Shown here in pieces: positions 1-64,000 of a stretch of 64,000 bases of DNA (positions within the stretch are counted from its first letter, which is position 1; each line of letters opens with the position of its first letter). The notes beneath the pieces were generated by a model. That model was given only the letters and a program-made list of their open reading frames with translations, did not search any database and had not been told where the DNA came from. This DNA comes from Stratiformator vulcanicus. GTDB lineage: Bacteria > Planctomycetota > Planctomycetia > Planctomycetales > Planctomycetaceae. Location: positions 2,395,712 through 2,459,711 of the forward strand of contig NZ_CP036268.1 in the NCBI RefSeq assembly GCF_007744515.1. Direction: 5' to 3'. The position numbers and the translations under genes were made by a program.

Positions 1-2
1 GG

Positions 3-758
3 ATCCGGCTGATTCGCCTGCCTACGACAACCCTCGCCCAAGGCGACTCGGGCGTCGGTGTGAAGAACAGCGTCAACCTGTTCCGGCAGAAAAATTGGAT
101 CGGCACCTTCGCGGTGCCATGGGCTGTGATCAACGATGAAGCCCTGTTGAGCACGCTGCCCGACCGCGAATTCGTCGCCGGGTTCTCGGAGGCGGTGAAG
201 GTCTCCCTGCTCAAAGATGCCGCGTTCTTCGATCGGGTTTGCGAGGGAGCTGCAGCAATCCGCGAGCGGGACATGGAGGTGGCGCGGCCGATCATCCGCG
301 ACTCAGCCGTGTGGCACCTCAAGCACATCACCCGTGGCGGCGACCCCTTTGAAGCCCTCGAAGCCCGGCCGCTCGACTACGGGCACTGGTCGGCCCACAA
401 GCTCGAAGTGATGACCGACTTCGCCGTCAGCCACGGCGAAGCGGTCGGTATCGGCGTCGCGATTGACACGGTCTATTCGTCGCTCAAGCACGGCCTGAGC
501 GAGACCGATGCGAATCGCGTCCTCGACTGCCTCCAGGACCTCGGCCTCCCGCTGTCTCATCCAATGCTCAGTGAGACGGGGCTGCTATTTGAAGGTTTGG
601 AGCAATTCCGCCAACACCTCGGCGGCCGGCTCACCATCACGATGCTCGACGGCGTCGGCCGCCCGATCAACGTCCACGAAATCGACCGCGGGGCAATGAC
701 CGAAGCAATCGAGCGGGTTAGAGTCGTTGCCGGGGGCTCGAAAGTCCACGCCCGATAA
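3..758 (+). CDS. EboD/AroB-like sugar-phosphate cyclase, 5' end cut by window
   Basis: This is the C-terminal part of a 3-dehydroquinate-synthase-fold enzyme; the reading frame is open to the left edge, so the true start lies outside. Sugar-phosphate cyclases are NAD- and metal-dependent. The visible protein has the [12 protein letters not shown] segment near its start, the AEAVK-type segment (here SEAVK) that carries the metal-binding Glu, GHWSAHKLE with a metal-binding His, and SHGEAVGIG with the second His. The GVGVKN...GTFAVP pattern and GHWSAHKLE resemble the EboD branch of the family rather than housekeeping AroB. EboD belongs to the Ebo cluster, whose product is still poorly defined. 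No other ebo gene is visible because the window begins here. The fold is certain; the EboD subfamily assignment is my recognition of motifs. Confidence 0.8.
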
Positions 759-872
759 CAAGCCGCACTCCCTGTGAAGTGCGGATCGAGCGCGGCGCGA
801 CACGCCCTTGAGAGGTCGGGATTCCGTCGCGCGCTCAGCCCGCGGTTCTCAGGAACCTCGGCTTGTCGTGTG
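757..872. repeat. REP-like intergenic repeat, copy 1 (116 bp)
   Basis: This 116-bp element starts with ACAAGCCGCACT and ends with CCTCGGCTTGTCGTGTG. A second copy of the same length lies at 978-1093. Each copy begins with ACAAGCCG and ends with its complement CGGCTTGT, so it can fold into a long imperfect hairpin. Copy 1 overlaps the stop codon of the upstream cyclase gene. Confidence 0.75.
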
Positions 873-876
873 GTTG

Positions 877-952
877 ACAAGCCGCGCACGTAGTAAGCGG
901 ATCGATGCATCTAAAAGCCCCGCGTTATCCGCTTACTTCGTGCGCGGCTTGT
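877..952. repeat. 76-bp palindromic repeat between two REP-like copies
   Basis: Two 26-nt arms (877-902 and 927-952) are inverted copies of each other with a single mismatch, separated by a 24-nt loop. The outer end is again ACAAGCCG/CGGCTTGT, so it belongs to the same family of intergenic palindromes as its neighbours. It could act as a transcript end for the upstream gene on either strand, but no T-run follows. Confidence 0.75.
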
Positions 953-977
953 AAGGTGGCTTGAAATGTAATTTGCC

Positions 978-1093
978 AACAAGCCGTACTTCTTGTGAAG
1001 TGCGGCTGGAGCGTGGGGTGAGGCGGGAAGGTGTTCTCGCGATGTGTCCTCGCGCTCGGTCCGCGGTTCACAGGAACCTCGGCTTGTCGTGTG
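978..1093. repeat. REP-like intergenic repeat, copy 2 (116 bp)
   Basis: This is the second copy of the element at 757-872, with the same length, the same ends and strong similarity at both ends. The internal part has diverged more. Confidence 0.75.
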
Positions 1094-1196
1094 CTCGTGA
1101 TGGGATTTGACCCGGCCGCACCCTACATCGCCGGATGGGCGTTCGTTATGATGCCCGATTCGCCCGTCCCGCCCGCCACCATTGCCGCCCGACCAC

Positions 1197-2072
1197 ATGG
1201 ACCATTGGAGTGTCGCCGTCATTTACGGCGCGACGATCGCCGTGCTGTCGTTCTGTGGCGGAGCGCTGCCGAGCTTTGTCCGCATTTCGCACACGCGAAT
1301 GCAGATCATCATGAGCGCGGTGGGCGGGCTGATGCTCGGGGTCGCATTGTTCCAGCTTTGGCCGCATTCGTTTGCCCTGATCGGTCGGGCCGACCGCGTG
1401 GGGATTGGTGTCGCGTGCGGACTAGTGACGCTGTTCGTGCTGATGCGGGCGTTTCACTTTCACACGCACGAAATCGCGGTTGACGATACCGAAGACCCGC
1501 ACGCCCACGATCACGATGGCGGGCTGGAGGGCCACCATTGCGATCCGCGGGCCCTGTCTGACAGTTCGTGGGCGGGCATGCTGTTCGGGCTGTCGGTCCA
1601 TTCGCTGATTGATGGCGTCGCCCTTGGCGCAGCGGTCCGGGCGGCCTCCGGCAGCGCGGTCTGGATGGCCGCGCTGGGAACGTTCATCGCCATCGCAGCC
1701 CACAAGCCGCTCGACGCGCTGTCGATCCGCTCGCTGATGCTGGCCTCCGGGCGATCGGCAAAATCACAATTGATCGTGAACCTGCTGTATGCCGTGATTT
1801 GTCCTCTTGGTGCGTTCGCGTTTCTGGCGGGGGTGACATCGAACGGCGAGACGACGCAGCTCGTCACCGGGTACGCCCTTGCCTTCAGCGCGGGGGTGTT
1901 CCTGTGCATCTCCCTGAGCGATGTCCTGCCCGAACTGGAGTTTCACAGCCACGACCGCATCAAACTGACCCTCGCGCTCATCGGGGGTGTGCTGGTGGCG
2001 TACGCGATCGAATACTTCGCCCACGGCTCGCACGCGGCGGGGGCATCGGCCGAGGTCGTGTTCGGGGCATGA
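1197..2072 (+). CDS. ZIP-family divalent metal transporter
   Basis: This is a 291-residue integral membrane protein of the ZIP (zinc/iron permease) family, which moves divalent metals such as zinc into the cytoplasm. About eight hydrophobic segments are visible. The metal path is shown by HSLIDGVALGA in the fourth and HKPLDALSI in the fifth membrane segment. A histidine-rich loop (HFHTHE...HAHDHD...GHH, about residues 86-116) lies between segments 3 and 4, as in many ZIP proteins. I prefer the ATG at 1197 (MDHWSVAV) over a TTG at 1182; neither has a good ribosome-binding site. The gene stands alone between repeats and hrpA. Confidence 0.9.
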   Translation: MDHWSVAVIYGATIAVLSFCGGALPSFVRISHTRMQIIMSAVGGLMLGVALFQLWPHSFALIGRADRVGIGVACGLVTLFVLMRAFHFHTHEIAVDDTEDPHAHDHDGGLEGHHCDPRALSDSSWAGMLFGLSVHSLIDGVALGAAVRAASGSAVWMAALGTFIAIAAHKPLDALSIRSLMLASGRSAKSQLIVNLLYAVICPLGAFAFLAGVTSNGETTQLVTGYALAFSAGVFLCISLSDVLPELEFHSHDRIKLTLALIGGVLVAYAIEYFAHGSHAAGASAEVVFGA

Positions 2073-2152
2073 CTGACGCTGGCAAACGAGCCGCGGAACG
2101 ACCGCAAATTGATAACGTAACGCTCCCTGTCGGTCGCGGCTAAACGGAATTG

Positions 2153-5100
2153 ATGTCCGATACCACTGACGAACTCGAAGAATTTCAGCGTCAAATCGCC
2201 GAGGCAATGCCCGGTGATCGCGGTCGGCTGCGCGGCAAACTGCGGTCGATGAAGAAGGCCCAGTCGGCGGGGAAACCCTTCGATCGCAACCTCAAGCGAT
2301 TTTCCCGCGACCTCAAGCGCAGCGTCGAACTGCGGACCAAGCGGGTCGAGTCGAAACCGCAGATCAAGTTCGGTGACGACCTCCCGGTCCTGGAGCGACG
2401 CGAAGAGATCGCGCAGGCCATTCGCGAAAATCAGGTCGTCGTGATCTGCGGCGAGACAGGCTCCGGTAAGTCGACGCAGCTCCCGAAGATCTGCCTCGAC
2501 ATGGGACGCGGCGTCGACGGCATGATCGGCCACACGCAGCCGCGGCGGATTGCGGCGCGATCGGTTGCAACTCGCATCGCAGAAGAAATGAGCGTCCCCG
2601 TTGGCGACGCGGTGGGCTTTAAGGTCCGCTTCGCCGATGCGACCAAACCGTCGACTTACATCAAGCTGATGACCGACGGCATTTTGCTCGCCGAGTCTCA
2701 GGGGGACCGGCTGCTCAACCAGTACGACACGCTGATCATCGACGAAGCCCACGAGCGGTCGCTCAATATTGATTTTCTGCTCGGCTATTTGAAGTCGCTG
2801 TTGCCAAAGCGGCCCGAGCTGAAGGTGATTATCACCTCAGCCACGATCGACGCCGAGCGTTTTGCGGAACACTTCAGCACCGACGGCAAGCCGGCGCCCG
2901 TCGTTGAGGTCTCGGGACGGACCTATCCGGTCGAGGTTCGCTATCGGCCACCGGTCTCCGACAGCGAAGACAATGCCGAGCCTGATCCGACGGAGAACAT
3001 GCTCGAAGCCGTTGAGGAGGTTTGCCGCGAAGGGAACGGCGACGTGCTGGTTTTTATGCCGACGGAGCGCGACATCCGCGATGCGGCCAAACGCCTGCGT
3101 GGGAAAACACTGCCGGGGGACTATTCCGGCGCGACGACCGAAATTCTACCGCTCTATGGACGACTCTCCGCGGCCGAGCAGAGCCGGGTGTTCCAGACAC
3201 ATCCGCACCGGCGGATCGTGATCGCCACGAATGTTGCCGAAAGTTCGCTGACGGTGCCGCACATCCGATATGTCGTTGACACGGGGACGGCGAGGATCAG
3301 TAGGTACAGTTCGCGGTCGGGTGTGCAGCGGCTGCCGATCGAGGCGGTCTCCAAGGCATCGGCCGACCAGAGGAAGGGCCGCTGCGGCCGTGTCGGGCCG
3401 GGCGTCTGCGTCCGGTTGTACTCCGAGGAAGACTATGAGAACCGCGAGGACTATACGCAGCCGGAGATTCTGCGAACGAACCTCGCGTCGGTGATTTTGC
3501 AGCTGAAGATGCTCGGGCTCGGCGACGTCGAGAGCTTTCCGTTTCTCGAGTCACCGAAGCCGGGCGCGATTCGCAACGGATATGCGACGTTGTACGAACT
3601 CGGCGCCCTCGACGCCGAAAACCAGATCACCGACATCGGCCGGACCCTCGGCAAATTGCCGGTCGATCCGCGAATCGGGCGGATGGTCCTCGCCGGCAAC
3701 GACGAACGCTGTCTGCACGAGATATTGATCATCGCCGCGGCTTTGGAGATTCAAGACCCGCGGGAGCGCCCTGTCGACAAGCAACAGGCCGCCGATCAGC
3801 AGCATGAGAAGTTCGCGGACACCGACTCCGATTTCATCAGCTATCTGAAGCTGTGGGAGTTTTATCACAAGCTTAAAGACGACCTTTCAAAGTCGAGGCT
3901 TCGGCGGGCCTGCCAGAAGAATTTCCTTTCTTATAACCGCCTCCGCGAGTGGACCGACGTCTTTCGCCAATTGCGAGAACTGGCGGACGAGTGTGGCTGC
4001 AAAAAGAGTTCGAAGCGGGAGGACTACGATGCGATCCATCGCGCTTTGCTAACCGGACTACTTACGAACGTCGCCCTTAAACAGGACAAGGAACGCAAGA
4101 ACGAATATCAGTCCGCGGGCGGGCATACCGTCTGGCTGTGGCCGGGTTCGGGGTTGATCGAGAAGAAACCCAAGTGGGTCGTCTCGGCAGAACAAATTGA
4201 AACGGCGAAACGTTACGCCCGTGTTTGTGCCCGCATTAATCCGGCGTGGATCGAACCGATCGCTGGCGACCTCGTTAAGAAGTCGCACAGTGACCCGTAT
4301 TGGGACGCGGAGCAGGGGACCGTGTTCTGTAACGAGCGGGTCACGCTGCTCGGCCTGCCGATCATTCCGCGGAGACGGGTCCGCTTCGGCCCGATCGACA
4401 TGCCCGCGGCCCGAACCCTCTTCGTTCAGCACGGGCTCGTCGAAGAGGAACTCGAAGCCGAGCTGTCGTTCATTGTGCAGAACAGGAAACTGCGGGCCGA
4501 AGCCGAGGAGCAGGTGTCGAAGTCGCGGCGGGTCGAATTGCTTCGCGGTGAGGCGGACCGCTTTCAGTTCTACGATGAGCGGCTGCCGCATGACGTGTTC
4601 GATCTCGCCTCGCTGCACAAGTGGTGGAAGAAGGCGGCGGAGAACGAGAAGGCCCGGCTTTCAATGCGGCGGAGTGATGTCATCGCCGAGGAGAGCGACG
4701 AACCTTCGCTGGAGGCGTTTCCCGATGGGCTCACGATCGCACAGGTCCGCCTCCCGCTGGAATATCACTTGGAGCCGGGGGCTGAAGAAGACGGCGTGAC
4801 GCTCGTCGTGCCGCGGGGGATGCTCGGGCAGGTACCGCCGAACCGGCTCGGCTGGCTCGTCCCCGGCCTTGTGACAGAGAAGGTCGAAGCGCTGACCCGC
4901 ACACTGCCAAAGTCATTGCGGACGCGATTCGTCCCGGTGCCGGAGACCGCGAAGGAAGTCGTTGGTCGGCTCAAATTCGGTCACGGCAACTTCGAGGACC
5001 TCGTCGCAAAAGAGCTGACGCGACTCTCCGGTGAACCGATCGCCGCGCCGCAATTCGATGCGGATCGATTGCCGACGCACCTGCGGATGAACGTCCGCGT

Positions 5101-6103
5101 CGTCGATGCGGAGGGCAACACGATTGCGACGGGGCGGGACATTGCCGCGTTGCAGCGCGGCCCGTCACTGAATGCGACCGAGCAACCGAAGCAATCGGGG
5201 CAGCCGGTTCGTGATGCGAAGTGGCACCGCGACGGGCTGACTCAGTGGGACTTCGGGCCGCTGCCGCCGACGGTGACAACGTCACATGGCGACTTCGAAT
5301 TGCAGGCGTTTCCGACATTAATTGACCGCGGCGATCGAGTTGATCTGCGTCTCGCCGAGACGCCGCAGGAAGCCGCGGCAACGATTCGGGCTGGGTTGCG
5401 GCGGCTGTTCCTACTTAAACACGGCAAACGGGTCCGGGGACAGGTCGACCATCTACCGAACGTCGATCGGCACTTAATGACACTTTCGCCTTTCGCGAAG
5501 GCGGGCGAAGTCCGGCGGCAATTGGAAGAATTAATTGCCGATCGCGCCTTCTTCGCCGAGTCGGGAATTCCGCGGGACGAGCAGCAGTTTGCTCAGCGTG
5601 CGGATCTCGCTCGGGAACGGCTCGGGGTTGCCGCACAGGAAGTCGGCACGGTCTTCGCGGCGATTTGCGCCGGCCTGCCGGACACTCGCAAGCCGCTTGA
5701 TAAGCAGTGCCCGCCGATGCTCGCTCCTGCGGTCGACGACATGCAGCGGCAGCTCAAAGAACTATTCGAGGGAGACTTTTTGCTCAATACGCCTTGGGCA
5801 TGGTTGCAGCAGTTCCCGCGATATTTGCAGGGAATCCGAGCAAGACACGCACGGCTGCAAGGTGGCGGACTGTCCCGCGATCAGAAGATGTTCGAGCAAT
5901 TAAGGCCTTACTTAAAAAAATTCGCCGGCCTCAGCTCGAATGTCTCAAAGCATTCGGCGATACCGGGCCCGTTGGTGCAGTTTCGCTGGATGCTCGAAGA
6001 GTTTCGCATTTCGCTATTTGCGCAGCAACTAGGAACTGCGATTAAGATTTCGGCGGCCCGGCTCGATGAGCAATTTGAAGCGGCGAGGCGAAGTGTGGGG
6101 TAG
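2153..6103 (+). CDS. hrpA: ATP-dependent RNA helicase HrpA (DEAH box)
   Basis: This is a 1,316-residue DEAH-box RNA helicase, close to the roughly 1,300 residues of Escherichia coli HrpA, which helps rescue stalled ribosomes. Walker A GETGSGKST is at residues 100-108, DEAH at 197-200 and the SAT motif at about 229-231. The second RecA-like domain carries the QRKGRCGRVGPG motif VI. The helicase-associated HA2/OB region follows, and the last ~600 residues match the DUF3418 extension that marks HrpA. A TTG codon directly precedes the ATG at 2153; I take the ATG as the start. The gene is intact and stands alone, 80 bp after the ZIP gene. Confidence 0.96.
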   Translation: MSDTTDELEEFQRQIAEAMPGDRGRLRGKLRSMKKAQSAGKPFDRNLKRFSRDLKRSVELRTKRVESKPQIKFGDDLPVLERREEIAQAIRENQVVVICGETGSGKSTQLPKICLDMGRGVDGMIGHTQPRRIAARSVATRIAEEMSVPVGDAVGFKVRFADATKPSTYIKLMTDGILLAESQGDRLLNQYDTLIIDEAHERSLNIDFLLGYLKSLLPKRPELKVIITSATIDAERFAEHFSTDGKPAPVVEVSGRTYPVEVRYRPPVSDSEDNAEPDPTENMLEAVEEVCREGNGDVLVFMPTERDIRDAAKRLRGKTLPGDYSGATTEILPLYGRLSAAEQSRVFQTHPHRRIVIATNVAESSLTVPHIRYVVDTGTARISRYSSRSGVQRLPIEAVSKASADQRKGRCGRVGPGVCVRLYSEEDYENREDYTQPEILRTNLASVILQLKMLGLGDVESFPFLESPKPGAIRNGYATLYELGALDAENQITDIGRTLGKLPVDPRIGRMVLAGNDERCLHEILIIAAALEIQDPRERPVDKQQAADQQHEKFADTDSDFISYLKLWEFYHKLKDDLSKSRLRRACQKNFLSYNRLREWTDVFRQLRELADECGCKKSSKREDYDAIHRALLTGLLTNVALKQDKERKNEYQSAGGHTVWLWPGSGLIEKKPKWVVSAEQIETAKRYARVCARINPAWIEPIAGDLVKKSHSDPYWDAEQGTVFCNERVTLLGLPIIPRRRVRFGPIDMPAARTLFVQHGLVEEELEAELSFIVQNRKLRAEAEEQVSKSRRVELLRGEADRFQFYDERLPHDVFDLASLHKWWKKAAENEKARLSMRRSDVIAEESDEPSLEAFPDGLTIAQVRLPLEYHLEPGAEEDGVTLVVPRGMLGQVPPNRLGWLVPGLVTEKVEALTRTLPKSLRTRFVPVPETAKEVVGRLKFGHGNFEDLVAKELTRLSGEPIAAPQFDADRLPTHLRMNVRVVDAEGNTIATGRDIAALQRGPSLNATEQPKQSGQPVRDAKWHRDGLTQWDFGPLPPTVTTSHGDFELQAFPTLIDRGDRVDLRLAETPQEAAATIRAGLRRLFLLKHGKRVRGQVDHLPNVDRHLMTLSPFAKAGEVRRQLEELIADRAFFAESGIPRDEQQFAQRADLARERLGVAAQEVGTVFAAICAGLPDTRKPLDKQCPPMLAPAVDDMQRQLKELFEGDFLLNTPWAWLQQFPRYLQGIRARHARLQGGGLSRDQKMFEQLRPYLKKFAGLSSNVSKHSAIPGPLVQFRWMLEEFRISLFAQQLGTAIKISAARLDEQFEAARRSVG

Positions 6104-6199
6104 ACGTCACACGTTGCAATCGGGTCACTTGGCCGCGACACAATTAAAGTGTCGTGCGCTCCGATCTCTGAGTATCAGAGCGACGTAGCGTTCCCCCAT

Positions 6200-6236
6200 G
6201 ATCGGTCCGCGGTTCTTTCGAACTCGCGGCTTATGG
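6200..6236. repeat. Degenerate fragment of the REP-like repeat
   Basis: The stretch CGGTCCGCGGTTC followed by a CGCGGCTTA-like end matches the right part of the repeats at 757-872 and 978-1093 in the same order and spacing. The rest of the 198-bp gap between hrpA and the ThuA gene shows nothing else I can identify. Confidence 0.4.
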
Positions 6237-6301
6237 CGATCTGCACTCCTGCCAATTGGCGCAGGATGATCGCTGCTACGGGGCACGCGGACGGGCAAGT
6301 C

Positions 6302-7027
6302 TTAAGTGATAGAGCGGACCGGATCGGGGTTCGTGCATTCGGTCGGCAGATTCATAGTTCGCTTTGCCCACCGCACGGCGTTGCCGATCACTCTTAATAC
6401 GGATTCGTTATAGTAGGTAGGATGTGTTTCGTGGCCGGGGCGGAAGTAGACGATCCGACCGTGGCCGCGCCGCCATGTGCAGCCGCTGCGAAAGACTTCG
6501 CCTCCTTGGAACCATGATAGAAATAGCAACTCTTCCGGCTCGGGGACGTCGAACCGCTCGCCGTACATCTCTTCATGATCGAGTTCGATCCGCTCGCCGA
6601 TTCCTCGGCAAATCGGGTGACTGGGCTGCAGGTTCCAGAGGATCTCCGCCTCGTTCGCCTCACGCCACTTGAGTGAGCAGCTTGTGCCGAGCAGTCGCTT
6701 GAAGATTTTCGAATCATGAGTCGAGTGCAGCGCGACAAATCCCATCCCGGAAAGGACGCGTTGATGCACCCGCTGAACAATCTCTTCCTCGACTTCAAGG
6801 TGAGCGAGATGCGCCCACCAGACGACGACATCGGCCCAGTCGAGCACCTCTTCGCTTAGCCCCTGTTCCGGCTCGTCCAAGGTTGCCGTGCGGATGTCGA
6901 GGTCGTCGGAAGCGATACCGCCGGCGATCTGCCCGTGGATACCGTCCGGATAGATGTCCCGAACTTCCTGCCGCTCCCGCTCGTGGCGGTACTCGTTCCA
7001 GATCAGCACTCGCGTTGGTTCACTCAT
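6302..7027 (-). CDS. ThuA-like (trehalose utilisation) domain protein
   Basis: This 241-residue cytoplasmic protein has the class I glutamine-amidotransferase-like fold of the ThuA family. The sequence shows an early strand TRVLIWNEYRHE, the VVVWWAHLAH segment, FVALHSTHDSKIFK, and the C-terminal GRIVYFRPGHETHPTY followed by NAVRWA, all typical of planctomycete ThuA proteins. ThuA proteins are linked to disaccharide or glycoside metabolism, but the reaction is not established for this branch. No sugar gene is adjacent. Its ATG overlaps the stop codon of a short upstream reading frame (ATGA), which suggests translational coupling. Confidence 0.85.
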   Translation of the reverse strand: MSEPTRVLIWNEYRHERERQEVRDIYPDGIHGQIAGGIASDDLDIRTATLDEPEQGLSEEVLDWADVVVWWAHLAHLEVEEEIVQRVHQRVLSGMGFVALHSTHDSKIFKRLLGTSCSLKWREANEAEILWNLQPSHPICRGIGERIELDHEEMYGERFDVPEPEELLFLSWFQGGEVFRSGCTWRRGHGRIVYFRPGHETHPTYYNESVLRVIGNAVRWAKRTMNLPTECTNPDPVRSIT

Positions 7028-7098
7028 TGAATCCCAGTCTCCGGCTCGTTTGGTGCCGGCTCATCCTGCCCGCCCGGCCCGAGCGGGTCAATGTCCAT
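7024..7098 (-). CDS. Possible 24-residue leader peptide coupled to the ThuA gene
   Basis: A short frame starts at ATG 7098, with TTGGAG four bases upstream, and ends in a TGA that overlaps the ATG of the ThuA gene (ATGA). The peptide is rich in Pro, Glu and Gly (MDIDPLGPGG... ending TGIQ). It lies between the rpoD terminator and the ThuA gene. The overlap suggests a leader for translational coupling, but a frame this short could arise by chance. Confidence 0.3.
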   Translation of the reverse strand: MDIDPLGPGGQDEPAPNEPETGIQ

Positions 7099-7144
7099 CA
7101 ACTCCAATTGTTGCTTGCCAAAGCCCAGCGCTGAAAATCTCCAA

Positions 7145-7177
7145 TAAAAAAGCCCACGGGCTACGACCCGTGGGCTT
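7145..7177 (-). terminator. Rho-independent terminator after rpoD
   Basis: A perfect 11-bp stem AAGCCCACGGG (7150-7160) pairs with CCCGTGGGCTT (7167-7177) around a 6-nt loop. On the minus strand it is followed by a run of six T (7150-7145). It lies just after the rpoD stop at 7204. Confidence 0.93.
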
Positions 7178-7203
7178 CAATATGTGGCGAGGAAAAAGCG
7201 TGA

Positions 7204-8856
<1,653 letters not shown>

Positions 8857-8863
8857 GCGCGGG

Positions 8864-8870
8864 CTCCTCC
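8864..8870 (-). promoter_or_regulatory. Ribosome binding site deciding the rpoD start
   Basis: The minus strand reads GGAGGAG here, seven bases before the GTG at 8856. It sits inside the longer TTG-initiated frame and so supports the shorter protein. Confidence 0.75.
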
Positions 8871-8907
8871 GAGGGAAAGGCTCGGCATCAAACAAGGGGT
8901 AGGTCAA

Positions 8908-10785
8908 TTAATTGCGGACATGACGGACGGAAATCGTTTCGTGTGCTCGACGCAGCAGTTGCTTCATCTGGTCGTCGAGAACATCTCCGTCTTCAGCCCG
9001 TTTTTGCGCGATCTGCCCGCGGGATCGCTCAAACGTTTGGTCCTGTCGGCGTCTCTTGATCAATTCGACCGCGCGACTCAGGAACTCGGGGCGGGGGTTA
9101 TTACTGCCGGGGGTCGACCGTTCGGTCGGGCCGGACAGTGTCTTCGTTCGTATCTCAGAGTCAATCGAAACGATCAAACTCACGAGATCAGGTTGTGCTT
9201 TGCTGATCAGCAAATCGTACGCCGGTGGGCCGTGGATTTCCGACACATCGCGGCAATAGTCAAACAATCGAGCCATCGGCTCGGACTGAAAATCATCGCT
9301 GCCGATCTCGCCGGCAACGTAACCAAAGTGTTCCGGAAACATCATCACAGCGCCAAGCAAATCTCGCTCCACGCGTTCGTGACGCGAATAACTTTTCGCT
9401 TCGAAATGAGGTCGCCCCGAGCCACCACGCGGCGTCGGCTGATTGCCTCGCAGCCGTGATAACTGGGTTCGCAGTTCGCCATCACCGATCATCAACAGAT
9501 CAGACAGTTTGCTCAGTATTCCGTTCACCCGACCGGGGTCGGGATTGCCGGCAGCCGCCAACGTCGACAGCACGTCGTCTGCGATGCGTGTCCGACCGAG
9601 AGCGGTATCCAGCCCGTGAGTTCGCCGCGCCTCGTTGAGCCGGAACTGCAATGCATCCGGTGCTTGTTCGATTAGCGACTTAAACGACTTGTCTACATCA
9701 TCTTTCGCAAGAAAATCGGCCGGGTCTAGTCCCTCAGGGAGCGTGAGAATGCGAAGATCGACATCCTGGGCTAGAAATTTTTCCAAAGCGCGATGGGCCG
9801 CACTCAGCCCCGCGTCGTCTCCGTCGAAGACCAGCACGACCCGCTCGGCGAAACGTTTCAGCACAGAAACGTGCTGCTCTGTCAGTGAGGTGCCCAGCGG
9901 TGCGACCGCATTTTGATAGCCAGCCTGATGGGCCGCGATGCAGTCCGTGTAGCCTTCCATCACTAGCGCCGTTTTCGGCCGAGATGCCCGAATCGCATCG
10001 CGAGCGGCATCGAGTGCGTAGAGGAGTTGACTCTTCTTGAACAGAACCCCTTCCGGGCTGTTGAGATATTTTGCATCCCCGGCCGGACCGTAGTCCTGAC
10101 CGGGCAGGACACGTCCCCCAAATGCAACGGCGCGCCCCCGTTCGTCGCGAATCGGAAACATCAGCCGACCGACGAAATCATCCCGATAACCGTTCCCTTG
10201 GCTCTTTTCACGCACCAGTCGGGCCGCGAATAGCTCCTCGTGTGTGAAGTTACCCTTCGCCCGGTCGAGCAGCCACGACCAATCATTGGGGTGATAACCG
10301 ATCTTGAATCGGTCGATCATCTCCGACGTGATGCCGCGGCCCGCGCAGTAATCTCGGGCGATTCGGCCTTCAGCCCCGGTCAGGAAGCACTGATGCATCT
10401 CGCGCTCGGCCCAGGCCGCAGCAGCGAACAGGCGATTCTTGTCGGAGGAGCCGGTCCCGGACGAGTTGTTGCTGTAGCCAGCCGACCGCTTGGGCATCTC
10501 CAGCCCGGCTCGCTCAGCCAGTTGTTCGAGCGTCTGGCGGAAGTCGAGCCCGTCATGCTTCATCACGAAGCTGAAGACGTCGCCCCCCTCATCGCACACC
10601 CAGCAGCGAAAGCTTTGCCGATCGGGATAGACGTGCATCGAAGGATTGTGGTCGTCGTGAAACGGACAGAGCCCGACATATTCGGCTCCACCGCGCCGCG
10701 GCGACAGCGTGACCGAATCACCGACCACCTCGACAATACTGGTCCGGGAACGGACCAGCTCTTTAAATTCATCCGACGACGACAC
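8908..10785 (-). CDS. dnaG: DNA primase DnaG
   Basis: This 625-residue primase makes RNA primers for DNA replication. The N-terminal zinc-binding domain uses C40, H43, C61 and C64 (CPFHDDH...CWVC). The catalytic core has the TOPRIM motif EGYTD near residue 277 and DGDD near 321-324. The C-terminal part is the helicase-interaction region. The start is GTG at 10785, with GGAG six bases upstream. It is followed by rpoD with a 51-base gap to the preferred rpoD start. A 414-bp non-coding stretch precedes it and probably carries the operon promoter. Confidence 0.96.
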   Translation of the reverse strand: MSSSDEFKELVRSRTSIVEVVGDSVTLSPRRGGAEYVGLCPFHDDHNPSMHVYPDRQSFRCWVCDEGGDVFSFVMKHDGLDFRQTLEQLAERAGLEMPKRSAGYSNNSSGTGSSDKNRLFAAAAWAEREMHQCFLTGAEGRIARDYCAGRGITSEMIDRFKIGYHPNDWSWLLDRAKGNFTHEELFAARLVREKSQGNGYRDDFVGRLMFPIRDERGRAVAFGGRVLPGQDYGPAGDAKYLNSPEGVLFKKSQLLYALDAARDAIRASRPKTALVMEGYTDCIAAHQAGYQNAVAPLGTSLTEQHVSVLKRFAERVVLVFDGDDAGLSAAHRALEKFLAQDVDLRILTLPEGLDPADFLAKDDVDKSFKSLIEQAPDALQFRLNEARRTHGLDTALGRTRIADDVLSTLAAAGNPDPGRVNGILSKLSDLLMIGDGELRTQLSRLRGNQPTPRGGSGRPHFEAKSYSRHERVERDLLGAVMMFPEHFGYVAGEIGSDDFQSEPMARLFDYCRDVSEIHGPPAYDLLISKAQPDLVSLIVSIDSEIRTKTLSGPTERSTPGSNNPRPEFLSRAVELIKRRRQDQTFERSRGQIAQKRAEDGDVLDDQMKQLLRRAHETISVRHVRN

Positions 10786-11199
10786 AGGCGCTCCGCAGCA
10801 GCGTGATCTCAGGGTGCGAGCAGGGCGGATCGACTCCCTCGGCTAACCCGGGAACGCTCCCGAGGTCGACCTTCGCGGCTCACAACGATTAAACGGGCCA
10901 AGTCAAGCCGACGTTTGATCAGTTCCTGCCGCAGGAGTTCGTGCATCCCCGCAGATCAAACCTACAACCCACAGCCGCCGGGTCAAGCAATCGCGAAGAA
11001 CTTAGAGGGTCGCCGACGCGTCGCAACCGCATTGAGATTAGAATGTTGCAAGTCCCCGCACACCGCAATCTCGACCACAATTCCCGCCGATCCCGCAACC
11101 ACCGCTGACGATCCGACCCCCAGTTCCCCCCCGACAGCGCAACCCCGCATAATCGATTAGACAGTTAGTTTCTGCGATAGGTGAGTTTTGGGTAGTGTC
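10786..11199. other. Non-coding stretch upstream of dnaG
   Basis: No convincing gene, RNA or strong hairpin is visible in these 414 bases. The part next to dnaG should hold its promoter, but I could not pick -35/-10 boxes with confidence. Confidence 0.5.
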
Positions 11200-11646
11200 C
11201 TAATTTGAAAAGTTCGGGAGGGGCGGATCTTCGTGGTAGCGGTAGGCGACGGGAGGTCGGCTCATGATTTTCGCCATCTCTTTTGGGACCGGAATTCGTG
11301 TCGGGCCGTAGTCTCCCGACCGTTCTGTGTTGCTGTCGTACGTGTAAAAGTCCCAACGACTTTTCGGGGGAACGATCTTCGGATTGCGCCCGCCCCAGGA
11401 GGGCGGGCGATACTCTTCGTCACGGCACGACATGACGATCTCTGCTCTCAACCACGTGCGCAGTTGGCTAAATCGTGGTGAATACGGCTCCAGCACGCCT
11501 AATGGGCGATAGACAGACCATAGACTCGGCTTCTCCCATGTCGCCCCGGCGTCTTCCCACAAACGAAAGGCAACCCCCTCACTCAGCACGTACGGAATCG
11601 GCCACAACAGCAGCAGCCCGGTCAAGATGATCCAGCGGCGTTTCAT
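11200..11646 (-). CDS. Hypothetical membrane-anchored protein
   Basis: I do not recognise this 148-residue protein. It starts MKRRWIILTGLLLLWPIPYVLS, a basic start and one hydrophobic segment that would act as an uncleaved anchor or signal. A soluble part follows, rich in Pro, Trp, Tyr and Arg, with one cysteine. No known catalytic motif is visible. It stands alone between the dnaG upstream region and the integrative element. Normal codon use and a good N-terminal signal make it more likely real than not. Confidence 0.6.
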   Translation of the reverse strand: MKRRWIILTGLLLLWPIPYVLSEGVAFRLWEDAGATWEKPSLWSVYRPLGVLEPYSPRFSQLRTWLRAEIVMSCRDEEYRPPSWGGRNPKIVPPKSRWDFYTYDSNTERSGDYGPTRIPVPKEMAKIMSRPPVAYRYHEDPPLPNFSN

Positions 11647-11796
11647 GGCCGCATATTAGCAGGATGACGGCGGAACGCGGTGCGCTACTTCGCTGGCCCG
11701 CCAAATTCGCGTTCCCGGTTCCGGCGGAGGGTCTCGAACGCCGCACAACCTTCGCGGGTTGTCTCCTCATCTGAGAGAGTTGCCAGCGCAAAGAAG

Positions 11797-11827
11797 AAGG
11801 CCGACTGCTCAGGCAGTCGGCCTTTCC
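11797..11827. terminator. Bidirectional terminator-like hairpin
   Basis: A 12-bp perfect stem AAGGCCGACTGC (11797-11808) pairs with GCAGTCGGCCTT (11813-11824) around a TCAG loop, with only a short T-run on the plus side. It lies in a 385-bp gap without a gene, left of the recombinase, and may be the relic end of a gene once read through here. Nothing else is visible in the gap apart from the recombinase leader. Confidence 0.6.
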
Positions 11828-12003
11828 AGCGGAGAGAGAAGGATTCTCCAGAAGGCCTTTTCGCAACATGCTTCCCGCAAAGGACTTAATGCGAAAACCC
11901 CATGGGCCAGCAAGAGTTAGGGCGAGCGGTGCGATATCAAACTTGACCACCGTTATCCACTATTGACCGTCTTTTATGTCCCAGTGGGACAAGTCGGCTG
12001 CGA

Positions 12004-12031
12004 GGGATTGAAGCTCTAGGAGTTCAATCCC
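12004..12031 (+). promoter_or_regulatory. Inverted repeat around the recombinase ribosome binding site
   Basis: GGGATTGAA (12004-12012) and TTCAATCCC (12023-12031) form a perfect 9-bp stem that ends directly before the ATG at 12032. The loop contains TAGGAG, the ribosome binding site. It could be an RNA hairpin that limits translation, or a DNA operator. Confidence 0.55.
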
Positions 12032-13825
12032 ATGTACCATCCTAATTTGCCTCTGGTTGCCCGAGACGGGCAGACTCTTCGCGTTGTCGGCGTTTGCCGG
12101 ATCAGCACCGAACATCAGGACGCAAAGAGCCTGCAAGACCAAGAGGCCCTCTATCGCAGCTGGGTTGACGAGAACTACGACGGCGCCGTCGAGTTCCAAG
12201 TGATTTGCAGTCGAGGTAGCGGCGAGCTTCTCGAAACACGTGAGCAGCTTCAGTTGATGGAACTGGTCGAGTCTGCCACCTGCGACCTTGTCATCGTGGA
12301 AGACCTCGGCCGTATCTGCCGGCGATTCTTTGCACATTCAATCTGTGAAAATGCACAAGATACCGACACTCGCGTGATCGCACTGAATGACAATGTCGAC
12401 ACGGCGAACGAAGGCTGGGAAATCAATTCATTGTTCTCATCCCTTCGGCATGAGTCCTACAATAAGGATACGAGTAAACGGATTAAGCGTTCCCATTTGA
12501 GCCGATTCCAAAAGGGGGGAATCGTCCAATGCTTACCCTATGGCTATCGCAAGCCTCATCCTGGAGCCAACGATGAAGAGTGCTGGGTAGTTCCAGAGGC
12601 TCGCCCTGTCTGGGACGAAGTGTTTCGCCGGCTGGAGGAGGGACACTCGAATGCCGAGATCGCCGATTGGTTGAACGATGAAAAGGTGCCGGTGGGGCCG
12701 CACGTCAAGAAAAAGAAATGGGATGGAACACTTCTCGGCCAGAATATCCATAACCCGATCCTCAAAGGGGTCCGCGAACGCAACCGTCGCGAAACCAAGC
12801 GTGAGAATCGAACGGGTCGTCGTATATCAGTGAAGGCCCCTCCCGAAGCGCTTCTTCAGCGGGACTGCCCGAATCTGGTGATCATAGATCCCGATCGGTA
12901 CGACCTCGTGATACGAGCAGTGGATGCACGGAACGCACATTACGCTCGTGGCAGAAAGGCTGCCGCTGATAGCCGTAAGGGCGTGCCCCGAAAGCGGACG
13001 GTCAGGCCTGGTCAAAGCCTGTCGTGCGGCATTTGCGGGCGGGTTCTTTACTATGGCGGCCACGGGCAGAACGATCGCTTCATGTGTTCAGGAGCTCGCG
13101 ATCATCATTGCTGGAATGGAGTGACCTGTTCCGGGTTCGATACTTCGCGAAAGGTTCTCGCGGCCGTCATCGGACATCTACGCTCCCAAGCGACGTTCAT
13201 TGACGAGCTCCGCAACTCCATTGAACTGGAGCTACAAAAGGCCTTTGCAGCCGATAACGATCGCCTGACCGCGATCAACAAGCAGCGCACGGAGGTTGCG
13301 AAAGAAATTGACAATATAACTTTAGCCGTTGCTAAAAGCGGGGGCTCGAACGCGTTGCTTGGACGTCTCTCGCAATTGGAGAACGAAGAGCGGCGAATTC
13401 AGCTTGAACTTGATAACCTCCATCGGAGACGACAGCCATTACCACCATTGCCCTCAGAGGAAGAATTGAACCAGATGATCGGCCGCCTTGCCGACGAGGT
13501 CGACCGAACATCTCCCGAGTTTCATCGGATCATGTCTGCTTTGCTGCCTGATGCGACGGTCATGCCGGTCCGCCAATGCCTCGGCAACGGCCTCGGCCTT
13601 CGATTAACGGGCTTGCTGCATCTTGTGGAGATCGTACCTGGTTTGGCAACGAAGCTTGATCTCTCCGCGGAATCCTACACAGTGCCGATTGAGCTGGACC
13701 TTTTCGATCCGCCACAACCAGTCGTAATCCGCGAGGATGTCATCCGATTGACGGAAGAAAATCAGAAAGAACGTGATATCGCCAAGCGCCTGCACGTGAC
13801 TCAGCCCGCCGTCAAGAACGCTTAG
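12032..13825 (+). CDS. Large serine recombinase, ends at an in-frame amber stop
   Basis: This 597-residue site-specific recombinase has the resolvase/invertase N-terminal catalytic domain. VVGVCRISTEHQDAKSLQDQE holds the nucleophile Ser25, and CDLVIVEDLGRICRR is the conserved region with active-site arginines. A recombinase domain follows (QKGGIVQCLPYGYRK...ILKGVRERN), then a zinc ribbon (LSCGICG...CSGARDHHCWNGVTC), then a long coiled coil (about residues 390-470). The frame ends at TAG 13823-13825 after RLHVTQPAVKNA. Translation past this codon stays open for 43 more residues (KLHRKMQELGLADPY... to TGA at 13955-13957), and this tail looks like the normal C-terminus of planctomycete recombinases. 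The gene may therefore be slightly truncated by a point mutation (for example CAG to TAG); the catalytic part is intact. Confidence 0.9.
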   Translation: MYHPNLPLVARDGQTLRVVGVCRISTEHQDAKSLQDQEALYRSWVDENYDGAVEFQVICSRGSGELLETREQLQLMELVESATCDLVIVEDLGRICRRFFAHSICENAQDTDTRVIALNDNVDTANEGWEINSLFSSLRHESYNKDTSKRIKRSHLSRFQKGGIVQCLPYGYRKPHPGANDEECWVVPEARPVWDEVFRRLEEGHSNAEIADWLNDEKVPVGPHVKKKKWDGTLLGQNIHNPILKGVRERNRRETKRENRTGRRISVKAPPEALLQRDCPNLVIIDPDRYDLVIRAVDARNAHYARGRKAAADSRKGVPRKRTVRPGQSLSCGICGRVLYYGGHGQNDRFMCSGARDHHCWNGVTCSGFDTSRKVLAAVIGHLRSQATFIDELRNSIELELQKAFAADNDRLTAINKQRTEVAKEIDNITLAVAKSGGSNALLGRLSQLENEERRIQLELDNLHRRRQPLPPLPSEEELNQMIGRLADEVDRTSPEFHRIMSALLPDATVMPVRQCLGNGLGLRLTGLLHLVEIVPGLATKLDLSAESYTVPIELDLFDPPQPVVIREDVIRLTEENQKERDIAKRLHVTQPAVKNA

Positions 13826-14003
13826 AAGCTGCATCGGAAGATGCAGGAGCTTGGTTTAGCCGACCCCTACCAGGTACTCACGGAGCCTCCGGACGGTACA
13901 AGGCTCAGGCGACATCTGCATCGGCGGTACAAATTCCGCCATTCCGATGACGATTGATAACCGCCGCCAAAGACTGCAATTTCATTCCCTTAACGATCAG
14001 GAG

Positions 14004-14028
14004 CCCCGGCGAAAGCCGGGGATTTTTT
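14004..14028 (+). terminator. Rho-independent terminator after the recombinase
   Basis: CCCCGGC (14004-14010) pairs with GCCGGGG (14015-14021) around a GAAA tetraloop and is followed by A and six T. It lies 47 bases after the downstream stop codon of the recombinase reading frame. Confidence 0.92.
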
Positions 14029-14131
14029 ATGCGCGATCCAAAGAAGACTTCCGGAAATTACATTCCTCACTCTGAAACTACCGCTCCAGGAAGGTCCGTC
14101 GGGAAACTCCTCCAGCTGTTCGGTCGAACGA

Positions 14132-14422
14132 TTGCAAGAAAGTTGGTTTCCGACGAAAAGCGAGAGCAGAGATAGAAAACCGTGTAGAAGTTTTCGGATT
14201 CTCAGGACACCTGAAAGCGAGAGTACTTCACGCCGCAACAACCGTCTCACTGGAATCGAATTCTGGGGAAAGGAGCAATCATTTCGCACAAAACAACATC
14301 TCGCGCTGATCGTGTCGGCATTGAAGTTTTGGAGGGAGGAGAACGTTCCTCACGAACCAGTGGCCGATGTCCCAAACTTTAATAAAGGCGCACTCGAAGA
14401 AATCGGCGTCACCGATCTGTGA
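14132..14422 (+). CDS. Doubtful small ORF inside the element
   Basis: Only the second half of this frame (about 14280-14422, TKQHLALIVSALKFWREENVPH...) looks protein-like. The first half is Arg/Ser-rich and resembles random GC-rich frame. There is no good start or ribosome binding site; the only start is TTG. It may be the tail of a small accessory gene whose start has decayed. The surrounding 14030-14570 region shows nothing else I can support. Confidence 0.22.
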   Translation: MQESWFPTKSESRDRKPCRSFRILRTPESESTSRRNNRLTGIEFWGKEQSFRTKQHLALIVSALKFWREENVPHEPVADVPNFNKGALEEIGVTDL

Positions 14423-14572
14423 GACCGTTTGCGCCACTGCCGGATTCGCTACGGCAACTGAGATAACTATGCCCGCGCTGAACAAACTGCACTTCGGCCG
14501 ACGTGGCAGCCGCACGAGTCGGCGGCGACCTCCGCTGGTGGCCTCTGTACTGAAACCCGGCTCCATCTGAAT

Positions 14573-14735
14573 TCAGAAGTTCTTCATCAGTTCCGATGCG
14601 TTGAGCCCGAGCGTGTCCGCAATCCGCTCGATGTTTCGCAGGGCGACGTTTCTTTCGCCGCCCGCTCCGCTAGTGCCAGACCTGCACTGCGTACTTTTCG
14701 GGGAGAGACGGCACATCGGCCATGCCGATGGCTTA
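14573..14735 (-). pseudogene. Decayed XRE-family helix-turn-helix regulator
   Basis: Reading the minus strand to the TGA at 14573 gives [20 protein letters not shown] followed by NASELMKNF, the typical last two helices of a Cro/CI (XRE) repressor. Upstream, another frame gives [12 protein letters not shown], like the first helix of the same fold. The part between, which should hold the recognition helix, is missing or frameshifted. A short regulator of the element has thus been broken by deletion and frameshift. Confidence 0.6.
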
Positions 14736-14953
14736 TGCGAATCGAAGTAGTGAGCCGCGTATCGATGAATAGAAAGGAGGTTTTAATAATCATTTCGACT
14801 TAGCCGGCAGGTCGCCTATTGCTAAGACTTAATTCGATTTTTGTGGCATATATCCATGGGGCGAATTAGTCGTTTGAACCCCTGGCCCCAACCGAAAGGA
14901 GGCCTTCTTGAAGCGGAGTTTATAGCGGAAACGACGACTCGCTTCACGAATCC

Positions 14954-14980
14954 AGAGCTGGCTTGTGTGCCGGCTCTTTT
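14954..14980 (+). terminator. Terminator-like hairpin before the Ubl gene
   Basis: AGAGCTGGC (14954-14962) pairs with GCCGGCTCT (14969-14977), with one G-T pair and a six-base loop, and is followed by TTT. It lies 50 bases before the modifier gene and could be an attenuator or the end of a lost upstream gene. Confidence 0.55.
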
Positions 14981-15029
14981 CATGCGCTGACTGACAACAT
15001 CATCAATTTCTAAACCAGGGAACGAACCT

Positions 15030-15260
15030 ATGAAGATCATGCTGATTAACAACGACGGTGGCGGATTCGCGGACTGGGTCGAAGTGGCTGATGGCACCAC
15101 GACCTCGCAGCTGTTCGCCAAGCACATTCCCCACGGGTCGCCGCGGGACTACCTCATCCGTGTCAATCGCCTTCCCGCTTCGGCGGAGCAGGAACTGACC
15201 GAGGGCGATCGCGTCTCGATTACGCCGACCAAGATTGAAGGAGCTGTTCACGCGGCGTGA
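15030..15260 (+). CDS. Ubiquitin-like modifier, ThiS/MoaD-like beta-grasp protein
   Basis: This 76-residue protein has the length and pattern of a beta-grasp modifier: a first strand [13 protein letters not shown], a helix around [11 protein letters not shown], then [11 protein letters not shown] and a last strand [13 protein letters not shown]. It lies directly upstream of E2-, JAB- and E1-like genes, so it is the predicted substrate that is adenylated by the E1 and passed to the E2. The C-terminus reads KIEGAVHAA, not the usual diglycine. Conjugation would need trimming to the Gly by the neighbouring JAB peptidase, or use of an unusual end. The ATG at 15030 has AGGGA about eight bases upstream. 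A MoaD/ThiS-type sulfur carrier is an alternative, but the cassette argues for protein conjugation. Confidence 0.82.
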
Positions 15261-15284
15261 CGCCCTCACTTTCACCAACCACCG

Positions 15285-15320
15285 CAGCCGGGTCGACGCA
15301 TGCCGTTGGCCCGGCTGCTT
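15285..15320 (+). terminator. Intercistronic hairpin between Ubl and E2 genes
   Basis: CAGCCGGG (15285-15292) pairs perfectly with CCCGGCTG (15310-15317) across a 17-base loop, followed by CTTTC. The E2 ribosome binding site (AAGGAG) comes 9 bases later. It may attenuate or stabilise the transcript within the cassette. Confidence 0.5.
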
Positions 15321-15338
15321 TCATTAAGGAGACCAACT

Positions 15339-16343
15339 ATGGAGACCAGAGAGGCCGCCCGAGCGGCTCTCAAGATGCACGAACGGCTCCGGCAGCGGCA
15401 CGAGGCGCACGCCCCGGTCGAATTGCCGGAGCGGATGTGGGATGAGTGCCGTGACTCGCTGCGATTAAGTAACCGAGCCCGATTGCTGAAGCACCCGCTC
15501 GCGGCACTCCGCCTCAGGCGGCAGTTTCGAGGCCGACTGATTAATCTGATCGACGTCCTTGACGATCAGCGACGGCAGCTCAACGAGGAGTTCGCGGGAC
15601 AGCGATTAATGTCGCCGTACGAGATCGCCCTTGACTTGAAGGCTCTCGAACACGACTTCCCGGAAGTCGAGATCGATTTCGGCTCATGCATCATCTCGGT
15701 CACGACGGAACCGGTCGAACTGGAAGGCCTCTATCTCGGTCCGTTCCGGGTTAAGTTCTGTTGGAAGTCGCTGGCCCGTTCGCAGCCTTACATTGTCGAG
15801 GCTCTCGATCCGCATCCGGCCGCGTGTGACAGCGACTGCCATCACCCGCACGTTCAGAACGGGGCACTCTGCGAAGGGGACGCCCGGTTGGCGATCGCGA
15901 AGGCGATTGCCGAAGGACGCCTGGCCGACTTCTTCCAGATCGTGGGCAGCGTGCTTGCGACCTACAACTCGGCGAGTCCCTACGTCTCGGTCGAAGACTG
16001 GGACCGTCCCGAATGCAGCTGCGGCGACTGCGGCAGCGGCATCGATGAAGAGGACGCGTGGGGCTGCGAAGGCTGCTCCACGACGATCTGTGATGGCTGC
16101 CGGGAACGCTGCGTCGACTGCGACGGCATTTACTGTGCGGCGTGTGTGACCTCCTGCGATGGCGAATGTGGCGAACGTCTCTGTCGCGGCTGTGCGGAGG
16201 ACGGCGAGGGCTACTGCAAGGACTGCCGGAGGGCTCTCGAAGAAGAGCTCGCCGAGCAGGCGGCCGAGGAAGCGGAAGCGAATGCTGCTGAGTCGGCTGA
16301 AGCTTCCGACTCGGTACTGGTTCGAGAGGAGGTGCCGGTATAA
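15339..16343 (+). CDS. E2-like ubiquitin-conjugating protein fused to a RING-like zinc cluster
   Basis: This 334-residue protein sits between the modifier and the JAB/E1 genes. Residues 1-90 are helical and charged. Residues 100-225 follow the E2 plan: strands VEIDFGSCIISV and YLGPFRVKFCW, then the HHPHVQNGALCEGD motif. The last matches the HPN...C active-site region of E2 enzymes, with predicted catalytic Cys178 and HPH at 169-171. Residues 226-296 hold 17 cysteines in CxxC pairs (CSCGDC, CEGC, CDGC, CVDC, CAAC, CRGC, CKDC), as in binuclear treble-clef/RING-like domains that often serve as E3. The C-terminal tail is acidic and Ala-rich. ATG 15339 has AAGGAG upstream. An E2 joined to an E3-like domain in one chain is my inference from motif order; no family search was possible. 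Confidence 0.75.
   Translation: METREAARAALKMHERLRQRHEAHAPVELPERMWDECRDSLRLSNRARLLKHPLAALRLRRQFRGRLINLIDVLDDQRRQLNEEFAGQRLMSPYEIALDLKALEHDFPEVEIDFGSCIISVTTEPVELEGLYLGPFRVKFCWKSLARSQPYIVEALDPHPAACDSDCHHPHVQNGALCEGDARLAIAKAIAEGRLADFFQIVGSVLATYNSASPYVSVEDWDRPECSCGDCGSGIDEEDAWGCEGCSTTICDGCRERCVDCDGIYCAACVTSCDGECGERLCRGCAEDGEGYCKDCRRALEEELAEQAAEEAEANAAESAEASDSVLVREEVPV
16327..16342 (+). promoter_or_regulatory. Strong ribosome binding site before an AUA start (JAB gene)
   Basis: AGGAGGT (16327-16333) is a near-perfect ribosome binding site inside the last codons of the E2 gene. Six bases later comes ATA (16340-16342), which overlaps the E2 stop TAA as ATAA. An ancestral ATGA overlap would give both a TGA stop and an ATG start at this exact place; one G-to-A change explains both. 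Confidence 0.6.
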
Positions 16344-17014
16344 GACGGGATGCTCCGATTGATCTCTCCGCGGCCGCTTTAAGATTCACGCCTTACGCCT
16401 GGGCAAAGCTGCTGTTCTTAAGAGAAGCCGTTGATGTCGAGGTCAGTGGCTTCGGGATCACGCCCGCTGACGACCCGCTCTGCGTCGAGGACATCGTCCT
16501 CGTGCCGCAGACGGGTGAGACAGCCTTCACCTCGATGGACGATGTCGGCGTGGCCGACTTCTTCGACGAGCAGGTCGAACTCGGTCGCAGCCCGGCCGAG
16601 TTCGCACGGGTCTGGATTCACACGCACCCGGGTCGTTCACCGACACCGAGCGGCGTGGATGAGCAGACGTTCGACCGCTGCTTCGGCCGGGATGACTGGG
16701 CGGCGATGTTCATCCTCGCCGAGAACGAACGGTGCTACGGCCGGCTTCGCTTCGGCCACGAGCCGGGCTTCTCGCTCGACCTCGGGGCCGACGTGACCTT
16801 CGATCATCCGTTCGAGGGCACCGATCACGAGTCGTGGCAGGCTGAACTGGATGCCAATCTCACGGTGCTTGAGCCGCAGACGGTCTGCGGCCCGGACCTC
16901 GTCGACCGGGATGAATTCTTCGACGAACAGAACTTCGACTGGGACTGGAGGTGGGAGGATGAGAAGCCGTTTAATGCGGCAGAGCGGGCTGGTGCCCGAG
17001 GAGAGGCTTATTGA
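16340..17014 (+). CDS. JAB/JAMM metallopeptidase (deubiquitinase-like), AUA start
   Basis: This 224-residue zinc isopeptidase of the JAB/MPN+ family is predicted to trim the modifier or remove it from targets. The JAMM motif is complete only if the frame is read from 16340: Glu34 (VEVSGFGIT), His94 and His96 (WIHTHPG) and Asp107 (PSGVD), with exact HxHx10D spacing. Conserved N-terminal text ([25 protein letters not shown]) lies before the first GTG at 16502, so a start there would lose the catalytic Glu. Between the upstream in-frame stop (16298-16300) and 16502 there is no ATG, GTG or TTG. The AUA at 16340 with AGGAGGT is the best start; ATT at 16358 is an alternative. The 3' end overlaps the E1 gene by 56 bases. 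Confidence 0.8.
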
Positions 17015-17621
17015 CTCGCCGGTAACGGTGATCGGCGTCGGAGCGATCGGCCGGCAGGTTGCCCTTCAGGCGGCGTCGCTCGGCGTGCCGACCCTGCAAT
17101 TAATCGACTTCGACACGGTCGATGAGACGAACGTCTCAACGCAGGGGTACCGACAGCAGGATGTCGGCCGATTAAAGGTCGATGCCGTGCAGGACGCGAT
17201 CCGTGAGATCGACCCCTCGATCGAAGTGCAGAGAATCGCCGACCGCTTTCGCAGTCGGCAGGAAGTTCATCGAGCGGTGTTCTGCTGCGTCGACTCGATC
17301 TCGGCCCGGTCGGCGATCTGGAAGGCCATTAAGGACCGCTGCCGCTTCTGGTGTGATGGTCGGATGCTGGCGGAAGTGATCCGCGTGCTCGCTGTGTCGT
17401 CGCATGACGATCACCCGCGGTACGAAGCGACGCTATTCACCCAAGACGAGGCTCAAGCCGGCAGCTGCACGTCCCGCGGGGTGATCTACACCGCCCACAT
17501 CGCCGCGGGCTTAATGCTGCACCAGTACGTCCGCTGGCTGCGCGGCATCCCGACGGAGCCGGAGCAGACGCTGAACTTAACGGCCGCGGAACTTTCCATC
17601 GGCTGTCCTATTAAATGCTGA
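16959..17621 (+). CDS. ThiF-family E1-like adenylyltransferase
   Basis: This 220-residue E1-like enzyme would activate the C-terminus of the modifier with ATP and pass it to the E2. It has the Rossmann nucleotide-binding start [20 protein letters not shown], then [17 protein letters not shown] with the Asp that binds ATP ribose, then DVGRLKVDA. Later [14 protein letters not shown] and [17 protein letters not shown] follow; the Cys in the last segment is a candidate for the thioester. I chose ATG 16959 because GGAGG lies seven bases upstream; it overlaps the JAB gene by 56 bases, which suggests coupling. At 220 residues it is a minimal E1 with no added domains. The Ubl-E2-JAB-E1 order supports a conjugation pathway. 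Confidence 0.85.
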
Positions 17622-17676
17622 TGAAGTAGTTCGGCTGAGCCGCGTGGCGAAGCCAAAACGAACGACTTAATCACAC

Positions 17677-17704
17677 AGGCCGCTCCCGAAGGGGGCGGCC
17701 TTTC
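17677..17704 (+). terminator. Terminator hairpin after the E1 gene
   Basis: AGGCCGCTCCC (17677-17687) pairs with GGGGGCGGCCT (17691-17701), with one mismatched or G-T position and a GAA loop, followed by TTT. It lies 55 bases after the E1 stop and ends the main cassette transcript or attenuates the small ORFs that follow. Confidence 0.75.
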
Positions 17705-17729
17705 GTAATTCCAGAAAAGGTTCCGATCA

Positions 17730-17891
17730 ATGAAGTGCAATGACCTCAATCGTGCCGTCGCCCGAGCGACCGGCGATACCGCCCAGACTATTAAACACCG
17801 CGGCTTCGGCCCGGACCTTAACGAGCAGGCTGGCCCCTATCTCGACTGGGACATCGCCGACCTCGAACGAAAAACGCCGCTATTTCCGTAG
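17730..17891 (+). CDS. Small protein (53 residues) next to the ubiquitin-like cassette
   Basis: ATG 17730 has AAAAGG about nine bases upstream. The protein begins MKCNDLNRAVARATGDTAQT, continues with IKHRGFG and ends DWDIADLERKTPLFP. The first half looks like a short helix-turn-helix-type segment (RAVARATG...TIK). I know small planctomycete proteins with a similar RAVAxATGxxxxTIxxxGF start, but not their function. It follows the E1 gene after a hairpin and may be a cassette accessory or a regulator. Confidence 0.55.
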   Translation: MKCNDLNRAVARATGDTAQTIKHRGFGPDLNEQAGPYLDWDIADLERKTPLFP

Positions 17892-17951
17892 TGATCGCGG
17901 AAGCAAGTCGTCTGACACCAACACAATACGCACGCATTTTTTGGAGACGAC

Positions 17952-18062
17952 GTGGAAGAACTACTTTATCTCACTGTCATCGGAGGGACCGTTTTGTGGC
18001 TTTGCCAGCATGACGGGCGGCATAGTCGCCGCAGACGCAGGCGGCGACGACGGCGAAGCTGA
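17952..18062 (+). CDS. Possible 36-residue membrane peptide with ten-arginine tail
   Basis: The GTG at 17952 is preceded by GGAG six bases upstream. The peptide has a hydrophobic stretch (LLYLTVIGGTVLWLC) and then a run of ten arginines. The layout, one membrane helix plus a basic tail, resembles small toxic or membrane-associated peptides of mobile elements. There is no homology I can name, and it may not be translated. Confidence 0.3.
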   Translation: MEELLYLTVIGGTVLWLCQHDGRHSRRRRRRRRRRS

Positions 18063-18429
18063 ATTCGATGGCTTCAGTCCCATCGTGGCTACGATGCAGC
18101 GGCGGTCGAGACATCAACCGTCGCTGCTTTTTCCACTCAATCGCGGGAGAGACGGGCCCCGATTTTTTGGCTCTCAGGTACTTTCTGTATAACTTGCAAC
18201 TGTCGACCTAACGCCAAATGTTGCATTAGATACCGCGCGGAAGGCATCAGACTTATGCAAGACGCACTGGGTCTGGTAATCTATTTTTAATCGAACTTTT
18301 GCACCGAGAACGCTCGGGATCAACAACGCGGCGTACGTTGCAAAGACGTGTGTTGCTATGGCATGGCCTCTGGCCCGCCGAGATTAGGGATGATACTGAA
18401 GTGATCAAATGCCCGCGACGATTAGAAAT

Positions 18430-18760
18430 GAAAGTGTCCCTGTTTAAGATTACGCGGCGCATTGCGAGCGATGATGTGACTAAAACGATGACAGCGATTT
18501 TCGCGATGCACGGTGAGCTGAGCGTCATCCGGTCGAACAATATCGCTACAGGCATCAAGAACTGGCCGTACCCAGCGAGGTTCGCCTTAAGGGCTACTAC
18601 AGATTGGTAAACTTCTTGAAAGCCCATGCTATATATGTCGCAGTCCGGTAGCCTTTGGAAAACAGGTAAGAGTAGAGCTTTCAATCGAAGCTGAACGATG
18701 AGCTCGTCCACCTGCACATGTTCGAGCACGTGCGGGTGGCACGATTAATGGGGTCGACAC
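18430..18760 (+). pseudogene. IS3-family transposase (OrfB integrase core) relic
   Basis: Across two frames the plus strand reads RRIASDDVTKTMTAIFAMHG, IRSNN, ATGIKNW, then PLEN...ESFQSKL-like (SFQSKLNDELV) and FEHVRVARLM. This is the order seen in the rve catalytic domain of IS3 OrfB (SEDV...IFAMHG..IRSDNG..., ENGY.ESF.SKL.DEL). Stops and frameshifts interrupt it, and the DNG motif is changed to NN, so it is dead. No terminal inverted repeats were recognised. The rest of 18063-18975 shows no gene. Confidence 0.65.
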
Positions 18761-18975
18761 AAACGTGCGATTGCAACGAAGTGTGCCTGGCCGATTTTTC
18801 TTGAGGCTGCGTGGCTGGACTACGCAATCCTGAAGCACCTCGAAGTGAAGAAGGCAGCCGCGTGCTTCTTCCGTTTGAGGTACGCTTTCACTCCTACAGT
18901 ATACAACCCCCGCCGGATCACTCGTATGACTAATAGGCGTGCTTTCGCACCGCAGCGTATTAAACGCCAGGCAGA

Positions 18976-20871
18976 TTATTCGGCCGAGTCGGACCGGTCG
19001 AGAAATGGATCAAGCCCGGCGTCGACAAGTCGTCGATGTCGAGCACGCTCGTCATGTAAGAGTTTTCGTCGGGCCGTCGATCCTGACCTTTCACGAATTC
19101 GCTGTGCGCGTCGGAAGTAGCGGAGCCAATACCTCGGCAGTTCACCGTCCGTGGCCTGTATATTGCCTCTTCGTTTCAGTTTTGAGCGATATTGAAGTGG
19201 AAACACACTCAATAATTCGTCATCTAATGATAGAAGAAACCGAAAACTTCCCGGGTCGCCTTGGCGAGCAGCTCGCCCGATCAACTGCCGGTCGATCCTC
19301 TCTGACGAATGCATCTCCGTGGCGATCACATGCAGGCCTCCGTTGCTCCGCACCTGTTCGCTGAGCAAAATATCTGTTCCGCGTCCGGCCATATTTGTGG
19401 CGACGGTCACGGTACCCGGTTCACCGGCACGACTCACGATCGAAGCCTCTTCCTCATGATGCCGGGCGCTCAACACCGCGTGTTCGATCGCTGCCTCCTT
19501 TAAGCAGCTCGAAACCTGTTCGGATGCGTCGACGGAGGGGGTCCCAATGAGTACCGCCCGCCCCGCGCCGATCATGTCGCTGACCGATGTGAGCAACGCA
19601 TTCAGCTTGGCTTCGAACGACACGAACAAGCGAGGAGCAATGCGTGATCGACAGACAGGGCGATTCGTCGGAATAACGACCACACGGCGTCGATAGATTT
19701 TCTGTAATTCACGACGGACCGGAGTGGCTGTTCCGGTCATGCCAGCGAAATCCGTGTAGCTGCGAAACAGAGTTTGTATTGTCATCGTGGCGGCCACGCC
19801 GGTTGGCGATGATAACGGCAAGTTCTCTTTAGCTTCGATCGCTTGGTGCAGTCCCGCCTGCCATTTCCGACCGGCGAGCTTCCTTCCGGTACCCTCATCG
19901 ATAATTGCGACCTCGTCCGCCGACACGAGGTAATCGCGTCCGGAGACAAACAAGTGCCTTGCCGCCAACGCCTTTTCGACCGCAGTAAACAGGGCGTCAC
20001 CGTCGAACTCATTCAGGTCGACCGGTTTTTCGATTGCGTTGAGTGAAGCGCAACCAGCGGGGGTCAGGTCGACGCGACGATGTCGCGAATTCACCCGAAA
20101 GTCTTGCCCGGGCTCCAACCTTTCGACGACATCGCGGCACCATGAATAGAGAATCGGCATTCGCTCTCCGAGTCGCTTTTCAACGCCGATGATTAATGGA
20201 GTGCGGGCTTCGTCGATGAGGATACTATCGGCCTCGTCGATCAGGGCGAAGTGTTGACCACGTTGCACGCCTGCGGCTTTAATTGAGTTACCACTGCGAC
20301 TTTCACTAAAGCGGAACGGATCGGCCCGCTTCTTAAGCCTGTCACGCAGGAAGTCGAATCCGAGTTCAGAAGCAGTCGCGTAAGTGATATCACGTTGATA
20401 TTGCGTGCGGCGGTCGTCGTCAGAGAGACCGGGTACGATACATCCGGTCGATAATTCACAGAGTTGATAAACAGGCGCCATCGTTTCGGCGTCCCTCCGG
20501 GCAAGATATTCGTTTGCAGTCACGACATGAACACCCTGCCCCTTCATCGCTTTTAAAAGAACTGGCAGCACGGCGGTAAGCGTTTTCCCCTCGCCGGTTT
20601 GCATTTCTACGATACGAGAACGAAACAGGCCGATCGCTCCGAGCAATTGCACCGGATAGTGCTCGTAGCCGAATACTCGGTGACTTGCCGCAAAGCCAAG
20701 CGCAAACCCTCTCTGCATTAGTTGCGACTGCGATGCTCCAGCACGAATCGACCATTTGAGTTCTCGCGCTTCGTCTGCGAACGCGGACGGAGACAAAGCC
20801 GCCAAGCGTCGGCCGTCGCGCCGGATGCGCTCGACCAAACGGAGGTCGGTGTATTGAAAACTTAATGGCAT
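18976..20871 (-). CDS. Short SecA paralogue (translocation ATPase)
   Basis: This 631-residue protein has the SecA DEAD motor: an N-terminal preamble, Walker A in EMQTGEGKT (residues 91-97), VVTANEYLARRDAE, TYATASELGFDFLRDRL, then the Walker B region LIDEADSILIDEARTPLI. The preprotein cross-linking domain follows, and the second motor domain holds FRSYTDFAGMTGTA, TVATNMAGRGTDI and DRQLIGRAARQGDPG. Housekeeping SecA is about 850-900 residues. This protein stops soon after the second motor domain and lacks most of the scaffold, wing and zinc-tail regions. It is last in a leftward operon with two HlyD fusions. I infer a dedicated accessory SecA for the giant protein; it cannot be the essential SecA on length alone. 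Confidence 0.9.
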   Translation of the reverse strand: MPLSFQYTDLRLVERIRRDGRRLAALSPSAFADEARELKWSIRAGASQSQLMQRGFALGFAASHRVFGYEHYPVQLLGAIGLFRSRIVEMQTGEGKTLTAVLPVLLKAMKGQGVHVVTANEYLARRDAETMAPVYQLCELSTGCIVPGLSDDDRRTQYQRDITYATASELGFDFLRDRLKKRADPFRFSESRSGNSIKAAGVQRGQHFALIDEADSILIDEARTPLIIGVEKRLGERMPILYSWCRDVVERLEPGQDFRVNSRHRRVDLTPAGCASLNAIEKPVDLNEFDGDALFTAVEKALAARHLFVSGRDYLVSADEVAIIDEGTGRKLAGRKWQAGLHQAIEAKENLPLSSPTGVAATMTIQTLFRSYTDFAGMTGTATPVRRELQKIYRRRVVVIPTNRPVCRSRIAPRLFVSFEAKLNALLTSVSDMIGAGRAVLIGTPSVDASEQVSSCLKEAAIEHAVLSARHHEEEASIVSRAGEPGTVTVATNMAGRGTDILLSEQVRSNGGLHVIATEMHSSERIDRQLIGRAARQGDPGSFRFLLSLDDELLSVFPLQYRSKLKRRGNIQATDGELPRYWLRYFRRAQRIRERSGSTARRKLLHDERARHRRLVDAGLDPFLDRSDSAE

Positions 20872-20898
20872 CGCGGATCTTGCCCGACTGCTCGCGCG

Positions 20899-23121
20899 TC
20901 AACTCAAACGGAACAATTCAACAAGGCGTTCCCAAGCCGTTTCTCCGAGCGGTTCCCAGCCGACGAGAATTCGCGCATAACCATGCAACCCCGGCGGAAC
21001 GCCGTCGGCTGAAGTCTCAATCAGCGCTCGCACCTCATAGATCGTATCGACTGGCTGCTCAATCCCGGAGCGATTGCGTTCTGTGGCCAGTACGCCACCG
21101 GTTCTCAGGGCGACCTCGGGCGGCGCAACCTCGACGCGGTCGGTCCCGACGCTATCAATGATGCTCGTCCAGGTTCGGCTCGAAAGAGCAGTGAAGCGGA
21201 TGCGGACGTTCTGCCCCACGCGAACTCGATCAATCTCTGTTTGGTCGATCAACAAGACGGCTTCAATCTTTCGTGATTCTCCGACGAGACAGAACGTGTC
21301 GCCGCTATTGAGCCACGCACTTCGATTTTCTGTATCGAACGGCGTACCTTCGTAGCCGACGAGTTGTCTGTCACCGCGATCGGGGCGAATCTTGGGCGGG
21401 GGCGGAAACACCGTCCCTTCAACGTGCGATACAAGTCGAAGTTGCTCCTGCTCCGACTCAAGCTGATCGAGCCGCGCTTGTGACGCCGCCATGGCCTCGC
21501 GAAGTTCCGGAAGACGTTCGGCGGCGGTGCGATTCTCGGTCGCTTGTCGCTGAAGCAGCCTTAGCTGTTCCTGCAATCGTCGGTGACGGCCTCGGCTTTG
21601 AGCCATCAGAACTTGCATGTGTGAATCCTCCAGGCGAGCCAGAGATTCACCTGCTTCGACTTGATCTCCCGGGCGGACATGTATTTCTGCAAGATGCCCC
21701 GGCACGCTGACGTAAATGCGTTCGGCGTTGCAGGGCCTCGTGACCACAATTGCCGACACATATCGTGGAACTGGGACCACGGCGATCACCGCCACCGCAA
21801 TGAGCAGGCCTAAGACAAAAATCGCCAGCCGCGCCTTTTTCATTCGTTCAAGCCTTCCCGGAGTGAGCAGATACTTCGCCATGCGGTACAAAGGCACCAG
21901 CACCATCCCACCCAGCGAACTCAAGATCAGTCCATAAGCGATAGGTCGCAATCCGTAAGGAGCTAAGACCTCCACAACGAGCCAGCACAGCACGAGCATA
22001 ACGAACCAGCGGTAAATCGGTGCCGCGACGGCATAGAGTGCGAAGACAATGGAATACTGCGTGGGGTGACTCGTGGGCGATGATGCCTCTTTTCCGAAAA
22101 ACCAACGTTCGGCGAGTCCGACGATCGCCGATCTCGCCTTGCCGCTGAGGTTCGGAACTTCGATCAAGTCCGAGAGAATATAGTACCCGTCATATCGGAG
22201 AAGTGGATTCGCATTAAATACTAAGGTCGAGACTGACCCGACGGCCATTGTACTTAGACACAAATAATGAAGCAGACCCGGGCTTGTATTCCACCAGATG
22301 AACGTACAAATCGCTGCAATGACGAGTTCAACATACATTCCGGCAGCGCCGACGGCGGCCCGTTGCCATTTGCTTCGAAGCATCCACGAGTCTGACGTGT
22401 CGCAGTACAGACAGGGTGTGAATACGAGCAGCAGCAGCCCGATTTGGTGACATTCGCAGCCGAATCGCTTGCAGGCGACCGCATGTCCTAATTCATGGGC
22501 ACACTTTGTGAGAGCCAACGCAACCATCACCCACGCAAAGTTTCCTCCGGCGAAGACACTTTGGAAACCGGCTAGTTTGCCAAGAAACTGGTCGAATTGA
22601 ACAGCAATCAGCAGAAGCGCGGCGACAATTGAAGCCAGCCCGACGACAACTGCAGGAAACGAAAACAGCCAACCGGTTCGTGGGACCAGCCAATTAAGAA
22701 ATGGATCGGGATCGACACCCGGAAATTTAATCCAGAGCAGGCTGAGAAACTTCGTACCGACCTGTCGCCGACGCTTCTTACGCGACCGATCTAAAAGCCC
22801 AGTCGCCTGTCCGTCTCCTTCAGAAAGAATGAGTCCCGATTGATAGAATGCTGTAAACATCGCCTGGAGCCGCGACGATGAGATCGCGACAGCCGGAAAT
22901 CGGGAACGCAGCGACGATACGATTTCGCCAAGCGAGTTCTTGCCATCTAACATCTGAAGGGCTGCGAACTGCTCTTCACGCAGCCTAAGATATTTTAGCG
23001 CCGCCGGATCTTTAATAATATACCAGGCGAGCCCCTGCTGCGTCTGCCGCTGCCAAGTCAGGTCCGGCCGCATTCGCAACGGAACGGGACGATCCTCTAC
23101 TGTCGTGAAACTCATCGACAT
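20899..23121 (-). CDS. PqqD-like / M50 site-2 protease / HlyD fusion membrane protein
   Basis: This 740-residue polytopic protein has three parts. Residues ~20-100 (PDLTWQRQTQQG, YIIKDPAALKYLRLREEQ, LQMLDGKNSLGEI) look like the PqqD/RRE winged helix that binds peptide leaders. Residues ~150-450 are an M50 site-2 protease: HELGH at 209-213 binds zinc, and NANPLLRYDGYYIL carries the third ligand Asp. Several membrane segments surround these motifs. Residues ~460-740 are a HlyD-type adaptor: a membrane helix, a biotinyl-lipoyl half (VSVPGHLAEIHVRPGDQVEAG), a coiled-coil hairpin and the second half. The start at ATG 23121 (MSMSFTTV) is preferred over a longer frame that would overlap the upstream gene. 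M50/HlyD fusions accompany peptide or protein export in planctomycetes and cyanobacteria; its protease substrate here is unknown. Confidence 0.85.
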   Translation of the reverse strand: MSMSFTTVEDRPVPLRMRPDLTWQRQTQQGLAWYIIKDPAALKYLRLREEQFAALQMLDGKNSLGEIVSSLRSRFPAVAISSSRLQAMFTAFYQSGLILSEGDGQATGLLDRSRKKRRRQVGTKFLSLLWIKFPGVDPDPFLNWLVPRTGWLFSFPAVVVGLASIVAALLLIAVQFDQFLGKLAGFQSVFAGGNFAWVMVALALTKCAHELGHAVACKRFGCECHQIGLLLLVFTPCLYCDTSDSWMLRSKWQRAAVGAAGMYVELVIAAICTFIWWNTSPGLLHYLCLSTMAVGSVSTLVFNANPLLRYDGYYILSDLIEVPNLSGKARSAIVGLAERWFFGKEASSPTSHPTQYSIVFALYAVAAPIYRWFVMLVLCWLVVEVLAPYGLRPIAYGLILSSLGGMVLVPLYRMAKYLLTPGRLERMKKARLAIFVLGLLIAVAVIAVVPVPRYVSAIVVTRPCNAERIYVSVPGHLAEIHVRPGDQVEAGESLARLEDSHMQVLMAQSRGRHRRLQEQLRLLQRQATENRTAAERLPELREAMAASQARLDQLESEQEQLRLVSHVEGTVFPPPPKIRPDRGDRQLVGYEGTPFDTENRSAWLNSGDTFCLVGESRKIEAVLLIDQTEIDRVRVGQNVRIRFTALSSRTWTSIIDSVGTDRVEVAPPEVALRTGGVLATERNRSGIEQPVDTIYEVRALIETSADGVPPGLHGYARILVGWEPLGETAWERLVELFRLS

Positions 23122-23177
23122 GACAGGGTGCCTATCGGCAGGAGAGCCAAGATGGACTTCGGCCGGGCTTAAGTTTT

Positions 23178-25166
23178 TTAGAAAAGGCGAAACGACTGGA
23201 GAGAGAGAAACGCAATTAATTCGTGGAACCAAACGTAGCCAAGCGACCGCTTGCCACAGTGAATGCGGGCGACAACGCGGGCCCCCGGTCGTAGTCGGCT
23301 GAGCTTATCTTCCTTAACGTCGACCCAGACCTTGAGGCCGTAGTTGGTCTCATTCGCATCGGGAGTCGTCGCCCGGGCCACGCGAGCAATACGGCCGCGA
23401 TAGGTCGTCTCGGGAGCCGTCGCCAAGATGTACTCGACCTCAAGCGGCTCGTCCGCACGCTTTCCAGATTCAAGCAATTGACCGACGTGCTTGTCGGGGA
23501 CATGGAGTTCGAGTCCCCAACTACCCGTCACGTCGGCGACCTTGAGCAATGCCTCACCCCGATTCACGGGCCGACCGTCAAGCAGTTCTTCCACATCGGT
23601 CGTAACCACGACACCCGTGATCGGACTCGTCAGCAAAAGACGCTCGCGACGAGACTGAAGAAGCCCCTTCTGCTCCTTCAAACTTTCCAGCCAGACCGCA
23701 AGTTCCTCTTCTTCGGCCACGAGTCTGTTTAATTCGGAACGGGTCAGCTCGCCAGCATCGGCATCGGCTCGGGAAGCTCCGACAGAGACGATTTTCTTCG
23801 TCGTCGTTTGAAATTCGCCTGTTACCTCTTCGAGCTCCAACTCGAGTTCGGTACTCCGCAACTTTAACAGCGGTGATCCGACTTCAACCGGGTCGCCATG
23901 ACGGACGAACATCTCAGTCACGACCCCGGACTCCGACGCAAAGACCTGTCTCCGATTTTGAGCTTGGAGAGTTCCTTCAGCCGAGAGCGTAAAATCAGCC
24001 GGAATGATTATTAATGCTCCCACTAAGGTGACCAGAAACAAGATTGCCAACGCAGTCTTCGGGAACAGGCGTGCTTGGAAGAGCGCTCCGGCACGACCCA
24101 CGGCGGACCATAATGGCCTTAAGAAAATCTGGCAATGTTCTCGAGCATTTTCGATCGCTACGGCGCTGTGCCGCGCGACGGCCTCGATCGGGTCGTCGAG
24201 TACAGGTTCGGCATTGAACTGCTCTATGATAAGCCCGCCAACCAATTTAGGATCGGTGTTGCGAACGTTGACTGTCTCATCGTCGCTTGGTTCCACCATC
24301 AACGGGACGACTCGCAACCGCCTGGCGTGCGATTCGTCGATCGCGGCAAGCATTGCGTCTCGGTGACGTGCCGGCAAACTATTAAGGTCTTCCGGATAAT
24401 TAACCGGAGAGGCTGTCGGCAGTACCAATTTTGCAAGCTGACGTAGGCGGCGGATGACGTTGGCCCGAGAATTGACGGTTTCTAAACCGCTGACGGCCAG
24501 CACATGAAATCCTCCGCGAACTTTTCCGACGACTGTCAAACGGTCACAACCAATCAGTCGGCGTCCGTCGTTGGCGATCACATACGCGACATCGACGAGA
24601 TTCAGACTGCGGTGGACGGAACAGGAAAAGTCCTCACGCTGGCCCCATTGGCCCCCGATTGCTCTCAGGCGACTTAATTCCCGGTGGCGGTGGTAGGACG
24701 CTGCGAGTTCCCCGGCGATCTCCAACACTTCCACAGTTCGCTCAAGGGTCGTCGCGTCCGCGTCCTGTGACAATCGAAGTTCAATTAAAGCCGCTCCGTC
24801 TCCTGCCTCGCCAGCGGCGGCGAGTATGATCTGTTCGTCACTGGGGTTAATCGTGCGACCGAATGCTTCGGCGCCGGGCGGGAAGATTCGGACTCCGCCT
24901 GCCGTCCTTACTTCCGTCAAAAGCTCATTCCACGTCGCGGCTCGCGGCTCGCCGTCGGACAGTGCCTCGCTCTTGCCGCCGGTACTGCAGATCACGCGCA
25001 GCGCGTCACCCGAATCATCCCACGCGCAAGCGAAAGTGGTCGGGAGGACAGAAGCCAATCGCCCGATCAACTCTTGATAAAACGGGGTCGGTTCGATGTC
25101 GGTCGAAGCCAGCTCGGCGATCTCGTCGATCGCCGTCGTGACGGTATTGTTTGACACCTGTGACAT
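23178..25166 (-). CDS. GAF domain / HlyD-type adaptor fusion
   Basis: This 662-residue protein is first in the leftward operon. Residues 1-350 are soluble and contain GAF-like segments (ELASTDIEPTPFYQELIGRL..., and a second part ending HSAVAIENAREH, the usual last helix of GAF domains). One membrane helix follows (FPKTALAILFLVTLVGALII), then a periplasmic HlyD adaptor: LQAQNRRQVFASESGVVTEM, VRHGDPVEVGSPLLKL, a long coiled-coil hairpin, and ITGVVVTTDVEELLDGRPV. I infer that a cytoplasmic sensory GAF part reports to a periplasmic adaptor, which fits regulated secretion. The ATG at 25166 follows a GTG directly. A 56-base gap separates it from the M50 gene. Confidence 0.83.
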   Translation of the reverse strand: MSQVSNNTVTTAIDEIAELASTDIEPTPFYQELIGRLASVLPTTFACAWDDSGDALRVICSTGGKSEALSDGEPRAATWNELLTEVRTAGGVRIFPPGAEAFGRTINPSDEQIILAAAGEAGDGAALIELRLSQDADATTLERTVEVLEIAGELAASYHRHRELSRLRAIGGQWGQREDFSCSVHRSLNLVDVAYVIANDGRRLIGCDRLTVVGKVRGGFHVLAVSGLETVNSRANVIRRLRQLAKLVLPTASPVNYPEDLNSLPARHRDAMLAAIDESHARRLRVVPLMVEPSDDETVNVRNTDPKLVGGLIIEQFNAEPVLDDPIEAVARHSAVAIENAREHCQIFLRPLWSAVGRAGALFQARLFPKTALAILFLVTLVGALIIIPADFTLSAEGTLQAQNRRQVFASESGVVTEMFVRHGDPVEVGSPLLKLRSTELELELEEVTGEFQTTTKKIVSVGASRADADAGELTRSELNRLVAEEEELAVWLESLKEQKGLLQSRRERLLLTSPITGVVVTTDVEELLDGRPVNRGEALLKVADVTGSWGLELHVPDKHVGQLLESGKRADEPLEVEYILATAPETTYRGRIARVARATTPDANETNYGLKVWVDVKEDKLSRLRPGARVVARIHCGKRSLGYVWFHELIAFLSLQSFRLF

Positions 25167-25223
25167 CACCGACTCTCCCGCGGATGGACCGCGATTCCCC
25201 GAGCGGCCTTGCCGGGTAGACTT

Positions 25224-25298
25224 GTATCAATTCTGAGTGGAAGATTATCTGACTTGCTGCCATCACACTAACGGGCGTGACCCAAATACAATTGATAC
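25224..25298. promoter_or_regulatory. Split inverted repeat between divergent secretion genes
   Basis: GTATCAATT (25224-25232) and AATTGATAC (25290-25298) are perfect inverted 9-mers, 57 bases apart. They lie in the 160-bp region from which the GAF-HlyD operon and the HlyD gene diverge, a good place for a shared operator. No regulator gene is next to it. Confidence 0.35.
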
Positions 25299-25326
25299 GC
25301 CTCAAACCTGTCGAAGATTTCGCGTT

Positions 25327-26223
25327 ATGAGCCTGAAGTTAGCGATTGCGCATCTCGCCATCATTCTTCTATTTGCCTCGGCAGCGACATCCCTCGCGTC
25401 TGCCCAAGATGAGGCGGTCGTCATCGAAGACGCGCTCGTGCGGCTGATCTCAGACGTCAAAGTTTCGGCGTCGAAGGCGGGCCGGTTGGAACTCTTGGGC
25501 GTCCAGGAAGGAGACACCGTAGAAGCCGGCCAACAACTCGGCCGACTCCAAGATACCGTGGCACGGATCGATGTCGAACTAGCCCGCCTCGAACTGCGTA
25601 TCGCTGAGGAAAAGGCCGCGGACGACGTCGACAAGCGATTTGCAGCGAAATCGTTGGCCGTAGCGGAGTCGGAGTTGGCTCTTTCGGAACGCGCGACGCG
25701 ACGGGCTCCGGGCAGTATCTCCAAAACGGAACTCGACCGCCTCAAGCTGGTCGCAGACCGGGCAGAGCTTTCAATTGAGCAGGCTGATCGTGATCTCCGC
25801 GTTGCCGATTTAACGACGCGGCACAAGGAGCGGCTTGTGGAGGCGGCCCAGGCCCAAGTCGGATTGCATGAGATCGTCGCACCAATCAATGGGACAATCG
25901 TCGAGATTTATGCCGAAGCCGGAGAGTGGCTCACCGAGGGCGACCCGCTGGTCCGCCTGATCCGAACCGATCGGCTCAGGGTCGAGGTCAGCCTCAACGC
26001 ATCCCGCTACGGCTCAGGATTACTGGGCCGCTCGACTCGATTGGCGGTCCGGTTGCCATCCGGTCAACGAGACGTCGAGTTCAACGGCGTTATCACATTT
26101 GTCAGCCCGGAGGTGCAACCCGTCAGCGGGAAGGTCCGAGTCTGGGCCGAGGTCGAGAATCCTGAAGGATTGCTCCGACCGGGAGTTCGCGGCCAACTCA
26201 CGATACTGCCGGAGATGGAGTGA
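25327..26223 (+). CDS. HlyD/RND-type periplasmic adaptor with signal peptide
   Basis: This 298-residue periplasmic adaptor (membrane fusion protein) starts with a clear signal peptide (MSLKLAIAHLAIILLFASAA, cleaved near ASAQ). The order is first lipoyl half (VKVSASKAGRLELLGVQEGD, VEAGQQLGRLQD), coiled-coil hairpin (residues ~95-190), second lipoyl half (HEIVAPINGTIVEIYAEAGE), then a beta-barrel. I chose ATG 25327 because it opens directly on the signal. It is transcribed away from the GAF-HlyD operon, with its end facing the TolC gene. It likely bridges an inner-membrane component and the TolC-like channel; with two HlyD fusions nearby there are three adaptors. Confidence 0.88.
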   Translation: MSLKLAIAHLAIILLFASAATSLASAQDEAVVIEDALVRLISDVKVSASKAGRLELLGVQEGDTVEAGQQLGRLQDTVARIDVELARLELRIAEEKAADDVDKRFAAKSLAVAESELALSERATRRAPGSISKTELDRLKLVADRAELSIEQADRDLRVADLTTRHKERLVEAAQAQVGLHEIVAPINGTIVEIYAEAGEWLTEGDPLVRLIRTDRLRVEVSLNASRYGSGLLGRSTRLAVRLPSGQRDVEFNGVITFVSPEVQPVSGKVRVWAEVENPEGLLRPGVRGQLTILPEME

Positions 26224-26264
26224 GTCGTTCGAGGTGCCTTTGATTCAGCCGACTTGTCAGCAAA

Positions 26265-26297
26265 CTGACTGCCTACCACAAGCTGACTGCCTACCAC
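26265..26297. repeat. 18-bp tandem duplication across the TolC stop codon
   Basis: CTGACTGCCTACCAC occurs twice (26265-26279 and 26283-26297) with AAG between. The second copy contains the stop codon of the TolC-like gene. This is probably a small slippage duplication. Confidence 0.7.
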
Positions 26298-28564
26298 TTC
26301 GGCGTGAACGGATCCTCGACCGCCTGCGAGAACTGAATTGCATCGATGCCTTGATGTTCCGCCCGCGGTTGTTCGTCGTCGGGCACGTCGTCCGAGAAAT
26401 CCGGGTCGGCGGGCGTCGGCGGAGCCGCTGGTGGATCAAATTCGGGTGACGACGGCATCGGTGGCGGCTGCGTGAAGGTCCCCGGGTGATCATTCGAGCC
26501 ATCGGCCGGGAACCCGAGCACTGCGCCGAACTGGCTCACGCGACCGGAACTGATAAAGCCCGGCTCGTTCTCTTTGCAGTGCGCCCAAGTCTCACGCTGA
26601 CGATCTTCCAATTCTCGCGCGCTGACCTGAGCACAGTGTGACCAAGGCCCTTCGCCCATGTAAATGCCCCGATCGCTCAGTAGCGTCCCCGCCTCTGCTG
26701 AAACATTTTTGATGGCAATTTCATGCGCGACGAGCGACGCGTAGTAGGCATTCATCGCTTGGGCCAACGCCTGTTGACCGTCCAGAACGAGGTCGATCGA
26801 AACCTTGTCGACCTCATAGACTTCCTGGGCGGCGGTGAGTCGCTCCCGCGCGGCTTCGAGCCGGTTGTAGTTTGTCCGAATCGCAGCATGGGCCCGAGAG
26901 ACCTCGGAAATCGCGTCGGCCAAATCGTTTGCGATTTGTAATTCCTGATCCCGGAGAATTGCCCGATCCCGCATTAATTGCAGTTCGGCATATCGCACAC
27001 CGGCGTGGGCCTGTCGAAAACCGATAGGGATCGTCATTTCCGCACCAACCTGCCATTCCTGGTGGCCGCCGTCCATGACGTCTTGAGCAGCAGACCCGTC
27101 GCCCGCGAGCGTGGGGCCGAAGCCGCGTGCTCGGCTCAAACCGACGATATCGAGTCGGGGTAGCGTGAAGTTCTTCGACCCCTCCAAGAGTAACTCGTCC
27201 CGCTTGACGGTCCACTTTTGTCGCCGGATTTCCGGACGACGCGAGAGCGCCTCACTGAGCGCGAAGTCCCAGTCGTACTCGATCGAATTATCGATCGGTT
27301 CTTCGCGGGGCCGAAGCAACAGGCCGTCGCTATGCGGAAGATTCATCAGACGGCGCAGGCGGCGTTCTGAGCGGTATACGCCACCTGGTGCATCCGCGCG
27401 TCCGCTGAGGGCGTCTTGGACGAGGTTTTGCAGCACGAAGTACTGCACGCGAGCGCGGGCTTCGCGATCGGCCGTTCCTCCGGGTAATCCCCGCTGGGCC
27501 TTGATGTCGACCCATGTCTGACGAGCCGCCTCGCGTGCCATTCGCCAGGAATCGAGAGTTCGGTACGCGAGGTAAAGGTCCCAATACGCGTCTTCGACTT
27601 CGCTGACAAAGTCTTTAACGTCCGTTTCAAATTCTGCGGTGCTGATGTCCGTGTTGGTGCGGGCGATCAAGACCCCGTTCGAAAAGAAGAAGCCGGGCTG
27701 AGCATTCGGACCTGCGATCCGATTGAAGTCCACCCCGGCGCCTTGAAGCAGTGGTTGACGAACTTCCGCCTCGTAGATCGTGTCCCACGCCCCTCCGAAG
27801 AGATTTCCGGGCTGGTTGCTCGCGTCGAGAATCGTGATATTGCGCAGGTTGAATTGTGTTCCCGTCGCCGCGGTTTTACTAAGTTCAACCGAAAAATTGG
27901 TCAGCTCCTGGCGGATGTCTCGCGTCCCGCCACCGAGCGTGATGTTGTTGACCGTCCGGTCGTTGTAGTTGTAGGTCAGACTCTTGGTGAGCGTTGTATC
28001 GAATTCGCTGAGTGATCCCTCGACACCGAAGAGGGGATCGGCTTCGGTAATTGCGGGGTCGAACACGGTACCAACGGACTCGGGCGCAGCGAGCACGCTA
28101 ACGCCGGCGGATTTCATGGTTTCGCCGTTTTGCAGCGCAATGGCGAGGACCTCCGCCAGGGAGATGTCCCAATACTCCGTCTCGCGGCCTTCGGGATCGT
28201 CCAAGCATCGGGGAGCCGCGCTGGCCAGTGCCTCGGAGTGCCGTCGGCAGGCGGCAGTCTCGGCCGGATTCTCGATCGCGAGCGATGTTCTCACGATCCC
28301 CCGCCCCTGACCGTGGCCGAGTTTCCCCGACCTATCCTCGCAAACAGTCGACGTTAAGCACTCTGCGTCGATCGAGGAGGCAGAAGCTTCCGTATCGCAG
28401 CACTCGACCGATGCCGAGCCGGATTGATCACACGGCGCAACGGTCGGGCCGGATTTCCCCCACTGAGTTGCCTGACATCCGACGAAAGTCGCGATCAAGC
28501 AGCTTGCGGCGTGCGCATATAGGAAGCGGGCGTGCCGACTCCCTCTTCGTGGCTTGGAATCCAT
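26291..28564 (-). CDS. TolC-like outer-membrane channel lipoprotein
   Basis: This 757-residue member of the outer membrane efflux family is predicted to form the outer-membrane exit of the secretion route. Starting at ATG 28564 it has a basic start and a hydrophobic segment ending in a lipobox-like TFVGC, so it may be lipidated. The TolC part shows two repeats of long helices with strands between (SLAEVLAIALQNGETM, TLTKSLTYNYNDRTVNN, YEAEVRQPLLQGAGVDFNR, then SEVEDAYWDLYLAYRTL and the second repeat RRPEIRRQKWTVKRDELLLEG). The C-terminal 80 residues are Pro- and Asp-rich and unlike TolC. A longer N-terminus up to 28690 is open but less likely. It converges with the plus-strand HlyD gene. Confidence 0.87.
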   Translation of the reverse strand: MDSKPRRGSRHARFLYAHAASCLIATFVGCQATQWGKSGPTVAPCDQSGSASVECCDTEASASSIDAECLTSTVCEDRSGKLGHGQGRGIVRTSLAIENPAETAACRRHSEALASAAPRCLDDPEGRETEYWDISLAEVLAIALQNGETMKSAGVSVLAAPESVGTVFDPAITEADPLFGVEGSLSEFDTTLTKSLTYNYNDRTVNNITLGGGTRDIRQELTNFSVELSKTAATGTQFNLRNITILDASNQPGNLFGGAWDTIYEAEVRQPLLQGAGVDFNRIAGPNAQPGFFFSNGVLIARTNTDISTAEFETDVKDFVSEVEDAYWDLYLAYRTLDSWRMAREAARQTWVDIKAQRGLPGGTADREARARVQYFVLQNLVQDALSGRADAPGGVYRSERRLRRLMNLPHSDGLLLRPREEPIDNSIEYDWDFALSEALSRRPEIRRQKWTVKRDELLLEGSKNFTLPRLDIVGLSRARGFGPTLAGDGSAAQDVMDGGHQEWQVGAEMTIPIGFRQAHAGVRYAELQLMRDRAILRDQELQIANDLADAISEVSRAHAAIRTNYNRLEAARERLTAAQEVYEVDKVSIDLVLDGQQALAQAMNAYYASLVAHEIAIKNVSAEAGTLLSDRGIYMGEGPWSHCAQVSARELEDRQRETWAHCKENEPGFISSGRVSQFGAVLGFPADGSNDHPGTFTQPPPMPSSPEFDPPAAPPTPADPDFSDDVPDDEQPRAEHQGIDAIQFSQAVEDPFTPKW

Positions 28565-28854
28565 TCCGTTGCCCACTAATTGTTTCAATTTCAGTCGACC
28601 GGCATTTTGGGATGCCGCTTCGTCCTTTTCGGCCGTCAGCGGAGTTGAGCGGGAGTGAACCCGGCGAGCGGAAAAGAAGAAAGATCGCAATTAATCGGCG
28701 AACCGTCACGATCTGAACTATCGGAATGGCTTACTGATCCGATGTAATGGTACGGAGTCGGGGAACCTTCCGTTCGGTTTCCACACCAGCCGATAGTTTG
28801 AAAGACCCTCATTTTTAGCCGAGTTTCGGCCACACTGACGGAAGTGGTACACGG
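28565..28854. promoter_or_regulatory. Divergent promoter region with split inverted repeat
   Basis: This 290-bp region lies between the TolC-like gene and the exported-protein gene. AACTATCGG (28716-28724) and CCGATAGTT (28790-28798) form a perfect 9-bp inverted pair 65 bases apart, a layout similar to the pair at 25224-25298 though the sequence differs. No promoter boxes are clear. Confidence 0.3.
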
Positions 28855-29559
28855 ATGCCTACGTATTTCAATGGGCTAGGATGCCTCGTCGCGTTCGCGG
28901 CCGCCATCTTCGGACTCTCTCAGCAATGCCAAGCTGGCGAGGCATACTTTCCCGTTGCACCACGCGTTGCCTCCGCCGAAACTGCCGGGCAACCGAACTC
29001 AGCAATCGAGACATCGTCGCGCTATGAAGCGAGTCTCAAACCGTCCGCAGGGAGCGAAGCCGAGGCCGGACAGAAGCGAGAGACCGTCGAGATCGACGAC
29101 AGCCCGGCCGTGCTGACCTTCGAAGAGTTGCTGAAGCCGATCGGCAGCATCGGAGCGACGGCCGGGCAGAACGCCCTCGAGCTGCCGGAGGATCGCTTCC
29201 AAAGTCGATCCCCGTTGCTAATGCCTGCAGAACGCGAGCGGGTCTCGCTGATGTACCAGTGGGCGCCGTCGGGGCTGTACCATGAACCGCTTTACTTCCG
29301 GGACGTGAGCCTGGAACGGTATGGCTGGAGCTATGGCCCGGTTTTGCAGCCGATCGCCTCCGGACTTCGGTTCGGCTATGACGCGGCTCTGCTTCCCTAC
29401 CAGATCGGAGTCGATCTGCCGTGGGACCGGCAATACCAACTCGGTCTCGGGCGCCCCGGCAGCTACAACCCGCCGGTCCGAAAGCACCTGCCGCTGAGCG
29501 CCCGCGGGGCATTGCTCGAAGCCGGTACCGTGGTTGGCGGCGTTGCCTTTTTCCGGTAG
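28855..29559 (+). CDS. Planctomycete-type exported protein of unknown function
   Basis: This 234-residue protein has a hydrophobic N-terminal signal (CLVAFAAAIFGLSQQCQAG). It is followed by a polar spacer rich in Ala, Glu and Ser. The conserved-looking C-terminal half is aromatic: LMYQWAPSGLYHEPLYFRDV, LERYGWSYGP, LQPIASGLRFGYDAALLPYQIG. I believe similar exported proteins with the QWAPS...HEPLYF pattern occur in planctomycetes, but I know of no function. It is 287 bases upstream of the giant gene in the same direction, so it may be part of the export or anchoring machinery. Confidence 0.75.
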   Translation: MPTYFNGLGCLVAFAAAIFGLSQQCQAGEAYFPVAPRVASAETAGQPNSAIETSSRYEASLKPSAGSEAEAGQKRETVEIDDSPAVLTFEELLKPIGSIGATAGQNALELPEDRFQSRSPLLMPAERERVSLMYQWAPSGLYHEPLYFRDVSLERYGWSYGPVLQPIASGLRFGYDAALLPYQIGVDLPWDRQYQLGLGRPGSYNPPVRKHLPLSARGALLEAGTVVGGVAFFR

Positions 29560-29846
29560 GCCGCCTCGCAGCCCAAGTTGTTTGCTCGTCGCGGGCTCTT
29601 CCGCTTGCTCGAACAACTGATCTCTTGCCCCAGTTTTCGGGCTCAAGAACTATTGTCCATTGGGCAATCTATGGTCGACTGACTCGATCATTCGTCGACC
29701 AGAAAAACTTTATCCTTACTAAGTTGTAAAGGGGGTGGACTCCGGGGGTAGCGAAGACTTTAATCAGCGTCACTACGGGACCGTTGTCTACGAGACATCT
29801 CCTGATCGGTCTCGCTGTTTAATCTCCGCGATCGACTCGAGTCTGC
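29560..29846. other. Leader region upstream of the giant gene
   Basis: These 287 bases have no convincing gene. Two small inverted repeats are visible: ATTGTCC/GGGCAAT near 29652-29668 (one mismatch) and GGTCGAC/GTCGACC (29673-29679 with 29694-29700). The region probably holds the promoter and a long untranslated leader of the giant gene; no strong ribosome binding site precedes ATG 29847. Confidence 0.4.
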
Positions 29847-32800
29847 ATGAACCCCCTTCACCTATTCAGGCGCAGTCGGTCCGCGACGGAATCCGAAGGC
29901 TCAACGCGACCACGCCGCCGCCGCGATGATATCCCGCTCGCGTTCGATGTCCTCGAAGATCGAACGATGCTCGCCGGAGATGGCGTCGTGTTCGCGCCGG
30001 ACGCGGCGGCCGCCGATGATTTCGGCGGGGGGATTTTCGAATCGGCTCCCGCATTGCTCGCCGAAGAATCCTCTGCCGAGAATTCGGGTGACGACGGCGC
30101 CGAAGCCGCAGACGAGTTCGACGCTCCCACCGAAGAGCTCAACGCTCAGCCCGGACATCAGCAGACTCGCCGGATCGTGTTCGTCGATTCGGCTTTGGCC
30201 GATCACGAAGATCTAATCGCCTCGGTTACCGAAGATGACGCTCCGGTCGATGTCTACCTGCTCGATGGTTCGCGGGACGGCATCGAACAAATCGGCGAAA
30301 TTCTCAGCGGTTATTTCGACTTGGAGGAGGTACACATCCTCTCCCATGGCAACGAGGGCCGGCTGAGCCTCGGCAGCACGCTGCTCGACGCCGACACGCT
30401 GGGCAACTATGCCGACGAGATCGCTGGCTGGGGCGATGCCCTCGGCGAAGGGGCCGACATCCTCCTTTACGGCTGCGATCTCGCCGATGGAGAAGCAGGC
30501 GTTGGCTTTGTTCAGGACCTAGCGCAACTGACCGGCGCCGATGTCGCCGCCTCGAATGACCTGACCGGAAGCAGCGACCTCGGTGGTAACTGGGAACTCG
30601 AAGTTCACACCGGAGAGATCGGAGCTGCCTCGACCGACTTCGCCGGTCGGTTCATCGGATACGCCCACTCACTGGATCTGACCCAAAACGGCAGCGTCCT
30701 CACGATCGAAGGGGACAACGGGAATGACGACGTCGGTATCCGCGTTGACGAAGACACCGGTGAGGTCGAGGTCTTCGGGACCGCCGGTGCGGGAACATTC
30801 CAGTCGATCGACACGATCATCTTCGAAGGGTTCGACGGGGACGACGTCCTCGATATCCGGGACGATCTCAAAATCCCAAATGGTCTGATCGAACTCGACG
30901 TGGATGGCGGCGCGGGCATCCTGCGAATCCTCGGCGACGAGCGTCTGGAAATTTCCGGTTCGATTCGCACGCAGGGTGGCGACCTCGAAATCATTACCGA
31001 AGAGTTCGTCGCCAACTCCGGGACGACGTTCAGCACCCGGGACGCAGCGCCGGGTGGAGCCTCTGTCGGCAACTCCGGCGACATCACGATCATCGCACCC
31101 AAAGCGATCTTCAACGACGATGTTTCGTTGTATGCCCAAGCGGACGGCTTCTTCACGGGCGGGAATATCATTGTTGACGCGTCAGCGAGCCTTGAGCGGA
31201 CGCTCGCGGCTGTCACGCCGCTGTTTAAAGATCGTGAGGCCACCGCCGAGATTCAGGTCGGCACAGGCGAGTGGTTCGCGGAAAACATCACGATCCGCAG
31301 CCTCGCAGAAACCAGCAAGTTCGCGGATATCGATATTGATCCGAATGCCGCGAATATCATCTACGAAAACTTCTTCGCTCATCTGAGCGAACCCGCAACG
31401 ACCCAACTGACCTTCGACGACCCGAATCACACCTACACGAATGCGGACGCGGCCACGTCGGGCCTCGATCTGACCTTCTCCGATGCCGATCCGTCAGCGG
31501 ATCAAATCACGAGGGCGACCGGGAGTTGGATCACCGATGGCTTCCGGGCCGGCCAGACGATCACGGTCAGCGGTACGGCCAGCAACAACGGCACTTACCG
31601 CGTGGTGTCGGTTACCGATGACGTCCTCGAGCTCGACGCGAGTGAGATACTCGCGGACGAGAACGCCAGCGGCGTGACCGTCTCGATCCGCGCGGAATTG
31701 ACGTTCGCCAGCAATCCTTCCGGCGATACGATCACACGTGGGGCCGGGAGTTGGCTAGATGAGAACTTTGAAGTCGGCGACTTCGTCGCCGTCTCCGGGT
31801 CGACCGGAAATGACGGCTACTACGAGATCACGTCCGCAACGGCTGGCGTGCTGACACTGGCAACTTCCGGCGAATTGACGGCCGAAGTGAGCAGTGCGGC
31901 CGACCTGTCGACGCCCGATACGATCAGTCGCCCGTCGACGACCGGGAGTTGGCTGCAGGATGGGTTCACACCCGGAATGCGTATTAGTGTCGTCGGCTCG
32001 CTCAATAACGACGGGACCTACACGCTGCTCGACGTCAAGAACGAAACACTCGTGCTGCGTTCGGTCGACGCGGTTGTGGATGAACTTCGCACCGGTGTTG
32101 CGGTCTCGCAGACTGTGGCTGAAATCTCCGGCACACCCACGGTCACGCTCACCCCGGACTTCGACGGAAATGACCGCATCGTCCGCTCGGCCGGTAGCTG
32201 GCTCGACGACGGGTTTCAGGTCGGGCAAACGATCATTCTGGACAACTTCGGCGAGAGTGACGGCGAATACATCATCGCTGGCTTCGACGACGAGCAGACG
32301 ATTGTGCTGACCTCGTCGGGCGAGGTGCTGGACGTGGTCATCGCGCCGGTTTCCGTTAGCGGTAATCCGAGTCTGACGTTCCAATTCGACCCGGACGGCG
32401 ACCGCATCGTCCGCCCGACGGGCAGTTGGCTCGACGACGGGTTCCAGGCCGGGCAGTTCATCACCGTCGAGGGCACCGTCAGCAGCGACGGCTTCTACGC
32501 CGTGCAGGAGGTGACCGAAACCGAACTGATCCTGTTCGACACGGGTAACTTCGTCGGCAGTTCGCAGAGCGGCGTTAGCGTGACCGCCAACCCGCTTGTG
32601 ACCGAGGTCTTCACCGACCTGACCGATGAGCAGATCCCGCTGGTCCTGCGTGATCGCAACGGGATCATCACGAACCAATTCTTCTCAATCGACCTCCCCG
32701 ACGTTCTCGTCGAGGTCAACCAACGCTTCGAGCAATTGGACTCCCTCCTCGGCGCGGCGAAGGCGGTGCTGACCGAAGCCTCGAGCACGATCCGCCTGGA

Positions 32801-35800
32801 TGGCGTCGAACTGGTTGCGGACAACAACATCCAGATCAACTCCGCCGCGAACTCCGCGACGACGCTCATGGCTCCCGCCCTCAAGTTGCCAAGCGTCCCG
32901 CTGACCGGTTTGGGCGGGACGAACCAGTTCCCCGTCGCGGCTGGCTTCGGCCAATCGGAAGCAACGGCAAAGACTCGACTGACCGGCAGCACGTCAGTTA
33001 CTGCCGGGAACCTGGTTAACGTTGATTCGACCGTCGACAACGCGCTGGCCATCAGCATGAGGGTCGCCTCGGGGTTGCTGACGGGGACCAAGGCCAGGGG
33101 AAAAATCGGCGATCTCGCCACGGCGACCCCAGTCGGGACACTGACGAAACAGCTTCCGCAGAAGCTTCCGGCCCCCTCCGCCGCCGTCGCTTACGGACGA
33201 GGACGCTCGGAAGCGATCGCTTCCGTCGGCAACAACACTGAAATTAATGCGACCTCGTTGTTCGTCGACGCCCAAGTTGAAAACAACTTCGGCGTTGAAG
33301 CGAACAGCACGATCATCTACCCGGAGAAGAATCTCGGGTTCGGATTCGCCATTTCGGTCAGTGACGTTCAGTCGTCGGCCGAAGCCGAACTGGGCGGCAA
33401 CGTCACCGCAAATGAGGTCGTGGTCGAGGGGAGCTCGCTCAATAAGAACAACCGGACGGTCGCGTCCGCCGTCGTGCGGGACAACATCATTCTGCCGGGA
33501 CCATCCGGTGCTGTTCAGGGAAAGCTTAGCGACCCCAATGCGAATCTGGAGGCCGCCGGCGGTGTACTCTCAATCGGTGCCGCTGTCGCACTCGGATTCA
33601 GCGAAAACTTCGCCACGGCCTCCATTAATGCGGGGGCGGATATCGATGCCGCGGACAATGTCACGGTACGCGCGTTAGCCGAAGACCGGCACTCCTCATC
33701 GGCCAGTGGTGGGGCGAAAACGCAGACGAAGGTGTCGATTGGCGGCGCGGTCTCGTTCATGAGGTACAGCAATGAGGCCGAAGCGTTCATCGGATCGAAC
33801 GCGACCGTCTCGGCCGGGCAGGACGTGATCGTTGAGGCGGACGCCGTCGTGCCGCTACGGACGACGGTGTCGCAGGACGTGCTTGATGCCATTACGACGT
33901 ACCAAAACCTCAATTTCGATGCACCGGAATTCGACGCCGCCATCGACGCCGCAGAGCCGGCCGCGTCGGCTCAAAACGTCGCGAACGAAGTCAGTGAACA
34001 GATCACTTACGGTGCCCGAACACTGGCCGATCTGGCCGCCGGCATTACGCCCTTCAAGGCCTTTGCCAGTCCGTCGCTGGGAGTCCCGGGATTTTCCACT
34101 TCGATCGTCAACTCCAGTGCGAGTTCCAAATCGAAGAATAGTGACGGCCTGATCGCTATCTCAGGTTCCGCGAGCGTACAACTTCTTGACAACGAAGCGA
34201 CGGCTTACATTGGCGAGTCTGCCGTGATAACGGCCGGCCGCGATGTGATCGTCGATGCGGATGCCACTGCCGCGACGATCAACGTCGGTGGCATGGCCAA
34301 TGCAAAGTCTTTCTTTCTGGGCCTATTGGGGGGTAACTCAACCGGTTCCTCCTCTGACAACGGCGTCGTGGGCGGGACCTTCAACGGTCTGTTTTACAAC
34401 AATGCCGCCGTCGCCCGAATTGAAGACGAAGCCCGCATCGATGCGGGCCAAGACGCACGGGTCGATGCGAAAAGCGACGTGCTGACCATCAGCATGACAC
34501 AGGCGGGGGGGCAGTCCGCATCCTTTGCCATTGGCGGCACATTTACGGTTCAAGAGATCGATGCCGACTCTCGAGCATCCATCGAAGAGACCGTTGTTCT
34601 GACGGCCGGGAACGACCTTCTGGTCAATGCCGATACAACGTTGGAGACTGCCGCCTTCAGCTTCGTCTTGCAGTCTGGGGAGACGCTCGCTGTCGGGGCG
34701 GCCGCGACGATCAATGAGTTCGACACTTCCTCGCGGGCGATGATCGCCGACACGCTCGACAGCACGGTTTCGGGACCGGCGACGATCGGGTCGATTACGG
34801 CCGACAACGATGTCTCAGTCGAAGCTGACGGCTCGCAATTGATGATTAACGCGGCCCTCGCGGGAACCAATGCGAAGGGCAAGCGGGTCAACGATCAGGC
34901 CAAAAAACAGGCCGGTGGCGGGTTGGCCGACCTGCTCAACGAGTCCGGACTTAAAGATCAAACGAACGCCGACGCGGGAAACAGCCTCGGCAGCTTGGTT
35001 AAAGACTCCGGCCTCCAGCAGGGCCAGGTCGGCGGCACGAGCCTGAAAGATCAGACGACCGGTGCGAAAGACGGTAAAGTCGCGTCGCTGCTCGATAAGA
35101 CCGGCGTGGGCCGAAAGATCGGCGAGAAGATCGGCGTCGAAACGAGTCCACCGACTTCGGACGGGGGTGGCAACGAGAACCGGTCCGTCGGGATCGGCAT
35201 CTCCGGCGATGTCGCCATCAACCTGCTGAACGATGACATCGAGGCCTATATCGACGACGGCATCATCGTTCGCTCGGATGCCGACGGTGACCTTGCTGGC
35301 GATGTCAACGTGGTCGCTAACGGAAACTCGACTCTCGTCGGGACGACCTTGGCGATCGCGGTCGGCGGGCAACAGAAGGGAGCCGGGATCGCCGGCTCGG
35401 CCGCCTTCGGACTCGTCCAGCGCTCGACACGTGCCGAGATCGCCGACGCGACGGTCTGGTCTCACAACACGAATGTCGACGCCGCGTCGCGCGACCTGCA
35501 TCTGACCGTCACCGCCGGCGGCGGCGGGGCCACGACAAGCACAGGCAACACTTCCGGCGATGATGGTAGTTCAACCGGCAGCACGACCGGCGGAACTGCG
35601 GGCGCAGGAACCGGCACGAACAACGATGACAGCTCGCTGAGCGCCGGCGTGGCGGGGTCGGCGAACATTCACTTCGTCTTCAATGAGACGACCGCCCGCA
35701 TCGGTGACGGCGTGCAGGTCACCGCGACCGGGGACGTCGACGTGGACGGTTCGAACGAGGTGCTGCTCCTGTCGGTCGCCGGGGCGGTCGGGATCGCCGA

Positions 35801-38800
35801 GAGCGTCGGCATTGGGTCCTCGCTGGAGATCGCCGTCGTCGACAATGACGTCGAAGCGACGATCGGGGCGAACGCCGATATCGAAGCCGCGGGCAGCGTT
35901 CATGTGACGGCTGAGAACGTGCAGGAGATGTTCGCCCTCGCCGCGAGCCTCGCGGTCAGCACGGCCGAGTTCGGATTGACCGGGACCGGTTCCATCCAGT
36001 TCGTCGACAGTGAAGCGGTTGCCCGCATCGGTAACAATGCTCGGGTCCTCGCCGGCGGAAACGTCGAAGTCGATGCCCGCGATGCGACACTGGCGATCAC
36101 CGTCGGAGGCGGCCTCGCGATTGCAGACCTCGGCGGGCAGGACGATCCCAGCGGCGGCGGATCCGGGGGTAGCGGCGGCAGTACCTTCGTGCCCGCGACC
36201 GTTCCCGGGACCACTGGTGACACGACAAGTTCGACGAGCGCCGGCTTCGGGGCGACGCTGGCGAGCACGATGGTCTTCCGCGACGTCGAAGCGTCGATCG
36301 GCGAGAACGCCTCAGTCACCGCGCTGGCGAATGCGGACCCGATCGGCGATCACGCAGGCGTCATTGTCGAAGCAACCGCTCAGGACCGCATCTTTACCTT
36401 CGGCGCCAGTGGGGCGCTGGCCAATACGGTGACCGTCGCGGCCTCATGGGTGCCGCTGATCTTCGTCAGTGACGTCTTAGCCAAAGTCGGTGACGGGGCA
36501 GTCATTAACGGCCCATCAGACCCAACGGAACCACCCCGGCTGACAGCACTCATCGCGCCCGCGTCGGTCGACCAGACCGTCTTCGTCAACAGCGAACAAA
36601 ACACGCTGGTCATCGCCGGGGCGGGCAGCCTGGGCGTGGCGAAAGAGAAGGCGGGGATCGGACTCGCATTGAATACGATCGTCTCGATCCGCGAGACGAT
36701 CAGCGAAATCGGCGAGGGCGCCCAAGTCTTCGCCGAGAAGGACATTCTCGTCAATGCGGAGTCGCAGGATCGATTCGTCGTTTTCGCCGCCGGGATTGCC
36801 GGCGGCGGGGAATTCGGTGGCTCCGGGGCGCTCGGCGTGTTCGTGATCGTTGACACCACGCAGGCTCTTATCGGTGATGGCGCAACGCTCGAGGCAACCG
36901 GGAATGTGCTCGTCTCGGCGATGCGAGAGTCGCTTCTGGTGCCGTTCGTCGGAGAAGTCACATACGGCGGCACGCTCGGGCTCGGCCTGAGCGGCAACAC
37001 GCTGGTGCAGGTCACAAACACTCTCGCGTCGATCGGCGAAAACGCCAAGGTGACCGCCGATGGTGCCCGTGCCGACGGCGAAGCCGTCAACGGCGAGCGC
37101 GGCACGATTTTCGGTAATCCAGACACCGAAGCGTTCCGCGGGCTGGCTGTCGTTGCGGCCTCGTTCACCGATGTGATCTCCACGACGGCGGGAGCGAACC
37201 TCGGCGGTACGGTCGGTATCGCCGGCGGGGCCGCGATCTCGACGCTGTTCGAATCGACGCAGGCTTTTATCAACGATGGCGCGGCCATCAACGAAGCCGA
37301 CCCCGCGACCAATACCGCGGCTGACCCGGCGGACGGGCAAAACGTGCGGGTGCTCGCTTCGAGCGACCTCAATCTGCTTTCGATCGTCGGGCAATTCGGC
37401 GGGGCCGGCAATGTCGCGGTCGGGGCCGCCGTGGGAGTCGTCTTCGCCCTGCGGCGGACCGATGCGGAGATCCGCGCCTCGAAGATTCGCGCAAAAGATG
37501 TTGCAGCGCTGGCAAAATCAGACGGGGACGTCATCACGATTACTGCTGCGGGGGCGGGAACGGTTTCGACCGGAACGCAGCCGGAAGACGCGACGAGTCA
37601 GCCGGACGTGGGACCGGGCAGCGGTGGGAATCCGTCCGGAATTCTGATCGGTGGTCATCGCGTCAATCCGACACAGGGAGCCGGGATGGCTTCCTTCTTG
37701 ACGACGACCGCGACGCAGAACTCGGCCGGGGGCAGCGGTGCAACTGCCGTCGCCGTCGGAGGGTCTCTTTCCGGCAACGTCTTAACGGGACGGACGGTTG
37801 CTGCGATTCGTGATAGCGAAGTGACCGCGACCGGCGCAACAACCGTCGAAGCGACCGATGAAACGCTCATCGGCTCCGGCGCCGGCGGCGTGGCGGCTGC
37901 AGGAGCAGGCGGCGGAAACGGATCATCCGACACCGCGGCGGCGGTCGGCGTGTCGCTGGCAGCGAACGTCGTGGTGAATACGGTCGACGCGATCGTTGAG
38001 AACAGTGACGTCCGCTCCGATGAAGGCCTCGCCGTGCGGGCCTTGGCGGAGACCGATGTCATCGCCGTCACGCTCGCCGGATCGGCAGCAGTCGGCGGCG
38101 GATCATCCGATTCGACCGCCGGGACCGGTGCCGGAACGGTCTCTCTGAATGCCGTTGTCACGAACACCCTCGCCACGGTCCGTGGTGACGGGCTCGTCAC
38201 GGCCGAGAATGGTGATCTCGTCATTGAAGCAACCGACCGATCCCTGATCGGCGCCGGGGCCGGCGCGGGTACGTTCGCGGGAGCGTTCGGCTCGAACGGT
38301 GCGACGAGTGTCGCCGTCGGTGCCGCGGTTTCATCGAATTCGGTTGCCAACGATGTCATCGCCAAGCTCGATCTCAACGGTCCCGACGGCGTCGATGTCG
38401 GCGAGGACGTCCGAATCTCCGCCAGCTCGGAAGCCGAAGTCCGGGCGGCCGCCGTTGGTATCGCCGGATCGGTTGGTGCCGGATCGGCGAAATCGATCTC
38501 ATGGAGTGGTGGCGGCTCACTCTCAGTGAACGTCATCGATCTCGTCACGGAAGCGACCGCTTCTTCGGAAAAGATCGACGCTGGCGGAGGCGTGACCGTC
38601 GTTGCGGAAGAGGACGCCGTTCTAACCTCGGTCGCCGGCGGGGCTGCGATCAGCGTGACCGTCGGCGCTACGGGAGCTTCCGGTGGCGGCATTGGTGCAG
38701 CTCTTGCGATTAATACGACGACGGGGCAGACGCGGGCTGCGATCGAAAACTCGGCTGTTGACGCAACGGGCGATATTCTCGTTGAGGCGACGGGATCGTC

Positions 38801-41800
38801 GGAGATCATCGCGACGACCATCGGGTTCGCCGGGGCGGGAGCCGGGGGAGCGGCTGGCGGGAAGACCTTCTCCGGGTCGGGATCATTCAGCGGCAACGGA
38901 ATCGGTCGCGATGTCGATGCGGTCATCATTGGCGGGAGCGTTAATTCCGCGGGTGCGGTGACGGTCTCGGCGTCGGACGAAGGACTGCTCGTGACGGTCG
39001 CCGGAGCGGTCTCGCTCGGCGTAGCCGCCGGTGGAGGCGGCGGGACTGCGGGAGCGGCCGGGGCGTCAATCACGGCCGCTGTGATCGACCGCAGCGTCAC
39101 GGCCCGCATCGAAGAAGCCAATGTCACGGCAGTCGGGGCAGTCGATGTGACGGCCGCTTCGACCGCTTCGATCGGCTCGGCGACGATCGGCTTCGCCGGT
39201 GGCGGGGCGGGCGGAGCCGGTGGGGGCACCGCTGTTGCCGCGGCCGGAGCGGGTTCCGTCAACGTCATCAACAGTGACATCGCGGCGCAAATCAGTGGCG
39301 GATCGGTGACCGCCGGCGTAGATGGCGTGTCGGTCAAAGCGAATGATCAATCAGTGATCGCGGTGATCGCCGGTGCGGCGGCCCTCGCGGGTGCCGGGGG
39401 CGCAGGTGGCGGGACCAGCGTGCAGGCCGGGGCATCGCTCGGGGTCGCGGCGATCGACAACTCCGTTCGGGCCACGATCGACGATGCGAACGTCACATCC
39501 GGCGGCGACTTGGTCGTCGACGCGGAAGCGGCGTCGGTGATCACGCTCTCTGCGATCGGCTTCGGTGCTGGCGGGAGCGGAGGAGCCGGTGGCGGAACGA
39601 ACATCGCGGCGGCCGGTTCGGCGGCTGGTGCCGGAATTGGCAGCACCATCGAAGCCTCGATCCGCGGCAACAGCGACGCCATCGCGGCGGGCGTCGTCGA
39701 TGTTCTCGCAACCGACCGGTCGGCGATCGGCGTCTTCGCCGGTGGTGCGAGCGGTGGCGGAGCGGGTGGCGCTGGAGGCGGGACGGCCGTCGGGGTCGGG
39801 GCATCGATCGCGGTCAACGCGTTGACCGGAGACGTAACGGCCGAAATCGTCGATTCCTCAGTGACCGCAACGGCCGTTTCGATACTGGCCGAATCGCTCG
39901 GCGTAGTCAGCGTCGCCACGATCGGTTTCGCTGGCGGGGGTAGCGGCGGTGTCGGTGGCGGAACGACGGTTTCACTGGCGGGAGCCGGGTCGATCAACAC
40001 GGTCGCCAAGGACGTGACTGCCAGAATCGGCGGGACCAGCGATGTGACCGCAACGGCCGGAAGCATTTCGGTCGACGCATTCGATCGGACGATCGTGACG
40101 GCGGTCGCCGGGGCGGGTTCGATCGGCGGGGCCGGCGGAGCGGGCGGCGGAACCGCCGCACAAGGCGGAGCTTCGTTCGCGATCAATACGGTCGCGGGCG
40201 ATGTAACGGCCACAATCGACGGGGGCAGCGCCGCTGCTTCCGGTGATATCAGCGTTGAAGCTGAGGGCGCAGTCACTGTGGTCGTTTCGACGATCGGTTT
40301 CGCTGGCGGCGGGGCGGGTGGCGCCGGCGGCGGGGCGGACATCAGTGCCGCCGGATCGGGATCAGTCAATACGGTCGTCGCGGGCGTGGAAGCATCCATT
40401 AAAGATGCCGTGCTGATCAGCGCCGGGGGGAGCGTTACGGTCGATGCGAAATCGGCTGCCGACATCGGCGTCTTTGCCGGGGGCGCGACCGGGGGAGGCA
40501 GTGGTGGGGCCGGTGGAGGCACGTCGGTCGGCGCTGCCGCTTCCATGGCAGTCAATACGATTGCTGAAGACGTTTCGGCATTCATTGTCGGGGCGGAGGT
40601 GATCGCGGGAACTGATGTCGCGGTGGAAGCGGTCGGCCGGTCGGTCGTTGTCGTCGCCACGATCGGGTTTGCCGGCGGTGGCAGCGGTGGGGCGGGCGGA
40701 GGCATCGCCGTCGGCGCTGCAGGAGCCGGCAGCGTCAACGTGATCGCCAGTTCGCGGACCGCCAGCATTGATCAAAGTGAGATTCAGGCTATCGCCGGCA
40801 GCGTCATCGTGAAGGCGTCGGATCTCTCAGTCATCACGGCGGTCGCGGGTGCGGCGGCGGTGAACGGGTCTGGCGGTGCGGGCGGCGGCACGTCGGTCCA
40901 AGGTGGAGCTTCGCTGGTCACAAGTGCCATCGCCAGCACCGTAGCGGCAGATTTAAGCAACTCACTCATAACAGCCGGTACCGATGTCGTCCTTGACGCC
41001 GAAGCCGCGTCAGTGATTGTCAGCGCCACGATCGGATTCGCGGCGGGTGGCAGTGGCGGAGCCGGAGGCGGTCTGCAGATTGGTGCGGCGGGTTCCGGAA
41101 CGGGGAACGGAATCGGAACGACGGTCCGAGCTGCCGTCACGGAGAGCGAGGTGAATGCCGGTGGCGCCGTCCGCGTGACCGCGGCCGACACGTCGAGCAT
41201 CGGGACCTTCGCCGGTGGCGCGACCGGCGGCGGGAGCGGCGGAGCGGGCGGCGGCGTGGCCGTCGGAGTTGCCGCTTCGGTTGCGGTGAACGCGGTCAGC
41301 GTTGATATCACGGCACAAATTATCGGCTCGGACGTGATCGCCGTCGATGAAGTCGCTGTCTCAGCCGATGCGGCCACGACGGTCGTCGTGGCAACAATCG
41401 GGTTCTCCGGCGGCGGCAGCGGCGGAGCGGGCGGCGGGGTTGCGGCTTCGGCAGCCGGTGCGGCTTCCGTCAACACGATCATCAACAACGTCGCTGCCTC
41501 GATTGGCGACGGCAGTAGCGTCACCTCGTCAAATTCCGGCGTCACAGTCGAGGCGACGGACCGCTCTATTATTACGACGGTCGCCGGAGCGGGTTCGATC
41601 ACCGGATCGGGTGGGGCTGGCGGCGGGGCCTCTCTCCAAGCGGGCGCCTCATTGGCGGTCAACGCGATCGACAACGAGGTTTCAGCCACGATCTCCGATA
41701 CCACCGTCTCGGCGAAAGAGAGCATCACGGTCGATGCGGAGGCGGCATCGGTTGTCGTTGTGGCGACGATCGGCTTCGCCGGTGGCGGCAGCGGCGGCGC

Positions 41801-44800
41801 CGGCGGTGGCGGTCAAGTCGCACTCGCCGGATCCGGTTCAGGCAACGGAATCGGCACCAACGTCGAGGCTTCGGTCGCTAATAGCACGCTTACCGCCGGG
41901 ACCGATGTGATTGTCTCGGCTGCGACGACTTCCAGTCTGGGTGTCCTTGCCGGTGGGGCGACCGGTGGCGGTAGTGGCGGCGCGGGCGGCGGCGTGGCCG
42001 TCGGTGCCGATTCGTCGATTGCGGTCAATGTGCTGACCGCCGATGTCATAGCTGAGATCGTCGACTCGCATGTAACGGCAACGAACGACGTTCGAGTTCT
42101 CGCTGAGTCCGCAGCGACGGTCGTCGTAGCGACGATCGGCTTCTCCGGGGGCGGCAGCGGCGGCGCCGGTGGTGGCGCGGCGGTGACCGGATCGGGCGCT
42201 GGCTCGATTAACGTCGTGACGAATACCGTCGATGCGTCGATCCGCGGCGGCTCGACCACGTCGACGAACGGCGCCGTGCAAGTTAACGCGGCTGATCGCT
42301 CCTTCCTGACCGTCGTAGCCGGAGCCGGAGCCATCACGGGCAGTGGCGGCGCGGGCGGAGGCCTCTCCACCCAGGGCGGTGCCTCGGCGGCAACAAACAC
42401 GGTGGTCAATCACGTCACTGCCTCGATCGATGCTGCAATCGTGAACGGGGCATCCGGAGTCACCGTCGATGCCGAGGCCGACACCGAGGTGATCGTCGTC
42501 ACGATCGGCTTTGCGGCCGGGGGCAGCGGCGGCGCCGGCGGCGGTGTGCAGATCGCGGCGGCGGGATCGGGATCGACTAATTTCGTGATCAATGACATCG
42601 ACGCGGCGATCCGCAACGCGAGCGTAATCAACTCCGGTGGTATCGTTGAAGTTCACGCGACCGACAACTCCGCCATCTTCGTCGGGGCCGGCGGTGCGAC
42701 GGGCGGGGGATCTGGCGGTGCCGGGGGTGGCGCTGCCGTGGGTGTCGCCGGGTCGATGGCGATCAGCGCCGTCGACACGACCATCAATGCGGTGATCGAA
42801 AACACAGCCGTGACCGCGGACGGGGTCGATGTTCGCGCTGAACGGAATGCCGAGATCATCTCTGCCACAATCGGCTTCTCCGGCAACGGCAGTGGCGGAG
42901 CGGGCGGCGGCGTGGCCATCGCCGGGGCCGGGGCTGGTTCGATCAATACGGTCACCGGCACGATCGATGCCGGTATTCGCGACGGCAGTACGATTACCGC
43001 CGGGGATACGGGCGTCTCGGTCGCGGCCCGCGATACCTCGCGCATCATTGCAAGTGCCGGAGCGGGTGCGATCAGCGGGTCGGGCGGCGTGGGTGGCGGT
43101 GTGGCCGCGCAAGCTGGGGCCTCCTATGTCGTCAACGCAGTCGCGAACACGATTACTGCCGATATCGCCGATTCGCTGGTCAACACGACCGGCGACGTGA
43201 CCGTTACGGCCGAGTCGGATGCGGAAACGATCGGGACGTCGCTCGGCTTCGCAGCCGGTGGTTCGGGCGGAGCGGGCGGCGGCGTGCAGATCTCCGGGGC
43301 GGGCTCGGCTGTCGGCAACGGCACCGGGAACACCATCACCGCCTCGATTGAACAGAGCACGATCGACGCCGCGAACGTGGCGGTCACGGCGGTTGATTCC
43401 TCAAAACTGATCGGCAGTGCCGGCTCGATTGCCGCCGGCGGTTCGGGCGGCGTCGGTGGTGCGTTCGGTCTGTCGGTCGGAACGTCGTTAGTCCTGAACG
43501 TCGCGAACAACGACGTTGAGGCCTCGATCGACGCCTCCGTGGTCGAGGCAACAACTGATGTCAACGTCAGCGCCCGATCCGAGGCGGAGTTAATCAGCAA
43601 CACCGTCGCCGGTTCGGCCGCGGTCAACATCGCAATCGTTAGCGCGTCCCTCGCGGGAGCGGGTGCCGGGTCGAGCAACGTCATCGTCGGGAGCATCAAC
43701 GCATCGATCGACGGGGGAAGCACCGTCGATGCCGGTCGCGACATCGATGTAACTGCGACGGACAATTCACTCAGCACCGCGATCGCTGGGGCGGGTGCGC
43801 TGGCGGTCTCTGTCGTCGGACTGTCGGCGGGAGCTTCGATCTCGGCCAACTCGGTCACGACCGATGTGATCGCGACGATCAGCGACGCCATCGTTTCGGC
43901 CGACGGTCGCATTTCGGTCATCGCCGAGTCGGATGCGACGCTGGTTGCGGCGGCGGTTGGGGGTGCGATCTCGTCCGGCGCGGCCGCGGCTGGTTCGATC
44001 GCCGCCAACGTTTTGGTCGCGACCGTCGAAGCCTCTGTCGACGGGACCGGTACGCTGGTGACGGACGGTGATCTGTCAATTCTGGCGACCCAGACATCAA
44101 AACTTGGTGGCGGGTCGGGTGCGGCTGCGGGCGGAGCGGGGGTCGCCGTCGGGGCGGCTCTGACGACCAACGATACCATTCTTCAGACGCGGGCCTTCAT
44201 CGAAGGGACGGCCGTCGATGCCGGTGGCGACGTCCTTGTGTGGGCGTCGGCGGACACCGAATTGATCTCCGCCACCTTCAGCGGATCGGTCTCGGCCAAC
44301 TTGGCGGCCAATGGATCGATCGCCGCGTACGTGACGGCCAATGAGACCGAGGCCTTCATTGCCGCCGGGGCTTCGGTCGAGGCCGATGGCAACGTCGCCG
44401 TGGTCGCCGAGGATAACATCTTGATGGGTCTGGGGGCGGGCGGGATCAGCGTGGCCGGCCTTGCCAGTGCTGCCGTCTCCAGCGGGACGATCGTGACAGT
44501 CAATCGGACGGAAGCCCGCATCGACGATGGCGTCGTGGTCGACGCCGCGGGCGGGACGCCTGCGATCCTCGTTCCGGGCGAATCAGGCGAGCGGGCGTTG
44601 CGAGGCGTCGCGGTGGTAGCCCGTTCGAGCGAAGAAGTCATCACAATCTCGGCCGGTGGCGCGATCGGCGTCTTGGCGGGCGGTGTCTCCGGTTCCTTCA
44701 CGACGACGAGCCTGAACGAGACGACCCGAGCGGTCATCGGCGACGGAGCCCGGATTAACACGAACATCGTGGCCGCCGATCCGACGCAAGGCGTCTACGT

Positions 44801-47800
44801 GCTGGCTTCGTCCGAGACGCGTTTGATCGGTGGGGCGGGTAGCGTCGGAGCGGGTCAGGTCGCCGGACTCGGGGGCGCGATCGAATTGGGCGTCGTGAGT
44901 AAGACGACGGAAGCACTCGTGGGCGAGTCGGCCATCCTGCGGGCAGCGGGTGATGTCATTGTGGCCGCCCATTCCTCCGAAGAGGTGGTCTCAGTCTCCG
45001 GTGCCGCGGCGGGCGGAACCGTCACCGGTGCGGCGGCCGCTTCCTCATCGACGCTCTTGGTGACGACCCGAGCAGTCATCGGCGAACGAGCAAACGTCAA
45101 TGCCGGTGATACCGTTTTGGTTGATGCTTGGAATGAATCTGATGTCGCCTTGGCGGCCGGTCAAGTCGGAGTCGCGGCCGCTGCGGCGGGCGGGGCGACG
45201 GCGGCTCTGGGCGTCATCGACAAGACGACAGAGGCGCTGATTTCTGATGAGGCGGTTGTTGTCGGGGCCGGCTTCGGCGATGGCATCGCTAATGTTCGAA
45301 CAGGTGAGTTCGAATTTTCCGCGGCCGATGACGGTACGAACGCAATCACGAACTCGTTCCGTAGCGGAGCGATCGATGGCGACCTCGATGAGATCACCGT
45401 CGTCGGGCATGGTTTTGAGACTGGAGACGAAGTCTTCTTCAGTGCCGACGGAGCCGCCGTCGCCGGATTGCAAAACGGGGCGCGCTACTTCGTCATTCGC
45501 ACCGGGTCGGATACCTTCCAACTCGCGAAAACCGAAGCGGACGCGATCGCGGGAACGCCGATCGATCTGAGCAGCACACAAGCGATCGGCACGTTGAACC
45601 GTCGGGTTGCGATTCCACCGGCGGACGGGGGACTGACCGGTCATGTCGATGACGCCTCGAACACGCTGCGGCTGATCGGGCATGGGTTTTCGAACGGCGA
45701 TACCGTCACGTCGGCTGATCTCGGCAATCTGGTCGCCGGCTTAGACTCAGATCGCGACTACTTCGTCATCAACGCGACCGCGGACTCGTTTCAGCTTTCG
45801 GAATCGAATGGCGGGGCCGTCCTCGATATCGCCCCGACGGCGGCTTCGGCGACGACCGACTTCACGTTCTCCGGTATCGATCCGTCGACCGACACGATCC
45901 GGGCCGAGCGGCACGGTTTTGTCACCGGTGATGAGGTACTGCTGACCGACCTTGGAGATCGCGTCAGCGGCCTTGATACGAAAACGACTTACTTTGTGAT
46001 TGCCGAGACGGAAAATGAATTCAAGTTGGCCGCGACGGCATCCGACGCGGAAGCCGGGCTGGCCATCGACCTTGAGATCACCGGGACGTTCGGCGAGATC
46101 GAGCGGGTCACGACTTCAACGCCGGCGGTGACCTTCGCCCCGGACGCTGTGGATCCGGTTACCGACTCGATCGCCGCGGCGGACCACGGTCTGGTGACGG
46201 GCGACGAAGTCGCGTTAATCGGCGATGGACTTGCCTTGAACGGCATTCAAAGTGGTCAACGGTTCTTCGTGATCGCGACTTCGCCCGACACCCTGCAGCT
46301 CGCGGCATCCCTCGACGACGCGTTGGCGAATCGAGCAATCGATCTGGACCCGGCTCCGGCCGTTCTGATTCGTGAAGACGGGACGACGGCGGAGTTTGTC
46401 GCGGCCGACATCGACGCGGGGGCCGAGACGCTCACAGTCACGGGACACGGCTTGTCCGCCGGGGATACGGTCACGTTCGAGAATACGGGCACCCGGATCG
46501 GCGGCTTGCTGAGTGGTGAGACCTATTTCGTCACCGTGCTCGACGCGGACACGTTGCAATTCTCCCTGACGGATGGCGGCGCGGCGGTCGATCTGGGCGA
46601 GAGTGCGGCAGAGTTGACGCTCGAACGGATCAGCGGTCCAACCGCGGCGACACACCCGATCACGGTTGCCGGACTGGATGACGCGTCGAATCAGATCACC
46701 ATTGCGAATCACGGATTCAGCGATGGGGATCAGGTTGTCCTGAACGGGATCGGTCGGTCGGTCGCCGGGCTTCGCGACGGCGGCCGATACGCGGTCCTCG
46801 TCGACGATGCCGACACGATTCGGCTGGCGGAAGTAGGGACATCGACAACCCTCGACTTCACCGCCTCCGGAATCGGCGGACGGCTTTCCGTTACAACGCC
46901 CGCTGTCGCCAAGGCAGTCGCGTTTACCGCCGATGCCGTTTCGACCGGGTCGGACGTGATCACAGTCGCCGACCACGGACTGCAAACGGGCGATGCGGTC
47001 ATCCTGAGCGGGAACGCCGCGGACATCCTCGGGAAAGACATCGATACGGAACTCTTCGTGATCCGTGTCAGTGACGATCAATTCCGATTGGCGTTGTCCC
47101 AAGCGGATGCCTTCGCTGGAACGGCATTCACGGACTTGGAAGCGAACGCGATCGAGGCTGACGCGACCTTTACGCTTTCTTCCGTCGGCAAGACCGGTGC
47201 CCTTCCTGATTTCGATTCGACCGACGTCCCGGAGTTCGGCACGTCGGCGGGCACGGCGAAGACCGAAACGCTGCATGGCGTCGGCGTCATCGCGGGAACG
47301 CAGGATCGCGTGATCGCAGTCTCGGCCAGTGTCGGCGGCGCTGGAGGACTGACGCTGCAATTAGCCGGCTCGGCAACGATTCATACCGGCGTCACGCGAG
47401 CCGCAATTGCGGACGGGGCGAGCATCAACGACGTGACCGCCGCAGCCGATCCGCGTCAGCAGGTACTGGTGGCTGCGGGAAGCCGACTCGAACGCATCGG
47501 CGTTGCCGGAAATGCCGCCGGTGGCATGGTCGCGGCGGCCCCCGCGGCGGATGTCACGACGGTCATGCATCGGACCGAAGCGACGATCGGTGCTGCCGAT
47601 GTCTATGCGGCCGATGACGTCTCGGTCGTGGCGGAGCGATCGGAAGAGATCGCAGCGATTGCCGCCGGCTTGAGCGGCAGCGGCGCCGCGGGCGCAAGCG
47701 GTTCGGCGTCGGTTGTCGTCATCGACTCGACAACCAGAGCCCGCATCGTGGATGGGGCCAACGTCTTCGCCGAAGGTGACGTGTTGGTCTCGGCCGATGC

Positions 47801-50800
47801 CGAGACGAAAGCAATCGGAGCGGGCGGGGCCGCGGCGATCGGACTACTGGGCGGGATCGGCGGGTCAGCGACGACAATCATCGTGCAGAAGGAGACGGTC
47901 GCGGAGATCGAATCGGGAGCCGTCGTCGACGCTTGGGGAAGTTCGATAGCGCCGCTCACCCTCACCGACGGCGTGCGGTCGGCTGACGGGGAAGATATCG
48001 ACAAAAGGAGCGACATCGATGCGAACGGTATCGGGGTTCTGGCGACATCTTCGGAAGAGATAGTTGCCGTCTCGTTGGCCGGCGCCGTGGGACTGGTCGG
48101 CGGACTCGCCGGAGCGGTCACCTTCTCCTACGTCGATTCGGACACGCGGGCCGCCATCGGTGACGGGGCGGCGATCAACCAAGGTGCCGATCGGAGCGGT
48201 GCGAACGGCGCGAGTTCCGTCTACGTCACTGCGGCGAATGAGCTTAGTGTGAAAGCCTTCGGCGGTGCCCTCTCGGCGGGTGTCGTCGGTGGCCTGTCGG
48301 GCGGTGTCGATGTCGGGCTGCTGCGAAATGATACGACTGCGATCATCGGCGATGACGCTCAAGTCTTCGCTGAGGGAGAGGTTCATGTCAGTGCCCTGTC
48401 CAAGAAGGACATTGCCTCCCGAGTCGTGAGCGGTTCACTGACGGGCTTCGGCGGGTTTGCTGGCGCTAGTTCGGTCTACGCCATCGGCGGCGACCTTGAT
48501 GCGAATTATCAAGCCGATACGACCGGCGACGGCGAAATCGGCAGTGGCGACGACTCGGCGGACGCACTCGACGGAACCGGCGAGACTGACTTCCTCGCCG
48601 TCGCCAATGGCGAGGTCGACCGCCTGCTCGACGACGGTTTCGGCACGATCTTCGAAGCTGTGGCCGGACCGGAGGCCTCAAACGAATTCGATCCGCAAGC
48701 AGATGTCGACAACAACGCTGACACGCTGGACCTTTCCGGAGGAACGTTCGGAATCGCAGACGTTGACTTCGTGAATGATCACGTGATCCTCGCGTCCGGA
48801 CATGGGCTCCAGACCGGCGACGTCGTCACGTTCACGGCATCCGGGACATCGGCAATCGGCGGACTGATTCCCGGCGGCACCTACACCGTGATCGTGTCGG
48901 GTAACTCGGTGACGTTCGAGGCGATCGATGAGAACGGCACGAAGCAGACGGTTGATCTTGTCGAGAACGCCGGGGCTGACCCGAGCACCATTTACGGTGT
49001 GGCCGGTCACGGCTTGAGCACGGGCGACGCCATCATCTACGAGGCACCGGAGGGTGAGCAATCGGTCGGCGGGCTAGAGAGTGGGCAGACTTACTTCGTC
49101 AGCTTGGATGCAGCCGATCCGTCGCAGGTCGGCTTGGCCGCAACGCGAGCCGACGCGGAAGCGGGGATCCTGATCGATCTCGACGCGACCTCCGCCACCG
49201 GCACACCCCATGAACTTGTTGCGCTGGCTGAAGGGGCCTCCCGTGCGGCCGGCACGCGGGCAGTAGCCGAGGCCGAAGCGACCGACCTTTCGACTGCTGC
49301 GGGAACCGGTTCAACCACGAGCGGCACGACGGCTCGAATCGGCCGGGCGGTGATCGACGCCGGGGGTCGGATCGACGTTGTCGCCGCCGATCAGGTTTCG
49401 ATCGATCAAATCGCCGGGGGTGTCGCGGCGGGTTCGGTTGGAATCGGGGCGGGGATTGGCATTCTAACGCTCAACAACGACGTGTCGGCCGTCGTTCACC
49501 GCGGCGCCGATCTATCGGCTGGCGGGGCGATCACGGTCGCGGCCGATCTTGATCAGCGGATTGCCGGGACCTCCTTCGCCGGGGCACTCGGTGGTGGCGT
49601 TGCTCTCGGGGCGTCGGTACTCGTCGTCAACGATTCGAGCGACACGATCGCCGAACTGGAAGATGCCGCGACTGATTCCGATGCCGTCATCATACGGCAG
49701 GCTTCCGACGTAACGATCGCGGCCGACTCGGATGTCGATGCCGAGTTTGTGGCGGCTGTCGGATCGTTCGCCTTTGGGGGCGGTTTCGGGGCGTCCGTCG
49801 TCGACTTCAATGCAAGTGGTGACACGTCGGCCCGCGGCGGAGACCGAGCCGTGGTCGGCAGCGACTCGCCAGTCGGCGCGTTGACCGTCGCTGCCGACGC
49901 CGTAGTGACGATCGGCCCGCGTGGCGACTTCACCACGTTCGGCCTGGCGATCGGTGGTGGACTTGGGGGGACCGCCGGGATCGCTGAGGCGACCTATGAC
50001 GGCGACGTCACCGCTGCGATCGGTCGTGACGCGTCGGTGACTTCGGCTGGCCGAACTGCCGTCACGGCGGATTCTTCGGTCGACATGTCGCTAGCAAGCA
50101 AGGGCGGAGCCGCCGGGCTGTTTGCGGTCGGTGTGATGGTCGCCAACGGTCGAGTCGACGGCCTGACGGAAGCCAAACTGGAGCAGGGAGCGACGGTCGA
50201 AACGCAGTCGCTCCTCGTCGCTGCCTCCGGTTCGCACGATCTCAATATCGAAACAACGGCCGGCTCGGGCGGGGTGCTCGGGGGCGGTCAGGGGAACCTG
50301 GCTACGGCCGAGGTCGAGCGCATCATCCGCTCGTCGGTCGAACCGACGGCGGAGGTGATCGCTGAGGACGCGGTCGCGGTGACGGCGGCATCGACGGGCG
50401 AAGTCCGCGCTGATGCCTTCGGCACCGGGGTCGGAGGGGCCGCGTTCATCGGGGTCTCCGTGGCGACGGCGACGTTCGAACCGACGGTCGAGGCCATCGT
50501 CGATCAGGCGGAGGTGACAACCGACGGACTGCTGACGGTCTCGGCGACACACGATTCGAGCGATAGGACACGGGCGAATGCGTTCTCCTCCGGCGGCAGC
50601 ATCGGACTGAGCGGTGTGGGTGCGAAGTCCCGGTCGACGGCCGCCGCCGAGGTGCTCGCAACGATCACGGGCGGTTCGACCGCGACTGCCCTCGGTGGCG
50701 TCAACGTCGCGGCGGCTTCGGAGAATCGGTCGGAAGCGAAAGCCGAGGGGATCAGCATTTCCGGCGTTGCAGCCGTCGGGGCGGTCGATCCGACCGCGAC

Positions 50801-53800
50801 GGCGGATGGGAAGACGACGGCCCTCGTGACCGACGGTGTGACGCTGACCACGGACGAATCGGTCGCGGTCGAGGCGGTCGGAACCGACTTCTCGAAAGCG
50901 ATCAGCCGGTCGACGCAATTCGGTCTACTGACGGCCACCTCTGAAAGCTTCCAAGATTTCACGACGGCTCGGTCTCGACCAGAACTGACTGCTGGCATCG
51001 GGGCAGCCGTGATCGATGCGGGCCGGGATATCCGTGTGCGAGCGATCGCTAAGACCGATGCTGATGCAGATGCCGAGAGTGACACCGCAAGCGGCGTGAA
51101 CATCACGCGGGTCGATACACGAGTCGAGTTCAAGCCGACGCTGCTTGCCGAAGTTGCTGCGGGGGCGGATCTCACCGCCGGCGAGAACGTGCTTGTCGAG
51201 GCCCTATTGAATGAAGATGTCGAGCGGTCGGACGGGACTTTTGATGCCGCGGGCGGTGTCGACATCACGGACAACACGATCACCTTCAGCGATCCGCACG
51301 GGCTCTCGTCCGATGTGACGGTTCAGTATGACAACGCCGGCCAAACCGCCATCGGCGGCCTCGAGCCCGGCGTCAACACCGGTACCGACGAGCCGGGAAC
51401 GATCAGCGGAACAGGGGCGATCTTTACACCTCGAACGAACGTTGCCACGCACACGCCAACCTTCTATGCCCAGTTGTTTGATACAAACAATAATCCGGTG
51501 ACCTTCTTCGACGACAACAACGTCGAACAGCCGGTCGGTGCGGTGATTGATTCATCGGGTAACTGGGAGATCACCAATCCTGATCTTCAGGATGGCGAAA
51601 CGGTCGTCATCAAGTTCTTTGAGGATGCTCGGTTCGACGACGGGAATTCGGTCGACACTGAATACTTCGAGCACGACAGCGAAACCCGCACGCTGAGCTT
51701 TGAGGTCCCCCGGACCTATCGAGCGATTCGCTTCGCTGAAGGACTCGGCGCGAACGGCGAGCCCGATTTCGATCCGAACAAGATCCAACTCGGCGAGGCC
51801 TTTGAACCTGAAGCTGTCGATATCGGAAGTGATCAGATCAACTTTGGCACGCGGCATCTTCTTCGTGACGGCGACGAGGTGATTTATCAGCCCGTCGCGG
51901 CGGCCGGCGGCATCGGAGGCCTGACCGCGGGCCAAAGCTACTTCGTCAATTTCATCGACGATCAGACCATCGAACTGTCGCTAACGGACGGCGGCCCGGC
52001 CGTCGATCTGACCTCGCAGGGCAACGGCCGGCAGACGCTGGTGTTTGATCTGACGTCGGCTTCGACCGGAACGCACGAACTGGTTGGCATCGGTGGGGCC
52101 GCGTCACTGGTCAACGCCCCATCGGGTGACCTGATCGCGACGGCCGCCTCGGAAGGCACGAACGGATCGGTCTTCGGCACGAATCAGAACACGGATGCCC
52201 AGGTCGATGCGAACGCGAATGTGACGACCCTTATCGGAACCGGGGCGACGATCACGGCCGGCAACGATGTGACGATCGCAACCAATTCGATCACGATGAC
52301 CTCGGCGACCGCCGACAACGACGCCGGAGGCTTCATTGCCAGCGGCGGGGCGGATGCCCGCGTCAATGCGTTCTCGACGACGCTTTCGACCATTGAATCG
52401 GGTGTGACTATTGAGGCGGGCGGTGACTTCCAGTTCGCCGCCGAGACGACTCAGGATGCCAACCTGAAAGCCTTCTCCAAGGGGGGAGGCCTGCTTGACG
52501 ACGAGGACAGCGACGCGACCGCGAGCGCCGACTTCCTCACACAGGCAGAGATCGCTTCGGACGCCTCGATCATTGCCGAGACGGCGACGGTCGAGAGCAC
52601 GTCGAGCGTCGAGGCATCCGTCGACTCGGAAGCCGACGCCAAGGGCGGCATTGCGCTGGCCGGGGCTGATGGGCGGTACTATCTCGGTAGTAAGGCTCTC
52701 GATCCGCCGAACAAGGATCCGGATGACGACGAGGTGCGGGAAAGCGATCGGGCGGACATCGATGGCGATGACGACGAGGCGAAAACGCTGGCCGTCGTCG
52801 ATGGTGCGATCGAAGCGCGGGACGTGTCGATCGCGGCCGAAGGCGGCCGGATGAACGTCGACGTGATCGTCGACACGAGGGCGAGCAGTTTCGGTGGGGA
52901 TACCGATTCGGAGGCCGAGGTCGATTTCAACCATCGAGCCGAAGTGGTCTTGGGCGCAACCGCCGATGTGACCGGCTTCCGAACCGTCGAACTCTATGCG
53001 GGCCATGACAGCGTTAAAACAAATGCCGATGCCGAAGCCGATACGAAGGGCGTGGGGGATTCCGACGCCGAGGCACTCAATCGGCAGTTGACCGACGCAA
53101 TTGTTACCACGGCTGATAACGGACTGATCACGACACAAGTGCTCGATGTCATTACTGCGACAGATGTCGACAGATTCCGGGCCCAGGCGGATGCTTCGGT
53201 CGCGTCCAAAACGGTCGGAGGCTGTTTGTTCGGCGTTTGCGCCGAAGTCGAAATTGCGCTCGGAGAAGTTACTGACTCCGAAATCGCTATCCGCAAAGAT
53301 GATCGCGAAATTGACTTCAACGCCGATGTCGTGATCGCGTCTCAGTCCGATCTGGTGATTGATGCCAATGGCAACGTAGTGCGATCCGACGGTCTCGTTG
53401 CGACGGCGACGGCTGATCGCGTGATCGTTGAGCAGGCCACTGGCGGTGGGGATGGTGAGATCAACTTCCTTGCAAACTCGTCCCGCTCGGTCCTTAAAGG
53501 AACGGGAACGACAGTCTTCGTCAGCGGGTCCGACAGCCGCTTCCGCATCCTCAACGAATCGGACAAAGACCTCGAAGTTCGTGATATCGACGTCTTCAAC
53601 GTCGGTAACAAACCGCGGGTCACGATCGATGTCGAACAGGTCAACACGTCTGGTTCTGACGACTTCGAGTTCCTCGTCGAAGGGGCGGTGCTGCAATCAG
53701 AAGTCGATATCGAAAACCGCGGCGAGTCGGACGTCATCCTCAATGGCACGATCAACAACCCGATCGGCACGACGACGGTTCTGAACACAGAGGGTGACGT

Positions 53801-56800
53801 CACCTCGACGAACGCCGGCCCGATCCGCACGCGAGTCGCGAACATCGAAGCAACGCTGGGCAACGTGGGAACAGCGGCCGAACGGCTGCCGATCGAACTC
53901 GTCGAAAGCAACGGCCTCGGCCACGGTCTCACTATCGTCGCCGGCGGCGACATCTTCGCCGACCTGACGGGAATCCTCCGTGACGACTCGATCGTCGACT
54001 TCACGACGACGATCGACACGATCTCCGCCGGCGGGAACGCCGATGTGCTGCTTCAGGACGCGATCCGACAGACGCCGGTTAAGGGGGCGCTCGGCCCGAT
54101 CCTCGTCGACGTGATCCGCGAAGGAATCAGCGATCTGGAGGTCGAAACGAAGTTCCGGCCCGATATCCCGACCGGCGGACGAGAGTTCCCGCTCACGATC
54201 GACGGCGTCGCGCCTGGGACGCCGATCGAGAGCACCTATGATTTCGGCCTGATCGAGGCCGACGGCAACATCACGGTTGTCGCCGCTCCCGTCTCGACAT
54301 TGATCGAACTTGTTGCGAACACGGACCTGCTCGGCAGCGGCCACATCGTCGCCTCAACGAACGGCGACGTGACGTTGACCGAGGTGAACGACGCGATGCG
54401 CGTGCTTGACGTTCAGTCGACCGAGAGCAACGTGCAGCTAATCGTGCCCGAGACCGCGGGCGACACAGACGATTTCATCCTCATCGACGGCGGAAGCATC
54501 GCCACTCCACTGGGAGCGATTGAGATATTCGTCGGCGACGATGTCGACCTCTCCGCGACATCCACGATGTCAGCGCTAGGCTCGATCGAAATTGAAGTCG
54601 ATCAGGAGCAGTCAGGAACCGATGATGGCTCAACGATGGCCATTCGGGGCCTCATGACGGCGGACGTGGTCTCGGTCCTCAGCGGCGATAACGCGGATCA
54701 GTTGCTCGTCGAGGATCTCATCGGCGGACCTGCGACTCCTTTCAACTTCCAAACCGGCGGCGGGAACGATCTCATTAACGCTGCCCGCGTGCAGACCGTC
54801 GCAACCTTGGCTTTTAACTCCGGCGACGGCGACGACAACGCGAATCTGCGTGAGATCAGCGTGACCGGCTCACCGGGAATCGGCATCGATTTCGTAGCTG
54901 GTGAGGGTTCCGATGTTCTTGAAATCAGCGACTCCGAAGTTGCCGGTTCGAGCGCCACGGGCGTCTCAATTGATACGGGAGACGGCGAAAACGAAATTTC
55001 GATCAATCGCGTTAACGTCTGCGATGCCGGGCAGACCGGCATCGCAGTCCAAGGCGGTGACGAAGCTGACAACGTGGAACTGACTGACGTCGTAATTAGT
55101 GCGTCAGGTTCGACCGGCATCGAAGTCAGCGCCGGTGAAGGCAACAACGCCAGCAGCTTTAAGAACATCAGCGTTGACCAAGCCGGCCAGAACGGCATTC
55201 AATTCGTCGCCGGTGATGATGCCGATGTCGTCGAACTGCAAACCATCGCAGTCACGGAGTCGAAAGGTACCGGAATCGACATCTCGGTGGGCAATGGTGC
55301 CAACCGGACCGAACTCGACGACGTCACGGTCACCGGAGCAGGTAACAGAGGCGTTTCTGTCCAAAGCGGTAATGAAGCCGACAAGGTAGAACTGACTGAC
55401 GTCTTCATTAATGCGTCAGGCACGATAGGTATCGAAATCAACGCGGGTGACGGCAACAACTCCGGCAGCTTTGAGAACGTGAGCGTTGACCAGGCTGGTC
55501 AAGAAGGCATTAAGTTTGTCGCCGGTGACGATGCCGATGTCATCGAACTGCAGACCATCGCGGTCACGGAGTCGACAGGTACCGGAATCGACATCTCGGT
55601 GGGCAATGGTGCTAACCGGACCGAACTCGACGACGTCACGGTCGCCGCGGCAGGGGACAGGGGTATCGCCGTCCAGGGCGGCGGCGAAGCCGACAATGTT
55701 GCACTGACTGATGTCTTAATCAACGCGTCAGGTTCGATCGGCATCGATGTTAATGCGGGTCGAGGGAACAACTCCGGCAGCATTGAGAACGTGAGCGTTG
55801 ACCAGGCTGGTCAAGAAGGCATTAAGTTCGTCGCCGGTGACGATGCCGACGTCGTCGGACTGCAATCTATCGCGGTGACCAGATCGACACGTACGGGTAT
55901 CGACATGTCAGTTGGCGACGGAGCCAATCAATCCAATCTTAAAGACATCGTAGTTCTCGGTGCTGGCAACAAGGGCGTCGCTGTTCAGGGTGGTAGCGGG
56001 ACCGACAGCGTTGAAATGATGAATGTATTTATCGGCCAATCAGGTTCGACCGGAATCGAAGTCGATGCTGGCCACGGGAACAACTCCGGCAGCTTTAAGA
56101 GCGTCAGCGTTTTCCAGGCCGGTCAGAGTGGCATCCAGTTCGTTGCAGGTAACAACGCCGATACCGTCGAACTGCAATCCATCGCGGTGGTCAATCCGAC
56201 AGGCACGGGTATCGAAATTTCAATCGGCGACGGTGCCAACCAGTCCGAACTGAAAGAAGTCACTGTCACCGGGGCCGGAAGCCGGGGAATCAACATCGGC
56301 GGCGGTAGTGGATCGGACTCCATTGATTTGGCGAACACTTTCGTGACCGACTCGAATGAGTCAGGCATCGTTGTTGATAGCGGATCGGATGGAATAGACA
56401 GTCTGCGGGCGATTCAAACCGAGGTGCACCGCGCAGGTAAGCGCGGCTTGGTTGGCACGGGACTAAGCAACGTCTTGCTGGAGAAGAACGAGTTCTCGGC
56501 GAACGGCGAACATGGACTGCATCTCGGAGCAGTCGATTCGGTCGCAACGCTTGTTGAAGTCACGACAATCGACAATGGCGGGCATGGCTTCGTTGTTGAA
56601 GCGGTGCCGGAATTGAACACGACCGACCTGACTCACATCGGTAATGCCGGTTTGGGTGGGGTCGTCGGCGTGTTTCAGGCCGGTGAACCCACAATGATCA
56701 CCGAATGGAACTCAGTGCTGACGACCGGCTCGGCCCGCGATCTCGTCGTCCTCTCGCCGGACACTCTCTCACACCAACGAAACGGACTCCTCCAGGATCT

Positions 56801-57950
56801 GATCGTTTACAATGGCGTTGATACTCTTAATGCCGCGTTCCGATCCGGCACAGATCAAGTCGATGTCTTCCCGAGTCCGCGTACGTTCTTCAATCTGGCG
56901 GGCGACTCACCCGGCCCGGCAGATGACACCGACCTCCTGCGAATTGATATCGCCGGGACCATCCCGCAGACGATTTCGAGCGGGGCTGGCGGCAATGGAT
57001 TTGTCACCTTTCTTGATGGTTTCCTAAAGATCACATTTACAAGTTGGGGCTTTCAAGCTCTCACCTTCCATCCGCCATTTCCGGGCGGAGGAGCGACTGC
57101 GGTCGATACCTCCGCGGTCGACTCACTAAGCTCATCAAGCAGCACCACTACACCGCCGCCGATCTTCGCCGGGTCTTCTGACGGCGAATCGACCTTCGGT
57201 TTCCGTGGCTTCGTCTTTCCGGATGATCCGTCAAGCACGGTCTCTCCGAAGGTCATTACTGACTCGGTGATCAAGTCCGGCATCACAGAACAACTTCATA
57301 TTGTGGCTGCGATTGAGGGAGGCGATTCCGAGTGGGCGACACTTGCGATCACAATCGAAGACGGCGAGTTACGAATCGATCCGAACGATGTGCAGGAGTT
57401 CTTAGAGAAGCTTGGCACCGGAGAATTCGAGCTGTCGCTCTTGTGGTACGGTCGCGAAGAAACACTTTCGATTGAGTTGGATACGGACTCGCCGGAATCC
57501 GCCGATGAGCTGGAGCAAATCGTCGACCAGCTTCAAAAGCGTCTCAACGAAATCTCCGCTTCCGCCGACAAGGAAGACGCGGAAGAACCAGATGAAGAAA
57601 AACAATCCGAAACAGAGGACGATGCCGACGGAGATGACGTTTCCGTGACTCCGGCTGACACTCCGGTCGAAGAGCAGCCGATCGCGGTCTCGGCGACCCG
57701 CACTGCACCGCTTGCCTACTGGCGTCACCGAGCATTAAGAAGTGCTGATGGGCACGGCGTTGAGCTTTCTGCTGTCGACGATTTTGAGAAGGATGGCTTA
57801 CGTGAGTCCGCAAATGATCAAGAAACTTCGGCTGAGATAAGTCCAGGAACGTCGGCAGCGATTTGTGGCGGCTACTCAAGCGCTATTGCTTTGGGTTTGG
57901 CCAGAAGAAATCGCAAATCGGGCAGAAAGCAAACGAAGATTTATAGCTAA
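29847..57950 (+). CDS. Giant repeat surface protein, 9,367 residues (LEPR-XLL, DUF4347)
   Basis: One uninterrupted gene of 28.1 kb encodes about 0.9 MDa. Residues 1-45 are a basic leader ending FDVLEDRTMLAGD, the planctomycete LEPR-XLL-type motif. Residues ~109-265 are DUF4347 (RRIVFVDSAL...VHILSHGNEG...ILLYGCDLADGE). Then come five ~75-residue GSWLDDGF repeats (~540-915), long beta-strand repeats with IGENA/VTA pattern, a Gly-rich block (~2990-4550), GHGL...GD repeats (~5170-5780 and later), and a beta-helix block of 26-residue units (~8345-8840). The end has an acidic coiled stretch and a short hydrophobic segment followed by ARRNRKSGRK, a possible membrane or sorting anchor. I noticed only four cysteines. 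The role is inferred to be a cell-surface adhesin or fibre; neighbours suggest dedicated export. Confidence 0.95.
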   Translation: MNPLHLFRRSRSATESEGSTRPRRRRDDIPLAFDVLEDRTMLAGDGVVFAPDAAAADDFGGGIFESAPALLAEESSAENSGDDGAEAADEFDAPTEELNAQPGHQQTRRIVFVDSALADHEDLIASVTEDDAPVDVYLLDGSRDGIEQIGEILSGYFDLEEVHILSHGNEGRLSLGSTLLDADTLGNYADEIAGWGDALGEGADILLYGCDLADGEAGVGFVQDLAQLTGADVAASNDLTGSSDLGGNWELEVHTGEIGAASTDFAGRFIGYAHSLDLTQNGSVLTIEGDNGNDDVGIRVDEDTGEVEVFGTAGAGTFQSIDTIIFEGFDGDDVLDIRDDLKIPNGLIELDVDGGAGILRILGDERLEISGSIRTQGGDLEIITEEFVANSGTTFSTRDAAPGGASVGNSGDITIIAPKAIFNDDVSLYAQADGFFTGGNIIVDASASLERTLAAVTPLFKDREATAEIQVGTGEWFAENITIRSLAETSKFADIDIDPNAANIIYENFFAHLSEPATTQLTFDDPNHTYTNADAATSGLDLTFSDADPSADQITRATGSWITDGFRAGQTITVSGTASNNGTYRVVSVTDDVLELDASEILADENASGVTVSIRAELTFASNPSGDTITRGAGSWLDENFEVGDFVAVSGSTGNDGYYEITSATAGVLTLATSGELTAEVSSAADLSTPDTISRPSTTGSWLQDGFTPGMRISVVGSLNNDGTYTLLDVKNETLVLRSVDAVVDELRTGVAVSQTVAEISGTPTVTLTPDFDGNDRIVRSAGSWLDDGFQVGQTIILDNFGESDGEYIIAGFDDEQTIVLTSSGEVLDVVIAPVSVSGNPSLTFQFDPDGDRIVRPTGSWLDDGFQAGQFITVEGTVSSDGFYAVQEVTETELILFDTGNFVGSSQSGVSVTANPLVTEVFTDLTDEQIPLVLRDRNGIITNQFFSIDLPDVLVEVNQRFEQLDSLLGAAKAVLTEASSTIRLDGVELVADNNIQINSAANSATTLMAPALKLPSVPLTGLGGTNQFPVAAGFGQSEATAKTRLTGSTSVTAGNLVNVDSTVDNALAISMRVASGLLTGTKARGKIGDLATATPVGTLTKQLPQKLPAPSAAVAYGRGRSEAIASVGNNTEINATSLFVDAQVENNFGVEANSTIIYPEKNLGFGFAISVSDVQSSAEAELGGNVTANEVVVEGSSLNKNNRTVASAVVRDNIILPGPSGAVQGKLSDPNANLEAAGGVLSIGAAVALGFSENFATASINAGADIDAADNVTVRALAEDRHSSSASGGAKTQTKVSIGGAVSFMRYSNEAEAFIGSNATVSAGQDVIVEADAVVPLRTTVSQDVLDAITTYQNLNFDAPEFDAAIDAAEPAASAQNVANEVSEQITYGARTLADLAAGITPFKAFASPSLGVPGFSTSIVNSSASSKSKNSDGLIAISGSASVQLLDNEATAYIGESAVITAGRDVIVDADATAATINVGGMANAKSFFLGLLGGNSTGSSSDNGVVGGTFNGLFYNNAAVARIEDEARIDAGQDARVDAKSDVLTISMTQAGGQSASFAIGGTFTVQEIDADSRASIEETVVLTAGNDLLVNADTTLETAAFSFVLQSGETLAVGAAATINEFDTSSRAMIADTLDSTVSGPATIGSITADNDVSVEADGSQLMINAALAGTNAKGKRVNDQAKKQAGGGLADLLNESGLKDQTNADAGNSLGSLVKDSGLQQGQVGGTSLKDQTTGAKDGKVASLLDKTGVGRKIGEKIGVETSPPTSDGGGNENRSVGIGISGDVAINLLNDDIEAYIDDGIIVRSDADGDLAGDVNVVANGNSTLVGTTLAIAVGGQQKGAGIAGSAAFGLVQRSTRAEIADATVWSHNTNVDAASRDLHLTVTAGGGGATTSTGNTSGDDGSSTGSTTGGTAGAGTGTNNDDSSLSAGVAGSANIHFVFNETTARIGDGVQVTATGDVDVDGSNEVLLLSVAGAVGIAESVGIGSSLEIAVVDNDVEATIGANADIEAAGSVHVTAENVQEMFALAASLAVSTAEFGLTGTGSIQFVDSEAVARIGNNARVLAGGNVEVDARDATLAITVGGGLAIADLGGQDDPSGGGSGGSGGSTFVPATVPGTTGDTTSSTSAGFGATLASTMVFRDVEASIGENASVTALANADPIGDHAGVIVEATAQDRIFTFGASGALANTVTVAASWVPLIFVSDVLAKVGDGAVINGPSDPTEPPRLTALIAPASVDQTVFVNSEQNTLVIAGAGSLGVAKEKAGIGLALNTIVSIRETISEIGEGAQVFAEKDILVNAESQDRFVVFAAGIAGGGEFGGSGALGVFVIVDTTQALIGDGATLEATGNVLVSAMRESLLVPFVGEVTYGGTLGLGLSGNTLVQVTNTLASIGENAKVTADGARADGEAVNGERGTIFGNPDTEAFRGLAVVAASFTDVISTTAGANLGGTVGIAGGAAISTLFESTQAFINDGAAINEADPATNTAADPADGQNVRVLASSDLNLLSIVGQFGGAGNVAVGAAVGVVFALRRTDAEIRASKIRAKDVAALAKSDGDVITITAAGAGTVSTGTQPEDATSQPDVGPGSGGNPSGILIGGHRVNPTQGAGMASFLTTTATQNSAGGSGATAVAVGGSLSGNVLTGRTVAAIRDSEVTATGATTVEATDETLIGSGAGGVAAAGAGGGNGSSDTAAAVGVSLAANVVVNTVDAIVENSDVRSDEGLAVRALAETDVIAVTLAGSAAVGGGSSDSTAGTGAGTVSLNAVVTNTLATVRGDGLVTAENGDLVIEATDRSLIGAGAGAGTFAGAFGSNGATSVAVGAAVSSNSVANDVIAKLDLNGPDGVDVGEDVRISASSEAEVRAAAVGIAGSVGAGSAKSISWSGGGSLSVNVIDLVTEATASSEKIDAGGGVTVVAEEDAVLTSVAGGAAISVTVGATGASGGGIGAALAINTTTGQTRAAIENSAVDATGDILVEATGSSEIIATTIGFAGAGAGGAAGGKTFSGSGSFSGNGIGRDVDAVIIGGSVNSAGAVTVSASDEGLLVTVAGAVSLGVAAGGGGGTAGAAGASITAAVIDRSVTARIEEANVTAVGAVDVTAASTASIGSATIGFAGGGAGGAGGGTAVAAAGAGSVNVINSDIAAQISGGSVTAGVDGVSVKANDQSVIAVIAGAAALAGAGGAGGGTSVQAGASLGVAAIDNSVRATIDDANVTSGGDLVVDAEAASVITLSAIGFGAGGSGGAGGGTNIAAAGSAAGAGIGSTIEASIRGNSDAIAAGVVDVLATDRSAIGVFAGGASGGGAGGAGGGTAVGVGASIAVNALTGDVTAEIVDSSVTATAVSILAESLGVVSVATIGFAGGGSGGVGGGTTVSLAGAGSINTVAKDVTARIGGTSDVTATAGSISVDAFDRTIVTAVAGAGSIGGAGGAGGGTAAQGGASFAINTVAGDVTATIDGGSAAASGDISVEAEGAVTVVVSTIGFAGGGAGGAGGGADISAAGSGSVNTVVAGVEASIKDAVLISAGGSVTVDAKSAADIGVFAGGATGGGSGGAGGGTSVGAAASMAVNTIAEDVSAFIVGAEVIAGTDVAVEAVGRSVVVVATIGFAGGGSGGAGGGIAVGAAGAGSVNVIASSRTASIDQSEIQAIAGSVIVKASDLSVITAVAGAAAVNGSGGAGGGTSVQGGASLVTSAIASTVAADLSNSLITAGTDVVLDAEAASVIVSATIGFAAGGSGGAGGGLQIGAAGSGTGNGIGTTVRAAVTESEVNAGGAVRVTAADTSSIGTFAGGATGGGSGGAGGGVAVGVAASVAVNAVSVDITAQIIGSDVIAVDEVAVSADAATTVVVATIGFSGGGSGGAGGGVAASAAGAASVNTIINNVAASIGDGSSVTSSNSGVTVEATDRSIITTVAGAGSITGSGGAGGGASLQAGASLAVNAIDNEVSATISDTTVSAKESITVDAEAASVVVVATIGFAGGGSGGAGGGGQVALAGSGSGNGIGTNVEASVANSTLTAGTDVIVSAATTSSLGVLAGGATGGGSGGAGGGVAVGADSSIAVNVLTADVIAEIVDSHVTATNDVRVLAESAATVVVATIGFSGGGSGGAGGGAAVTGSGAGSINVVTNTVDASIRGGSTTSTNGAVQVNAADRSFLTVVAGAGAITGSGGAGGGLSTQGGASAATNTVVNHVTASIDAAIVNGASGVTVDAEADTEVIVVTIGFAAGGSGGAGGGVQIAAAGSGSTNFVINDIDAAIRNASVINSGGIVEVHATDNSAIFVGAGGATGGGSGGAGGGAAVGVAGSMAISAVDTTINAVIENTAVTADGVDVRAERNAEIISATIGFSGNGSGGAGGGVAIAGAGAGSINTVTGTIDAGIRDGSTITAGDTGVSVAARDTSRIIASAGAGAISGSGGVGGGVAAQAGASYVVNAVANTITADIADSLVNTTGDVTVTAESDAETIGTSLGFAAGGSGGAGGGVQISGAGSAVGNGTGNTITASIEQSTIDAANVAVTAVDSSKLIGSAGSIAAGGSGGVGGAFGLSVGTSLVLNVANNDVEASIDASVVEATTDVNVSARSEAELISNTVAGSAAVNIAIVSASLAGAGAGSSNVIVGSINASIDGGSTVDAGRDIDVTATDNSLSTAIAGAGALAVSVVGLSAGASISANSVTTDVIATISDAIVSADGRISVIAESDATLVAAAVGGAISSGAAAAGSIAANVLVATVEASVDGTGTLVTDGDLSILATQTSKLGGGSGAAAGGAGVAVGAALTTNDTILQTRAFIEGTAVDAGGDVLVWASADTELISATFSGSVSANLAANGSIAAYVTANETEAFIAAGASVEADGNVAVVAEDNILMGLGAGGISVAGLASAAVSSGTIVTVNRTEARIDDGVVVDAAGGTPAILVPGESGERALRGVAVVARSSEEVITISAGGAIGVLAGGVSGSFTTTSLNETTRAVIGDGARINTNIVAADPTQGVYVLASSETRLIGGAGSVGAGQVAGLGGAIELGVVSKTTEALVGESAILRAAGDVIVAAHSSEEVVSVSGAAAGGTVTGAAAASSSTLLVTTRAVIGERANVNAGDTVLVDAWNESDVALAAGQVGVAAAAAGGATAALGVIDKTTEALISDEAVVVGAGFGDGIANVRTGEFEFSAADDGTNAITNSFRSGAIDGDLDEITVVGHGFETGDEVFFSADGAAVAGLQNGARYFVIRTGSDTFQLAKTEADAIAGTPIDLSSTQAIGTLNRRVAIPPADGGLTGHVDDASNTLRLIGHGFSNGDTVTSADLGNLVAGLDSDRDYFVINATADSFQLSESNGGAVLDIAPTAASATTDFTFSGIDPSTDTIRAERHGFVTGDEVLLTDLGDRVSGLDTKTTYFVIAETENEFKLAATASDAEAGLAIDLEITGTFGEIERVTTSTPAVTFAPDAVDPVTDSIAAADHGLVTGDEVALIGDGLALNGIQSGQRFFVIATSPDTLQLAASLDDALANRAIDLDPAPAVLIREDGTTAEFVAADIDAGAETLTVTGHGLSAGDTVTFENTGTRIGGLLSGETYFVTVLDADTLQFSLTDGGAAVDLGESAAELTLERISGPTAATHPITVAGLDDASNQITIANHGFSDGDQVVLNGIGRSVAGLRDGGRYAVLVDDADTIRLAEVGTSTTLDFTASGIGGRLSVTTPAVAKAVAFTADAVSTGSDVITVADHGLQTGDAVILSGNAADILGKDIDTELFVIRVSDDQFRLALSQADAFAGTAFTDLEANAIEADATFTLSSVGKTGALPDFDSTDVPEFGTSAGTAKTETLHGVGVIAGTQDRVIAVSASVGGAGGLTLQLAGSATIHTGVTRAAIADGASINDVTAAADPRQQVLVAAGSRLERIGVAGNAAGGMVAAAPAADVTTVMHRTEATIGAADVYAADDVSVVAERSEEIAAIAAGLSGSGAAGASGSASVVVIDSTTRARIVDGANVFAEGDVLVSADAETKAIGAGGAAAIGLLGGIGGSATTIIVQKETVAEIESGAVVDAWGSSIAPLTLTDGVRSADGEDIDKRSDIDANGIGVLATSSEEIVAVSLAGAVGLVGGLAGAVTFSYVDSDTRAAIGDGAAINQGADRSGANGASSVYVTAANELSVKAFGGALSAGVVGGLSGGVDVGLLRNDTTAIIGDDAQVFAEGEVHVSALSKKDIASRVVSGSLTGFGGFAGASSVYAIGGDLDANYQADTTGDGEIGSGDDSADALDGTGETDFLAVANGEVDRLLDDGFGTIFEAVAGPEASNEFDPQADVDNNADTLDLSGGTFGIADVDFVNDHVILASGHGLQTGDVVTFTASGTSAIGGLIPGGTYTVIVSGNSVTFEAIDENGTKQTVDLVENAGADPSTIYGVAGHGLSTGDAIIYEAPEGEQSVGGLESGQTYFVSLDAADPSQVGLAATRADAEAGILIDLDATSATGTPHELVALAEGASRAAGTRAVAEAEATDLSTAAGTGSTTSGTTARIGRAVIDAGGRIDVVAADQVSIDQIAGGVAAGSVGIGAGIGILTLNNDVSAVVHRGADLSAGGAITVAADLDQRIAGTSFAGALGGGVALGASVLVVNDSSDTIAELEDAATDSDAVIIRQASDVTIAADSDVDAEFVAAVGSFAFGGGFGASVVDFNASGDTSARGGDRAVVGSDSPVGALTVAADAVVTIGPRGDFTTFGLAIGGGLGGTAGIAEATYDGDVTAAIGRDASVTSAGRTAVTADSSVDMSLASKGGAAGLFAVGVMVANGRVDGLTEAKLEQGATVETQSLLVAASGSHDLNIETTAGSGGVLGGGQGNLATAEVERIIRSSVEPTAEVIAEDAVAVTAASTGEVRADAFGTGVGGAAFIGVSVATATFEPTVEAIVDQAEVTTDGLLTVSATHDSSDRTRANAFSSGGSIGLSGVGAKSRSTAAAEVLATITGGSTATALGGVNVAAASENRSEAKAEGISISGVAAVGAVDPTATADGKTTALVTDGVTLTTDESVAVEAVGTDFSKAISRSTQFGLLTATSESFQDFTTARSRPELTAGIGAAVIDAGRDIRVRAIAKTDADADAESDTASGVNITRVDTRVEFKPTLLAEVAAGADLTAGENVLVEALLNEDVERSDGTFDAAGGVDITDNTITFSDPHGLSSDVTVQYDNAGQTAIGGLEPGVNTGTDEPGTISGTGAIFTPRTNVATHTPTFYAQLFDTNNNPVTFFDDNNVEQPVGAVIDSSGNWEITNPDLQDGETVVIKFFEDARFDDGNSVDTEYFEHDSETRTLSFEVPRTYRAIRFAEGLGANGEPDFDPNKIQLGEAFEPEAVDIGSDQINFGTRHLLRDGDEVIYQPVAAAGGIGGLTAGQSYFVNFIDDQTIELSLTDGGPAVDLTSQGNGRQTLVFDLTSASTGTHELVGIGGAASLVNAPSGDLIATAASEGTNGSVFGTNQNTDAQVDANANVTTLIGTGATITAGNDVTIATNSITMTSATADNDAGGFIASGGADARVNAFSTTLSTIESGVTIEAGGDFQFAAETTQDANLKAFSKGGGLLDDEDSDATASADFLTQAEIASDASIIAETATVESTSSVEASVDSEADAKGGIALAGADGRYYLGSKALDPPNKDPDDDEVRESDRADIDGDDDEAKTLAVVDGAIEARDVSIAAEGGRMNVDVIVDTRASSFGGDTDSEAEVDFNHRAEVVLGATADVTGFRTVELYAGHDSVKTNADAEADTKGVGDSDAEALNRQLTDAIVTTADNGLITTQVLDVITATDVDRFRAQADASVASKTVGGCLFGVCAEVEIALGEVTDSEIAIRKDDREIDFNADVVIASQSDLVIDANGNVVRSDGLVATATADRVIVEQATGGGDGEINFLANSSRSVLKGTGTTVFVSGSDSRFRILNESDKDLEVRDIDVFNVGNKPRVTIDVEQVNTSGSDDFEFLVEGAVLQSEVDIENRGESDVILNGTINNPIGTTTVLNTEGDVTSTNAGPIRTRVANIEATLGNVGTAAERLPIELVESNGLGHGLTIVAGGDIFADLTGILRDDSIVDFTTTIDTISAGGNADVLLQDAIRQTPVKGALGPILVDVIREGISDLEVETKFRPDIPTGGREFPLTIDGVAPGTPIESTYDFGLIEADGNITVVAAPVSTLIELVANTDLLGSGHIVASTNGDVTLTEVNDAMRVLDVQSTESNVQLIVPETAGDTDDFILIDGGSIATPLGAIEIFVGDDVDLSATSTMSALGSIEIEVDQEQSGTDDGSTMAIRGLMTADVVSVLSGDNADQLLVEDLIGGPATPFNFQTGGGNDLINAARVQTVATLAFNSGDGDDNANLREISVTGSPGIGIDFVAGEGSDVLEISDSEVAGSSATGVSIDTGDGENEISINRVNVCDAGQTGIAVQGGDEADNVELTDVVISASGSTGIEVSAGEGNNASSFKNISVDQAGQNGIQFVAGDDADVVELQTIAVTESKGTGIDISVGNGANRTELDDVTVTGAGNRGVSVQSGNEADKVELTDVFINASGTIGIEINAGDGNNSGSFENVSVDQAGQEGIKFVAGDDADVIELQTIAVTESTGTGIDISVGNGANRTELDDVTVAAAGDRGIAVQGGGEADNVALTDVLINASGSIGIDVNAGRGNNSGSIENVSVDQAGQEGIKFVAGDDADVVGLQSIAVTRSTRTGIDMSVGDGANQSNLKDIVVLGAGNKGVAVQGGSGTDSVEMMNVFIGQSGSTGIEVDAGHGNNSGSFKSVSVFQAGQSGIQFVAGNNADTVELQSIAVVNPTGTGIEISIGDGANQSELKEVTVTGAGSRGINIGGGSGSDSIDLANTFVTDSNESGIVVDSGSDGIDSLRAIQTEVHRAGKRGLVGTGLSNVLLEKNEFSANGEHGLHLGAVDSVATLVEVTTIDNGGHGFVVEAVPELNTTDLTHIGNAGLGGVVGVFQAGEPTMITEWNSVLTTGSARDLVVLSPDTLSHQRNGLLQDLIVYNGVDTLNAAFRSGTDQVDVFPSPRTFFNLAGDSPGPADDTDLLRIDIAGTIPQTISSGAGGNGFVTFLDGFLKITFTSWGFQALTFHPPFPGGGATAVDTSAVDSLSSSSSTTTPPPIFAGSSDGESTFGFRGFVFPDDPSSTVSPKVITDSVIKSGITEQLHIVAAIEGGDSEWATLAITIEDGELRIDPNDVQEFLEKLGTGEFELSLLWYGREETLSIELDTDSPESADELEQIVDQLQKRLNEISASADKEDAEEPDEEKQSETEDDADGDDVSVTPADTPVEEQPIAVSATRTAPLAYWRHRALRSADGHGVELSAVDDFEKDGLRESANDQETSAEISPGTSAAICGGYSSAIALGLARRNRKSGRKQTKIYS
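31466..32590 (+). repeat. Five GSWLDDGF repeats in the giant gene (about 225 bp each)
   Basis: Each unit of about 75 residues reads roughly DxIxRxxGSWLxDGFxxGQxI, then a xNDGxYxV segment and LxLxxSGE. Five units follow each other. They look like small beta-sandwich domains and occur only in this part of the protein. Confidence 0.8.
38830..43500 (+). repeat. Gly-rich block: 26 units in a four-unit higher-order repeat
   Basis: I count 26 Gly-rich units of about 61 residues, each with a core like GGGSGGAGGG and ending in xxxASI. Units cycle in fours: TIGFAGGG...AGAGSVN, AGAGSITG...QAGAS, TIGF...AAGSGxGNGIG, and FAGGATGGG...VGVAASIAVN. The TIGF unit of the first type recurs near 39182, 39918, 40658, 41393, 42131 and 42867, a spacing of 735-740 bp. 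The first and last few units are less regular. Confidence 0.85.
45370..47200 (+). repeat. GHGL/GD repeat block in the giant gene
   Basis: About eight units of 55-80 residues share (G/D)HGxxxGDxVxxxxxGxxxxGLxxGxxYFVI and then DxxQLAxxxxxA. More isolated units occur at about 48760-49220 and 51840-52100. They resemble small beta domains common in very large bacterial adhesins. Confidence 0.75.
54880..56370 (+). repeat. Beta-helix block: 78-bp units in a 312-bp higher-order repeat
   Basis: Units of 26 residues with the pattern TGIxxxxGxGxNxxxLxxVxVxxAG fit the rungs of a parallel beta-helix. Four different units make a 104-residue (312-bp) block repeated four times; its GIAVQGG-type first unit starts near 55039, 55351, 55663 and 55975. 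Neighbouring copies are nearly identical in DNA over long stretches, which points to recent duplication. Confidence 0.85.
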
Positions 57951-57960
57951 TCAATCCCTC

Positions 57961-58082
57961 CGGTCCAATGAATGTGTTTCATGTTCCGAATTAGAAAGTT
58001 GGCTCAACTTAGTGCGAGTTCGCCCTCGGTCCAACGAATGTGGTGCACACTCAGAAATCACAAGTCGCCTCAACCTAGAGTG
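57961..58082. repeat. Two imperfect ~67-bp direct repeats after the giant gene
   Basis: CGGTCCAATGAATGTG... followed by GGCTCAACTTAG, and CGGTCCAACGAATGTG... followed by CGCCTCAACCTAG, appear 67 bases apart with about the same inner spacing. The rest of 57951-58317 shows no gene and no clear terminator. Confidence 0.4.
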
Positions 58083-58317
58083 ATCTCCGAACGCTTTCCA
58101 GTGCGAGCGGATCGCCGAAACAGGGGAGTATCAACGGCCATCTGGCACACTCCCGCTTGGCGAAATATCACTCACAACGGTGATCGTCTCGCCGAGGATA
58201 GAATCACAGCCACGGTGAGTCAGCGGAGCAGCCCTACGCCGCCTTCCGCTCGAACGACTTCAACAATCCACCGACGTACGACCTCACGCTGATCTGAACG
58301 ATTGAAATCGTTATTAC

Positions 58318-58720
58318 TTAGTCTGGCGGTTCCCGCACCGGCGGCAGATGATCCCGCTCCATGTGAGATCGCTTCCTGTTATAGTACCCGGTTAACTCGC
58401 GAGTCAGGTATTCTTCGTGCTGCTTGCCGAACACGATGAAGCGATTCAGATACTCAATCTTGATTGTCTCGATGAACCACTCGCAGCGACCATCAAGTTC
58501 GGCGAGGGTTTCGGCAAAGGATCCTTGCTCTGAGGATGCGATTCTCCTGCTTCAGATACTCAACACACTTTGCCAGTTCGCGGTCAGTAGCAGATGCGAT
58601 CAGGGCCAGCAGTGGGTGGAAAATCCGGGCCATGTTGGTAACGTCCGAGTAGCTAATCTGGAAGGTTCTACACATTCGTTGAACATCGCTCTGAGACGGA
58701 TTTTCATTGGTCCGATGCAT
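58318..58720 (-). pseudogene. Transposase/integrase relic with internal deletion
   Basis: The N-terminal fragment (to about 58500) reads MARIFHPLLALIASATDREL then AKCVEYLKQENRILRARI, the usual start of planctomycete DDE transposases. The C-terminal fragment reads ELDGRCEWFIETIKIEYLNR, then FGKQHEEYLTRELTGYYNRK, and ends at TAA 58318; this is the tail of an rve integrase core. The fragments are in different frames and the catalytic middle is gone, so the gene is dead. Confidence 0.75.
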
Positions 58721-59160
58721 TGGTCAACCCTGTGGTTCTTAATACTGTCCAGAATTCGTTTCCGCGGCCAACATCGACTCATTGTTCACAACTCAGCGTC
58801 CTAGATTGTGCGCAATGTTCGTAACGCGCAGAGTCGCAGGGGTGATCCCAGCCTGTCGCGGAGAGTTTCGTCATCTGGGGCTGCTTCTCGCAGGCCCGGG
58901 ACGGTGTCACTCCAAGCGACCTACTACCCGTGTCGGCGACAGGTCTCGAACCTATCTTCGTTCCCCCACTAATATGCGACAGCGTACTTCTGCCTAAGCC
59001 AGGTCGAAGCGTGGCGCTAGCGTCTTGAGTCTATGGAACCGAACGAGGCCACTTGCTGACATTGGCTCCAAGGTATTGTGCGCGCCCTCGGACGAGGGAG
59101 CATCGAATACCTTGATGACGAGTTAAGTCGTAAACGTCACCCGTAAAGAGGGTTACGATG
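58721..59160. other. Gap between transposase relic and cas2; no CRISPR array
   Basis: This 440-bp stretch is where a type I-E array would often lie. I see no repeated 28-29-mer and no palindromic I-E-type repeat. The only structure is a nested hairpin at 59069-59114: CAAGGTATT pairs with AATACCTTG, and an inner CCCTCG pairs with CGAGGG. Confidence 0.55.
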
Positions 59161-59481
59161 TTAGCCCTCTTGCCGGAGAGCGAGCCGATCTTCTGGAGAA
59201 TCAACTTTCGGTCGCAAAACCAAGTGAATTCCTTCCATGTCGAGCATTCGTCGAGACGGATCCCCCTCGACGCGATACACGAAGCCTTGCTCGGCTTTGG
59301 GACTCGACCAAGCTTGAAAGCAAGCGCCGTGTTTGGCGTGCTTGACGGCACGCTCCCACAGTCGGTCACGGACCCGCGCACTCACTTTGCCGAGGAATGT
59401 CCCGGCCCTCGGCTCGATCATCCACCGGCTCAGGTCTCCCCGCAGGCTGGTCGGGACGCGTTCTAGAATCATGACTGTCAT
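59161..59481 (-). CDS. cas2: CRISPR-associated endonuclease Cas2, subtype I-E
   Basis: This 106-residue Cas2e works with Cas1 to integrate new spacers. It starts MTVMILERVPTSLRGDLSRW and continues with MIEPRAGTFLGKVSARVRDR, the hallmark of the CasX2/Cas2e type. A longer upstream frame exists, but the ATG at 59481 gives the usual family length. It is the last gene of the leftward cas operon and starts inside the 3' end of cas1. Confidence 0.93.
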   Translation of the reverse strand: MTVMILERVPTSLRGDLSRWMIEPRAGTFLGKVSARVRDRLWERAVKHAKHGACFQAWSSPKAEQGFVYRVEGDPSRRMLDMEGIHLVLRPKVDSPEDRLALRQEG

Positions 59482-60298
59482 TGCCGAGCACCTTTTCAAT
59501 TTCCGGCAGCAACCGAGATAGGAACTTTTGCTCTGTGAAGACATCGCGACATGCGATCCGCACCCGACGCTCCACGCTCTTATCGGACTCCGCAACCGTG
59601 CGGAATGCCAACGGAACGATCAGATCGATCTTGAACAAGTCGGCCACATCATAGACGAACGAGAGCATCTTGCCGGTATGAATGAAGCCGAGTGCAGAGC
59701 TGTATCCAGCTGCCACAATCCCGGCGTGACACACTCCGTTCAGGCAGGCTGACGCCGCTGAGAGGGCTCGATTGAGAGGATCACCTTTCTCCCAGGAACT
59801 GTAGTCGTAGTTCCGCCCCTTCCACTGCACGCCGTGTTCCTCAGCAAGTCGTTCATAGGCAGTTCGAACACGGTAGCCTTCCCGACCCCGAATCGTTCTT
59901 ATGTCTACATCCGGCTCGACTGTTTCTCCGAAACGGCGTGAGTACATCCGTGCGACCACTTCCCGCCGCAAACGCGGGATTGAAACCAACTTTGCTTGGT
60001 GGATCAGTCGAGATGCAGAGTGTGTGCCGCCACGCCCATGGGCGTAGTATCGAACTCCCTGCTCAGCACACCAGATGACTGTGCAGTCGCAATCGGACAG
60101 GTTGTCGATCGCCTTCTGGGTAATCGTTGCACCTGGACCGAGCATTAACGTCGACAAACCCGAAACGGGTATCGGCGTGCGTCCCAGTTCCGTGACGTAG
60201 GCGATCGCTTTCGCCTCCTGCTCGATCCGCCCCTTCTCAAGATAGAGAAAACTCAGCCGATCACCGAAGCGGGCATAATCATGAAGATTTCGCTGCAC
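59366..60298 (-). CDS. cas1: CRISPR-associated integrase Cas1, subtype I-E
   Basis: This 310-residue Cas1e integrates protospacers into the array. It begins VQRNLHDYARFGDRLSFLYL at a GTG (60298) with GAGGGGG just upstream. Conserved acidic and His residues are visible in AYERLAEEHGVQWKGRNY and in LGFIHTGKMLSFVYDVADLF (His then Asp...Asp). It follows cas6e by 16 bases. Its last ~38 residues overlap the cas2 gene by 116 bases; this tail is Pro/Arg/Glu-rich and may be a late extension past the core. Confidence 0.94.
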   Translation of the reverse strand: MQRNLHDYARFGDRLSFLYLEKGRIEQEAKAIAYVTELGRTPIPVSGLSTLMLGPGATITQKAIDNLSDCDCTVIWCAEQGVRYYAHGRGGTHSASRLIHQAKLVSIPRLRREVVARMYSRRFGETVEPDVDIRTIRGREGYRVRTAYERLAEEHGVQWKGRNYDYSSWEKGDPLNRALSAASACLNGVCHAGIVAAGYSSALGFIHTGKMLSFVYDVADLFKIDLIVPLAFRTVAESDKSVERRVRIACRDVFTEQKFLSRLLPEIEKVLGNDSHDSRTRPDQPAGRPEPVDDRAEGRDIPRQSECAGP

Positions 60299-60314
60299 GG
60301 GACCCCCTCGTGTA

Positions 60315-61007
60315 CTAAGAGAGCTTGATCGACAGTAAACCGAAGCCGAAGCCTTTGGCTGGGCCAATACCCGCCAGAAGGGCGTCGCAGAACGCAGCCG
60401 GTTCAACGACGCGGATCGAACCTGAATAACGTACGCTTAGCCACTTCCGCTTTGCTCCCTTCGCAGTGCTGCGAACCATGCCCAGCGGTTCGATCTGAAG
60501 GTCCCGGCCAAGCTCGAACCCATGAACTGTCCCTTTCCTGATTAACCAGTCGCACTGTTCCTCCTCCTTCAACAGGCCGACTCGTTTTCCCGGGATCTTC
60601 CTTTTGGGAACTGGCTGTCGGTGATCGAACTTGCCGACTCTGCGAGTCGGATTAGCGACAAGGCGAAATTGGAAGATATCCCCGTTGTGAATCGGGATAC
60701 CTCCTCCGGAACGTCCCGCCGGCACCGGTTCGTAATCAATCGAGTGGCAACAGCCCGCCTCGTTGCCGGCGATATAGCCAGAGGGGAGTCGTTTCCATTG
60801 AGGCGCTTTCCAAGAAAGCACCAATACCGAAGGTGGAACAGTCTCCGTATGCAGTTCGGTCCGGAACAAGACTCTTCGCCCGTTGGCTCCGTCCGGTTTC
60901 TCAGGGCTGAACAGGTTCCAAAGCGTCTTGTGCATTTCGTCGGGAGATCCGAGATCCCTCGCAACGTTGCGTTCGAGCGGGTTGAGCAATAAGCGGCTGA
61001 GGATCAA
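60315..61007 (-). CDS. cas6e: CRISPR RNA endonuclease Cas6e (CasE)
   Basis: This 230-residue Cas6e cuts the pre-crRNA within its repeats and stays bound to the crRNA in Cascade. It starts MILSRLLLNPLERNVARDLG, with the following PDEMHKTLWNLF that carries the catalytic His region. The C-terminal Gly-rich loop GIGPAKGFGFGLLSI is typical of Cas6. Four bases separate it from cas5. Confidence 0.94.
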   Translation of the reverse strand: MILSRLLLNPLERNVARDLGSPDEMHKTLWNLFSPEKPDGANGRRVLFRTELHTETVPPSVLVLSWKAPQWKRLPSGYIAGNEAGCCHSIDYEPVPAGRSGGGIPIHNGDIFQFRLVANPTRRVGKFDHRQPVPKRKIPGKRVGLLKEEEQCDWLIRKGTVHGFELGRDLQIEPLGMVRSTAKGAKRKWLSVRYSGSIRVVEPAAFCDALLAGIGPAKGFGFGLLSIKLS

Positions 61008-61011
61008 GGCT

Positions 61012-61755
61012 TTACTCCTGAGCGGAAATTGAGGGTACGATCATTCTTGAGGCGATGTTCCGCGGTCGAAACTTACGCGCGGCGAAATTGAATCGCGGAA
61101 CGTCGATCCGCGTGCCGGTTGCGGCCCCCGCGTCATCGACGTCTATTACGATACGGCATTCTTCGAGATTGCAGGCTCTTAGTTGAATGCCTTTCGGTGG
61201 TGTCGTAAGAACGGCCATGAGTTCGTCCAGCGAATTGCCCGGTACGATCGGGTTTATTTCCGGGAGGAGCGGTTCACCCGGCGGGCAGGACTTGCGTCCG
61301 AGGAATAATGGCCAGTGAGGGGCTTTCACTGCCTCACGCAAAAGCTCCATCAGGTCATCCGCGCCCATCAGCCCGACGAGAAAATCCGCATCGGCCAAAT
61401 AGAAGCGATTTGAGAGAACGGTATCCCCCGGCTTTCCACTGGCTTTGACTACTCCATAGGAAGGCCCGTTACGCTTGCCGCTCAGCGTCCCACCGCCGGC
61501 AGTATGGAAGTCGCGAAGCAACTGGCCTGCTTTGTTGATGCGAACCCCCATCTTCAACGAAGTCAGTTCGCCAAAGGTGATTGTCCGGCCCGCGTAGGTA
61601 AGTTCTGTCGCAGTGCGGTCCATCCCGAGTGCCGCGCACAGAATTCCGATCATGCCGGACTTGGACGGTTCCCGTCCGGTGTCACGGACAGTGAAGCGGG
61701 ACTGGGTTCCCCACGACTGAAGCGGCCCTGTGAGCCGTAGGATGAGGATGCTCAT
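61012..61755 (-). CDS. cas5e: Cascade subunit Cas5, subtype I-E (CasD)
   Basis: This 247-residue Cascade subunit caps the 5' end of the crRNA. MSILILRLTGPLQSWGTQSR and TGREPSKSGMIGILCAALG are the classical Cas5e start. Its ATG overlaps the cas7 stop by four bases (ATGA-type), so the two genes are coupled. Confidence 0.95.
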   Translation of the reverse strand: MSILILRLTGPLQSWGTQSRFTVRDTGREPSKSGMIGILCAALGMDRTATELTYAGRTITFGELTSLKMGVRINKAGQLLRDFHTAGGGTLSGKRNGPSYGVVKASGKPGDTVLSNRFYLADADFLVGLMGADDLMELLREAVKAPHWPLFLGRKSCPPGEPLLPEINPIVPGNSLDELMAVLTTPPKGIQLRACNLEECRIVIDVDDAGAATGTRIDVPRFNFAARKFRPRNIASRMIVPSISAQE

Positions 61756-62960
61756 GCCGATGCTCCTTCTTTCGAACGGAAGTGGACGGACTTCAGCGTC
61801 TGTTCCAGAAGCTGCTCCAGTGTGTCGACACGAGTATCTTTAAGATTCCCCAGCGCCTCATCGTCTAATTTATTGAGCGAGAGCAAGCGCCGCTGTTTAA
61901 TCCCACTATCGCCGTAGCTGCCGCAGAGCCTGTCCCAATGCTTCAGTAGTGCGTCGGCCGACAATTCCGTCAAACCGTGTTCCGACTGCTGCTTCGGATC
62001 GATCGGCTTCTCAAACGCATTGGCAAGGGACCACAGTCCTTGGTCCCGAAGCACGCACAGGATCAGCGTGGGCGGGTTTTGTGCGGCGAAGCTGTTTTGC
62101 TTGCCAGTCGGCACGGCGGAGATCGAAGCTCTTAAGAACGCTTCCACGGTCTTATTCGCCAGTTCTTCGTCGCCCTGAAGGTTGTCGACAAGCTGATTGA
62201 GATCGACGTTCGCGTAGCGATAGTAGCAGGCCGAGTTAAACTCGACCGTCCCCAGCATTCCCGCTCCGGCGTCTTCCTCACGGTTTTTGAGATCATCGAC
62301 AGCCGTGAAAAAGTCCATTTCCATCTCAACCTTATTGGTCGAAATGGCGTGCGCAACCTGGCATGAGGCATCGACGTTCTTACCGGGCAGGTCGGCGAGC
62401 ATGCGGCCGAAGAGGGCGACATCGGCGACTTTTTCGCCACCGAGCACCTGTTCGGCAGCGGATTTGATTTCATCGGGCAGCGTCGTCTCACCTTTCTTTG
62501 GCTTTTTCGCCTTCTTAGTCTTTGTGCCGCTCTCTTCCTCGGCAACGCTGACATCCTCCGGAATCTGATCCCAATACTCGTCGACAACTTTCACCAGACG
62601 TTGAATCACGTCTTCGCCGAGAAACAGCAAATACTCCGTTTCAAAGTCATCGCTGGATTTAATCTTCTGACTCTGTAATACGTTCGCGGTTTTTTGCAGC
62701 GAAAGACCCTCATCTCGTCCGTGGTCGCGGACCAGGTGCTCCGCGACGCGACCAATGACCCGCTTCGTCCGGAACGCCAGAACTTGGGGTGCGAGCAACT
62801 GATCATCTCGAAAATGCCTTCGAATCGACCGCTTGATGCACTGACTGCTGATGCGAGCCCGCCGATAGCCGCCGAAGACGCAATCTTTCGGCGCTCCGGT
62901 ATCGTCTCGATTTAGGTTTGACGGAGCAAAATTTTGCAAAATGTGGACTTCCAGAAACAT
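61752..62960 (-). CDS. cas7e: Cascade backbone subunit Cas7, subtype I-E (CasC/Cse4)
   Basis: This 402-residue protein forms the helical backbone on the crRNA. It starts MFLEVHILQNFAPSNLNRDD and has FGGYRRARISSQCIKRSIRR. The middle holds a charged, Lys-rich insertion (TKTKKAKKPKKGETTL, near residue 150). ATG 62960 has GGAGG seven bases upstream, so I prefer it to the longer frame starting eight codons earlier. Confidence 0.95.
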   Translation of the reverse strand: MFLEVHILQNFAPSNLNRDDTGAPKDCVFGGYRRARISSQCIKRSIRRHFRDDQLLAPQVLAFRTKRVIGRVAEHLVRDHGRDEGLSLQKTANVLQSQKIKSSDDFETEYLLFLGEDVIQRLVKVVDEYWDQIPEDVSVAEEESGTKTKKAKKPKKGETTLPDEIKSAAEQVLGGEKVADVALFGRMLADLPGKNVDASCQVAHAISTNKVEMEMDFFTAVDDLKNREEDAGAGMLGTVEFNSACYYRYANVDLNQLVDNLQGDEELANKTVEAFLRASISAVPTGKQNSFAAQNPPTLILCVLRDQGLWSLANAFEKPIDPKQQSEHGLTELSADALLKHWDRLCGSYGDSGIKQRRLLSLNKLDDEALGNLKDTRVDTLEQLLEQTLKSVHFRSKEGASA

Positions 62961-63055
62961 ATTGTGTCCTCCGCCGCGCAGCATCTATGGAGCAACCGTG
63001 ACGGGCGCGGTTCGCCGTCGATCGCTGATGAGTGATCTTTTTTTATCGCCGCTGC

Positions 63056-63652
63056 CTATGTCGTGCCGACAGCTTCGGATGCTTGCACCTGCTCGTCGGC
63101 CTTCGCAGCTCCGCCGCCGCCCCAGAAATCGCGGGCCCAGTGGGTCTGAACCCGCCGCTGCTGACCGTTCCAATTCAGCAGATCGTAGAGCAATTGATGG
63201 TAGTCGAAAGGCTTGTCTTTCGACTTCAGGAGCGAAACGACCTGTCTCAATCGATGCGGAAGGTCTTCACGGTCGGAATTCAGCAGCGCGACCAAACGTT
63301 TCTCGACGCCAGACCCCTCCGCCTCCCGCGGATCGTCCAGCGTATCTCGAAGTGCCCGGCCGATTGAGATGTCCTTGGCATGATGCTTTCCGGAGGTCGC
63401 CCCGCCTTGTTTCATCGCAAAGAGTGAAGCGACCAGCGCGTACCACTCTAATTCGCAATCAGGATCATCGTCGGTATGTCGCAGGACAAAGCGATCACGC
63501 AGCGGAGCCGCGCCGAACGGCTTACCGAGTCCGCCTCTTAATTCGGCGAGCGTTCGCCGGGAGGAGGCGTCATTCGCTCTGGCACCCTTTCGGACTTCGA
63601 TGAGCGAAAGCAGTTGTTTGACGAATGGGTAGTTTTGCAGTTGGCGTCTCAT
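63056..63652 (-). CDS. cse2: Cascade small subunit Cse2 (Cas11, CasB)
   Basis: This 198-residue helical small subunit of Cascade stabilises the R-loop. The pattern ASSRRTLAELRGGLGKPFGA, WYALVASLFAM, GRALRD and VEKRLVALLNSDREDLPHRL, followed by LLNWNGQQRRVQTHWARDFW, is typical of Cse2. Its start overlaps the cas8e stop by four bases. A 95-base gap follows before cas7. Confidence 0.93.
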   Translation of the reverse strand: MRRQLQNYPFVKQLLSLIEVRKGARANDASSRRTLAELRGGLGKPFGAAPLRDRFVLRHTDDDPDCELEWYALVASLFAMKQGGATSGKHHAKDISIGRALRDTLDDPREAEGSGVEKRLVALLNSDREDLPHRLRQVVSLLKSKDKPFDYHQLLYDLLNWNGQQRRVQTHWARDFWGGGGAAKADEQVQASEAVGTT

Positions 63653-64000
63653 GCAGCATGCTCCCCGCTAGTCGGCTCAACGTAGCTCTCAAGGAGCTTG
63701 TGTAATTTCATCCCCGGGTACCCTCGGCCTTTGTGAACGGCTTTCAGGATGCGAGCCGAACTTCCGAGCGGCACGACGGCATCGCTAAAGGCACTCCAAG
63801 CCGTGCGTCTCACGGGGCCGTGAACCCAACGCGCCAGTGCGACTGTATAAACTTCGTGCTCCGCCTGCTTATCGATTTCAGCAAGCCGTTCGAAGAATTG
63901 ATAGAAATGCTCTTCCAGTCGCGACCAATAGAGCCGGTCGGGGGCGAGTCGATTCGCCATCGCCGTGACGGCGGACGCGTCGGGCGATCGGGTCCCGAAG
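63649..64000 (-). CDS. cas8e: Cascade large subunit Cas8e (Cse1), 5' part outside window
   Basis: Only the last ~117 residues are visible; the frame is open to the right edge. The segment YWSRLEEHFYQFFERLAEID and ARWVHGPVRRTAWSAFSDAV match the C-terminal four-helix bundle of Cse1, which contacts target DNA and Cas3. The position directly before cse2 supports this. cas3 is expected further right. Confidence 0.85.
   Translation of the reverse strand, partial: FGTRSPDASAVTAMANRLAPDRLYWSRLEEHFYQFFERLAEIDKQAEHEVYTVALARWVHGPVRRTAWSAFSDAVVPLGSSARILKAVHKGRGYPGMKLHKLLESYVEPTSGEHAA

What the first reader, a model, noticed from the sequence alone, without database searches (positions are those of the whole stretch)
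15030..17621. Complete ubiquitin-like conjugation cassette on a recombinase-borne element
Seen: a beta-grasp modifier, an E2-like protein with HPH...C, a JAMM peptidase and a ThiF E1 in a tight same-strand array, downstream of a serine recombinase. Known: bacterial E1-E2-JAB-Ubl operons (such as the Bil and related families) act in phage defence. Inference: this may be a mobile defence or protein-tagging system of a branch using a ThiS-like modifier.
Basis: partly seen in the sequence, partly recalled or inferred. Interest (0 to 1): 0.9.

Follow-up and report, generated by a model that had tools for sequence, protein, structure and literature searches.

The report
Mobile, phage-linked ubiquitin-like tagging cassette
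This bacterium carries a compact four-gene set that looks able to attach and remove a ubiquitin-like tag on proteins, and relatives of the whole set turn up in metagenomic contigs of tailed phages, which suggests that bacterial viruses and mobile DNA carry their own ubiquitin-type machinery.

Summary
Window 15030-17621 holds, on one strand, a beta-grasp modifier (Ubl), an E2-like protein with a multi-zinc tail, a JAMM/JAB peptidase and a ThiF-type E1. Of 30 loci examined, 25 carry all four genes in this order (22 loci of 13 other genomes of the phylum, three in this genome). Active-site residues are nearly invariant, and models of the E2 and the Ubl match E2s (weakly) and ubiquitin. New here: all 24 aligned Ubls have a K-[IV]-[EQ]-G-A end plus a tail of 3-36 residues, so a single-glycine precursor trimmed by the Rpn11-like JAB is predicted. 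15 of the 25 loci add a CDC48/PAN-like AAA ATPase. 28 of 40 IMG/VR contigs found with the E1 profile carry all four genes; 16 of those 28 also carry a terminase or portal gene; four contigs have tandem Ubls. I propose a self-contained conjugation-deconjugation module carried by phages and mobile DNA and used in conflict between genomes. Antiviral defence is possible but untested. The serine recombinase lies nearby but outside the duplicated block. Related planctomycete operons are in print (Burroughs 2011, not readable here), so I call it a new variant of a known kind.

The parts
12032..13825 (+). large serine recombinase (597 aa); nearby, not part of the duplicated block
   Evidence: Pfam Resolvase 8.2e-10, Recombinase 6.4e-9; homologues 33% (L054) and 32% (L068) near other cassettes; absent from the blocks shared with L016/L017
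15030..15260 (+). ubiquitin-like modifier precursor, 76 aa
   Evidence: beta-grasp AF2 model pLDDT 89.9; Foldseek best hit Caldiarchaeum ubiquitin 2.7e-4; 23 of 24 family rows match ThiS at E<=1
15231..15245 (+). K68-I-E-G71-A72, predicted processing site (cut after G71) ahead of a variable tail
   Evidence: K68, G71, A72 invariant over 24 rows; tails 3-36 residues
15339..16343 (+). E2-like conjugating protein with C-terminal multi-zinc region, 334 aa
   Evidence: AF2 pLDDT 88.7; the 50 Foldseek/PDB rows shown are E2-type chains, best E 0.069, probability up to 0.94
15843..15872 (+). E2 active site H169-P170-H171 ... C178
   Evidence: sequence
16020..16226 (+). zinc region, 16 conserved Cys (C228-C296); first six spaced like FYVE/RIM fingers
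   Evidence: RIM zinc finger 2cjs_C Z 6.2, rmsd 2.4, 51 aligned, model residues 240-290
16349..17014 (+). JAMM/JAB peptidase; start codon not identified
   Evidence: E31, H91, H93, S101, D104 conserved; profile best PDB hit Rpn11-like 6fjv_A 2.1e-7
16959..17621 (+). ThiF-type E1, 220 aa; overlaps the end of the JAB gene
   Evidence: Pfam ThiF 7.2e-28; profile hits ThiF, MoeB, UBA5, Uba1
17466..17468 (+). predicted E1 catalytic cysteine C170
   Evidence: invariant over 23 rows
17730..17891 (+). small companion gene sm1 (53 aa, DLNRAVARATGE...RGF family), function unknown
   Evidence: found in 24 of the 25 complete loci

Best explanation
A self-contained ubiquitin-like conjugation and deconjugation cassette of mobile and viral origin. 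Proposed cycle: the Rpn11-like JAB trims the Ubl precursor after K-I-E-G71; the minimal E1 adenylates G71 and takes it as a thioester on C170; the E2 takes it on C178 (HPH motif replacing the HPN of eukaryotic E2s); the zinc tail fused to the E2 acts as a built-in E3 or target-binding part; the JAB also removes the tag. In loci that carry it, the AAA ATPase would unfold or extract tagged proteins. Shown by sequence: gene set, order, conserved catalytic residues, purifying selection, relatives on phage contigs. Inferred: every chemical step, the targets, and the purpose (conflict between phages or mobile elements and the cell or rival elements).
For: Same-strand order in 25 of 30 loci. Catalytic residues conserved in E2, JAB, E1. 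Ubl end K-[IV]-[EQ]-G-A plus tail in 24 of 24 rows beside a JAB whose best PDB profile hit is the Caldiarchaeum Rpn11-like protein, which processes pro-ubiquitin (passages of PMC5654768). Ubl model nearest to Caldiarchaeum ubiquitin; E2 model nearest to E2s. dN/dS 0.14 and 0.13 against two copies. AAA ATPase in 15 of 25 loci, with CDC48/PAN-like scores. All four genes in 28 of 40 IMG/VR contigs, 16 of them with terminase or portal hits; tandem Ubls in four contigs.
Against: No biochemistry. Foldseek for the E2 has no hit at E<=0.001 (best 0.069) and in VIA-align two unrelated helical chains rank above the first E2 (Z 7.1); the profile finds no E2 in PDB sequences and Pfam has no E2 hit in 25 rows. 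The window and L017 JAB lack an identified start codon. dN/dS against the truncated copy L020 is 0.30. The window genome has only distant AAA matches (33% over 213 residues), so extraction cannot be general. The zinc pattern is missing in 15 of 36 viral E2s and strict HPH...C.G in 6 of 36.
Confidence: 0.72

Rival explanations
1. Host antiviral defence of the Bil/type II CBASS sort: the tag is put on phage proteins or on a partner to stop infection.
For: E1-E2-JAB-Ubl operons include known defence systems; multi-copy, patchy (16 of 392 genomes) and mobile; one copy lies about 5-8 kb from a CRISPR array and a cas4g/cas1g gene.
Against: No PADLOC or NCBIfam assignment beyond generic E1/JAB hits; no effector or sensor gene in the cassette; relatives on phage contigs.
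Confidence: 0.35
2. Viral hijacking or virion-maturation module: phages use the tag on host or virion proteins, and the chromosomal cassettes are captured copies.
For: 28 of 40 contigs with all four genes, 22 of 40 with terminase or portal; E1 tree needs 6 changes between viral and chromosomal labels, at least 3 forced by starred branches.
Against: Metagenomic contigs, fate in infection unknown; phrog_2 also rings in 11 of 14 control genomes and in 14 of 14 phylum genomes, so a terminase hit does not by itself make a contig a virus; in the 14 genomes no terminase hit lies near a cassette; the tree is a quick one with long branches.
Confidence: 0.4
3. Sulfur carrier and its activating enzyme (ThiS-ThiF-like) serving cofactor or tRNA synthesis.
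For: Best family hits of the Ubl and E1 are ThiS and ThiF.
Against: No terminal Gly-Gly, an E2-like partner with conserved cysteine, scores far under the ThiF/MoeB equivalog cut-offs (75.5 against 275 bits).
Confidence: 0.06
4. In this genome the cassette is a decaying remnant without present function.
For: Unknown JAB start, truncated or deleted extra copies, no close AAA homologue.
Against: dN/dS about 0.13-0.14 for the full copies and mosaic, mostly synonymous differences.
Confidence: 0.2

Closest known systems
Caldiarchaeum subterraneum ubiquitin operon (archaeal E1/E2/RING/Rpn11)
   Same: tailed pro-modifier, Rpn11-like JAMM beside E1 and E2; nearest PDB matches of Ubl and JAB
   Different: single Gly instead of Gly-Gly, zinc part fused to the E2 instead of a separate small RING protein, E1 of only 220 aa
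Planctomycete/actinobacterial/acidobacterial ubiquitin-type operons of Burroughs, Iyer and Aravind 2011
   Same: related operons in Planctomycetes, as cited in passages of PMC4197634
   Different: cannot be compared: the 2011 paper is not held; whether it already lists this exact E2-zinc family is unknown
Bil (BilABCD) antiphage system
   Same: Ubl, E1, E2 and JAB in one operon
   Different: BilA is a double Ubl, BilD a two-part E1 with Cys domain, BilB has a CEHH motif (passages of PMC11354881); here single Ubl, one-domain E1, HPH-C
Bub operons (BubCD)
   Same: JAB and E1 profiles both hit Citrobacter BubCD (0.15 and 3.8e-9)
   Different: JAB and E1 sit in one 458-aa chain there, separate genes here; Bub papers themselves not read
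PRTRC and crAss-like phage ThiF/JAB gene clusters
   Same: ThiF next to a JAB-type gene; cr128_1, cr85_1 and Flavobacterium phage Fpv3 show ThiF preceded by JAB-type and possible E2-type genes
   Different: PRTRC_ThiF scores 36.9 bits against a cut-off of 144.75; crAss E2-type genes give no profile hit, only by-eye motifs

Membership tests
Bil (BilABCD) | double-Ubl modifier (BilA) | tested here: not met
   single 76-aa Ubl; feature taken from passages of PMC11354881
Bil (BilABCD) | E1 with inactive and active adenylation domains plus Cys domain | tested here: not met
   220-aa single ThiF domain
Bil (BilABCD) | antiphage activity | not testable with these tools
   needs infection assays
Bub | Bub-specific sequence families | tested here: inconclusive
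   no Bub model used; PDB profile hits to BubCD only weak or generic
PRTRC | PRTRC_ThiF curated cut-off | tested here: not met
   36.9 against 144.75 bits
ThiS-ThiF / MoaD-MoeB sulfur carriers | C-terminal Gly-Gly on the carrier | tested here: not met
   KIEGA plus tail in 24 of 24 rows, K-V-Q-G-A in L066
Caldiarchaeum-type ubiquitin operon | tailed pro-ubiquitin with Rpn11-like JAMM | tested here: met
   sequence level only
Caldiarchaeum-type ubiquitin operon | Gly-Gly end | tested here: not met
Ubl conjugation system (E1-E2-Ubl) in general | E2 fold with catalytic cysteine | tested here: met
   moderate fold scores
Ubl conjugation system (E1-E2-Ubl) in general | formation of Ubl-protein conjugates | not testable with these tools
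   needs expression and mass spectrometry
RING-type E3 | RING cross-brace zinc domain | tested here: inconclusive
   weak profile hits to RING, B-box and FYVE chains, best 0.0022; RIM/FYVE-like match Z 6.2

The most novel reading that the evidence does not exclude
Tailed phages encode an autonomous ubiquitin-like system (single or tandem Ubl, one-domain E1, E2 fused to a zinc E3-like part, Rpn11-like protease and, in 13 of 40 loci fetched, an AAA ATPase within about 8 kb), a viral counterpart of the ubiquitin/p97 machinery, and planctomycete chromosomes keep captured copies that now spread as mobile multi-copy cassettes.
Probability: 0.45. Interest if true: 0.92.

Novelty: new variant of a known kind. 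Interest (0 to 1): 0.77.

Why it matters
If true, bacterial viruses and mobile elements carry a complete ubiquitin-type tagging system with its own protease and often an unfoldase. That would give small, cultivable models for how ubiquitin, E2-E3 fusion, tandem ubiquitin precursors and AAA extraction came together, and it makes the question of what phages do with protein tagging directly testable. The single-glycine K-[IV]-[ED]-G end gives a simple signature for finding further cases.

Tried and rejected
Recombinase as the vehicle: rejected as sole carrier, because the block shared between copies starts at about 14839/14953, after the recombinase, and the L016/L017 copies have none of it.

Cassette inside a prophage of this genome: no support; the terminase hits of the 14 genomes searched lie on other contigs or over 300 kb from the cassettes. 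Draft assemblies limit this.

TTAA as a targeted change between copies: rejected. Copies differ in patches spread over many motifs; TTAA excess remains unexplained.

One other copy (L016) looked broken in its E1 at first; the cause is a masked stretch, so I make no such claim. L016 is counted among the 25 complete loci with its E1 only partly readable.

Tail sheath PF04984: 1 of 34 records, under the cut-off. T4-type capsid PF07068: 0 of 34, but the control was silent, so it says nothing. The window E2 has no tblastn match in the phage or plasmid collections, nor has the L079 E2 in the phage collection.

Rows dropped: E2 alignment A1 leaves out L016, L017 (near-identical), L019 (relic), L050 (in-frame stop); Ubl A2 leaves out L016, L019; JAB A3 leaves out L016, L017, L020, L063; E1 A4 leaves out L016, L019, L020, L048, L052, L053. 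Three pairs of viral contigs have identical E1s (L075/L076, L089/L090, L092/L093), so 40 contigs are 37 distinct E1s. Of the 16 contigs with all four genes and a hallmark, G393 rests on a sub-cut-off terminase hit alone.

Literature: ten searches of the held library. I saw listings, and passages of PMC1779556, PMC11354881, PMC5654768, PMC4197634, PMC13373217, PMC7159879, PMC7824862 and PMC12660748. None of these passages describes phage-borne complete Ubl operons; the jumbo-phage survey PMC7824862 has 'ubiquitin' twice and JAB and ThiF not at all. This is not proof of absence in print.
Full report
What is there. The window lies in a single-contig 5.23 Mb genome. At 15030-17621 four genes lie head to tail on the + strand: Ubl (76 aa), E2-like protein (334 aa), JAB (open frame of about 220 aa) and ThiF/E1 (220 aa, overlapping the JAB gene). 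Alone, only ThiF passes its Pfam cut-off.

Family evidence. A search of 392 genomes of the phylum finds E2 relatives in 16, mostly in the same family. I examined 30 loci: the window, L016-L020 and L047-L070. In 25 the order Ubl-E2-JAB-E1 is the same and on one strand; L069 and L070 have E2-JAB-E1 without a detected Ubl; L018, L019 and L020 are fragments or relics. A small gene, sm1, is found in 24 of the 25. In the E2, P170 and C178 are invariant and H169 and H171 nearly so, and up to 16 cysteines of the C-terminal region are conserved. In the JAB the JAMM residues are conserved; in the E1, C170 and the nucleotide-site residues.

The modifier's end. In 24 of 24 aligned Ubls the core ends in K-[IV]-[EQ]-G-A and is followed by a tail of 3 to 36 residues. 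A tailed precursor next to an Rpn11-like JAMM (best profile hit 6fjv_A, 2.1e-7) is what Caldiarchaeum has: its Rpn11-like enzyme trims pro-ubiquitin (passages of PMC5654768). The difference is one glycine instead of two. Trimming after G71 is my inference.

Folds. The Ubl model (pLDDT 89.9) matches Caldiarchaeum ubiquitin best (2.7e-4; 3 of 1435 matches at E<=0.001). The E2 model (pLDDT 88.7, pTM 0.65) gives 168 Foldseek matches at E<=10 but none at E<=0.001; the 50 rows shown are E2-type chains. A second alignment gives UBE2S Z 7.1, rmsd 4.1, 127 aligned, tied with unrelated helical chains. So the E2 fold is well supported by the consistency of the list and by the HPH/C178 motif, not by any single score. 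The zinc part matches a RIM zinc finger (Z 6.2, 51 residues) and weakly RING, B-box and FYVE chains in sequence; a built-in E3 is inference.

Copies in this genome. Near-identical copies lie at 503-506 kb and 1578-1581 kb, a partial copy at 438-439 kb and a deleted relic at 551-553 kb. Differences between copies are patchy, as after gene conversion, and mostly synonymous: dN/dS 0.137 (L017), 0.127 (L016), 0.301 (L020). The window and L017 JAB show no ATG/GTG/TTG before 16502 although the codons upstream of it vary synonymously between copies, so translation probably starts at an unusual codon; this is open.

Neighbours. 15 of the 25 loci carry upstream an AAA ATPase with CDC48/PAN-like scores and a conserved 320-aa protein; most of these also show DUF1257 and DUF2997 genes. 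The ten others, the window included, do not, and the window genome has only distant AAA matches. One locus (L049) has TniB and TniQ upstream; L054 and L068 have a serine recombinase 32-33% identical to the window's. So several vehicles carry the cassette.

Phage contigs. The E1 profile finds 40 loci in IMG/VR contigs of 25 to 208 kb. Profile hits at E<=1e-3: Ubl 28, E2 36, JAB 39, E1 40; all four in 28 of 40. Strict HPH...C.G in 30 of 36 E2s, a loose JAMM motif in 39 of 39 JABs, the CT-cysteine context in 40 of 40 E1s (strict pattern 33), the [KR]-x-[EDQAK]-G end in 24 of 28 Ubls, a FYVE-like Cys pattern in 21 of 36 E2s. L089 and L090 hold three and L097 and L098 two full Ubl domains in one frame, a polyubiquitin-like layout. 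An AAA relative lies within the fetched flank in 13 of 40. In L079 (179.6-kb contig) Ubl ends in KIEG plus one residue and the AAA is followed by a gene weakly similar to the 320-aa protein (4e-5), as in L049. Terminase hits: PF03237 12 of 34, phrog_2 15 of 40; portal phrog_2739 9 of 40; together 22 of 40, and 16 of the 28 with all four genes. Against this: 18 of 40 show no such hallmark, sheath and T4-capsid searches were negative or uninformative, phrog_2 also rings in 11 of 14 control genomes, and no record is rated 90% complete. For G398 terminase (1.7e-23) and portal (8e-10) lie side by side in a head-gene region.

Tree. A quick E1 tree of 66 rows (63 different) puts 23 chromosomal rows and 3 viral rows in one clade (99*), with other viral lineages around it; viral and chromosomal labels need 6 changes, at least 3 forced by starred branches. 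Direction is not inferred. Chromosomal cassettes are not near terminase hits.

Wider relatives. Named phages carry ThiF relatives (46 and 52 records). In crAss-like phages cr128_1 and cr85_1 and in Flavobacterium phage Fpv3 the ThiF gene follows a JAB-type gene (profile 1e-4 to 7e-3) and genes with E2-like and Ubl-like motifs seen by eye only. Xanthomonas phage PhiXhv-12 has ThiF after an 892-aa protein with HPH...C and a Cys-rich end, by eye.

Reading. The evidence supports a working conjugation-deconjugation cassette (0.72) of mobile and viral carriage. What it is for is open: viral use (0.40) and host defence (0.35) are about equally likely and need not exclude each other.

Known and new. 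E1-E2-JAB-Ubl operons are known (passages of PMC1779556), and related operons in Planctomycetes are credited to Burroughs 2011 (passage of PMC4197634), which I could not read. I found nothing on complete Ubl operons in phages in the passages and listings seen. I therefore rate it a new variant of a known kind.

Noticed in passing
window 15000-17700: TTAA occurs 16 times against 1.6 expected from 300 dinucleotide shuffles (max 6); it is the most over-represented tetramer of the sampled DNA of this genome (1.89-fold) but not in relatives' loci. Unexplained.
   Followed up: partly
L016 15513-17870 and 18386-19753: CRISPR array of about 33 units with a cas4g/cas1g gene (614 bits) about 5-8 kb from a cassette copy; a single similar repeat adjoins the L017 copy at L017 7146-7181.
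   Followed up: partly
L089, L090, L097, L098: Viral contigs with two or three Ubl domains in one frame, a polyubiquitin-like precursor.
   Followed up: partly
L118, L119, L120, L121: crAss-like, Flavobacterium and Xanthomonas phages annotated 'thiamine biosynthesis protein' or hypothetical carry ThiF beside JAB-type or E2-type genes.
   Followed up: partly
L049 4792-8752: DUF1257, DUF2997, AAA ATPase and a 320-aa protein form a conserved block upstream of the cassette in many loci.
   Followed up: partly
window 13823-13957: The recombinase frame ends at TAG and then stays open for 43 more codons, so its C-terminus may be cut short (read by eye).
   Followed up: no
L069, L070: Distant loci of another family in the phylum with E2-JAB-E1 and a different zinc pattern, without a detected Ubl.
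   Followed up: no
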